Below, in pieces: positions 1-34,741 of a stretch of DNA of 34,741 bases (positions are counted from its first letter, which is position 1; each line of letters begins with the position of its first letter). The notes under the pieces are model-generated. The model was given only the letters and a program-made list of their open reading frames with translations, was not told the origin of the DNA and did no database searches. This DNA is from a virus. The stretch is from positions 1 to 34,741 of IMG/VR virus record IMGVR_UViG_3300044641_004492. The stretch is one strand, 5' to 3'. Both the position numbers and the translations under genes were made by a program.

Positions 1-497
1 CTGTTGGTGAGAATATCAATATTGATGTTAAAGAAGCAGCTGGTAAGAATTATGCAATGAAAATTTCAGAAGGAACAACTCAAGCAACTTTTATGTTAGC
101 TGATACGACAGTTATTCCGGCAGTACCAACAATTAATGCAGAACCTGAATATCAAGTACAGATTGCAGTAAATGAAGAATTTATTAGCAAATTTATCAAA
201 GCAAAAAATGCATTACCAGATGCTAAAAACTTTGCGGTACAAGTTCAAAATGGAATTGTTAAATTTATTATTAACTATACCACAGTTAATTCTGATAATA
301 TTACATTTGAAGTTGGCAGCACGCCTGGTGCAGATATGGACCCAGTTTGTTTTTCTGCAGATAAATTAAAAGAAGTACTTGTAGCAAATCGCGGAGATGT
401 AGGCCAATTACATGTATCGCCCGATGGCTTATCTCGTATTGATTTTGTTGGATCTGATTTTGAATCTAGTTATTGGTTGGTGATGCTCCAGAATTAA
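1..497 (+). CDS. 45: DNA polymerase sliding clamp, gp45-like (5' end outside window)
   Basis: The reading frame is open from base 3, ahead of the first in-frame ATG at 57, so the gene begins upstream of the window and about 164 C-terminal residues are visible. The tail has the alternating hydrophobic pattern of a clamp domain (FSADKLKEVL, then GLSRIDFVGSDFESSYWLVML), which fits the last domain of T4-type gp45/PCNA-fold clamps. In T4 the clamp is a ring that tethers the polymerase and also activates late transcription. Context supports the call strongly: both clamp-loader subunits follow within 2.5 kb. The sequence match alone is moderate, since clamps diverge fast. An alternative is another phage DNA-metabolism protein. 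Confidence 0.7.
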   Translation, partial: VGENINIDVKEAAGKNYAMKISEGTTQATFMLADTTVIPAVPTINAEPEYQVQIAVNEEFISKFIKAKNALPDAKNFAVQVQNGIVKFIINYTTVNSDNITFEVGSTPGADMDPVCFSADKLKEVLVANRGDVGQLHVSPDGLSRIDFVGSDFESSYWLVMLQN

Positions 498-498
498 T

Positions 499-927
499 AT
501 GATAGTAAAGATAGTAAACAAATCAAGCAACGCACTTCCTCAATTTGAAACCGGGGGAAGTGCTGGCGCTGATATTAGAAGCAATCAGCGAACCACTATT
601 CAACCAGGAAGCTTTGAATTAATTAAAACTGGTTTATTTGTAGAAATACCTTATGGATATGAAATACAAATTCGTCCGCGCAGCGGATTGGCATTGAAAC
701 ATGGAATTACTGTATTAAATTCTCCGGGAACAATTGATTCCGATTATCGTGGCGAAATCGGTGTTATTTTAATTAATCATGGCACAGTACCTTATGATAT
801 CAATGTAGGAGACCGAATTGCACAAATGGTATTGTCAAAAGTAGAGCATATACAGTGGCACGCATTGGGCAGTCTTGATTCTGGTACAAAACGAGGAGAA
901 AAAGGTTTCGGATCAACAGGTAAATAA
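499..927 (+). CDS. dut: dUTP diphosphatase (dUTPase)
   Basis: Trimeric-type dUTPase that hydrolyses dUTP to dUMP and pyrophosphate, keeping uracil out of DNA and feeding dTMP synthesis. At 142 aa it has the normal length for the family. All five conserved motifs are visible: GSAGADIRS (20-28), PRSGLALKHG (60-69), the substrate-binding hairpin with LNSPGTIDSDYRGEI (73-87, catalytic Asp80), VGDRIAQMVL (103-112) and the C-terminal Gly-rich arm RGEKGFGSTG (132-141). The start lies one base after the clamp stop codon, so the two are probably cotranscribed. Nothing is missing or unusual. Confidence 0.96.
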   Translation: MIVKIVNKSSNALPQFETGGSAGADIRSNQRTTIQPGSFELIKTGLFVEIPYGYEIQIRPRSGLALKHGITVLNSPGTIDSDYRGEIGVILINHGTVPYDINVGDRIAQMVLSKVEHIQWHALGSLDSGTKRGEKGFGSTGK

Positions 928-929
928 CA

Positions 930-1442
930 ATGAAAAAATTTAAAGCTGAACTTAAGTGGTGGATGATTAAACATATTATTATTCCAAGTTTAATAACAGA
1001 TGATCAATTAACACCTACACAAACTGAAATATTTAAATTATATTTTGATTTAGATAAAGATGATAGTGTTACAGATTGGCGAACACGAAAATTAGTTTCA
1101 TACTTATTATATCGTGCATTACCTATATACATATTAGTAGCATTAATGGGTAAATCAGTACAAATAAAAACAAAAGTTGATTTATTAAATTTAAAGACAA
1201 TTATCGGCAATGATTTTTATAAAAATTATTTCATGAAAAATATTGATTCAACTTGGATTAGAGAAAAATGGTATATTAAAAATAAATTACCAATAATTGC
1301 AAGAATTAACAATGAAAATTACGTTGTTGATGGAAATCATCGTTTAGCACAACAAATAATACACAATGAAATACGATACAATTATATAGAAGTTAACGGT
1401 GGTTGGTTATCATTATACTTAAAATATCGTATTGGAATTTAA
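930..1442 (+). CDS. Hypothetical protein with ParB/Srx-like DGNHR motif
   Basis: The 170-aa protein is basic and rich in Ile, Tyr and Lys. Near the C-terminus is the segment PIIARINNENYVVDGNHRLA (121-140). A short strand followed by V-x-DGNHR is the signature of the ParB/sulfiredoxin fold, whose members bind a nucleotide or cleave DNA. The rest (predicted helices at about 10-75) matches nothing I recognise. The start is two bases after dut, inside the replication operon, so a DNA-linked role is possible. Family membership rests on one short motif, so treat the function as unknown. Confidence 0.6.
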   Translation: MKKFKAELKWWMIKHIIIPSLITDDQLTPTQTEIFKLYFDLDKDDSVTDWRTRKLVSYLLYRALPIYILVALMGKSVQIKTKVDLLNLKTIIGNDFYKNYFMKNIDSTWIREKWYIKNKLPIIARINNENYVVDGNHRLAQQIIHNEIRYNYIEVNGGWLSLYLKYRIGI

Positions 1443-1453
1443 AAAATAAAATT

Positions 1454-2380
1454 ATGATAGGAAACGTAGAAAATACACTTTGGGTAGAATCATTTCGCCC
1501 AGACACATTAGAAGGATACATTGGCAATGAACACATTATTGAAAAAGTTAAAATTTTCATTGCAAACGGTGATGTACCGCATTTATTGTTTTACGGATCC
1601 GCTGGAACTGGTAAGACTACCTTGGCAAAGATTATTGCAAATAGTGTTGATGCTGATTTGATGTATATTAATGCATCAGATGAAAACTCAGTAGATGCAG
1701 TTCGTGATAAGATCAAGCGTTATGCATCAACAGTAGGTTTCCGTCGTTGGAAAATCATTATCTTGGATGAGGCAGATTATTTAACGCCAAATGCACAAGC
1801 AGCTCTTCGCAACTTGATGGAGACATATAGCAAAACAACACGATTTATTCTAACATGTAATTATGTTGAAAAGATCATTGATCCTATTCAATCACGTTGT
1901 CAGACATTTGCAATTACACCTCCAAATAAAACAGATGTAGCAAAGCGTTTGGTTACTGTATTAGAAGAAAAAAATGTTCAATATGATATCAAGGATATTG
2001 CAGCAATTATCAATGCATCATATCCAGATGTACGCCGAGCAATTAATGCAGCACAAGCATCAGTAGTTAACGGAGTATTGCAATTAGATAAAGCAAGTGC
2101 AATTCAAGCAAATTACATGACCGAAGTATTGGATATGCTTAAAAATGCAAAAGACAAAAAAGCAACCTTTACAAAGATTCGCCAATGCATTGCAGATAGC
2201 AAAGTTAAAGATTTTACTCCATTATACACATTCTTATATGATAATTTAGATGAATTTGCACATGGCCATATTGCACCATGCATTTTGATCATTGCAGAAG
2301 CACAATTCAAGGATGCTAGTGTGGTTGATAAAGAAATCAATATCATGGCAATGTTTGTTAACTTATTAGGCGAAATCTAA
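1454..2380 (+). CDS. 44: Clamp loader large subunit (AAA+ ATPase), gp44-like
   Basis: AAA+ ATPase that opens and loads the sliding clamp at primer-template junctions. At 308 aa it is close to T4 gp44 (319 aa). Visible motifs are the N-terminal WVESFRPDTLEGYIGNE typical of RFC/gp44 proteins, Walker A GSAGTGKTT (48-56), Walker B IILDEAD (102-108) and the arginine-finger SRC motif (147-149, context PIQSRCQTF). An upstream ATG at 1403 would add 17 residues absent from the family and overlap the previous gene, so 1454 is preferred. It overlaps the next gene by one base (TAATG), suggesting translational coupling. The active ATPase is expected to pair with the gp62-like product downstream. Confidence 0.95.
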   Translation: MIGNVENTLWVESFRPDTLEGYIGNEHIIEKVKIFIANGDVPHLLFYGSAGTGKTTLAKIIANSVDADLMYINASDENSVDAVRDKIKRYASTVGFRRWKIIILDEADYLTPNAQAALRNLMETYSKTTRFILTCNYVEKIIDPIQSRCQTFAITPPNKTDVAKRLVTVLEEKNVQYDIKDIAAIINASYPDVRRAINAAQASVVNGVLQLDKASAIQANYMTEVLDMLKNAKDKKATFTKIRQCIADSKVKDFTPLYTFLYDNLDEFAHGHIAPCILIIAEAQFKDASVVDKEINIMAMFVNLLGEI

Positions 2381-2595
2381 TGGCAGAGGCGTATCATAAA
2401 GATTTAGTAACAATCATATTCAAAACATCAAATCGTAGCAATGCGAAGACTAAGATAAAAACGTTTCGCAATAAAAGTATTGATGACATTTTGAATGCTA
2501 AAAGAATAATAGGTATTCCAGATAATGCAATTATTGTAGAAATGGGAATGGGAACTAAGTTAGAAGAACAATATCGTAAAAAATACAATTTATAA
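2380..2595 (+). CDS. Hypothetical protein, 71 aa, between clamp-loader genes
   Basis: I do not recognise this small basic protein. It begins MAEAYHKDLVTIIFKTSNRS and has an even mix of predicted strand and helix with no cysteine. It overlaps both neighbours by one base (TAATG at each end), so it is translated as part of the gp44-gp62 unit. In T4 the two loader genes are directly adjacent (44, 62, regA follow one another), so an inserted small gene here is notable. A role as loader accessory factor or translational repressor is conceivable from position only; no motif supports either. Confidence 0.7.
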   Translation: MAEAYHKDLVTIIFKTSNRSNAKTKIKTFRNKSIDDILNAKRIIGIPDNAIIVEMGMGTKLEEQYRKKYNL

Positions 2596-3047
2596 TGGCG
2601 GAAGAAAAAAAGAAGGCAGCTACAATGTTTGATTTCATTGATGGAGTAACTCATAAAAAGAAAGAATGGTCGAAATGGTCTGATATGGATCAAAAAGCAT
2701 TTAGTCCTTTCATGATGAATCGATTTTTATCAATGCGAATGGAATTAACGGAGTTGATCAACGAATTTCAAACATATACAATTGGATTATTACGTCCACA
2801 AGAGACATACAAATTATATCACGAACTATTACCAAATAACAAGACATTTGCTAAATACATAAAAGGCAAATCAGAAGATAAGTACGAAAAAGGATTAGTT
2901 GAACAAGTTGCTGAGCATTATCAAGTTAGCAAATCAGAAGCTGCTGATTATGTTGACTTAATGGATAAAGTTCAATGTGAACGAATCTTATCAATGTATG
3001 GTTATAGTGACGGCGATAAGAAAAAACTATTGAAAGGAATTAAATGA
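2595..3047 (+). CDS. 62: Clamp loader small subunit, gp62-like
   Basis: The 150-aa helical protein is recognised as gp62-like by an N-terminal FDFIDGVTHKKKEW segment (13-26), then SPFMMNRFLSM (37-47), then a late helix pair AEHYQVSKSEAADY (about 107-120). These match the order seen in T4-type gp62 (the FMVNR-like and AKRYQV-like segments). gp62 is the single non-ATPase subunit that completes the 4:1 gp44:gp62 loader. It is shorter than T4 gp62 (187 aa) but similar to cyanophage versions. It overlaps the next gene by 4 nt (ATGA). Sequence similarity is weak by eye and context raises confidence. Confidence 0.75.
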   Translation: MAEEKKKAATMFDFIDGVTHKKKEWSKWSDMDQKAFSPFMMNRFLSMRMELTELINEFQTYTIGLLRPQETYKLYHELLPNNKTFAKYIKGKSEDKYEKGLVEQVAEHYQVSKSEAADYVDLMDKVQCERILSMYGYSDGDKKKLLKGIK

Positions 3048-3250
3048 GCAATGTAAACACACAATCACATTACAAAGGTAAGGATAGCCTTTATAAATTT
3101 GCAGAAGATTGGGGTTTGAATAGCTATGAGTTTGATATCATTAAACGCATTGTAAGATGCCGGCATAAAGGTTCCTTTGAACAAGATTTAACTAAGACAA
3201 AGGATCTAATCAATATATACTTAGCAGAACAATTGGATTCTAATAAATAA
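3044..3250 (+). CDS. DUF3310-like small phage protein
   Basis: The 68-aa protein contains SHYKGKDSLYKFAEDWGLNS followed by an FDIIKRIVRCRHKG segment and EDLTK-like DLTKTKDLINIYL. This order (HY-x-G, AxDWGL, IxKYIxRxxxKG, DLxKAxxYL) is the DUF3310 pattern common in phage genomes and seen both alone and fused to nucleotide-metabolism enzymes. The biochemical role of the family is not established. The gene overlaps the preceding gp62-like gene by 4 nt (ATGA) and ends the first operon; the next gene is preceded by a promoter-like AT element. Confidence 0.7.
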   Translation: MSNVNTQSHYKGKDSLYKFAEDWGLNSYEFDIIKRIVRCRHKGSFEQDLTKTKDLINIYLAEQLDSNK

Positions 3251-3267
3251 TTTCTTATAATATAAAA
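3251..3267 (+). promoter_or_regulatory. Promoter-like AT element before the 3278 gene
   Basis: TTTCTTATAATATAAAA lies 10-27 bases ahead of the ATG in the 27-nt gap. Twelve bases (TTTCTTATAATA) recur exactly at 4794-4805, in another gap. It contains a TATAAT-like box. Function is inferred from placement and recurrence. Confidence 0.45.
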
Positions 3268-3277
3268 AAAGTAAGAA

Positions 3278-3838
3278 ATGGCAAATCACGTTTATACATA
3301 CGTAGAGATTGAATTCGCAAATCCAGAAGATGCAACAAAGTTTTCAGAATGGATTGGAAATACGATTGATGAAAATATAACATTTGGCGAACGAATTGAA
3401 GCATGCTGCAACATCATGTTGGATAATTTATATCTAGATAAAGAAGATACTAGAGATTATTATATTGAAAATCTCGGCGCTAAATGGATTTATTTTGATG
3501 ATGTTGATGAATATGATACTACCATAAATATTTCATGGACAACTGCATGGGACTTCCCGGAGAAGTTATTCAATAAACTAACTGAATATTTGCAATCAGA
3601 ATATAAAGGCTTTACATGTAAATGTACTTTCGAAGATGAAGGATATAATTTCATAGGAGCTGCAGTTGCAACAGACGAATGGTCAGATGTTGAATATTAC
3701 GAGCCAATTGATGAACTTGTAGAATACCGAGACGAAGATGATTGCTTAACCGATGATTTTTATGAAGTAGTCGGAGATCATAAATACAACATGTTACAAG
3801 AAATGATTGCTTATAGTAAAAATCCAACCGAAGAATGA
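3278..3838 (+). CDS. Acidic Api92/YubB-like hypothetical protein
   Basis: This 186-aa, strongly acidic protein has about one quarter Asp plus Glu. It begins MANHVYTYVEIEFANPEDA, has a central ISWTTAWDFPEKLFNKL segment (about 89-105) and then a strand pair ending YNFIGAAVATDEW (about 125-137). The order N-terminal strand, W-x-TAWDxP, then a Y/F-x-G-x-A strand resembles the Api92-like ferredoxin-fold proteins found on phages and plasmids, whose function is unknown. High acidity could indicate a DNA mimic, but that is speculation. The family assignment is tentative. It overlaps the nuclease gene by 4 nt. Confidence 0.65.
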   Translation: MANHVYTYVEIEFANPEDATKFSEWIGNTIDENITFGERIEACCNIMLDNLYLDKEDTRDYYIENLGAKWIYFDDVDEYDTTINISWTTAWDFPEKLFNKLTEYLQSEYKGFTCKCTFEDEGYNFIGAAVATDEWSDVEYYEPIDELVEYRDEDDCLTDDFYEVVGDHKYNMLQEMIAYSKNPTEE

Positions 3839-4791
3839 AGCAAAATAACTATATTGCCCCAATTTATAAATTATCATTACGCGATCCAGAGACCGTAGCA
3901 AGAAGAATATCATATTCGCAATGGTCAATGTATGAACGATGTCCGATGTCTTGGAAGTTAGCATACATAGATGGATTAGCTCCATTTCAAGCTTCAATTG
4001 ATACAACATTTGGAACAGCATTTCACGAGACATTTCAATATTTCTTAACGGTAATGTATACCGAATCAGTTAAGAAAGCTGAGAATTTAGATTTCCGCGG
4101 AATCTTAACTAACAAGCTCAAAGAAGAATATGCTCGTTGCGTCACTGAATGCGGAGGAGTTCATTTTTCTAATCCATTACAGTTAGCAGAATATCTAGAA
4201 GATGGTGTAGCTATCTTAGAATGGTTTAAGAAACGCAGAGCACAATATTTTTCTAGCAAGAATTGGGAATTAGTAGGAATTGAGTTAGATTTATGCACTC
4301 AAGCATCTGAAAAGAACCCAGCTGTATATTGGTATGGATTCATCGACGTAGTAATGCGTAATACAGTAACTAATCACATTGTTTTGTTTGATATTAAAAC
4401 ATCACGTGCTGGTTGGAATAAATACCAAAAAGCAGATAGCTTAAAGGCAGCACAATTAGTTGCATATAAGAATTATTTTTCAAAACAATTTGGAACACCT
4501 GTTGATCATATTGATGTTGAATTCTTTATTGTGAAACGCAAACTCATTGAAGAATCAATGTTTCCACAAAAGCGCATCCAAAACTTTAGACCATCATCTG
4601 GATCTGTTACACAACGCAAAGTGCAGAAACAAATTGATGCATTTGTTGAAAAATGTTTTGATGCAGAAGGCAATAAGAATGCCGAAACTTCATATATGGC
4701 AATATCAGGTAAAGGTGATAAGAATTGTAAATATTGCCCATTCAAAACAGATTATGCAAATTGTCCTAAAGAAAATAGGATTCGCGAATAA
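3835..4791 (+). CDS. PD-(D/E)XK nuclease, RecB/Cas4 type, with Fe-S cysteines
   Basis: A 318-aa exonuclease-like protein. SYSQWSMYERCPMSWKLAY (27-45) is the N-terminal RecB/Cas4 signature with Cys36. FGTAFHETF (59-67, His64), Glu150, GFIDVV (168-173, Asp171) and LFDIKTS (184-190, Asp186 and Lys188) build the PD-(D/E)XK site, followed by QLVAYKNYF (motif QxxxY, 207-215). The C-terminal cysteines 298, 301 and 310 with Cys36 give the four ligands of a Cas4/AddB-style 4Fe-4S cluster. All catalytic residues are present. It probably processes DNA ends in recombination or host DNA breakdown. The ATGA overlap with the upstream gene suggests coupling. Confidence 0.88.
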   Translation: MKQNNYIAPIYKLSLRDPETVARRISYSQWSMYERCPMSWKLAYIDGLAPFQASIDTTFGTAFHETFQYFLTVMYTESVKKAENLDFRGILTNKLKEEYARCVTECGGVHFSNPLQLAEYLEDGVAILEWFKKRRAQYFSSKNWELVGIELDLCTQASEKNPAVYWYGFIDVVMRNTVTNHIVLFDIKTSRAGWNKYQKADSLKAAQLVAYKNYFSKQFGTPVDHIDVEFFIVKRKLIEESMFPQKRIQNFRPSSGSVTQRKVQKQIDAFVEKCFDAEGNKNAETSYMAISGKGDKNCKYCPFKTDYANCPKENRIRE

Positions 4792-4809
4792 TTTTTCTTA
4801 TAATAAGAT
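4792..4809 (+). promoter_or_regulatory. Promoter-like AT element before the 4810 gene
   Basis: TTTTTCTTATAATAAGAT fills the 18-nt gap after the nuclease gene. It shares TTTCTTATAATA exactly with the element at 3251. It sits so close to the ATG at 4810 that a transcript starting here would be nearly leaderless. Confidence 0.4.
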
Positions 4810-5025
4810 ATGTACAAACACGAACATGTTTATGTTTATCAATTTGAAGTAAAGAATCATCCTACTTGGCATGGTACGAGTACTTGCAAAATGGAATATT
4901 CTTTATGCACTAACATTGATGGGCCAAATCACAAAGAAAATAGATCTATATTAGAACAAATGCTACGTACGGTGTATGGATATATGCCCAAAGGTGTTAA
5001 ATTTTTACATGAAAAGGTACAATGA
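4810..5025 (+). CDS. Hypothetical protein, 71 aa
   Basis: This gene is not recognised. The protein starts MYKHEHVYVYQFEVKNHPTW, has two cysteines (in STCKMEYSLCT) and ends in a basic helix. It begins directly after a promoter-like element and overlaps the following SLOG-like gene by 4 nt (ATGA), so the two form a short transcription unit. An internal ATG at 4879 exists, but the N-terminal strand pattern and the tight spacing make 4810 plausible. Reality as a gene is supported by the coupling and the lack of any competing frame. Confidence 0.6.
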   Translation: MYKHEHVYVYQFEVKNHPTWHGTSTCKMEYSLCTNIDGPNHKENRSILEQMLRTVYGYMPKGVKFLHEKVQ

Positions 5026-5426
5026 CACGAATTGCATTAATCGGAAACACAGGTTGGCAGAACCGAAGAAAAGTACAGGATACACTTCAAAAATTAAAAT
5101 CACAATTTAATGATGATTTGATTATTGTTGGAGCCGGCGGCAACGAAGGCGCTAATAGTATGGTTCGAAAATACACATTAGAATTTGGATTACGTTACGA
5201 AGAATATAATCCATCATTTTCAGGTTATAATATGTATTCAGCAATGCCAGAATCATATTATGGCAAACCATATCATTTTTCACAATTACATCATCGCATG
5301 AAATTGATTGCAGAACGATGCGATTACATGATGATTATGACCAATGAAGATACATTAGATCCAGTATTAAAAACAGCATACAACAATGTAAATAAGCTTA
5401 AAAAACCGGTGGTTATATTAGGTTAA
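5022..5426 (+). CDS. SLOG/DUF2493-like nucleotide-binding protein
   Basis: A 134-aa Rossmann-like protein. An N-terminal strand RIALIGNTGWQNR (3-15) is followed by LIIVGAGGNEGANSMVRKYT (33-52), then YEEYNP, and a C-terminal KLKKPVVILG strand. GAGGNEGA in place of GGARGAD, followed by a helix and a Tyr-rich strand, fits the DUF2493/YspA group of the SLOG superfamily, whose members bind nucleotides or their derivatives. No enzymatic role can be assigned. It is the last gene before the glycosylation island and is separated from it by 43 nt containing a promoter-like element and a Shine-Dalgarno sequence. Confidence 0.65.
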   Translation: MTRIALIGNTGWQNRRKVQDTLQKLKSQFNDDLIIVGAGGNEGANSMVRKYTLEFGLRYEEYNPSFSGYNMYSAMPESYYGKPYHFSQLHHRMKLIAERCDYMMIMTNEDTLDPVLKTAYNNVNKLKKPVVILG

Positions 5427-5430
5427 TACA

Positions 5431-5446
5431 TATTTATAATAAAGTT
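5431..5446 (+). promoter_or_regulatory. Promoter-like AT element leading the glycosylation island
   Basis: TATTTATAATAAAGTT is located 24-39 bases before the first glycosyltransferase ATG. A purine-rich ribosome site (AAAAAGGAAAAG, 5452-5463) follows at good spacing. This is the only promoter-plus-strong-RBS combination before the lysis genes, so it is a candidate main entry point for the island. Confidence 0.5.
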
Positions 5447-5469
5447 ATAACAAAAAGGAAAAGTTACAA

Positions 5470-6960
5470 ATGGAATTACCAAAATTACAAAAAGTCGATC
5501 CGAACAAGCCAAAGAAAAAGAAAATTTTGCTATTAGCAGATGATTTTCGTTTGCCATCAGGAATCGGAACAGTTAGTAAAGAAATTATCTTCAACACTGT
5601 AAAACATTATGATTGGGTTCAGTTAGGTGCAGCATTACAACATCCAGAAGCTGGCCAGGGACTTGATTTATCACAACAAGTAGCACAAGAAACGGGAATT
5701 GCTGACGCGTCAGTTAAAGTTATTCCATGGAATGGGTATGGCGATAGAAATATTTTATTCGCTCTGTTAAATCAAGAAAAACCTGACGCAATTTTTCATT
5801 TCACTGATCCTAGATATTGGACTTGGTTATATGCATTAGAACACGAAATTAAAACTACATATAAAATTCCAATTATTTATTATTCAATTTGGGATGATCT
5901 TCCTTACCCAATGTGGAACGCACCTTTTTATGCAAGTTGCGATATGATCATGGGAATTAGTAAGCAATCAGATAATATACACAGAGAAGTTCTTAAACAG
6001 AGCGGTTTTAGTGTTGTAGATTATGATGAACATGATCATATTCCATCGGATCTAAAATGGGATGATATAATTACAGGATTTGTTCCCCATGGATTGAATC
6101 ATAATATATTCAAACCGTTAGTAAATACAAATCCATTATATAAAAAAATGCTAGAACATTATAAAACTAAAAATGATGTTGATTTCCTAGTATTTTGGAA
6201 TAATAGAAATATTAGAAGAAAACAACCAGGTGATTTGATTCTTGCATTTAAACATTTTGTTGACCAATTGCCAGCAGACAAACAACAACGAGTTGCATTA
6301 TTAATGCACACTCAACCTATAGATGAAAACGGAACAGATTTAATTGCAGTTAAAAATGTAATTGCACCTAATTGTAAAATAATGTTCTCTGAAGCTAAAG
6401 TTACATCTGATGAACTTAATGCAATGTACAACGTTGCTGATGTTGTAGTTAATATTGGTTCCAATGAAGGATGGGGACTTAGTTCCACCGAAGCAATTTT
6501 ATCAGGTACACCTATTATTAACAATGTAACAGGTGGATTGCAAGATCAATGTGGTTTTGAAGATGAAAATGGCGAATGGATTCGTTTCGATGGTGAATTT
6601 GCAACAAATCACACAGGTAAATATAAAAAACATGGCACTTGGGTTAAACCAGTATTTCCAAGCAATAGATCACTTCAAGGATCTCCACAAACGCCGTATA
6701 TTTTTGATGACCGAGCTCAATTTGAAGATATTAGTGATGCAATCATGTATTGGTATTCAATGACTGAAGAAAATCGTGCCGCATGTGGGTTTGAAGGTAG
6801 AACATGGGCTTTATCAAACGGATTGACATCAGAACAAATGGGAAATAAAATGATTCATATGATGGATTACTTATTCTCAGTAAATAAACAACCACGTCCT
6901 TCATACACATTAAATAAAGTTACAACAAAAAAATATACTAATTTAGGAATAGTAAAATAA
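5470..6960 (+). CDS. Glycosyltransferase, GT-B fold, GT4-like
   Basis: A 496-aa retaining-type glycosyltransferase. The N-terminal Rossmann half carries RLPSGIGTVSKEI (27-39); the C-terminal donor half carries SNEGWGLSSTEAILSGTPII (331-350), with the EX7E pair Glu333 and Glu341 of GT4 enzymes that bind a nucleotide sugar. After a Lys-rich stretch (MELPKLQKVDPNKPKKKK) the domain starts. That N-terminal peptide resembles the extreme C-terminus of the next protein. Acceptor and donor cannot be read from sequence. The start is supported by AAGGAAAAG upstream. TAATG overlap with the next glycosyltransferase suggests the two are made together. Confidence 0.88.
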   Translation: MELPKLQKVDPNKPKKKKILLLADDFRLPSGIGTVSKEIIFNTVKHYDWVQLGAALQHPEAGQGLDLSQQVAQETGIADASVKVIPWNGYGDRNILFALLNQEKPDAIFHFTDPRYWTWLYALEHEIKTTYKIPIIYYSIWDDLPYPMWNAPFYASCDMIMGISKQSDNIHREVLKQSGFSVVDYDEHDHIPSDLKWDDIITGFVPHGLNHNIFKPLVNTNPLYKKMLEHYKTKNDVDFLVFWNNRNIRRKQPGDLILAFKHFVDQLPADKQQRVALLMHTQPIDENGTDLIAVKNVIAPNCKIMFSEAKVTSDELNAMYNVADVVVNIGSNEGWGLSSTEAILSGTPIINNVTGGLQDQCGFEDENGEWIRFDGEFATNHTGKYKKHGTWVKPVFPSNRSLQGSPQTPYIFDDRAQFEDISDAIMYWYSMTEENRAACGFEGRTWALSNGLTSEQMGNKMIHMMDYLFSVNKQPRPSYTLNKVTTKKYTNLGIVK

Positions 6961-8222
6961 TGAGAAAAGTAGTTATAGCATCACCAGTAGCCACACAATC
7001 GGGTTACGGACATCATGCACGTGAAATTATCAATAATTTAATTGAACAACGTGGACAAGATTGGGACATTAAATTAGTTTCATTGCCATGGGGACATACA
7101 CCATTTACATATCCATTAAGTGCGGATATTCAAAATAGAATTGTGCCATTGCCATTAACGGAACAACCGGATGTATGGGTTCAAGTAACCGTTCCAAACG
7201 AATTTCAAGCTGTTGGTAAAATTAATATTGGTGTAACAGCAGGAACAGAAGGAGATATATGTCCACCACAATGGATTGATAATTTAAATTCAATGCAATT
7301 GGTTATTGTGCCGAGCGAATTTACAAAACAAGTATTCGAAACCACTGCAAAAAATCATGGTAAATTTATTTCAACACCAATAGAAGTAATTCCAGAATAT
7401 TTTGATGAAATGGTATATACAGATGCAGTTAAAAACGGATTCGAATTATCTATTTTAAATGAAATTCCAGAAACGTTCGCATTTTTATCAGTAGGACATT
7501 GGCTCCATGGACCATTAGGCGAAGATAGAAAAAATACCGGTGGTGTTGTTCATTGTTTTTTCAATACATTTAAGAATCAAAAAAATCAGCCAGCATTGAT
7601 ATTAAAAACAAGCGGAGCAACTTATTCGATTATGGATCGAATGGAAATTGAAAATAAAATAGAATCAATTCGTTCTGCGTTTCCTAAAGACAAATTACCT
7701 AATATATATTTAGTGCACGGTGAATTAACTGATCCTGAAATGAATTTATTATATAATCATCCAAAAGTAAAAGCAATGGTATCATTTACTAAAGCAGAAG
7801 GATTTGGACGACCGTTATTAGAATTTTCAACAACAGGTAAACCAATATTAGCTCCACATTACTCTGGACAAGCAGATTTCTTAAAGAAAGATTTTATTTG
7901 TGAAATCAAAGGTGGATTAACTGAAATACATCCTGCTACTAGAAATGAATTTTTAATTGAAGGTGCTAAATGGTTTACACCAGATTATCGTTATGCCGGC
8001 ATGATGTTTGATGATGTACGTAAGAATTATAAGAAATGGCAAGAATTAGCAAAACGCCAACGTTATTTTGTTAATTCAACATTTACTAAAACAGCTGTCG
8101 CAGCAGTATATGAAAAGGTATTAGCTAAAGTTGATAACATAGTTGATACATTACCAAAACCAGTACAATTAAAATTACCAACCCTTAAAAAATTAGAATT
8201 ACCTAAATTGAAAAAGGTTTGA
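6960..8222 (+). CDS. Glycosyltransferase, GT-B fold, GT4-like
   Basis: A 420-aa glycosyltransferase. It opens with VIASPVATQSGYGHHAREI, a glycine-rich acceptor loop like that of its upstream neighbour. The donor half has AEGFGRPLLEFSTTGKP with the EX7E pair Glu280 and Glu288, then HYSGQADFL. The C-terminal 20 or so residues form a repeated Leu-Pro-Lys tail (LKLPTLKKLELPKLKKV) outside the catalytic fold. Its near copy begins the preceding protein. The paired arrangement suggests sequential sugar additions or a heteromeric enzyme; that is inference. Confidence 0.87.
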   Translation: MRKVVIASPVATQSGYGHHAREIINNLIEQRGQDWDIKLVSLPWGHTPFTYPLSADIQNRIVPLPLTEQPDVWVQVTVPNEFQAVGKINIGVTAGTEGDICPPQWIDNLNSMQLVIVPSEFTKQVFETTAKNHGKFISTPIEVIPEYFDEMVYTDAVKNGFELSILNEIPETFAFLSVGHWLHGPLGEDRKNTGGVVHCFFNTFKNQKNQPALILKTSGATYSIMDRMEIENKIESIRSAFPKDKLPNIYLVHGELTDPEMNLLYNHPKVKAMVSFTKAEGFGRPLLEFSTTGKPILAPHYSGQADFLKKDFICEIKGGLTEIHPATRNEFLIEGAKWFTPDYRYAGMMFDDVRKNYKKWQELAKRQRYFVNSTFTKTAVAAVYEKVLAKVDNIVDTLPKPVQLKLPTLKKLELPKLKKV

Positions 8223-8235
8223 TTTTAATTAAAAA

Positions 8236-8251
8236 TTTTATATTATAAAGT
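8236..8251 (+). promoter_or_regulatory. Promoter-like AT element before the 8252 gene
   Basis: TTTTATATTATAAAGT ends immediately before the ATG at 8252, in a 29-nt gap. It matches the ATTTTATATTATAA variant of the recurrent element. The run of A and T upstream (8223-8240) could also be an unstructured linker. Confidence 0.4.
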
Positions 8252-8878
8252 ATGAAAATAAGTTATGCTATTACGGTATGTAATGAATTTTTAGAAATAC
8301 AAAGATTAGTTGCATTTCTACTTAATCATAAACGACCACAAGATAACATCGTAATATTATATGATGAACTCAATGGCGATAAAGAAATAGAAAATTTCTT
8401 ACGCACTCATTCGATTAACGGTGAATTTATATGGCATAAAGGCAAATTTGATCGTCATTTCGCAAACTGGAAAAATAAATTAACTAGTTTATGTAATGGC
8501 GATTATATTTTTCAAATTGATGCAGATGAATATCCAAATGAGTTGCTAATTAGCCATCTTCCTGATCTTTTAGAACTTAATCCAGATATCGAAGTATACT
8601 TAGTACCACGTGTTAATACAGTCGACGGGCTAACTAATGAGCATGTTCAGAAATGGGGTTGGCACGTGCTAGCTAACGGACATATCAATTGGCCAGACTA
8701 TCAATGGCGTATATGGAAAAACAAACCGGAGATTAAATGGGTCAATAAAGTTCATGAAAAGTTAGAAGGTTTTACAACCTTTTCACATCTCCCCGCAGAT
8801 ACACAGGCATTTTGCTTATATCATCCAAAAACAATTCAAAAACAAGAAAAACAAAATAATTTATACGATACAATCTAA
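8252..8878 (+). CDS. Glycosyltransferase family 2-like protein
   Basis: A compact 208-aa GT-A protein. The N-terminus ISYAITVCNEFLEIQRLVAF is the standard GT2 first strand and helix. GDYIFQIDADEYPNE (83-97) holds the metal-binding DxD (Asp90-Ala-Asp92). A later WRIWKNKPEIKWVNKVHEKL segment (around 152-171) is shared with GT2 proteins that modify glycan cores. At 208 aa it is at the short end for the family but contains donor and acceptor segments, so it looks complete. It ends two bases before the next gene. Confidence 0.85.
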   Translation: MKISYAITVCNEFLEIQRLVAFLLNHKRPQDNIVILYDELNGDKEIENFLRTHSINGEFIWHKGKFDRHFANWKNKLTSLCNGDYIFQIDADEYPNELLISHLPDLLELNPDIEVYLVPRVNTVDGLTNEHVQKWGWHVLANGHINWPDYQWRIWKNKPEIKWVNKVHEKLEGFTTFSHLPADTQAFCLYHPKTIQKQEKQNNLYDTI

Positions 8879-8879
8879 T

Positions 8880-10196
8880 ATGGAAGAAATCTTAAAATTA
8901 GTAGCAGAGTACATTACAGAAAAAGACTCTAAAAAAGAATGGGTAGCAGGAAGAGACCTAGTACAATATGCAGGTAACTATTTCGATGAAAAGGAATATG
9001 TTGCTGCAGTTAAAACCTTGTTAGGAGGTTGGTTAGTTTTAAATCAAGAAGGTATTCGTTTCGAATCTAGATTTCCAAAAAGATTAGGGAAAAAATTAGG
9101 TATTTTAACGAATAGTGGTTCTAGTGCTAATTTGTTGATGTTAGCAGCATTAACATCGAAGCGAGGCCTGAATTTACCTAAGGGTACTAAAGTATTAACA
9201 CCTATTGCTGGTTTCCCGACTACAATTAATCCAATATTGCAATTAGGATTCACTCCTGTATTTGTCGATATTGAATTAGAATCATTGAATTTGGATTTAG
9301 ATCAAGTAGAACAGAAATTAAAAGAAGATCCAGAAATCAAAGTAATTACCTTTGCTCACGTATTGGGTAATCCACCAAATATGGATCGTTTAATGGAATT
9401 AGTTGACAAATACAATTTAGTTTTCTTAGAAGATTGTTGCGATGCATTAGGTTCATCATATAAAGGACAAATGCTAGGATCATATGGGAAAATGGCAAGT
9501 TGTTCATTTTATCCAGCACATCACATCACAATGGGTGAAGGTGGCTTTGTAGCTTGTAATGATATGGAAACGGAACGAATCCTAAGAAGCTTTAGAGATT
9601 GGGGTCGTGGTTGTTATTGTGTAGGTAAACAAAATCAACTTGAATGTGGTATGTGTAATCAACGTTTTAATAACTGGTTACCGGCTTTGCCAGATGATGT
9701 ATTTGATCATAAGTATGTTTATGAAGAAATTGGTTATAATCTTAAACCAATTGAGATGCAAGCAGCTATGGCATTTATACAAATGCAAAAATTAGAAGAA
9801 ATTGGACAAATACGAAGAAAAAATCATAAATTGATTACTTCATTGTTTGAAAAATATAGTGAATACTTTGTTTTACCAAAAGCAACAGAAGGTGCGGATC
9901 CAGATTGGTTTGCAGTAGCATTAACGGTAAAAGATGGAGCTGGATTTAGTAGAGCAGATTTTTGTCAATTCTTAGAATCAAATAAAATTCAAACTCGACC
10001 TTACTTTGCAGGTAATATCATGTTACAGCCAGCATATGAAGGTATCATGGATGCAGAACAAGTTATTAAAGATTTTCCAGTAGCAAGAAAAGTAACAACG
10101 GATACATTCTTCTTAGGTTGCAGTCCTGTAATTACCGAAGAACAAATTGAATATATCGGAACAATCGTTGACAAGTTTTTTAGTGAGTTGAAATGA
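8880..10196 (+). CDS. E1-type NDP-4-keto-6-deoxyhexose 3-dehydrase (RfbH/DdhC/AscC-like)
   Basis: A 438-aa DegT/DnrJ/EryC1-fold protein, the length of RfbH/E1. In aminotransferases of this fold the PLP lysine lies in SFxxxK; here the segment is SFYPAHHITMGEGG (209-222), with His214 at the lysine position, which marks 3-dehydrases rather than transaminases. Cys187, Cys245, Cys247 and Cys256 reproduce the Fe-S cysteine pattern of Yersinia E1 (57 residues between the first two, then C-x-C), with one extra residue before the fourth. The family removes the C3 hydroxyl of a 4-keto-6-deoxy sugar on the way to 3,6-dideoxyhexoses and needs an E3-type reductase, not found here. It overlaps fcl by 4 nt. 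Confidence 0.85.
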   Translation: MEEILKLVAEYITEKDSKKEWVAGRDLVQYAGNYFDEKEYVAAVKTLLGGWLVLNQEGIRFESRFPKRLGKKLGILTNSGSSANLLMLAALTSKRGLNLPKGTKVLTPIAGFPTTINPILQLGFTPVFVDIELESLNLDLDQVEQKLKEDPEIKVITFAHVLGNPPNMDRLMELVDKYNLVFLEDCCDALGSSYKGQMLGSYGKMASCSFYPAHHITMGEGGFVACNDMETERILRSFRDWGRGCYCVGKQNQLECGMCNQRFNNWLPALPDDVFDHKYVYEEIGYNLKPIEMQAAMAFIQMQKLEEIGQIRRKNHKLITSLFEKYSEYFVLPKATEGADPDWFAVALTVKDGAGFSRADFCQFLESNKIQTRPYFAGNIMLQPAYEGIMDAEQVIKDFPVARKVTTDTFFLGCSPVITEEQIEYIGTIVDKFFSELK

Positions 10197-11092
10197 AAAG
10201 ATTAGTAACGGGTGGTACAGGATTAGTTGGATCAGCAATTATAGCTGATGTTAAGGTTGGACGAAATTATGATCTAACTAATCCATTAATTTGTGATTCA
10301 ATGTTTAATGAACACAAACCAACTCATGTAATCCATTGTGCAGCAAAAGTCGGCGGACTTGGCGGCAACATGAATTATAAGGGTGAATATTTCCACGATA
10401 ATATCATGATAAATACTAATGTTATCGAATCTGCAAGAAAAGCAGGCGTTACTAATTTAGTTTCATTTTTATCTACGTGTGTATTTCCCGATGATATTGA
10501 ATATCCATTAACAGAGAAAAAAATACATTTAGGCGAACCTCATTTTTCAAATTATCCATATGCATATGCAAAAAGAATGGCAGACATTCAAATTAGAGCA
10601 TATCGAGAACAATATGGGGTGAAATATACATCAGTAATTCCATGTAACATATATGGCCCAAATGATAACTTTTCGTTAGAGCATGGACATGTAATTCCTA
10701 TGTTAATGCATAAATTATACTTGGCTCAACAACGCAATGAAGATTTTGTTGTATGGGGTTCTGGCAAACCTTTGCGAGAATTTATCTTTTCAAAAGATGT
10801 TGCACAATTAGCAGAATGGGCTTTGGATAATTATGATGAATCAGAACCAATCATATTTAGTACTTCAAATGAGATTAGTATTATGGATTTGGTAGATTTA
10901 TTAGTAAAGGAATTTGAATTTAAAGGTCGAGTTATATTCGACGATTCCAAACCTGATGGACAATTTAGAAAACCATCAGACAATAGCAAATTAAAATCAT
11001 ATCTTCCGGATTTTGAATTTACTTCAATTGAAGAAGGTATTAGAGAAACAGTATATTGGTTCAAGGAAAATTATGATAGAGCAAGAAAATAA
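10193..11092 (+). CDS. fcl: GDP-L-fucose synthase (GDP-4-keto-6-deoxymannose 3,5-epimerase/4-reductase)
   Basis: A 299-aa extended SDR. The NADP-binding GGTGLVGSAI (7-16), the CAAKVGG block (49-55), LSTCVFP (93-99, Ser94 and Cys96), YPYAYAK (121-127, Tyr123 and Lys127) and HGHVIP (164-169, His166) correspond to the catalytic Ser, Cys, Tyr, Lys and His of E. coli GDP-fucose synthase. It converts the product of the next gene to GDP-L-fucose using NADPH. Slightly shorter than the bacterial enzyme (321 aa). It overlaps both neighbours, so the dehydrase-fcl-gmd block is one translation unit. Confidence 0.93.
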   Translation: MKRLVTGGTGLVGSAIIADVKVGRNYDLTNPLICDSMFNEHKPTHVIHCAAKVGGLGGNMNYKGEYFHDNIMINTNVIESARKAGVTNLVSFLSTCVFPDDIEYPLTEKKIHLGEPHFSNYPYAYAKRMADIQIRAYREQYGVKYTSVIPCNIYGPNDNFSLEHGHVIPMLMHKLYLAQQRNEDFVVWGSGKPLREFIFSKDVAQLAEWALDNYDESEPIIFSTSNEISIMDLVDLLVKEFEFKGRVIFDDSKPDGQFRKPSDNSKLKSYLPDFEFTSIEEGIRETVYWFKENYDRARK

Positions 11093-12056
11093 AGTAGCAC
11101 TCATTACGGGTATTAATGGACAAGATGGGTCATATCTATCTGAATTTTTATTAGATAAAGGTTATGAGGTACATGGGATTCTAAAGAGAAATTCAGTATC
11201 AGAAAACCAAACAGCACGATTAGATAAAGTATATTCTAGATTGAAATTACATTATGCTGATATGTCAGACTTATCATCATTGATACGAGTTATTCAAGAA
11301 ATACAACCCGATGAAATTTATAATTTAGCAGCACAATCACACGTTAGAATTAGTTTCGATCAACCTTTATATACAGCAAATGTGACAGGTTTAGGAGCAT
11401 TGAATCTATTAGAGGCAGTTAAATTAGCAAAGCCAGATTGTAAAATTTATCAAGCATCTTCATCGGAAATGTTTGGTAATACAATTGATGAAGATGGCTA
11501 TCAAAGAGAAACAACTTCAATGAATCCAGTATCGCCATATGGTTGTGCTAAGGTATTTGCATACAACATAAGTAGAAACTACCGCAATTCATATGATATG
11601 TTTGTATCTAATGGCATCTTATTCAATCATGAATCGCCTAGACGCGGAACAAATTTTGTAACAAATAAAGTAGTAAAAGAAGCCGTAAAAATTAAATTAG
11701 GATTGTCTAATGAACTTCGTTTAGGTAATTTGAGTGCTACTCGAGATTGGGGACATGCTAAAGATTATGTACGTGCAATGTGGATGATTTTGCAATTAGA
11801 TAAACCAGATGATTTTGTTTGTTCTACAGGCATATCGCATTCAGTACAAAATCTTTGTGAATATGTATTTTCTAAATTAGATTTAAATTGGAGAGAATAT
11901 GTAAAGGCTGATTCTAAGTTCTTTAGACCAGAAGAGTTACACGATCTTAAAGGAGATTGCACTAAATTAAAAACAGCAACTGGTTGGGAACCTGATTATA
12001 CATTTGAAACTATGCTCGACGAAATGATTGCATATTGGATGGAGTTCTATAAATGA
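11073..12056 (+). CDS. gmd: GDP-mannose 4,6-dehydratase
   Basis: A 327-aa enzyme with TGINGQDGSYLSEFLL (12-27) binding NADP, SSSEMFG (129-135; Ser130 and Glu132 as the Thr/Glu pair), YGCAK (Tyr156, Lys160, the numbering of E. coli GMD), NHESPRRG and the NLSATRDWGHAKDYV block that recognises GDP-mannose. It makes GDP-4-keto-6-deoxymannose, the precursor of GDP-fucose, colitose and perosamine. The ATG at 11073 has AAGGA at good spacing; an upstream ATG at 11013 would add 20 foreign residues and a longer overlap with fcl. No GDP-mannose-producing enzyme is nearby, so the host must supply the substrate. Confidence 0.96.
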   Translation: MIEQENKVALITGINGQDGSYLSEFLLDKGYEVHGILKRNSVSENQTARLDKVYSRLKLHYADMSDLSSLIRVIQEIQPDEIYNLAAQSHVRISFDQPLYTANVTGLGALNLLEAVKLAKPDCKIYQASSSEMFGNTIDEDGYQRETTSMNPVSPYGCAKVFAYNISRNYRNSYDMFVSNGILFNHESPRRGTNFVTNKVVKEAVKIKLGLSNELRLGNLSATRDWGHAKDYVRAMWMILQLDKPDDFVCSTGISHSVQNLCEYVFSKLDLNWREYVKADSKFFRPEELHDLKGDCTKLKTATGWEPDYTFETMLDEMIAYWMEFYK

Positions 12057-13024
12057 AAATAGCATTTTTAACAGAAATGGGATTTGAAGGAAAGATTCCT
12101 GCAGATCACACTAACATGAGAACAGAATTTGCTTGGATGTATGCATTAAACGCAGATCATCATAACATATACAAATATCCGGATATTTCTAATTACGATT
12201 ACGTATTTGTTATATTCCCAAAAGGTAAAACGTATTTAAGTTCAGAAGGAACTAGACTAGCAGATCATGTCAACCCAGTCTCTAATCTATTAGTTTTAGA
12301 TATTATTTCTAAACTTAAAGAAAACAACAAACAAGTACATTATGTACAAGAAGGTCCGCATTGGTGGTTCAATGATTATGAAATAGATGATCAAATTTAT
12401 TTTTATAACATGTTATCAAATTGTGATTCAATCTATGCACACAATGAATCAGATGTTGTATATTATAAAGGTTTGTTTAAAGATAAACCCGTACAAGTTA
12501 TACCAACGTTAATGATTGAAACATTAACTAAACACATTAAACCAGAACCTGAAGAAAAAGTTATCATTGGTGGTAATTTTGCAAGATGGTATGGTGGATT
12601 TGAAAGTTATATTGTTGCACAAGAATTTGATAGCCCCATATGGGGGCAAACATCACATGCAATGCGAGATAATGAAGGACAATTATTCAATCATTTGCCT
12701 AGGGTAACATGGATTGAATGGATGCAACAATTGAGTCAATTTAAATATGCAGTTCATCTTATGCCAACAGTAGCAGCGGGAACATTTAGTTTGAATTGTG
12801 CATATTTCGGAATTCCATGTATAGGTAACAATAAAGTAGATACGCAAAGAATTTGCCACCCAGAATTATCAGTTGATGTTAGTGATATTGAACAAGCTGT
12901 ATATTTAGCAAATAAATTAAAAACAGATTCAGATTTTTATTTGGAATGTAGTAACGTAGCAAAACAAAATTATAATCAATATTATAACATCGAAACATGG
13001 AAAAACAAAATAAATTTAAAATAA
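12053..13024 (+). CDS. Putative GT-B glycosyltransferase
   Basis: A 323-aa protein with the two-halved layout of GT-B enzymes: an N-terminal MKIAFLTEMGFEGK strand and helix, a mid-protein linker, then VIIGGNFARWYGG (about 169-181), FKYAVHLMPTVAAGTFSLN (about 230-248) and FGIPCIGNNKVDT. The AGTFSLNCAYFGIPCIG segment is placed where GT4-type proteins hold their donor-phosphate loop, but the canonical EX7E is not evident. The DUF-level family is not recognised. ATGA overlap with gmd and a 28-nt overlap with the next glycosyltransferase tie it to fucose transfer. Confidence 0.65.
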   Translation: MKIAFLTEMGFEGKIPADHTNMRTEFAWMYALNADHHNIYKYPDISNYDYVFVIFPKGKTYLSSEGTRLADHVNPVSNLLVLDIISKLKENNKQVHYVQEGPHWWFNDYEIDDQIYFYNMLSNCDSIYAHNESDVVYYKGLFKDKPVQVIPTLMIETLTKHIKPEPEEKVIIGGNFARWYGGFESYIVAQEFDSPIWGQTSHAMRDNEGQLFNHLPRVTWIEWMQQLSQFKYAVHLMPTVAAGTFSLNCAYFGIPCIGNNKVDTQRICHPELSVDVSDIEQAVYLANKLKTDSDFYLECSNVAKQNYNQYYNIETWKNKINLK

Positions 13025-14640
13025 TAACACCATCATATAACAATGCAGAATGGGTAGAATATAATCTTGCTAGTATATTAAATCAAACATATACGAATTA
13101 TGAAGTTTTATATATTAATGATGCATCTACTGATAATACATATGATCAAGTAGTTTCGATAGTAGGAGATTTACCAAATTGGACTATTATTAATAATGAA
13201 ACAAATAAAGGTGCAACTTATAATTATTTTGAACATCGAGAAGAATTTTTAAATGATGATGACATTGTTATACATCTAGATGGTGACGATTGGTTATATG
13301 ATGAAACGGTGTTAGATAAACTAAATACATTTTATAATCAACATGATTGTTGGATGACTTACGGAGGATTTATCGTTTGGAATGGATTTGATGCCGAACC
13401 AACATTACCATACCCACAATCGACACTATTTGATGATTTCGTTCATGAACATAAATTATATAGAAAAGATCTTTGGCGCACATCTCATATGAGAACATAT
13501 CGAGGTTTTTTATTTAAATCATTACCATCTAACGAAATGCGTTCCTTAACAGATGGAGAATATTATTGGCACGCATCTGATTTAGCATTTCAGTTTCCTT
13601 TCTTAGAAATGTGTCCAAAAGATAAAATAAAACTTATTGATTTTTATGCACATACATATAATCATAGCAACGCAAATCAAAGTCGAACTCATGAGCGCGA
13701 AAGCCGAGAGAATGAGCAATATGAAATTGAAATACGAAATCGAAAAAAATATGCAGAAACATTGCCTCCGATAAAATTACCTCAAGTAAATGTTATTGGC
13801 GATTTTAGAGAACGAAATAGTATACCTAAAACATTTTCATATGTATATGGATTGACTGATGGCGAATTTGATATGACGTTGATTCAAGATATGGATATCA
13901 TTAAATTTATAAATGGTGAGATATCTATTAACAGAGGCAAAATTGTTGCTGATATTCATGAAGCTCCGCATTTGTTGCAACAACATGAAGTATATGATGC
14001 AGTAAAACAAAATTCTGATAAATTTGATAGAATCTTAACATTTGATTCAGAATTATTAAAATTACCTAATGCCATGTTTAGAAACGGCGGATATGAAGCA
14101 GTTTTAAATAAAAGTGTACATTCACAAGAATATCCATTATTGCAAGATGAATCTTTATATAAAATTTATGATAAAACAAAATTGATATCATTTATTACAT
14201 CAAATAAAATGATGACAGACGGACATCAATTCCGTGTCAATTGTGCACAGACATTAATGTCAAAATCAGTACCAATTGATTTTTATGGTCGAGGCATCAA
14301 AGATATCATCGGCAAAATTGAAGGATTACAAGATTATAAATTTTCAGTTACGATAGAAAATGGTAAATATGATAACTATTTTACAGAAAAAATATTAGAC
14401 TGTTTTTTAACTGGTACTATTCCGATTTATAACGGATGTGATAATATTTCAGAATTTTTTGATATGAATGGTATTATTACATTTAATACAGTTGATGAAT
14501 TATATGATATTGTTGTCACATTAACAGATTTTGATTATGAATCTCGAAAAGATGCAATACAACGGAATTTTGAATTAGCAAAACAATATGCATATAACAA
14601 TGATCAAATATTTGAAAAATTTCTTAAAAATTTAATTTGA
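12997..14640 (+). CDS. Bifunctional GT2 + GT10-like (alpha-1,3-fucosyltransferase) fusion
   Basis: The 547-aa protein is two enzymes in one. Residues 1-240 form a GT2 domain: FKIITPSYNN (7-16), YINDASTDNT (39-48) and LDGDDWLYDE (94-103) with the DxD. Residues 260-547 form a GT10-like domain, best seen at FSVTIENGKYDNYFTEKI (449-466) followed by LTGTIPIYNG (471-480), the signature of alpha-1,3/1,4-fucosyltransferases that use GDP-fucose. Bacterial GT10 enzymes are usually single-domain. The fusion suggests consecutive transfer of two sugars, with gmd and fcl 1-3 kb upstream supplying donor. The start overlaps the previous gene by 28 nt but is needed for the first GT2 strand. Confidence 0.88.
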   Translation: MEKQNKFKIITPSYNNAEWVEYNLASILNQTYTNYEVLYINDASTDNTYDQVVSIVGDLPNWTIINNETNKGATYNYFEHREEFLNDDDIVIHLDGDDWLYDETVLDKLNTFYNQHDCWMTYGGFIVWNGFDAEPTLPYPQSTLFDDFVHEHKLYRKDLWRTSHMRTYRGFLFKSLPSNEMRSLTDGEYYWHASDLAFQFPFLEMCPKDKIKLIDFYAHTYNHSNANQSRTHERESRENEQYEIEIRNRKKYAETLPPIKLPQVNVIGDFRERNSIPKTFSYVYGLTDGEFDMTLIQDMDIIKFINGEISINRGKIVADIHEAPHLLQQHEVYDAVKQNSDKFDRILTFDSELLKLPNAMFRNGGYEAVLNKSVHSQEYPLLQDESLYKIYDKTKLISFITSNKMMTDGHQFRVNCAQTLMSKSVPIDFYGRGIKDIIGKIEGLQDYKFSVTIENGKYDNYFTEKILDCFLTGTIPIYNGCDNISEFFDMNGIITFNTVDELYDIVVTLTDFDYESRKDAIQRNFELAKQYAYNNDQIFEKFLKNLI

Positions 14641-14651
14641 AAATAAAGAAA

Positions 14652-14668
14652 AATTTATTATAATAAAT
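14652..14668 (+). promoter_or_regulatory. Promoter-like AT element before the 14673 gene
   Basis: AATTTATTATAATAAAT lies in the 32-nt gap after the GT2-GT10 gene. The gap also contains ATAAATA (14664-14670), seven of eight bases of the T4 late box, but too near the ATG to give a leader. Confidence 0.42.
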
Positions 14669-14672
14669 AAAT

Positions 14673-15452
14673 ATGTATAGATTATTACACCCCACTCAAC
14701 ACAATTCTGGAATGTTTGCATTTATATGGCAAACGATTAGAGCAATGTATCATTATCCCGATGATAAATATTATGTTTGGTTCGGAAGGGAATCTTGTTA
14801 TTTCGATGAAGAAATGTACAAACAACAAGGTATTGATAATGTATGGGACTATTATTTTAAACAACCTCATACTGATACAATGCCGATGAGCATAAGTTCA
14901 GAAGTTGGATTATTACATGATGAATTCAGTGAATTTCGAGATATTCTTTTAACACCAGATGTATATGAAAAACGCAGATCTGAATATCATGATATTATAA
15001 CAAAACATGTACATTTACTCCCACACGTTCAACAAAAGATTGATGCATTTTATGAACAAAATTTTAAAGATAAGAAAATATTAGGAGTTCATTGCAGAGG
15101 TACCGATCATCCGGATAAAAAAAATATGTCATACTATATCGAACAAATTTCAAAATATGTTGATGATTATGATTATATCTTTATAGCATCTGATGAACAA
15201 TATAGAGTTGATTGTATTAAACACGCATTTGGTGATAAAGTTATCGAATATGATGTAACATTTAGAAGTATATCAGAATCGCCTTTGCATTATCATAATT
15301 CATATCAATGTAGCAAATATTATATTGGTGAGGATGTGATTATTGAAGCATACCTATTAGCTAAAGTTAACATGTTATTATGTTGCACTGGTTCAAATGT
15401 AAACTATTTTATTCGCGCATTAAATTTAAACTTAAAATATTCATACTTATGA
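14673..15452 (+). CDS. GT23/NodZ-like (O-fucosyltransferase superfamily) putative fucosyltransferase
   Basis: A 259-aa protein. KKILGVHCRGTDHPDK (134-149) matches the HxRRxD peptide-I motif of alpha-1,6-fucosyltransferases and protein O-fucosyltransferases, with the second Arg replaced by Gly (HCRGTD, 140-145). Later IFIASDEQYRVDCIK (about 170-184) and a terminal AYLLAKVNMLLCCTGSNVN resemble the SxE and G-S/T-S motifs that hold GDP-fucose. It is shorter than NodZ (about 320 aa), missing part of the N-terminal half. It would be a third fucosyltransferase type in the island. The altered Arg leaves activity uncertain. Confidence 0.72.
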   Translation: MYRLLHPTQHNSGMFAFIWQTIRAMYHYPDDKYYVWFGRESCYFDEEMYKQQGIDNVWDYYFKQPHTDTMPMSISSEVGLLHDEFSEFRDILLTPDVYEKRRSEYHDIITKHVHLLPHVQQKIDAFYEQNFKDKKILGVHCRGTDHPDKKNMSYYIEQISKYVDDYDYIFIASDEQYRVDCIKHAFGDKVIEYDVTFRSISESPLHYHNSYQCSKYYIGEDVIIEAYLLAKVNMLLCCTGSNVNYFIRALNLNLKYSYL

Positions 15453-16420
15453 TACAAATTAATTTATTTAACAGTTCAGAAAGCCAATATAGATTGCCGA
15501 TTGTTAAAGCTGCATTGAAAGAATTTTCTAATATTAAATCTGAAAACAAACAAAAAGTACATCTTGTTGTGTATTTCCATGAAAAAAATGAAGAAGTATG
15601 GAATGAGTTATTATATCCTGTAATCGAATCTGGCATCAATGTATCAGTCGCAGCAATGCAATCTGATACATATATGGATAAGGTTACTATTGCAACTCAA
15701 TCTGAATATCCTTATTTATGTAAATGGGATGATGATGTATTTATCAATCGTCATGTTTGGGACTTCATGATAGAAAATGTATCAGTTGTTGATCGACCAG
15801 ATATAGGTGTTTTAGCACCTACATTATCTAATGGTATCCCATCATTAGGTTTATTTATTGAAGATTTTTTAAACGAAGCAGAAACATCAAAAGTACATGA
15901 AATTTTCTTAAAAGATAATGTCGTTCCGGATATTTGGGGGTGTAATCATCATGCAGTATATAATGCTGTAAAAAATATGGATCATTGGGATGATAAAAAG
16001 TATTGGAAACTCGTTGATATGAATAATCCAATTAAGAATACAAATCATCCGTGGTATATGTTTTTAGCAAAAGGTTTACATCCAGGTAGATTTTCATATG
16101 ATTACAATATGTTCTTAGCAAAACATGCGGAAAATAATATCGAAAAATTATTAGAACCAAATGATTATTTTTTAGATACATATAAAGCTCCATATTTTTG
16201 TAATAATTTATTTATTTCAACGACGGAATTTTTTAGAGAATCACAAAAACTTTTTTTCAATCATTGGGATGAAGGACAAATGACAGTATATATGAATTTA
16301 CTTGATCAAGTACCGATGTTTGTCAGAAATTGTTATGGTATACAACCAGCATATGGGTGTACCGTTAACCAAAAAGAAATTGAAAATTATTATATAACTA
16401 ATATATTTGAAAAACTATGA
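15449..16420 (+). CDS. Putative GT-A glycosyltransferase (GT2-like)
   Basis: The 323-aa protein has a GT-A layout: MIQINLFNSSESQYRLPIVK at the start, a KVHLVVYFHEK strand, then YPYLCKWDDDVFINRHVWDF (about 89-108) with an Asp-rich DxD-type metal site. C-terminal segments (NNLFISTTEFF, YGIQPAYGC) are unlike standard GT2 and I do not recognise a subfamily. The ATG at 15449 gives the usual ATGA overlap; the upstream ATG at 15380 would add 23 residues coded within the previous gene. Start of a block of three small overlapping GT-A genes. Confidence 0.75.
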   Translation: MIQINLFNSSESQYRLPIVKAALKEFSNIKSENKQKVHLVVYFHEKNEEVWNELLYPVIESGINVSVAAMQSDTYMDKVTIATQSEYPYLCKWDDDVFINRHVWDFMIENVSVVDRPDIGVLAPTLSNGIPSLGLFIEDFLNEAETSKVHEIFLKDNVVPDIWGCNHHAVYNAVKNMDHWDDKKYWKLVDMNNPIKNTNHPWYMFLAKGLHPGRFSYDYNMFLAKHAENNIEKLLEPNDYFLDTYKAPYFCNNLFISTTEFFRESQKLFFNHWDEGQMTVYMNLLDQVPMFVRNCYGIQPAYGCTVNQKEIENYYITNIFEKL

Positions 16421-17058
16421 AAAAATTATTAAATGTAGATTTAATATCTATTAACTGTGTCAATCCTGAACAAAGTGTAAAGGCATTAATACATAGTTCG
16501 CAACATATAGAATTTGGATCAATAAAATTATTTGCACATTACAAACCAGCTAATTTACCAGATCATATTCAATATATTCAAACTGAAAAATTAACGCATC
16601 AGACAATCAATTGGTTTGCATTAAACAAATTATCAGATTTCATTGATAATGAATATATGTTATCAATTCATGATGATGGGTTTATTATCAATCCACAACA
16701 TTGGTCAGATGATTTTTTAAAATATGATTATATTGGTGCACCATGGCCAGCATTGGATTGGTGTTCGAAGAATCGAGTAGGCAACGGCGGATTTGTTTTA
16801 AAAAGTAAAAAATTTATGAATTTGGAACAATCGCTTCCTAAATCAGATGATCATAATGATACTGTAGTAACTAATACATACTACGATTTCTTTAAAATGT
16901 ATGGTTGTAAATATGCACCTATAGATGTTGCAATGAAATTTTCATTAGAACATGCGATACCAGAATGTGAATATAATTTAGAAAATACATTTGGCTTTCA
17001 TGGAAAATTAGATGAACAAGCATTAAACAAAATTAAATTATTAGAGAAATATGATTAA
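16417..17058 (+). CDS. DUF5672-family GT-A-like protein (tandem copy 1)
   Basis: A 213-aa protein with SIHDDGFIINPQHWSDDFLK (83-102), YDYIGAPWP (103-111), NRVGNGGFVLKSKK (119-132) and a C-terminal TFGFHGK. The DGF-IN-P-W, YIGAPWP and RVGNGGF-L-R/K-S blocks define DUF5672, a family found in polysaccharide clusters and fused to glycosyltransferases, thought to have a GT-A fold. HDDG would be the metal-binding segment. The next gene is a clear paralogue of the same length. ATGA overlap with the previous gene. Confidence 0.82.
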   Translation: MKKLLNVDLISINCVNPEQSVKALIHSSQHIEFGSIKLFAHYKPANLPDHIQYIQTEKLTHQTINWFALNKLSDFIDNEYMLSIHDDGFIINPQHWSDDFLKYDYIGAPWPALDWCSKNRVGNGGFVLKSKKFMNLEQSLPKSDDHNDTVVTNTYYDFFKMYGCKYAPIDVAMKFSLEHAIPECEYNLENTFGFHGKLDEQALNKIKLLEKYD

Positions 17059-17692
17059 TTTAACAAATGTAACATTAATGTCAATAAACACACACGCACC
17101 GGAAATGTCTGTTCGTGCATTGCAATATAGTTCTAAAGAAATTAATTTTAAAAACAAAAAGATATTATCTAACAGAATTCCAAATAATTTAACTGATGAT
17201 ATTGAATTCATACAGATACCAGAATTTCATGGACGCGATCAATATAGCGATTTTGTAATGAATAATTTAAGTGAATACGTCGATGGCAATTTTGCTATGA
17301 TGATACACGATGATGGTTTTGTTATTAATCCGCATTTATGGTCAGATGAATTTCTAGAATATGATTATATTGGTGCACCATGGCCCGGGCCGATAGAACA
17401 AACTACAGAAAGAGTTGGTAATGGTGGTTTTTGTATTAGGAGTAAAAAATTAATTGATTTTTGTAAAACTATAATAGCAGAACCAGGCCACGATGATTGG
17501 ACTATAGGAGTAACGCAAAATAAGTATTTACGAGAACAAGGATTTACATTTGCTCCGGTCAGCGTTGCAATGAAATTTTCCTTAGAATCAGTTATTGCAG
17601 AATGTCCTTTTGATTTAACGCAAACATTTGGATTCCACGGTAAACGTCATCCATCAACTCAATCAATGATAAATTTATTAAATGAAATATAA
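17051..17692 (+). CDS. DUF5672-family GT-A-like protein (tandem copy 2)
   Basis: Paralogue of the preceding gene, also 213 aa. It keeps MIHDDGFVINPHLWSDEFLE (84-103), YDYIGAPWP (104-112), RVGNGGFCIRSKK (121-133), VAMKFSLE and TFGFHGKRH near the end, while the region between 30 and 75 and that after position 133 have diverged. The pattern points to an old tandem duplication followed by change in the acceptor-binding parts, so the two may add the same sugar to different acceptors. It overlaps copy 1 by 8 nt. Confidence 0.82.
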   Translation: MINLTNVTLMSINTHAPEMSVRALQYSSKEINFKNKKILSNRIPNNLTDDIEFIQIPEFHGRDQYSDFVMNNLSEYVDGNFAMMIHDDGFVINPHLWSDEFLEYDYIGAPWPGPIEQTTERVGNGGFCIRSKKLIDFCKTIIAEPGHDDWTIGVTQNKYLREQGFTFAPVSVAMKFSLESVIAECPFDLTQTFGFHGKRHPSTQSMINLLNEI

Positions 17693-17693
17693 T

Positions 17694-18542
17694 ATGGAAA
17701 AAATTAATGTATTTGGCGCCCATGGATTTATTGGAAGCCGATTTTGTGAAATGTTTAATGATCAAATAGTAGTTAACGATCGAGATGATTATAAACCACA
17801 AACGGATAACATATTGTATTTCATTAGTACAATAGATAATTATAACATACATACAGATTTACACATCGATGTGGATACAAACTTAACAGTACTGTTGAAT
17901 GTGTTAGATCACCTTAAAACGCGGCCAAACGCAACGTTTAATTTTGTTAGTTCTTGGTTTGTATATGGTCAAAATGATAAAACGCCTTTCCGAGAAGATG
18001 ATTTAGCTTGTAATCCGACAGGTTTCTATTCTATCACGAAACGATGTGCAGAACAATTAATTATTAGTTTTTGCAATACATATGGCATCAAATATCGTAT
18101 CTTTCGATTAGCTAATGTATTAGGCGAAGGCGATTCTAAAATTTCTAAAAAGAAAAATGCATTGCAGTTTTTAATTAAAGAAATTGTTGAAGGTCAAGAT
18201 GTACATTTATATTATGGCGGAAATGTTCTGCGTGATTACATATATGTTGATGATGTAGCCGGAGCAATGAAACATTGTATAGAAAAAGGTCCAGTTAATG
18301 AAATTATTAACATAGGAAGCGGAAAGCCATATTTGTTTTTGAATATTATTAAAAAAGCTATTGAAGTAGCTAATTCGAAATCAAATATTATAGAAATTGA
18401 ACCTACGCATTTTCACAATGTAGTTCAAGTTAAAAATTCATATTTAGATACTACGAAACTAACAAATTTTGGATATCAATGTAAGTATTCAATTAATGAT
18501 ATTGTACAAAAGTTAGTTGATTATTATGGTTCTAAAAAATAA
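17694..18542 (+). CDS. NAD-dependent epimerase/dehydratase (extended SDR)
   Basis: A 282-aa extended SDR: INVFGAHGFIGSRFCEMF gives the GxxGxxG NAD-binding loop, NFVSSWFVYGQN the catalytic Ser region, and FYSITKRCAEQ the YxxxK pair. LRDYIYVDDVAGAM and INIGSGKPY are substrate-binding blocks shared with UDP/CDP-sugar epimerases and reductases. The catalytic TDE of 4,6-dehydratases is absent (SSW instead), so epimerase or 4-ketoreductase activity is likelier. The ATG at 17694 starts one base after the previous stop; an earlier ATG at 17682 adds four residues overlapping that gene. Confidence 0.85.
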   Translation: MEKINVFGAHGFIGSRFCEMFNDQIVVNDRDDYKPQTDNILYFISTIDNYNIHTDLHIDVDTNLTVLLNVLDHLKTRPNATFNFVSSWFVYGQNDKTPFREDDLACNPTGFYSITKRCAEQLIISFCNTYGIKYRIFRLANVLGEGDSKISKKKNALQFLIKEIVEGQDVHLYYGGNVLRDYIYVDDVAGAMKHCIEKGPVNEIINIGSGKPYLFLNIIKKAIEVANSKSNIIEIEPTHFHNVVQVKNSYLDTTKLTNFGYQCKYSINDIVQKLVDYYGSKK

Positions 18543-18566
18543 TTCATTATATTTATTATTATAAAA
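18542..18566 (+). promoter_or_regulatory. Promoter-like AT element before the GT11 gene
   Basis: ATTCATTATATTTATTATTA begins the 36-nt gap before 18579. Its first part, AATTCATTATATT, recurs exactly at 28712-28724 before a lysis-region gene. This shared 13-mer in two unrelated gaps is good evidence for a common signal. Confidence 0.5.
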
Positions 18567-18578
18567 GAGTTATTCAAA

Positions 18579-19397
18579 ATGAGTTATATAACAAAGACCA
18601 ATTTATCTATAGGCCCTCAATTTGGTTCACAAATGGGACAGTATGCAGGATTATATGCAGTATCTCGAAAATTAAATTCTGAAATACGTTTGTTTGAAGA
18701 ATACGTTCATCAATTCCGCGGAGTGAAATTATTTGATGCATTTGATTTAAATCACCAACTACATTTCTATAATACACAAGATCCAGTTAACGGCGTATAT
18801 ACAGTTAAAGATATTGTATTAGATTCTGAAGTATTTACATTAGATCCGAAACAAAATTGGGATATACAAGGTTGGTTTCATCTATATCATTATTGGCATG
18901 AATATAGATCTGATTTATTAGATATTTTTAAGTTTAAATCAGATATTTTCAAACAAGCAAAATCTAATTTAGATATTATTAAAGATAATGAACAATATCC
19001 AATTGTGGCATTACATGTTCGAAGAGGAGATTATTTACAAGTATCTTCTTTAAATTTAACATTGGATTATTATAATGAAGCAATATCAATTTTCTTAGAA
19101 AAATTTCCATATTTTAAAGTTTTAGTATTCTCTGATGATATAGCTTGGTGTAAAGAATCAATTGTTGGCGAAAATGTTTTCTATAGCGAAGGTAATTCTA
19201 ACTATGTAGATATGTGTATGATGTCATTATGTGATCATAATATTATAGCAAATAGTACATTTTCATGGTGGGGTGCATACCTAAATCAAAACCCAGAAAA
19301 AATTGTTGTATGCCCTAAGGATTATATAGGACCATCAGATCCAGCAAATCAGTTTATGAATAAAAATTATTATCCAACGGAGTGGATTGCATTATGA
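18579..19397 (+). CDS. Alpha-1,2-fucosyltransferase (GT11)
   Basis: A 272-aa GT11 enzyme. GPQFGSQMGQYAGLYAVSRK (12-31) is the family's first block, VALHVRRGDYL (143-153) is the HxRRxDY GDP-fucose-binding motif, VFSDDIAWC (183-191) and NSTFSWWGAYL (225-235) follow in the usual order. It transfers L-fucose from GDP-fucose in alpha-1,2 linkage, typically to galactose. Length is normal (about 270-300 aa). All signature residues are intact, making this the most secure of the fucosyltransferases here. The last 4 nt overlap the 2-oxoglutarate oxygenase gene. Confidence 0.93.
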   Translation: MSYITKTNLSIGPQFGSQMGQYAGLYAVSRKLNSEIRLFEEYVHQFRGVKLFDAFDLNHQLHFYNTQDPVNGVYTVKDIVLDSEVFTLDPKQNWDIQGWFHLYHYWHEYRSDLLDIFKFKSDIFKQAKSNLDIIKDNEQYPIVALHVRRGDYLQVSSLNLTLDYYNEAISIFLEKFPYFKVLVFSDDIAWCKESIVGENVFYSEGNSNYVDMCMMSLCDHNIIANSTFSWWGAYLNQNPEKIVVCPKDYIGPSDPANQFMNKNYYPTEWIAL

Positions 19398-20176
19398 CAA
19401 ATGAAGATAAAAATTACATAGTACAAAAATTAGCTTCTGCACAGTTAGAACAAATACCATTTACTCACACTGTGATTGATAATTTTTTACCAATTGAATT
19501 AGCAAATCAACTCTTTGAAGAATTTCCAGATTTTGAAAATCCAATTTGGTTTAATTATAAAAATAAAATTGAAGATAAAAAACTATTAAGTGATTGGAGA
19601 CAATATCCAAAACAAACATATCAAATGTTTTCATTTTTAAATTCCAATTTAATTTTAGAGACATTATCTAATAAATTGAATACCAACTTATTAGCTGATC
19701 ATGGTTTACATGGTGGCGGCTGGCATATTCACGCTAATGGCGGAAAATTGAATCCGCATTTAGATTATTCAATACATCCGATGTTAAAAATGCAACGAAA
19801 GTTAAATTTAATTATTTATCTTTGCAAAGATTGGGATGAACGATATGGCGGACATTTTGGATTGTATAATCAAGATTTAGAAACTAATAGATCTGGAGAA
19901 TTAGCAAAAGAAATTGCAGTAGGATTTAATAAAGCTGTTTTATTTGATACTACACAAAATTCGTGGCACGGTTTGAGTCGAGAAGTTAATTGTCCAGCAA
20001 ATCAATACAGAAAAAGTTTAGCAATTTATTATTTAACACCACCGCCGGCTAATGTCGATACTAGAGCTAGAGCATTATTTTCTCCTACGGAGGGACAACG
20101 TGATGATAATACTATAACAGAATTAATAGAAAAAAGAGCAGATTTTAATAAATCAAAAGAAGTTTATATAGGATAG
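19394..20176 (+). CDS. 2-oxoglutarate/Fe(II)-dependent oxygenase
   Basis: The 260-aa protein has the double-stranded beta-helix metal site: His122 and Asp124 in NPHLDYS, His192 in SWHGL and the 2-oxoglutarate-binding Arg206 in QYRKSL. The N-terminal FTHTVIDNFLPIELANQLFE is typical of the prolyl-4-hydroxylase-like branch found in polysaccharide clusters and cyanophages. It would hydroxylate a sugar, lipid or protein residue; the substrate is unknown. The start at 19394 gives an ATGA overlap with the GT11 gene; the ATG at 19382 would add four residues. Confidence 0.88.
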   Translation: MTNEDKNYIVQKLASAQLEQIPFTHTVIDNFLPIELANQLFEEFPDFENPIWFNYKNKIEDKKLLSDWRQYPKQTYQMFSFLNSNLILETLSNKLNTNLLADHGLHGGGWHIHANGGKLNPHLDYSIHPMLKMQRKLNLIIYLCKDWDERYGGHFGLYNQDLETNRSGELAKEIAVGFNKAVLFDTTQNSWHGLSREVNCPANQYRKSLAIYYLTPPPANVDTRARALFSPTEGQRDDNTITELIEKRADFNKSKEVYIG

Positions 20177-20180
20177 TGAT

Positions 20181-21134
20181 ATGACAAAAGTAGTATATGT
20201 AACGGGTTGTTTGGGATTCATAGGATCATATGTAACGCGTACGTGTTTAAAAAGAGGATGGTATGTAAAAGGAGTTGATAAAATTACTTATGCATCAAAT
20301 GATCATTTATTAAATGAGTTTTATGAATATGAAAATTTTTCATTTGTTCATTGTGATATTAGCGAATTGAAATTTTTATATGATTGTGACTATATCATCA
20401 ATACAGCAGCAGAAACTCATGTAGGTAACAGTATTGCTAACAGCGATGAATTCGTTCATTCGAATATCAATGGTGTTCATAATTTATTAGAATTGATAAA
20501 TAATCATAGAGGTGAACATACGAAGAAACCAGTTTTATTACATTTTAGTACTGATGAAGTATATGGTGATATTGAAGATGGAGCACATATTGAGACAGAT
20601 TTATTGAAACCTAGCAATCCATATTCAGCAACAAAAGCAGCTGCAGATATGTTAGTAATGGCGTGGGGCCGTACATATAAGTTACCATATGTTATCGTAC
20701 GTCCAACTAATAACTATGGAATAGGTCAATATGTTGAAAAATTAATTCCAAAGGCATGTAAACATTTAAAACTAGGAAAACAGATTCCATTACATAATAA
20801 CGGATCACCAATTAGAACATGGTTACACGCACAGGATACTGCTAATGCAATTATGACTATAATTGATTCTGGCATTGAAAATGAAATCTTTAATATATGC
20901 GGTGGTTTTGAGCAAAGTAACTTGGAAACTATAACAAAAGTTATTAAATTATATTATAATGATATAGTAGATATTAATACATATGTTGACTTATCATATA
21001 ATCGACAAGGACAAGATGTACGCTATGCATTAGATGATTCGAAATTAAGATCATTAGGATGGAAGCCAGAACATGATTTTGATACTGAATTAGAAAAAAT
21101 TGTAAATTATTACAGACATAAGTTTATATGGTAA
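20181..21134 (+). CDS. NDP-hexose 4,6-dehydratase, RmlB-like
   Basis: A 317-aa extended SDR with VTGCLGFIGSYV (7-18), AAETHVGNSIANSDEFVHSN (76-95), FSTDEVYGD (122-130) holding the Thr124-Asp125-Glu126 dehydratase triad, YSATK (148-152) and RPTNNYG. The C-terminal YNRQGQDVRYALDDSKLRSL is the RmlB-type substrate block. It should convert dTDP-, CDP- or UDP-glucose to the 4-keto-6-deoxy sugar, the substrate class of the E1-type 3-dehydrase 10 kb upstream. Nucleotide preference cannot be judged. It is slightly shorter than RmlB (about 350 aa). An AGGA lies near the start, and it overlaps the TPP enzyme gene by 7 nt. Confidence 0.9.
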   Translation: MTKVVYVTGCLGFIGSYVTRTCLKRGWYVKGVDKITYASNDHLLNEFYEYENFSFVHCDISELKFLYDCDYIINTAAETHVGNSIANSDEFVHSNINGVHNLLELINNHRGEHTKKPVLLHFSTDEVYGDIEDGAHIETDLLKPSNPYSATKAAADMLVMAWGRTYKLPYVIVRPTNNYGIGQYVEKLIPKACKHLKLGKQIPLHNNGSPIRTWLHAQDTANAIMTIIDSGIENEIFNICGGFEQSNLETITKVIKLYYNDIVDINTYVDLSYNRQGQDVRYALDDSKLRSLGWKPEHDFDTELEKIVNYYRHKFIW

Positions 21135-22879
21135 AAGTTAGTGATGTTATAGCAGATTTTTTAGTAAAAAATAATATCGAAGTTATATTTGGAATTATAG
21201 GATCTGCTAATTCTCATATTTTTGATTCAATAAATAAACATTCTGATATTAAATTAATATCAGTTCATCATGAGCAAGCTGCCGTAATGGCAATGGGCGC
21301 ATATTATCGAGCTACAGGGAAGCTGTCAGCTGCATTAGTTACTGCAGGCGGAGGATCATCGAATGCATTTACTGGAATTCTTTCGAATTGGGCAGATTCA
21401 ATCCCAGGAATCATTATTTCAGGACAAGAACAATCATATTATATCGATGAATATTCAGATATGAGAATGTATGGTATTCAAGGATATGATTCAGTTGAAA
21501 CTTTCAAGAATTGTACTAAGTTATCTGTACGCATTACGAAAGATAATGTAGTTGAGACGTTATCATTAGCTAATTTCATTACTAATAGTAAAAGACCAGG
21601 TCCTGTATATTTGGAGGTACCATTTGATGTTCAAGGACAGTTAATTGAATTTGAACAATTTGTAACGTATGAGCAGCCTATAGATGAACCAATTGAAGAA
21701 GCTAAGTATATTATTAAAAGACTTAATGAAGCAAAACATCCTTTAATATTAGGAGGACACGGAATAAAATTATCAGGAGCTGAAGACTATTTTAGAGAAT
21801 TTGTTAACACACATCAAATACCAACCGTATTAAGTTGGTCTGCAGTTGACTTATTAGAAACTGATAATCCTATTAATTTCGGAAGACCTGGGGTACAAGG
21901 ACAACGATCTGCAAATTTTATAGTACAAAATAGTGATTTAATTATTGTATTAGGTAGTAGATTGTCATTATTACAAACAGGTTATTCTAGAAAAGACTTT
22001 GCCCCAAATGCTGAAATAATTCATATTGATATAGATCCAACAGAAACAAAAAAATTCAACGGTAAAAATTATAATGTAGATGTAAAACCATTATTAAAAT
22101 TACTTAATGAATTTAGCATATCACTTGAGCTTGATATCGAAATATGGATAAACTATTGTAATAAAATGAAAGAAGAATATCCATTAGTGATGCCCGAGCA
22201 TTTAGCTGACCCCACTAATTCATATACATTTATGGATTGGTTTTCAAACAAAGTACCTGATAACTATACAATTGTTACAGATATGGGAACAGCATTATTG
22301 AGTGGATTTTATGGATTTAATATCAAACCAAATCAAAAGATGTTTACTTCTTTAGGCTTAGGGGAGATGGGATATGGTATTGCAGCAGCAGTAGGCGCTG
22401 GATTTGGAACGAAACCGGTTATGTGTTTAAACTGTGATGGCGGAATGATGATGAATCTACAAGAACTACAAACAATAAAAACGCACAACTTACCAGTTAA
22501 AATAGTTATCTTTAATAACGATGGCTATTTAATGATTAAACATACGCAAAACATATTATTCAATGGAAATCGTACATGTGTTGATAAGAAAACAGGTGTA
22601 GAACTTCCAGATTATAAAAAAGTAGCAGCTGCATTTGAATATGAATATTATACAATAGATAACGTTGATGAATTTATAACTTCAAATAATCAAGCAATAT
22701 TAGAAGTATTTATGGACCCAGATCAAGAATTTATACCTAAAGTAAGAGGTATTAAAAATGATGATAATACAATTCAAGCAGGTTTATTAGAAGAAATGTC
22801 ACCATTGATATCATATGAACAAATAAAACAAGCAATGATATCTGGAATTAATGAACGGAGTAAAACAATAATAAGATGA
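21128..22879 (+). CDS. Thiamine-diphosphate-dependent enzyme, acetolactate synthase-like
   Basis: A 583-aa enzyme with the three-domain acetolactate synthase layout. Glu49 (SVHHEQAAVMAMG) is the cofactor-activating glutamate; the ThDP/Mg motif is NCDGG at 435-439 followed 25 residues later by Asn463-Asn464, with Cys436 where Gly is usual. RPGPVYLEVPFDVQ is the usual middle-domain entry. The family condenses a 2-keto acid, after decarboxylation, with an aldehyde or ketone. In a sugar cluster the precedent is YerE, which attaches a two-carbon unit to a 4-ketosugar. It is unlikely to serve branched-chain amino acid synthesis here since no partner enzymes are present. It overlaps the next gene by 4 nt. 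Confidence 0.9.
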   Translation: MVKVSDVIADFLVKNNIEVIFGIIGSANSHIFDSINKHSDIKLISVHHEQAAVMAMGAYYRATGKLSAALVTAGGGSSNAFTGILSNWADSIPGIIISGQEQSYYIDEYSDMRMYGIQGYDSVETFKNCTKLSVRITKDNVVETLSLANFITNSKRPGPVYLEVPFDVQGQLIEFEQFVTYEQPIDEPIEEAKYIIKRLNEAKHPLILGGHGIKLSGAEDYFREFVNTHQIPTVLSWSAVDLLETDNPINFGRPGVQGQRSANFIVQNSDLIIVLGSRLSLLQTGYSRKDFAPNAEIIHIDIDPTETKKFNGKNYNVDVKPLLKLLNEFSISLELDIEIWINYCNKMKEEYPLVMPEHLADPTNSYTFMDWFSNKVPDNYTIVTDMGTALLSGFYGFNIKPNQKMFTSLGLGEMGYGIAAAVGAGFGTKPVMCLNCDGGMMMNLQELQTIKTHNLPVKIVIFNNDGYLMIKHTQNILFNGNRTCVDKKTGVELPDYKKVAAAFEYEYYTIDNVDEFITSNNQAILEVFMDPDQEFIPKVRGIKNDDNTIQAGLLEEMSPLISYEQIKQAMISGINERSKTIIR

Positions 22880-23739
22880 CTAAAATTAAAGTAGCAATCA
22901 TAGGTACGGGTAATATCGGTACCGATTTATTATTAAAATCAATTAAAACTGATTTTATCAATATCGTTGCATTTGTCGGTAGACGATTAGATTCACCTAC
23001 TATGAAAATTGCACAAGAGAAAGGCATAACAACTTCGGATCTAGGTATTCAATACTTTATTGATAATCCTAACTGCTGTGATGTAGTATATGATTGTACA
23101 AGTGCGGCAGATGCTAAAGAACATGCAAAAATATTCAAAGAACAAGGTATCAAAGTAATAGATTTAACGCCGGCTAAAGTAGGAGATATGTGTGTCCCAG
23201 ATGTTAATGCTGAAATGATATTAACTGATGATAACGTTAATATGATTACATGCGGAGGTCAAGCATCAATGCCAATGTTACATTTGTTATCTAAACGATG
23301 CATCGGATTAGAATATGTAGAGATTGTATCGCAAATTGCATCTAAAAGTGCAGGAATGGCTACTAGAATTAATGTTGATAATTATATTGCAACTACAAGA
23401 AAAGCAATCACAAAGTTTACTGGATGTAAAAATACAAAAGTAATACTTAATCTTAATCCAGCTGAACCATGTGTGGATATGCAAACAACTATTTTTATTA
23501 AAACTAAAGATATTAACTTTATTGGATTGATAGAAGAGATTGCTGAAAAGATAGAAGAACTAAAAACTTATATACCGCATTATGAATTAGTATTGCCGCC
23601 GACAATGAACGAAGCTGGAGTATTAGTATTAAGTATTAGAGTTAAAGGAGCTGGCGATTATCTGCCAGAGTATGCAGGAAATTTAGATATTATTAACTGC
23701 GCTGCTATTAAAGTTACGCAAAAATTAACAGAAGTATGA
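22876..23739 (+). CDS. Acylating acetaldehyde dehydrogenase, MhpF-like
   Basis: A 287-aa protein: KVAIIGTGNIGTDLL (5-19) binds NAD, SAADAKEHAK follows, and NMITCGGQASMPM (122-134) contains catalytic Cys126. INVDNYIATTRKA and PPTMNEAG are further family blocks. The enzyme interconverts acetaldehyde and acetyl-CoA with NAD and normally forms a channelling complex with the aldolase encoded next. It is about 25 residues shorter than MhpF (316 aa), chiefly in the middle. Neighbours on both sides overlap by 4 nt. In a sugar island the likely direction is acetyl-CoA to acetaldehyde, which is inference. Confidence 0.9.
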   Translation: MTKIKVAIIGTGNIGTDLLLKSIKTDFINIVAFVGRRLDSPTMKIAQEKGITTSDLGIQYFIDNPNCCDVVYDCTSAADAKEHAKIFKEQGIKVIDLTPAKVGDMCVPDVNAEMILTDDNVNMITCGGQASMPMLHLLSKRCIGLEYVEIVSQIASKSAGMATRINVDNYIATTRKAITKFTGCKNTKVILNLNPAEPCVDMQTTIFIKTKDINFIGLIEEIAEKIEELKTYIPHYELVLPPTMNEAGVLVLSIRVKGAGDYLPEYAGNLDIINCAAIKVTQKLTEV

Positions 23740-24737
23740 AAAAAATTATTATAACAGATTCTAGTTTACGCGACGGAAATCATAGTGTTAAACATACTAT
23801 TAGTTTAGATAGTATTGAAAAGTATTGTCAGTTTGCAGATAAGGTTGGAATTCCAATTGTAGAAGTTGGCCATGGCAATGGATTAGCAGCTTCTTCTTTA
23901 TTAATTGGAAAATCTCCAAATACAGATAAAGAGATGCTTATTACTGCTAAGAAATATTTAAAGAATTCGAAGTTAGGCATTCATACTATTCCGGGATTAT
24001 CAACTGTCGATGACGCCATGGCAGCTGCCGACTATGGTGTCGATGTATTTCGAGTAGCTACTCATTGTACTGAAGCTACATTAGCTAAATCACATATTGA
24101 ATATCTTGCAAAAGCAGGAAAAGAAGTATATGGCGTATTGATGATGAGTGCATTAATTACTGCAGATGAATTAGTAGAACAAGCAAAAATCATGGAAAGT
24201 TATGGCGCACAAGCTATCATCATTATGGATTCGACTGGTACATATCTTCCTAGCGATGTACAAGAACGTATCTCAAAACTAAAAGCTCACACCAACATTA
24301 AAGTAGGCTTTCATGCTCACAATAACCTAGGATGTGCAGTAGCTAATTCATTAGTAGCTGTTCAGTCAGGAGCTGATATGATCGATGTATGCATAAGAGG
24401 TTTTGGTGCTGGTGCAGGTAATGCTCCTTTAGAGTTAATACTTCCAGTATTTGAGAAGAGTGGATTTTTAACTGGTATTGACTTTGAAGAGACAATCAAA
24501 GAAGCAGATCGCGTTATGGATTATCTTGTGCCAAATGTTCCAATTACAACGCCAATTAATGTTTTAACTGGTTTAACAAAATTATTTTCAGGATTTGAGA
24601 AACCAATTATAAAGGCATCTAAACTATACGGTATAGAGTATTCATCTCTTATATTTGAATTAGGTAATAGAAAATTAGTAGCCGGCCAGGAAGATTTAAT
24701 TTTAGAAGTTGCACAAAAATTAAAAGAAAATAAATGA
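23736..24737 (+). CDS. 4-hydroxy-2-oxovalerate aldolase-like (HMGL family, MhpE-like)
   Basis: A 333-aa TIM-barrel aldolase, close to MhpE (337 aa). ITDSSLRDGNHSVKH (6-20) gives catalytic Arg12, metal ligand Asp13 and His20; VEVGHGNGLAASS (42-54) is specific to this branch; His193 and His195 in GFHAHNN complete the metal site; FGAGAGNAPLE closes it. The family splits 4-hydroxy-2-oxoacids into pyruvate and an aldehyde, reversibly, and hands acetaldehyde to the dehydrogenase through a tunnel. The ordered pair with the dehydrogenase, joined to a TPP enzyme in place of catechol-pathway genes, is the unusual point. Confidence 0.91.
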   Translation: MKKIIITDSSLRDGNHSVKHTISLDSIEKYCQFADKVGIPIVEVGHGNGLAASSLLIGKSPNTDKEMLITAKKYLKNSKLGIHTIPGLSTVDDAMAAADYGVDVFRVATHCTEATLAKSHIEYLAKAGKEVYGVLMMSALITADELVEQAKIMESYGAQAIIIMDSTGTYLPSDVQERISKLKAHTNIKVGFHAHNNLGCAVANSLVAVQSGADMIDVCIRGFGAGAGNAPLELILPVFEKSGFLTGIDFEETIKEADRVMDYLVPNVPITTPINVLTGLTKLFSGFEKPIIKASKLYGIEYSSLIFELGNRKLVAGQEDLILEVAQKLKENK

Positions 24738-25540
24738 AAATTTTAATCACCGGCGGAAATGGTTATATTGCTAAGAGTTTATATTCATACTTATATACTG
24801 ATTATGATATAACTATCATCACGCGAAATGATTTTGATTTAACAGATAGAAGTGCAACCGATTTATACTTTAAAGATAAATATTTTGATTTAGTAATACA
24901 TACAGCAATTAAAGGTGGCAATAGATTACATGTAGATAAATCTAATATTACACACGAAAACTTAAGTATGTTTTATAATTTGTGGAATAATAAACGTAAA
25001 TTTAATCAACTTATAAGTTTTGGCTCCGGTGCCGAAGATGGTATGCCAGTTAGCCCATATGGATTAAGTAAACATGTAATATCAAAACTAATTGATAATA
25101 TAGAATATTTTTATAATATAAGAATATTTGGCGTTTTTGATGAGAATGAATTAGAATCTAGATTCATTAAATCTAATATACAACGTTATATTAATAAACA
25201 ACCAATAATCATTCATCAAGATAAATTTATGGATTTTTTCTATATGAAAGATTTAGTATCAATTATTAAATTTTATTTGAAACGAGATCGAGTTTGGGAG
25301 TCCCCACCTCATAGTTTAGATTGTTGTTATCAAACAAAATATATGCTATCAGACATTGCAACAATGATCAATGAATTAGATTCACATAAAGTTAAAATTA
25401 TTATAGAATCATCTGATATTGCAAATCCATATACTGGTACATTTAATACACCGGTTATTGAAAATACTAATATTCCAGTTATTGATTATATTGGCATCGA
25501 AACTGGTATACAACAAGTTTATGAAAAATTAAGGAAATAA
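24734..25540 (+). CDS. NAD-dependent epimerase/reductase (extended SDR)
   Basis: A 268-aa SDR. MKILITGGNGYIAKSLYSYL has the GxxGxxA loop, DLVIHTAIKGGN the family's second strand, and SPYGLSKHV the YxxxK pair (about 108-116). The C-terminal half is short and lacks the RmlB substrate block. DFFYMKDLV matches the D-F-x-x-V-x-D-V block of sugar epimerases. The likely role is ketoreduction or epimerisation of the branched or deoxy sugar. Coupled to the aldolase gene by ATGA and to the next glycosyltransferase by TAATG. Confidence 0.8.
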   Translation: MKILITGGNGYIAKSLYSYLYTDYDITIITRNDFDLTDRSATDLYFKDKYFDLVIHTAIKGGNRLHVDKSNITHENLSMFYNLWNNKRKFNQLISFGSGAEDGMPVSPYGLSKHVISKLIDNIEYFYNIRIFGVFDENELESRFIKSNIQRYINKQPIIIHQDKFMDFFYMKDLVSIIKFYLKRDRVWESPPHSLDCCYQTKYMLSDIATMINELDSHKVKIIIESSDIANPYTGTFNTPVIENTNIPVIDYIGIETGIQQVYEKLRK

Positions 25541-26763
25541 TGAGAATTAGTTTTATAATTCCTTCTCGGAATAATTTAAAGTATTTGCAACAAGCTGTTT
25601 CATCAATTACAGATTGTTATGGCACGGAACATGATATTGTTTTGTTAGATGATGCATCAACAGATGGTACGTGGGATTGGATTCAATCTTTAGATGGCGA
25701 TCATTTTGTTAAGTATAGAAACGACGGCCCAGAACGAGTAGGGCATACAATACTATATGATAAAGGTGTAGAATTAAGCAGAACGGAAATCTTTAGCATT
25801 CTTCACGCAGATATGATTACAACAAAGAATCATATTCCTAATTCATTAAAATATATGAAGCCAGGTGTTGTAGTTGCTGCAACTCGTATTGAGCCACCAT
25901 TACACCCACCAGGACCGGAAAAACATGTAAGAGCATTTGGATTTGAGCCCGAAGAGTTCGAACGTGATGCATTTTTGAAAGATGTGGAGGTTCTTGAACT
26001 AGAAAATGCAGATAAGCACACAAACGGGATCTTTGCCCCATGGATGATGTATAAATCAGACTTCGAAGCAATTGGAGGACATGATCCTTTATTTGCACCA
26101 ATGGAATTAGAAGATTCAGATATCTTTAATAGAATGCATTTAGCTGGGTATGAATTAATACAAAGCCGCGATTCATTTGTATATCATATGACGTGTAGAG
26201 GAAGTAGATTCAAAGATGGAATTGAAATCGAAGCAGAGATTCCATTACCAGATGGTACAATTTGGTATAAACCCAAAGACTCAGAAGAATATAAAGCATT
26301 AAGAGCAATTAAATTTAGAGAGTGGTGGAGAAAATGGGGACAAAATGTTCTTCACGATGAATTAATGATGCCAAAGGTCTTACCTAAATATAACATTGCT
26401 TTTGTAGTTAAAACTTGCAATTCACAAATGTTAGAATTATTAGAGCCATGGTGTGATGGAATCTATATAGATGATGATATGCAAGTTTTAACATCTCATT
26501 ATATAGATCAAGAACAAAAAAATACATTGTATGATTTAGAAAAACGAATATTTCGTATTGGCCATAATGATCCAGAAGGAGAAAATGATATCATTGTTAC
26601 AATTGATAGAAAAACATTTACGGATTATGATTATCAGCTAATACAAAATTTATCAGCAATCATACAAGATTCCGGAGAACCTGGTACATTTAGGTTGAAT
26701 AATTTAGATATTACAATTATTTCTAAAGAATCTTACGTATCAGATCTGATCGTTTGCAAATAA
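25540..26763 (+). CDS. Glycosyltransferase family 2
   Basis: A 407-aa GT2 enzyme. MRISFIIPSRNNLKYLQQAV (1-20), LLDDASTDGTWDWI and SILHADMIT (the DxD position holding HADM) form the donor site; FAPMELEDSDIFNRMHLAGY contains the ED catalytic-base region. Unlike most GT2 proteins it continues for about 130 residues after the catalytic fold (from about 275 onward), an unrecognised domain ending LNNLDITIISKES. It closes the island; the next gene starts a separately controlled lysis block. Confidence 0.85.
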   Translation: MRISFIIPSRNNLKYLQQAVSSITDCYGTEHDIVLLDDASTDGTWDWIQSLDGDHFVKYRNDGPERVGHTILYDKGVELSRTEIFSILHADMITTKNHIPNSLKYMKPGVVVAATRIEPPLHPPGPEKHVRAFGFEPEEFERDAFLKDVEVLELENADKHTNGIFAPWMMYKSDFEAIGGHDPLFAPMELEDSDIFNRMHLAGYELIQSRDSFVYHMTCRGSRFKDGIEIEAEIPLPDGTIWYKPKDSEEYKALRAIKFREWWRKWGQNVLHDELMMPKVLPKYNIAFVVKTCNSQMLELLEPWCDGIYIDDDMQVLTSHYIDQEQKNTLYDLEKRIFRIGHNDPEGENDIIVTIDRKTFTDYDYQLIQNLSAIIQDSGEPGTFRLNNLDITIISKESYVSDLIVCK

Positions 26764-26788
26764 CTTTCTGTTTAAATTGTCCTTTGCC

Positions 26789-26806
26789 ATATTTATATAA
26801 AAAATA
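26789..26806 (+). promoter_or_regulatory. Promoter-like AT element leading the lysis block
   Basis: ATATTTATATAAAAAATA lies 16-33 bases before the first lysis-block ATG. It closely matches the element at 29081 (ATATTTATATTAAAAATA). The gap upstream (26764-26788) shows no terminator hairpin. Confidence 0.52.
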
Positions 26807-26807
26807 A

Positions 26808-26818
26808 AAAGGAGAGAG
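26808..26818 (+). promoter_or_regulatory. Strong ribosome binding site for the 26822 gene
   Basis: AAAGGAGAGAG is the strongest Shine-Dalgarno in the window. Most other starts lack any, so this gene is probably translated at a high level. Confidence 0.6.
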
Positions 26819-26821
26819 TTT

Positions 26822-27070
26822 ATGGCAAAGTTTACAGACATTTTTAAAAATTCAAATGATTTCAATGAAAAAACAATCATTGGATTTATGTCATTCGCAG
26901 TTATGGCGCTAGCAATGATAATAGATCTAATTACAGGTTATTTCGGAAATGAATTGAAACTTAATGAATACATTTACAATTCATTTGTAGTTGTTACATT
27001 AGGAAGTCTAGGAATTGCAGGTTTAGAAAAATTTGCGGGTAAAAAAGGTTCTGATACTACAGAAGAATAA
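26822..27070 (+). CDS. Small membrane protein, holin candidate
   Basis: The 82-aa protein has two predicted membrane segments (about 22-40, IGFMSFAVMALAMIIDLITG, and 50-66, YNSFVVVTLGSLGIAGL) and a charged C-terminal tail ending DTTEE. Size, topology and location directly before the endolysin gene fit a class II holin, which forms membrane lesions that release the endolysin. A second holin-like gene lies at 28280, so one of the two may be an antiholin or unrelated membrane protein. The start is fixed by the strong ribosome site. Confidence 0.62.
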   Translation: MAKFTDIFKNSNDFNEKTIIGFMSFAVMALAMIIDLITGYFGNELKLNEYIYNSFVVVTLGSLGIAGLEKFAGKKGSDTTEE

Positions 27071-27078
27071 GGATAACA

Positions 27079-27690
27079 ATGAGTTTAAAAAGTTTACAAG
27101 AAAAAGTAGGTGTTACGGCTGACGGAGCTTTCGGTCCAGGAACATTAAAAGCAGCAATGGCTTTTTATAAATTAACACCAGTACGTGCAGCACACTTCTT
27201 TGCACAGACAGCACACGAAACGGGTGAGTATAAATTATTCACTGAAAATTTAAATTATTCAGCGAGTGGTCTTCAAGGTGTATTTGGAAAGTACTTTCCG
27301 GGTAACTTAGAAGAGTCTTATGCTCGTAATCCAGAAAAGATTGCTAACAGAGTTTATGCAGATCGTATGGGTAATGGAAATGAAGCTTCAGGCGATGGTT
27401 GGAAATACCGCGGAAGAGGTGCTTTACAATTAACTGGTAAATCAAATTATAAAGCATTTGCAGATTACCTAGGGAAACCTGAGATTATGGAAACACCGGA
27501 TCTAGTTTCAACAACATATGCATTTGAATCAGCAATGTTCTTTTTTGATCGTAACAAACTTTGGTCAATTTGTGATCAAGGTGTTAATGATGCATCTATC
27601 TTGGCATTGACAAAACGTATCAATGGTGGTACAAATGGTTTGGATCATAGAAAACAATTAACTAACAAATATTATGGATATGTAAAGTAA
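27079..27690 (+). CDS. Endolysin, GH19 (chitinase-like) muramidase
   Basis: A 203-aa GH19 protein. An N-terminal VGVTADGAFGPGTLKAAMAF (10-29) is a reduced peptidoglycan-binding-type repeat. Then HFFAQTAHETGEYKLFTENL (39-58) holds the GH19 catalytic Glu47 and second acidic residue, and YRGRGALQLTGKSNY (about 113-127) is the substrate-groove motif. No signal peptide or membrane anchor is seen, so export depends on a holin. The AAGGATAACAATG start is well supported. TAATG coupling to the next gene makes a compact lysis operon. Confidence 0.92.
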   Translation: MSLKSLQEKVGVTADGAFGPGTLKAAMAFYKLTPVRAAHFFAQTAHETGEYKLFTENLNYSASGLQGVFGKYFPGNLEESYARNPEKIANRVYADRMGNGNEASGDGWKYRGRGALQLTGKSNYKAFADYLGKPEIMETPDLVSTTYAFESAMFFFDRNKLWSICDQGVNDASILALTKRINGGTNGLDHRKQLTNKYYGYVK

Positions 27691-28280
27691 TGGCATATAC
27701 AAGAGAACAAATTGAAACAGCTGTTAAAGCCAAGGGATATGCTTGGTTTGAAGGCGCAAAAGACTTCGACGTTAATATTGTAGGAGTTAGAAATTCAGCA
27801 ACAGGCGATAAAGTAACAAACGTATTTGATGATATGATGACTGTATCGTATAAAGAAGGTGGCGAATGGAAATTTGCATCGTGGCCTTGTACAACTGATC
27901 CTGGAACAAAAGGTGTTAAACAATATCATAATGCTGCAGGTGTAGCTCGTTTGGTAGAAGGACAATATAGAGGTTCTCATACTTTAGGATTGCACCAAGG
28001 TAAATATGAAGCTCTTAAACAAGCAAAACCAGTTAAAGTTTATCGTGATGCAAATCGTGATATGATTTATGACGAAAGCAAAGTTGCTGAGGGTGTATTT
28101 GGAATCAATATTCACAAAGCAGGCGCAGATTCAACATATGTTGAGAATTGGAGCGAAGGATGTCAAGTATTTAAGAAGTCAGCTGACTTTGATGCGTTTA
28201 TGGCAATTTGTCGTAAAGCAGCTGCCATCCATGGTAAATCATTTACTTATACATTAATTGAATCAGCGGATATTAAGTAA
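27690..28280 (+). CDS. L,D-transpeptidase (YkuD)-like protein in the lysis block
   Basis: A 196-aa protein. EGVFGINIHKAGADS (134-148) and WSEGCQVFKK (154-163) give His142 and the S-E-G-C158-Q motif, the spacing and residues of the YkuD L,D-transpeptidase active site, where His/Cys act on peptidoglycan cross-bridges. SEGC replaces the usual S-H-G-C. Earlier residues (TVSYKEGGEWKFASWPCTTD, 51-70) resemble a phage-specific N-terminal part. Sits between endolysin and holin with TAATG overlaps, so it probably cuts or remodels host peptidoglycan at lysis. It lacks an export signal. Confidence 0.7.
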   Translation: MAYTREQIETAVKAKGYAWFEGAKDFDVNIVGVRNSATGDKVTNVFDDMMTVSYKEGGEWKFASWPCTTDPGTKGVKQYHNAAGVARLVEGQYRGSHTLGLHQGKYEALKQAKPVKVYRDANRDMIYDESKVAEGVFGINIHKAGADSTYVENWSEGCQVFKKSADFDAFMAICRKAAAIHGKSFTYTLIESADIK

Positions 28281-28693
28281 TGAAAACAACCATCGCAACA
28301 TACACGATTAGTACAATGTTAACATTTATTTGGGCCTATTTCTTTAACTTAGCATTGACTAATTCAGATCAATATCTGGCATTGGTTGCAGTAGTTATGG
28401 TAGATGGGTTCTTCGGTGTTATTGCTGGAATTAAACGTGAAGGCTTTCAAACATGTAAAGCAATCAAGGTATTACGTACTTTAGTTACATGGGTTGTATT
28501 GTTGACTGTGTTGTTGATGGTAGAAAAAGGATTTAAAGGGACTAGTTGGTTAAGTGAAACTATATTAGTCCCTTTTATTGTTTTCCAATTGATGTCGGCA
28601 TTGAAAAATGCGTCTATGGCAGGTTTTATCAAAATAGAAGCATTGAATAGCATTTTAGATAAATTTGACAATCACAAAGGTGATCGTAACTAA
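28280..28693 (+). CDS. Holin, phage_holin_4-like
   Basis: The 137-aa membrane protein has four hydrophobic segments. VVMVDGFFGVIAGIKREGFQ (38-57) followed by KVLRTLVTWVVLLTVLLMVE is the order of the phage_holin_4 family (D-x-x-x-G, K-R/E-G, then a long hydrophobic helix). The C-terminus DKFDNHKGDRN is charged. It would permeabilise the inner membrane for endolysin release. It overlaps the preceding gene by one base (TAATG). Within it lies a 10-bp perfect inverted repeat (see 28535). Confidence 0.8.
   Translation: MKTTIATYTISTMLTFIWAYFFNLALTNSDQYLALVAVVMVDGFFGVIAGIKREGFQTCKAIKVLRTLVTWVVLLTVLLMVEKGFKGTSWLSETILVPFIVFQLMSALKNASMAGFIKIEALNSILDKFDNHKGDRN
28535..28575 (+). other. Inverted repeat inside the holin gene
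   Basis: AAAGGGACTA (28535-28544) and TAGTCCCTTT (28566-28575) are perfect reverse complements separated by 21 nt; TATTGTTTT follows. The shape is terminator-like, but the loop is long and the repeat is in coding sequence. It may attenuate transcription or be chance. Confidence 0.35.
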
Positions 28694-28711
28694 ACTTTGA
28701 AATTGTAAAAA

Positions 28712-28728
28712 AATTCATTATATTATAG
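28712..28728 (+). promoter_or_regulatory. Promoter-like AT element before the 28731 gene
   Basis: AATTCATTATATTATAG ends two bases before the ATG. Its first 13 bases recur at 18541-18553. The placement would give a very short leader. Confidence 0.45.
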
Positions 28729-28730
28729 TA

Positions 28731-29078
28731 ATGAATTATAAACATATAGCATTATCCTTTACTATCTTCCTATTAGGACAAATAGTAGTTTGGATACAGA
28801 CAAACGGTCCACTCATATGGGATTGGGCTAAAACGTATAAAGCTGTGTTGATGTTGCTAGGGGTGCCAATAACATGGGCATTCATGGAAGCGACCCGATA
28901 CGCAGTTTCCGGTTTTGGAGGCCTATTCTGGCCCGGAAGATTTACCTCATTCGTAGCAGGTATTTTCATATTCACAATCATGACACTAATTTTTAAGGGC
29001 GAATCAATCAATCTTAAAACTGGTGTTTCTTTAGGGATAGCATTCTCATTATTATTAGTACAACTCTTTTGGAAATGA
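28731..29078 (+). CDS. Four-segment membrane protein, unknown
   Basis: A 115-aa protein with four predicted membrane helices (about 6-23, 38-54, 75-91, 96-113). Conserved-looking residues are WIQTNGPLIWDW between helices 1 and 2 and GGLFWPGRFTSFVAG before helix 3. No enzyme motif is visible. It follows the lysis operon but has its own promoter-like element, so it need not be a lysis protein; a membrane-remodelling or superinfection-exclusion role is possible. I do not recognise the family. Confidence 0.7.
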   Translation: MNYKHIALSFTIFLLGQIVVWIQTNGPLIWDWAKTYKAVLMLLGVPITWAFMEATRYAVSGFGGLFWPGRFTSFVAGIFIFTIMTLIFKGESINLKTGVSLGIAFSLLLVQLFWK

Positions 29079-29080
29079 TG

Positions 29081-29098
29081 ATATTTATATTAAAAATA
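29081..29098 (+). promoter_or_regulatory. Promoter-like AT element before the 29103 gene
   Basis: ATATTTATATTAAAAATA occupies the 24-nt gap and nearly repeats the sequence at 26789. It would drive the block of probable virion-associated genes. Confidence 0.5.
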
Positions 29099-29102
29099 TA
29101 GT

Positions 29103-30926
29103 ATGGCTAATATAAAACTTATCGATCGAATCATTCTAAATGAAATAGCTGATGTTAAAAAAATATTAACAGAAGCAGTTGCCAATTGGGCAGCAGTTAG
29201 TGCTAGTTTAAAAAAATTGAATTTGCATAAACTTAATGTGGATGGCGTTGAAACATATGAATTCAATGATCCTACATTAGGTACTGTATATATCGGATCA
29301 GATGGGTCTGCATTTATAGAAAAATCTAATACAGAAAGTCCATGGACATTTGATGGTACCAATGTAATAGTTAACAATAAACCTTTAGGCGTAACTGGCA
29401 ATGTAAATAAATCTAAATCAAACTACGTAGTCACAGTTAAAAAGAAATCCGTAGAGGGCCGCGATGCAATTGATGTATTTCAAACTGCATTAGATTGGCT
29501 AGGATTTATACCTGGATATGGTGATATAATAGATGCAATCAATGCAATAATTTATTTTGCACGAGGGAAATACTTAGATGGTACATTATCTTTAATTGCA
29601 ATTATACCACTCGTTGGATCAGGTATTAAACTAAGTTTCAAAGGTGCTATACAAGGAGCTGGAGGCGCGTTAGCAGTTAGTAGGATTTGGCGCAAAGCAG
29701 CAAATGGTTCGCCTGATGATTTAATTAAATTTTATCGAGAAGCAATTGCATCTGGTAAATTAGATAAAGTGCAATTAGCTGCAATTGCAGCAAAGGGTGA
29801 TGAAATAGCTGCTTTGTTAACAAAAGGTAAATCTTACGTAAAAGGTAAAGAAGCAGTAATATCAGCTATGGGATTAGATGCCAAAGCAGTTTTAAAACAA
29901 TTGGATGATGTTTCATCATTAATTAAAAATACAACATCCGTTCCTATTAAGAAATCATTTGGAAGTAAAATTGGCGCAGCGTATGATGCAATGAAAGCAT
30001 CTAGAGTTGGTCAAGGTACATCTAACTTATTCCAAGGTGGAGCTAATTTAGTGACATTCGGAGGTTTTGGTGTTGCTAAAAATTTAGTTAAAAAATTAGG
30101 CATTTCTGGCAGAGAAATGAAAATGCTTAAAGATGCAATGGATGTGAGATGGGTTAAGCGCATATCAGATAGTCCCACATTAACAACAGCTATGTTTAAA
30201 ACAAACAAACGATTGTCAACCCAAGCTGCAGCATCAATGGGTATTCCACCATGGTTGTCTGCTAGGCCGACAAAAGAAATACAAGCTTGGTTTGCAAACT
30301 TGCAAAAAACAGATCCTAGACGTTGGAAAGAAGTTAGTTCTACAATTGCGCAACAATCAGCTGACGCAAAAAATATATACTATATGAAATACGTCGAAAA
30401 TGCATTCCAACAGGCATCGAATATATTTAGACCTGGAGCTGTATTAAAAGGCGGGTATACAGATATGTTTGCACGAGCGCTAAAGCTAGACTCATATAGA
30501 TTATCAAATCCTAAGAATTTAGATATCGTTAAAAATGAAATAGAAGATTTAGCTGAGAAATTAGGCTTAGATCCTGAAGAAAATCCAAATGGTGTTATTA
30601 TGCCGGCAATATATTCAGTATTTTCATCATTTTTAAATGATACTAAAAATAAAGCAGCAGACGCATATGAAAAGGGATTAGCAGGAACTGTTATTGGAAC
30701 TGTAGGAGCTATTGTTGGAACTGGCGAGGAAGAAGAACAAGAACCAACAGATTCTATTCCTGGTAGTACTAATGTAGACCCGGATCCATCATCGCAGTTA
30801 TCATCAATCAAACAAGATTTTAAGAATGCTGATGGTAGTACATTGGAAAAATTACAAGCATTGTCTGATATAGGTTGGTCGGAAGATGATATTGATGTAT
30901 TGAAAAAAGCTTTGGATATTGAATGA
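29103..30926 (+). CDS. Probable virion or injected protein with hydrophobic pre-toxin-like segment, 607 aa
   Basis: The N-terminus MANIKLIDRIILNEIADVKK could be a prohead-protease site (I-L-N-E, cut after Glu14). Residues 131-180 read DWLGFIPGYGDIIDAINAII then a Gly-rich hairpin and a second hydrophobic helix ending IIPLVGSGIKLSF. Such P-G-x-GD-x-IDAI segments precede toxin domains in polymorphic toxins and occur in phage pore-type proteins. The middle (180-500) is Ala/Lys rich and mostly helical. The C-terminus has an acidic run (GEEEEQEP, about 539-546) and a short helical end. No catalytic motif is visible. It may be packaged in the capsid or act on host membrane; this is inferred from the sequence layout only. 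Confidence 0.7.
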   Translation: MANIKLIDRIILNEIADVKKILTEAVANWAAVSASLKKLNLHKLNVDGVETYEFNDPTLGTVYIGSDGSAFIEKSNTESPWTFDGTNVIVNNKPLGVTGNVNKSKSNYVVTVKKKSVEGRDAIDVFQTALDWLGFIPGYGDIIDAINAIIYFARGKYLDGTLSLIAIIPLVGSGIKLSFKGAIQGAGGALAVSRIWRKAANGSPDDLIKFYREAIASGKLDKVQLAAIAAKGDEIAALLTKGKSYVKGKEAVISAMGLDAKAVLKQLDDVSSLIKNTTSVPIKKSFGSKIGAAYDAMKASRVGQGTSNLFQGGANLVTFGGFGVAKNLVKKLGISGREMKMLKDAMDVRWVKRISDSPTLTTAMFKTNKRLSTQAAASMGIPPWLSARPTKEIQAWFANLQKTDPRRWKEVSSTIAQQSADAKNIYYMKYVENAFQQASNIFRPGAVLKGGYTDMFARALKLDSYRLSNPKNLDIVKNEIEDLAEKLGLDPEENPNGVIMPAIYSVFSSFLNDTKNKAADAYEKGLAGTVIGTVGAIVGTGEEEEQEPTDSIPGSTNVDPDPSSQLSSIKQDFKNADGSTLEKLQALSDIGWSEDDIDVLKKALDIE

Positions 30927-31957
30927 TAACTGAATACGAAATAAATAACGAACTCAATCCGGATATCTGGAATGGTGATGTTCTTAAAGAAAATCTACGA
31001 GATGGATTTTTAAAGATTGCTACATCATTTTATGATTTCTTAAATATCAATGCAGAAATGCTAGATGTTATTTTGATTGGCAGTAATGCTAATTATAATT
31101 GGACTGAACATAGTGATATTGATTTACATGTTATCATTAATTTTTTCGATATTGGAACTAATTTGCATTTAGTTAAAGAATATTTGCAAGCTAAAAAAAG
31201 TATATGGAATACTAATTATCCTTTAAAATACAAGGGAATGAACATTGAACTTTATGCCCAAGACTTAAATGAAAATTTACATTCATCAGTGGGTATATAT
31301 TCCATCGCACATGACAAATGGATTCAAAAGCCATCATATCAAATGATATCAATCGATGATGATATTATCAAACAAAAAGCAGATCCATATGCATATGAAA
31401 TAGATGCATTATCAATTAAAGATGATAACTTAGATCTTAAGATAAAAAATATTTTACGTCGTTTAAAAAATCTACGTCAATCTGGTTTGGACGCTAACGG
31501 TGAATATTCAGTAGAAAATTTAGCATATAAATACTTACGTAATAAAGGCTATTTAGAACGTTTAAAAGATATGTTACGTGCCACTACCATGGGCCAACTA
31601 GATATAGAAGATCCTGCAGTACAAAGTTTAACAAACCATATAACGCAAAAAGAAATCCTAGACGAATCAGGCTGGGCACATATTATGCAACGTATGAATG
31701 CAGTAGAAGATCCCATGGGACAATGGAAACATCCAGGTCGTTGCACCATGATTCCACACAATCAAATCACAATGAAAAATGTACCTTATAAGGTATTAGG
31801 TATTGATGATACGGGCCATATGCAAATGATGCATCCAGAAAAACAATATACATATCCTGGCGGCAAAGTTTATGAAATACCAATGACTGCACAATATCGT
31901 ACATGGGCAATACAATTATTAAATGCAATAAAAAATGGATCTAAATATGCAAAGTAA
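30923..31957 (+). CDS. Nucleotidyltransferase-domain protein
   Basis: A 344-aa protein. VILIGSNANYNWTEHSDIDL (49-68) is the GS-x(9)-SDxD signature of polymerase-beta-type nucleotidyltransferases (Gly53-Ser54, Asp65, Asp67); the third acidic residue may be Glu in NIELYAQD (about 109-116). The region from 240 on, including WAHIMQRMNAVEDPMGQWKH and PGGKVYEIPMTAQY, is a separate domain that I do not recognise. Such proteins, next to structural genes, are seen in T4-like marine phages. The target (nucleotide, tRNA or protein) is unknown. It overlaps the 607-aa gene by 4 nt (ATGA). Confidence 0.78.
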   Translation: MITEYEINNELNPDIWNGDVLKENLRDGFLKIATSFYDFLNINAEMLDVILIGSNANYNWTEHSDIDLHVIINFFDIGTNLHLVKEYLQAKKSIWNTNYPLKYKGMNIELYAQDLNENLHSSVGIYSIAHDKWIQKPSYQMISIDDDIIKQKADPYAYEIDALSIKDDNLDLKIKNILRRLKNLRQSGLDANGEYSVENLAYKYLRNKGYLERLKDMLRATTMGQLDIEDPAVQSLTNHITQKEILDESGWAHIMQRMNAVEDPMGQWKHPGRCTMIPHNQITMKNVPYKVLGIDDTGHMQMMHPEKQYTYPGGKVYEIPMTAQYRTWAIQLLNAIKNGSKYAK

Positions 31958-32132
31958 AGGTTTAGGCGATGACATCAAAAAAATAACTAAAGCAACCGGT
32001 TTAGATCAACTTGCAAAAAAGATAGCACAATTGTTAGATGAAGATTGTGGGTGTGATGATAGACAAACATGGCTCAATGAAAAAACAGAAAATTGGCCTA
32101 TTTATAAAAAAAGAAACAAGGATACAAAATGA
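31947..32132 (+). CDS. Small conserved phage protein, CGC motif
   Basis: About 61 aa, beginning MQSKGLGDDIKKITKATGLD and containing EDCGCDDRQTWLNEK. The order KGLGD-x-I, TKATG, DCGCD-x-RQ is one I associate with small phage proteins of unknown role. The CGC could bind metal. An ATG at 31935 is also in frame (adding four residues) with a longer overlap into the nucleotidyltransferase gene; 31947 leaves an 11-nt overlap. It overlaps the next gene by 4 nt (ATGA). Confidence 0.65.
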   Translation: MQSKGLGDDIKKITKATGLDQLAKKIAQLLDEDCGCDDRQTWLNEKTENWPIYKKRNKDTK

Positions 32133-32596
32133 ATCTTTTAAAAGAATGTGATTGTGGATGTGAAGGAAAAGGCGGATGCAATGATACTAACAGCAATTAC
32201 ATGTTTTTTGGTAATTTAAAAATCATTAAAAAATATGTAGATGCAATGTTGCAAATGAATCCAGATCAAGTTCAAGAAATACTAAGTAATGGACATGATT
32301 GGGCAGCAGATCATATTGCAACTTCAAAAGATGATGTACAAGAAGTTGGTGATTTTCTAATGAATGAAATGCAACATGATCATGCAAAAGATTCATATGA
32401 TATGCAACAGCCAATGTTTGTTCCAATTGGGTTTAAAAATCATCTCAAACAATTAATGCCAGAGCGTATTGAAAAAACCGAATCTGGTTACTTTGCTACA
32501 ACTGAAACAGGTAGACGATTGTCTAAAAAACCTAAATCTAAAAAAGCTGCATTGGCTCAATTAGCCGCAGTTGAAATTTCAAAACATAAAAAATAA
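32129..32596 (+). CDS. Hypothetical protein with Cys-rich N-terminus, 155 aa
   Basis: The N-terminus MNLLKECDCGCEGKGGC carries four cysteines (7, 9, 11, 17) preceded by an L-L-K-E segment. The middle is helical (KIIKKYVDAMLQMNPDQVQE), then a hydrophilic His/Asp stretch, and the C-terminus is TGRRLSKKPKSKKAALAQLA followed by AVEISK. This Lys-rich ending resembles a short tail shared by several phage proteins. No enzyme motif is visible. It may be a capsid-core or DNA-associated protein, which is weak inference. Confidence 0.65.
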   Translation: MNLLKECDCGCEGKGGCNDTNSNYMFFGNLKIIKKYVDAMLQMNPDQVQEILSNGHDWAADHIATSKDDVQEVGDFLMNEMQHDHAKDSYDMQQPMFVPIGFKNHLKQLMPERIEKTESGYFATTETGRRLSKKPKSKKAALAQLAAVEISKHKK

Positions 32597-32604
32597 ATAG
32601 TTAT

Positions 32605-33243
32605 ATGGCATACTTAAATGCAAACATACCTACAATTACGTGTTTCATACGTAATGAATTCATGTTTAATCATGAACAAGGTAACGGCGAATTTACACTA
32701 GCAGATGTGCATAGTGTAGCTTCAATACAAAAACGAACTCCATTGTTTGAGGCATTTCTAGAAAATGGCGTCAATTGGACACGAAGACCAATTCATGCAT
32801 TTTGTTGGAGAAAAGATGCAGAACAGTTACCATTGACCGAACATGTATATTGGGATTGTTTTTCTTCATATATCGATGTACAAGTAAGAGAACGATTATC
32901 AGGCCTTCGAGCTGATTTAATTTCTATTACAGGTGTAAAGAGACAAGGTACATATATGTTCACATTGGATTGGTCTCATGAAAATAGAAATGTATTAGAT
33001 ACTAATTTTTCTGAAACACCTGAACATAAATGCGGCCATGTATTTAAAATGGATAATGGTAATTATTTTATTTATCCGAATAATAGAATTATATGGATGG
33101 ATACTGCTTGGACATATAATAGAATAGATAAAAATCCAGGTTATAAGATTGATATGACAGTGTATAGCGTTGAAGGTAAAGCTGGCTTCGAAACTGATTA
33201 TTCATACATAACTGAATTTAAACAAGATAAAACAAAAAAGTAA
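32605..33243 (+). CDS. Conserved T4-like phage hypothetical, 212 aa
   Basis: Starts MAYLNANIPTITCFIRNEFM. This opening, followed by HEQGNGEF, VASI, RRPIHAFCW (about 61-69), YWDCFS, LSGL and EHKCGHVFKMDNGNYFIYPN near the end, follows the order of a conserved protein I recall from cyanophage and Pelagibacter-phage T4-like genomes, with no established function. Length is close to those. It is preceded by AATAAATAG (32592-32600) rather than a full promoter-like element. It supports the T4-superfamily assignment of the window. Confidence 0.75.
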   Translation: MAYLNANIPTITCFIRNEFMFNHEQGNGEFTLADVHSVASIQKRTPLFEAFLENGVNWTRRPIHAFCWRKDAEQLPLTEHVYWDCFSSYIDVQVRERLSGLRADLISITGVKRQGTYMFTLDWSHENRNVLDTNFSETPEHKCGHVFKMDNGNYFIYPNNRIIWMDTAWTYNRIDKNPGYKIDMTVYSVEGKAGFETDYSYITEFKQDKTKK

Positions 33244-33257
33244 ATATTTATTAATAT
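33243..33257 (+). promoter_or_regulatory. Weak promoter-like AT element at the 33256 gene
   Basis: AATATTTATTAATAT fills the short gap and overlaps the ATG at 33256. It shares ATATTTAT with the elements at 26789 and 29081, but its position makes it less convincing. Confidence 0.28.
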
Positions 33258-33588
33258 GAAACTAATGAATTTACTTTTTGAATCAAAAGATAAAACAGAA
33301 ACTTTTGAATCATTTGCAGACACTAGAGAAGCTGGTGCTGAAAAGATTGTTGATAATGCTAAAAAGAAAGGTGGATTAGCACTTTTAACGTGGCATCACT
33401 TCAAAGTTAAATTACCTTATTATAAAAAAGCAGCTGCTGGCAAATTAGATATGGACGCAACTAAAAAAGAATTTGATGCTACATATAAAAAGATATCTAC
33501 ATCAATGTCACAAATTGAATTCCAACGGGAAGTAGGTCGTTTAGAAGTTTTAGGTGAATTGATTATACGAGATCAAAAAGGCAAATAA
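33256..33588 (+). CDS. Hypothetical protein with capsid-targeting-like N-terminus, 110 aa
   Basis: The protein starts MKLMNLLFESKDKTETFESF. The first nine residues resemble T4 capsid-targeting peptides, which end L/I-x-E and are cut by the prohead protease (here after Glu9 in LLFE). The remainder is helical and basic (GGLALLTWHHFKVKLPYYKK, about 39-58), with a coiled region after position 70. I do not recognise a family. It overlaps the lysozyme gene by one base (TAATG), and that protein has a similar N-terminus, so both may be packaged. Confidence 0.65.
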   Translation: MKLMNLLFESKDKTETFESFADTREAGAEKIVDNAKKKGGLALLTWHHFKVKLPYYKKAAAGKLDMDATKKEFDATYKKISTSMSQIEFQREVGRLEVLGELIIRDQKGK

Positions 33589-34460
33589 TGATACGTTTAA
33601 AAAGTTTATTGTTTGAGTTTGATTTAAATGAAACAGGCGAATTAGATAAAGCTAAAGATATTGTTACGGGGTTACAATCGCGAGGATTTAGTTACACCGG
33701 TGCTGTTGCATTAGCAGGTAACATAGCTCACGAATCTGGATGTGAACCTAATACTACTGAAGAGGGTGGTACTGGAGGATATGGATTAATGCAATGGGAT
33801 CCAGGATTCGGGCGTAAACAAGCATTAACTGCATTTGCAAAATTCATAGGTAAACCGAAGAGTAGTTTATCAACACAATTGGATTTCATGAAATGTGAAT
33901 TGTTAAATGGATATTTGTGGAACGGTAAACCAGTTGAAGGCATAGATAAAAAATTAATGTACTATAAACAAGAAGATGGTACATATAAAGGTTTATCAAA
34001 CGAATATGTTAAGAAGTATAAAAATAGTATCATCGATGGAAACATTGCAAAGAGTGCAGCTAACTTGATGGATAATGTATTCAAACCGATTGCTGGCAGC
34101 AAACAACAACGTATTGATAATGCTTTAAAAATTGATAAGTATATCAAAGGTGGCAGTGAAACATCAAAATCAACAAAATCGGATACTAAATCAACAGCAA
34201 AAAAATATACAGCATTTCCGAATCCAGCTGTCGTCGGCGATATGATTACAGTAACTGTTAATAAAGATATATTGCCTTTAGATTCTATAGATTTAAACGT
34301 AGTAAATACGGCAGGACGGGTACTAGATAAGCATCATTGGGATAATGTTCAGCAAGGCATATTAAAATTTACAGCTCCTGACGAAGTTGGAATTTACATT
34401 TTACAAATGGTAACGGGTAATTCTGATACTGATGATTTTATTAAGTTGATGGTTCGATAA
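33588..34460 (+). CDS. Phage tail-type lysozyme with T9SS (Por) sorting-domain-like C-terminus
   Basis: A 290-aa, three-part protein. It starts MIRLKSLLFEF with an L-F-E prohead-protease-like site (after Glu10). Residues 25-130 are a phage_lysozyme2-type domain: RGFSYTGAVALAGNIAHESG (32-51, catalytic Glu49), then TGGYGLMQWDPGFGR (62-76) and STQLDFMKCELL. A Ser/Thr/Lys linker (about 192-205) leads to KYTAFPNPAVVGD (206-218), NVVNTAGRVLD, then VGIYILQM and IKLMVR at the end. FPNP...D/N-x-x-GR...G-I/V-Y...KL-x-R is the layout of the Bacteroidota type A sorting domain. No Sec signal peptide is visible, so the tail may serve a virion or adhesive role instead. Confidence 0.85.
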   Translation: MIRLKSLLFEFDLNETGELDKAKDIVTGLQSRGFSYTGAVALAGNIAHESGCEPNTTEEGGTGGYGLMQWDPGFGRKQALTAFAKFIGKPKSSLSTQLDFMKCELLNGYLWNGKPVEGIDKKLMYYKQEDGTYKGLSNEYVKKYKNSIIDGNIAKSAANLMDNVFKPIAGSKQQRIDNALKIDKYIKGGSETSKSTKSDTKSTAKKYTAFPNPAVVGDMITVTVNKDILPLDSIDLNVVNTAGRVLDKHHWDNVQQGILKFTAPDEVGIYILQMVTGNSDTDDFIKLMVR

Positions 34461-34473
34461 TTTGGATAATTTA

Positions 34474-34494
34474 AATTATTTATATATTATAAGT
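34474..34494 (+). promoter_or_regulatory. Promoter-like AT element before the 34496 gene
   Basis: The 35-nt gap holds ATTATTTATATATTATAAGT (34475-34494), combining ATTTATA and TATTATAA forms of the recurrent element, ending one base before the ATG. Confidence 0.45.
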
Positions 34495-34495
34495 T

Positions 34496-34696
34496 ATGGC
34501 ACAAGAAAATTTCATCGATAAGTTATTGGTTGCATCAATCAATCATATGAAAACTAACGAATGGGAATGGCCTGAAAGTTGGGATCTAACCCGTAAGCAA
34601 AGATTTTTAACACAATGCCGCGAATATGCGGAACAAAATGAGTTATATGAACAATGTGCGATCATTAGAGATGTCGAAAAAGAAATCAACAAGTAA
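34496..34696 (+). CDS. Small phage protein with UVR-like C-terminus, 66 aa
   Basis: Begins MAQENFIDKLLVASINHMKT, contains EWEWPESWDLTRKQRFL and ends with a helix YAEQNELYEQCAIIRDVEKE. The last helix resembles the UVR motif (A-x-x-E-x-YE-x-CA-x-x-RD), a protein-interaction helix pair known from UvrB/UvrC and ClpC-type unfoldases. A small free-standing copy could be an adaptor, and the following gene looks like a Clp adaptor. The match is short and uncertain. It overlaps the next gene by 26 nt. Confidence 0.65.
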   Translation: MAQENFIDKLLVASINHMKTNEWEWPESWDLTRKQRFLTQCREYAEQNELYEQCAIIRDVEKEINK

Positions 34697-34741
34697 ACGA
34701 GGTCAGCATCGTGTGATAGTTCACAATGACAATCATAATAC
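34671..34741 (+). CDS. ClpS-like adaptor, N-terminal fragment (runs off window)
   Basis: The frame from ATG 34671 stays open to the window end, giving MSKKKSTSKRGQHRVIVHND and then NHNT. A basic flexible start, a strand HRVIVHND and then N-x-N-T resembles the first strand and loop of ClpS (NDDxxTP in E. coli, NDDVNTF in Bacteroidota), which binds N-degrons and delivers them to ClpAP. Only 23 residues are visible, so the call depends on the downstream sequence. It starts within the preceding gene in another frame. A phage copy would redirect host proteolysis. Confidence 0.5.
   Translation, partial: MSKKKSTSKRGQHRVIVHNDNHN

Follow-up and report, generated by a model that had tools for sequence, protein, structure and literature searches.

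What would a phage make with a ThDP enzyme, an acylating acetaldehyde dehydrogenase and a 4-hydroxy-2-oxovalerate aldolase encoded side by side in a sugar island? The DNA comes from IMG/VR, where it is recorded as a virus contig of 34,741 bp; we analysed it at full length (the window). Our preferred answer, with a probability of about 0.75, is that the three enzymes form the core of a phage route to an erwiniose-type long-branched deoxy sugar, making the donor and attaching the branch. The features are as follows:

5470-26763, + strand, sugar island around the trio, from profile and domain matches (contents below)
8880-10196, + strand, RfbH/E1-type 3-dehydrase gene in the same island, with [2Fe-2S] cysteines present
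20181-21134, + strand, RmlB-like NDP-glucose 4,6-dehydratase gene, upstream of the ThDP enzyme gene
21128-22879, + strand, ThDP enzyme gene, 583 aa, YerE-like ThDP-dependent carboligase with a CDG instead of a GDG motif
22876-23739, + strand, acylating acetaldehyde dehydrogenase gene, 287 aa, DmpF/BphJ family
23736-24737, + strand, 4-hydroxy-2-oxovalerate aldolase gene, 333 aa, DmpG/BphI family
24734-25540, + strand, extended SDR gene, reductase-like with a keto-sugar-reductase fold, downstream of the aldolase gene

The window also encodes a clamp and clamp-loader, an endolysin and a tail lysozyme, and a large terminase is present on related contigs. The island contains glycosyltransferases, Gmd- and Fcl-like genes, GT11 and GT10-type fucosyltransferase domains, a 2OG oxygenase and DUF5672 proteins; domain searches and a hydropathy scan revealed no flippase or polymerase in it. 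When a phage isolate collection was searched by tblastn with the ThDP enzyme and with the aldolase, no phage with the trio was found. The matches in that collection were distant paralogues, many of them on apparently bacterial contigs filed as phage records.

The ORF coordinates showed a 4-nt overlap at each of the two junctions of the trio, exactly as an earlier note on this DNA had described. That note had taken the three genes as the unit; they are real, and the unit is larger, since the 4,6-dehydratase, the reductase-like SDR and probably the 3-dehydrase belong to it too. The catalytic residues that it had called intact were likewise all found: Glu49 and Asp437 (in NCDGG) of the ThDP enzyme, together with Asn464; Cys126 of the dehydrogenase, in MITCGGQ; and Arg12, Asp13, His193 and His195 of the aldolase, together with His16.

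The best PDB match of the ThDP enzyme was JanthE (8rph), with 481 bits over residues 2-582, and the second was an entry named acetolactate synthase, with 252 bits. Lys538, the equivalent of JanthE Lys567, is invariant across viral and bacterial relatives. None of the acetolactate synthase (AHAS) cut-offs of NCBIfam was passed (best score 303.8 against 738), and TIGR00118 gave 300.2 bits, below its cut-off of 538. An identity as acetolactate synthase, which the earlier note had set against its own proposal, was rejected on these scores and on JanthE being the nearest structure. Its sequence makes the enzyme YerE-like: JanthE is nearer to it than AHAS and the rest of the DC family. ThDP enzymes that come with the dehydrogenase-aldolase pair differ at conserved positions from those that lack it, none of these differences being tied to donor choice.

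The dehydrogenase passed the curated cut-off of TIGR03215 (317.5 > 282.25), contained the dimerisation domain PF09290 and matched 7z3s in the PDB with 250 bits. The aldolase passed that of TIGR03217 (333.7 > 286) and contained PF00682 and the DmpG communication domain PF07836. In the alignment, His83 of the window aldolase stands at the position of BphI Leu87 and Phe284 at that of BphI Tyr290, so the catabolic (4S)-specific signature Leu87 plus Tyr290 (BphI numbering), shown as Leu/Tyr by the control aldolases, is absent from it, and aldolases of sugar clusters naturally have His/Phe at positions 87/290. BphI carrying L87N or L87W combined with Y290F is (4R)-specific (PMC3962088). Since His and Phe occupy the positions whose engineering inverts BphI to (4R), the window aldolase is predicted to give (4R)-4-hydroxy-2-oxopentanoate, the natural His at position 87 lying outside the residues tested there in BphI. 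The branch would thus probably be made from a (4R) donor, and the sugar-cluster aldolases may be natural counterparts of the stereochemical switch engineered into BphI, a well-studied aldolase. By its systematic name and our own CIP derivation, C7 of erwiniose is (R).

On the sugar side, genes for a 4-keto-deoxy sugar acceptor are present in the adjacent 4,6-dehydratase and the RfbH-type dehydrase of the island. The 4,6-dehydratase scored 296.2 bits against TIGR01181 (RmlB), below the curated cut-off of 365.1, and merely 70 bits against the CDP-glucose 4,6-dehydratase model; we call it only RmlB-like because TIGR01181 is the nearest model yet its cut-off was missed. The 3-dehydrase passed the NF011936 cut-off (461 > 423) and matched E1 (3bcx) in the PDB with 348 bits; the catalytic His (His214), in place of the PLP Lys, and the four cluster cysteines Cys187, Cys245, Cys247 and Cys259 are conserved. 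In the window, 11 kb separate it from the cassette, and its role could be in another sugar; its nucleotide partner is uncertain because the 4,6-dehydratase of the phage resembles RmlB, not the CDP type. We identified no partner reductase for it; a "ferredoxin" PHROG match at 32605-33243 was rejected for this role, as Pfam found no ferredoxin domain there. No viral glucose-1-phosphate cytidylyltransferase scored above cut-off in ten contigs, and NDP-glucose is therefore taken to be supplied by the host. The SDR keeps TGxxGxI, S98, Y109 and K113, and the top folds matching its AlphaFold model (pLDDT 92.6) were GDP-fucose synthase and C4 reductases (TMq ~0.75-0.78). From this fold we propose that it reduces the branch ketone, like YerF in yersiniose. 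In the yersiniose A pathway, YerF carries out ketone reduction after branching by YerE.

The acceptor and the aldehyde could differ from those of our preferred reading: a branched sugar made without 3-deoxygenation and/or from another aldehyde, such as propanal, would be a close erwiniose analogue. Members of this sugar class that bear a 3-hydroxyl are known (PMC9912281), in the window the RmlB-like dehydratase adjoins the trio while RfbH is distant, and aldehyde size depends in part on which residue stands at BphI position 87 (PMC3962088). However, His-type 3-dehydrases recur close to the cassette in both viral and bacterial loci, and we regard such an analogue as rather unlikely, though a real contender.

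The search of other genomes for the same three genes near sugar dehydratases, proposed in the earlier note, was successful. In 59 of 77 viral loci the three genes (TPP-ALDH-ALDO) followed one another without interruption on the same strand, and in 46 of these 59 a 4,6-dehydratase gene lay directly upstream of the ThDP gene. The order RmlB-TPP-ALDH-ALDO-SDR was found in dozens of viral contigs, and a 326-kb viral contig (L177) carries RfbH-TPP-ALDH-ALDO-SDR-RmlB contiguously. Among 78 bacterial loci found by scanning with the ThDP enzyme alone, 70 contained both the dehydrogenase and the aldolase, mostly beside deoxyhexose genes, and 57 of those 70 also had an RfbH-like gene. Bacterial homologues adjoin glucose-1-phosphate cytidylyltransferase, CDP-glucose 4,6-dehydratase and RfbH (RfbF/G/H), which together make the ErwE acceptor. 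The trio of relatives thus sits in sugar-biosynthesis clusters, not in the catabolic ones that the earlier note had considered. In a control sample of ~400 genomes searched from the aldolase (flanks of ~9 kb), loci of the Tyr290 type (BphI numbering) had no close ThDP relative within ~9 kb, one having only a 23% paralogue; of the two His/Ile/Phe loci, one had a ThDP enzyme of 58% identity and both had RfbF, RfbG and RfbH. The identity and order of the genes, their conserved residues and their conserved association are direct observations, and the arrangement of the trio is not chance.

These neighbourhoods also bear on whether the ThDP enzyme, being YerE-like, uses pyruvate to make a two-carbon, yersiniose-like branch while the aldolase-dehydrogenase pair does something else. 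YerE is reported to prefer pyruvate (PMC12247030), JanthE is described as accepting pyruvate as well as 4-hydroxy-2-oxovalerate (PMC12188165), and in one viral clade the contigs have the ThDP enzyme and SDR but no dehydrogenase or aldolase, which means that coupling of the ThDP enzyme to a different donor is possible. Against a pyruvate-derived branch stand the tight operon, the strong tendency of the pair to occur together with the ThDP enzyme (two viral groups, many bacterial phyla) and the fact that the pair would supply exactly the preferred donor of ErwE; we consider such a branch improbable. That the pair splits 4-hydroxy-2-oxoacids into acetyl-CoA and pyruvate for the infected cell, or that the ThDP enzyme works as acetolactate synthase in making amino acids, would agree with the family names and with the listing of similar viral genes under amino-acid synthesis (PMC5454428), but is very hard to reconcile with the sugar-cluster context, the AHAS and JanthE scores, an aldolase active-site signature unlike that of catabolic aldolases, and a 34,741-bp window in which no aromatic-catabolism genes were recognised. 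Such viral genes, usually named acetolactate synthase or acetaldehyde dehydrogenase, may deserve a re-reading.

For the long-branched sugar, we infer a route whose every reaction, nucleotide, stereochemistry and target is a prediction. The dehydrogenase would convert acetyl-CoA to acetaldehyde, and the aldolase would join this to pyruvate to give 4-hydroxy-2-oxopentanoate, probably (4R). The 4,6-dehydratase and the 3-dehydrase would provide an NDP-4-keto-6-deoxy, probably 3,6-dideoxy, hexose. The ThDP enzyme would then decarboxylate 4-hydroxy-2-oxopentanoate and add the four-carbon acyl anion to C4 of the acceptor, and the SDR would reduce the branch ketone to a 4-C-(1,3-dihydroxybutyl) sugar. 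An island glycosyltransferase might transfer it, most likely to something in the cytoplasm, for example a virion protein or the DNA of the phage. The donor and four-carbon branch on a 4-ketosugar suggested in the earlier note agree with the ErwE/erwiniose chemistry reported in PMC12247030; for its alternative, a 3-hydroxybutyryl-type acyl group, we found nothing in support. Its "undescribed phage route" stands as to the phage setting and not as to the chemistry and sugar class, which are already known in bacteria; the novelty therefore lies in the phage setting. Long-branched-sugar chemistry is apparently undescribed in phages, whereas a few surface sugars of bacteria are known to show it. The trio is thus a candidate source of the hydroxy-ketoacid donor for such sugars, and a rare ten-carbon sugar is predicted in phage glycans. 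More tentatively, and with the odds somewhat against it, several unrelated lineages (T4-like phages, a separate group including the 326-kb contig, and probably algal giant viruses) may independently carry a complete long-branched-sugar factory with a naturally (4R)-selective aldolase, its sugar decorating their own virions or DNA.

Among the closest known systems is ErwE of Pectobacterium atrosepticum, whose reported donor is 4-hydroxy-2-oxopentanoate, not pyruvate, and whose product is erwiniose (PMC12247030). As proposed here, a ThDP enzyme ligates a 4-hydroxy-2-oxoacid onto a 4-keto-deoxyhexose to form a ten-carbon branched sugar, but its setting is bacterial O-antigen/exopolysaccharide with a CDP-linked acceptor, whereas the phage genes include an SDR of their own and a dehydratase that is RmlB-like. 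JanthE of Janthinobacterium is the closest solved relative, sharing the unusual CDG cofactor motif and the active-site Lys; its Tyr268 and Pro293 are Gln257 and Leu282 in the window enzyme. YerE/YerF (yersiniose A, Yersinia) show the same ThDP branching, of CDP-3,6-dideoxy-4-ketoglucose, but with a two-carbon branch from pyruvate, for which aldolase and dehydrogenase are unneeded. In mycobacteria, MMAR_2332 (caryophyllose) is reported to have a donor preference like that of ErwE and MygE (gastriose) to take C3 to C8 ketoacids; by the same account, their acceptance of ketones had not yet been shown in vitro (PMC12247030). Their long branches resemble the one proposed here, theirs being in bacterial lipooligosaccharides. 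The DmpG-DmpF and BphI-BphJ pairs of catechol degradation belong to the same two families, communication and dimerisation domains included, and the window pair probably forms a channelling complex as well. Unlike them, it would work in the direction of synthesis and sits in sugar clusters beside a ThDP enzyme, with Leu87 of BphI replaced by His and Tyr290 by Phe.

The three ORFs of the trio were found to be joined by 4-nt overlaps at exactly the coordinates that the earlier note had given, and the catalytic residues it named were all present. Both the dehydrogenase and the aldolase of the window scored above curated NCBIfam cut-offs. The window, an IMG/VR virus record, carries clamp, clamp-loader, endolysin and tail lysozyme genes, which mark it as a phage, probably a T4-like one; a large terminase was detected on several related long contigs. 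The conserved cassette is wider than the trio, with a 4,6-dehydratase-like gene directly 5' and an SDR gene directly 3'. The genes of the sugar island discussed here are as follows.

8880-10196: RfbH-type DegT-family gene, 461 bits (cut-off 423)
10193-12056 and 18579-19397: GDP-fucose-type genes (Fcl-like, Gmd-like) and a GT11 fucosyltransferase-like gene
19382-20176: 2OG-Fe(II) oxygenase, immediately 5' of the dehydratase
20181-21134: 4,6-dehydratase-like gene, just upstream of the trio
21128-22879: ThDP enzyme
22876-23739: acylating acetaldehyde dehydrogenase
23736-24737: 4-hydroxy-2-oxovalerate aldolase
24734-25540: SDR, just downstream of the trio

The closest solved structure to the window ThDP enzyme is 8rph (481 bits, nearly full length). 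This is JanthE, a YerE-like enzyme whose CDG motif is unusual (PMC12188165; PMC12247030). The motif is common to both enzymes, and since the scans partly selected for CDG, its conservation among the matches is no independent evidence. The active-site Lys567 of JanthE (its numbering offset by one from 8rph, as taken from the alignment) corresponds to Lys538 of the window enzyme and is invariant across viral and bacterial relatives. The second-best structure, at 252 bits, carries the annotation acetolactate synthase large subunit; this identity was rejected, the window enzyme falling below every acetolactate-synthase NCBIfam cut-off.

Scanning viral contigs with the aldolase gave 39 loci, most with the same five-gene order, and scanning with the ThDP-enzyme alignment gave 77; the two scans share some contigs, so the viral loci are not all independent. 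The ThDP enzyme, dehydrogenase and aldolase genes were contiguous on a single strand in 59 of the 77, with the dehydratase immediately upstream in 46 of these 59 and an SDR-like match downstream in 56. Eight viral loci (L152, L156, L159, L160, L161, L163, L166 and L168) have an SDR directly after the ThDP enzyme, with no dehydrogenase or aldolase nearby and no aldolase on the whole contig.

Scanning genome contigs with the ThDP alignment showed the cassette to be widespread in bacteria: 70 of the 78 bacterial ThDP loci contain both dehydrogenase and aldolase, and 57 of those 70 an RfbH-like gene too. The gene order in Pseudoduganella is cytidylyltransferase, CDP-glucose 4,6-dehydratase, RfbH, ThDP enzyme, unassigned ORF, dehydrogenase and aldolase; apart from the ThDP enzyme and the unassigned ORF, all score well above curated cut-offs. 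Mucilaginibacter has a cytidylyltransferase and a CDP-glucose dehydratase above cut-offs, together with an RfbH-like gene. Cytidylyltransferase, CDP-glucose dehydratase and RfbH produce CDP-4-keto-3,6-dideoxyglucose, which serves as acceptor for YerE and for ErwE, the YerE-like enzyme of the erwiniose pathway. Three Pseudomonas clusters (L070, L073 and L083) have tandem ThDP enzymes, the first about 30% identical to that of the window, hinting at two different branching steps.

The RfbH-type protein of the window can be aligned with E1 (3bcx); the catalytic His, in SFYPAHHITMGEGG, is matched, and four cysteines coincide with the cluster ligand positions of E1. Viral and bacterial loci repeatedly have His-type DegT genes close to the cassette; on several contigs with too short a flank, the gene was located elsewhere on the contig. 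The SDR has weak sequence similarity to known families, together with the SDR glycine motif and Ser98/Tyr109/Lys113. Its AlphaFold model (pLDDT 92.6) best matched GDP-fucose synthases and C4 keto-sugar reductases, and would fit a ketone-reducing step. The GDP-fucose-type and GT11-like genes suggest that at least one further deoxy sugar is supplied by the island. It has many glycosyltransferases; no flippase or polymerase was recognised in it, and a hydropathy scan found no membrane protein among its enzymes, each taken in its own frame. This points, weakly, to a cytoplasmic target, for example a virion protein or DNA, rather than to O-antigen assembly.

A quick tree of ThDP enzymes placed most viral sequences in one large group and L176-L180 separately, among Burkholderiales and Pseudomonas sequences, implying at least two acquisitions. 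The L176-L180 cassette is a second, independent viral version, kin to the Burkholderiales and Pseudomonas enzymes. These contigs are up to 326 kb long and have RfbH next to the cassette or not far from it; in L177 the RfbH-type gene is directly 5' of the ThDP enzyme. Another, small viral group (L171, L172, L173, L175 and L188) has the differing arrangement ALDH(+), ThDP(+), ALDO(-), and L171 also encodes a RING-finger protein and an FkbM methyltransferase. The RING-finger protein and the arrangement suggest that this group is probably of eukaryotic (giant) viruses. The Micromonas viruses MpV1 and MpV-PL1 were reported to carry acetolactate synthase and acetaldehyde dehydrogenase, filed under amino-acid synthesis (PMC5454428), and the group may explain these prasinovirus genes.

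We compared the aldolases with the catabolic BphI, whose numbering was anchored on Arg16/Asp17/His20, the counterparts of HsaF Arg15/Asp16/His19. The alignment showed His at the BphI Leu87 position in 103/103 viral (duplicate contigs included) and 71/71 bacterial aldolases, and Phe at the Tyr290 position in 98 of the 103 (4 Met, 1 gap) and 71/71, respectively; the residues at these positions in the solved aldolases 4jn6 and 8ih7 are Leu and Tyr. In BphI, Y290F abolishes stereocontrol, and L87N/Y290F or L87W/Y290F changes (4S) to (4R) (PMC3962088; PMC4012138). The product of the His/Phe aldolases is predicted from these residues to be (4R)-4-hydroxy-2-oxopentanoate. The systematic name of erwiniose would give the D configuration, i.e. 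(R), at the corresponding carbon.

As a control, about 400 genomes of two phyla were searched with TIGR03217, ignoring the ThDP enzyme, and about 14-19 kb was read around each of 20 matches. No close ThDP relative lay in these stretches beside 15 Leu87/Tyr290 aldolases and one Ile/Tyr aldolase; one of the 16 loci had only a ThDP paralogue of 23% identity. Both His-Ile-Phe loci contained RfbF, RfbG and RfbH, and one a ThDP enzyme (58%). The two His-Ile-Cys or His-Val-Phe loci had neither ThDP enzyme nor RfbF/RfbG/RfbH, and seemingly adjoin a PLP-aminotransferase-like gene, as read by eye. The His/Phe signature thus marks a biosynthetic-looking group broader than sugar clusters alone. Two genomes with a sugar-cluster aldolase also have higher-scoring Leu/Tyr copies. 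At L265 and L266, an aldolase-dehydrogenase pair with His at BphI 87 lies beside an apparent PLP aminotransferase and lacks a ThDP enzyme; this may be a third context, perhaps a route to a hydroxy-amino acid.

The earlier note called this an undescribed phage route; its novelty is reduced because the chemistry already exists in bacteria (ErwE), where the cassette is widespread. No trio was found in the phage-isolate collection searched. In one virome paper, 4-hydroxy-2-oxovalerate aldolase is listed among auxiliary genes, though not in this context (PMC13303688). We infer, with good support, that the trio works as the earlier note proposed and leads to a long-branched sugar. The dehydrogenase and aldolase working in the synthetic direction would give exactly 4-hydroxy-2-oxopentanoate, the donor of ErwE (PMC12247030), and erwiniose is a ten-carbon sugar (PMC8657720), as expected from a hexose plus four carbons.
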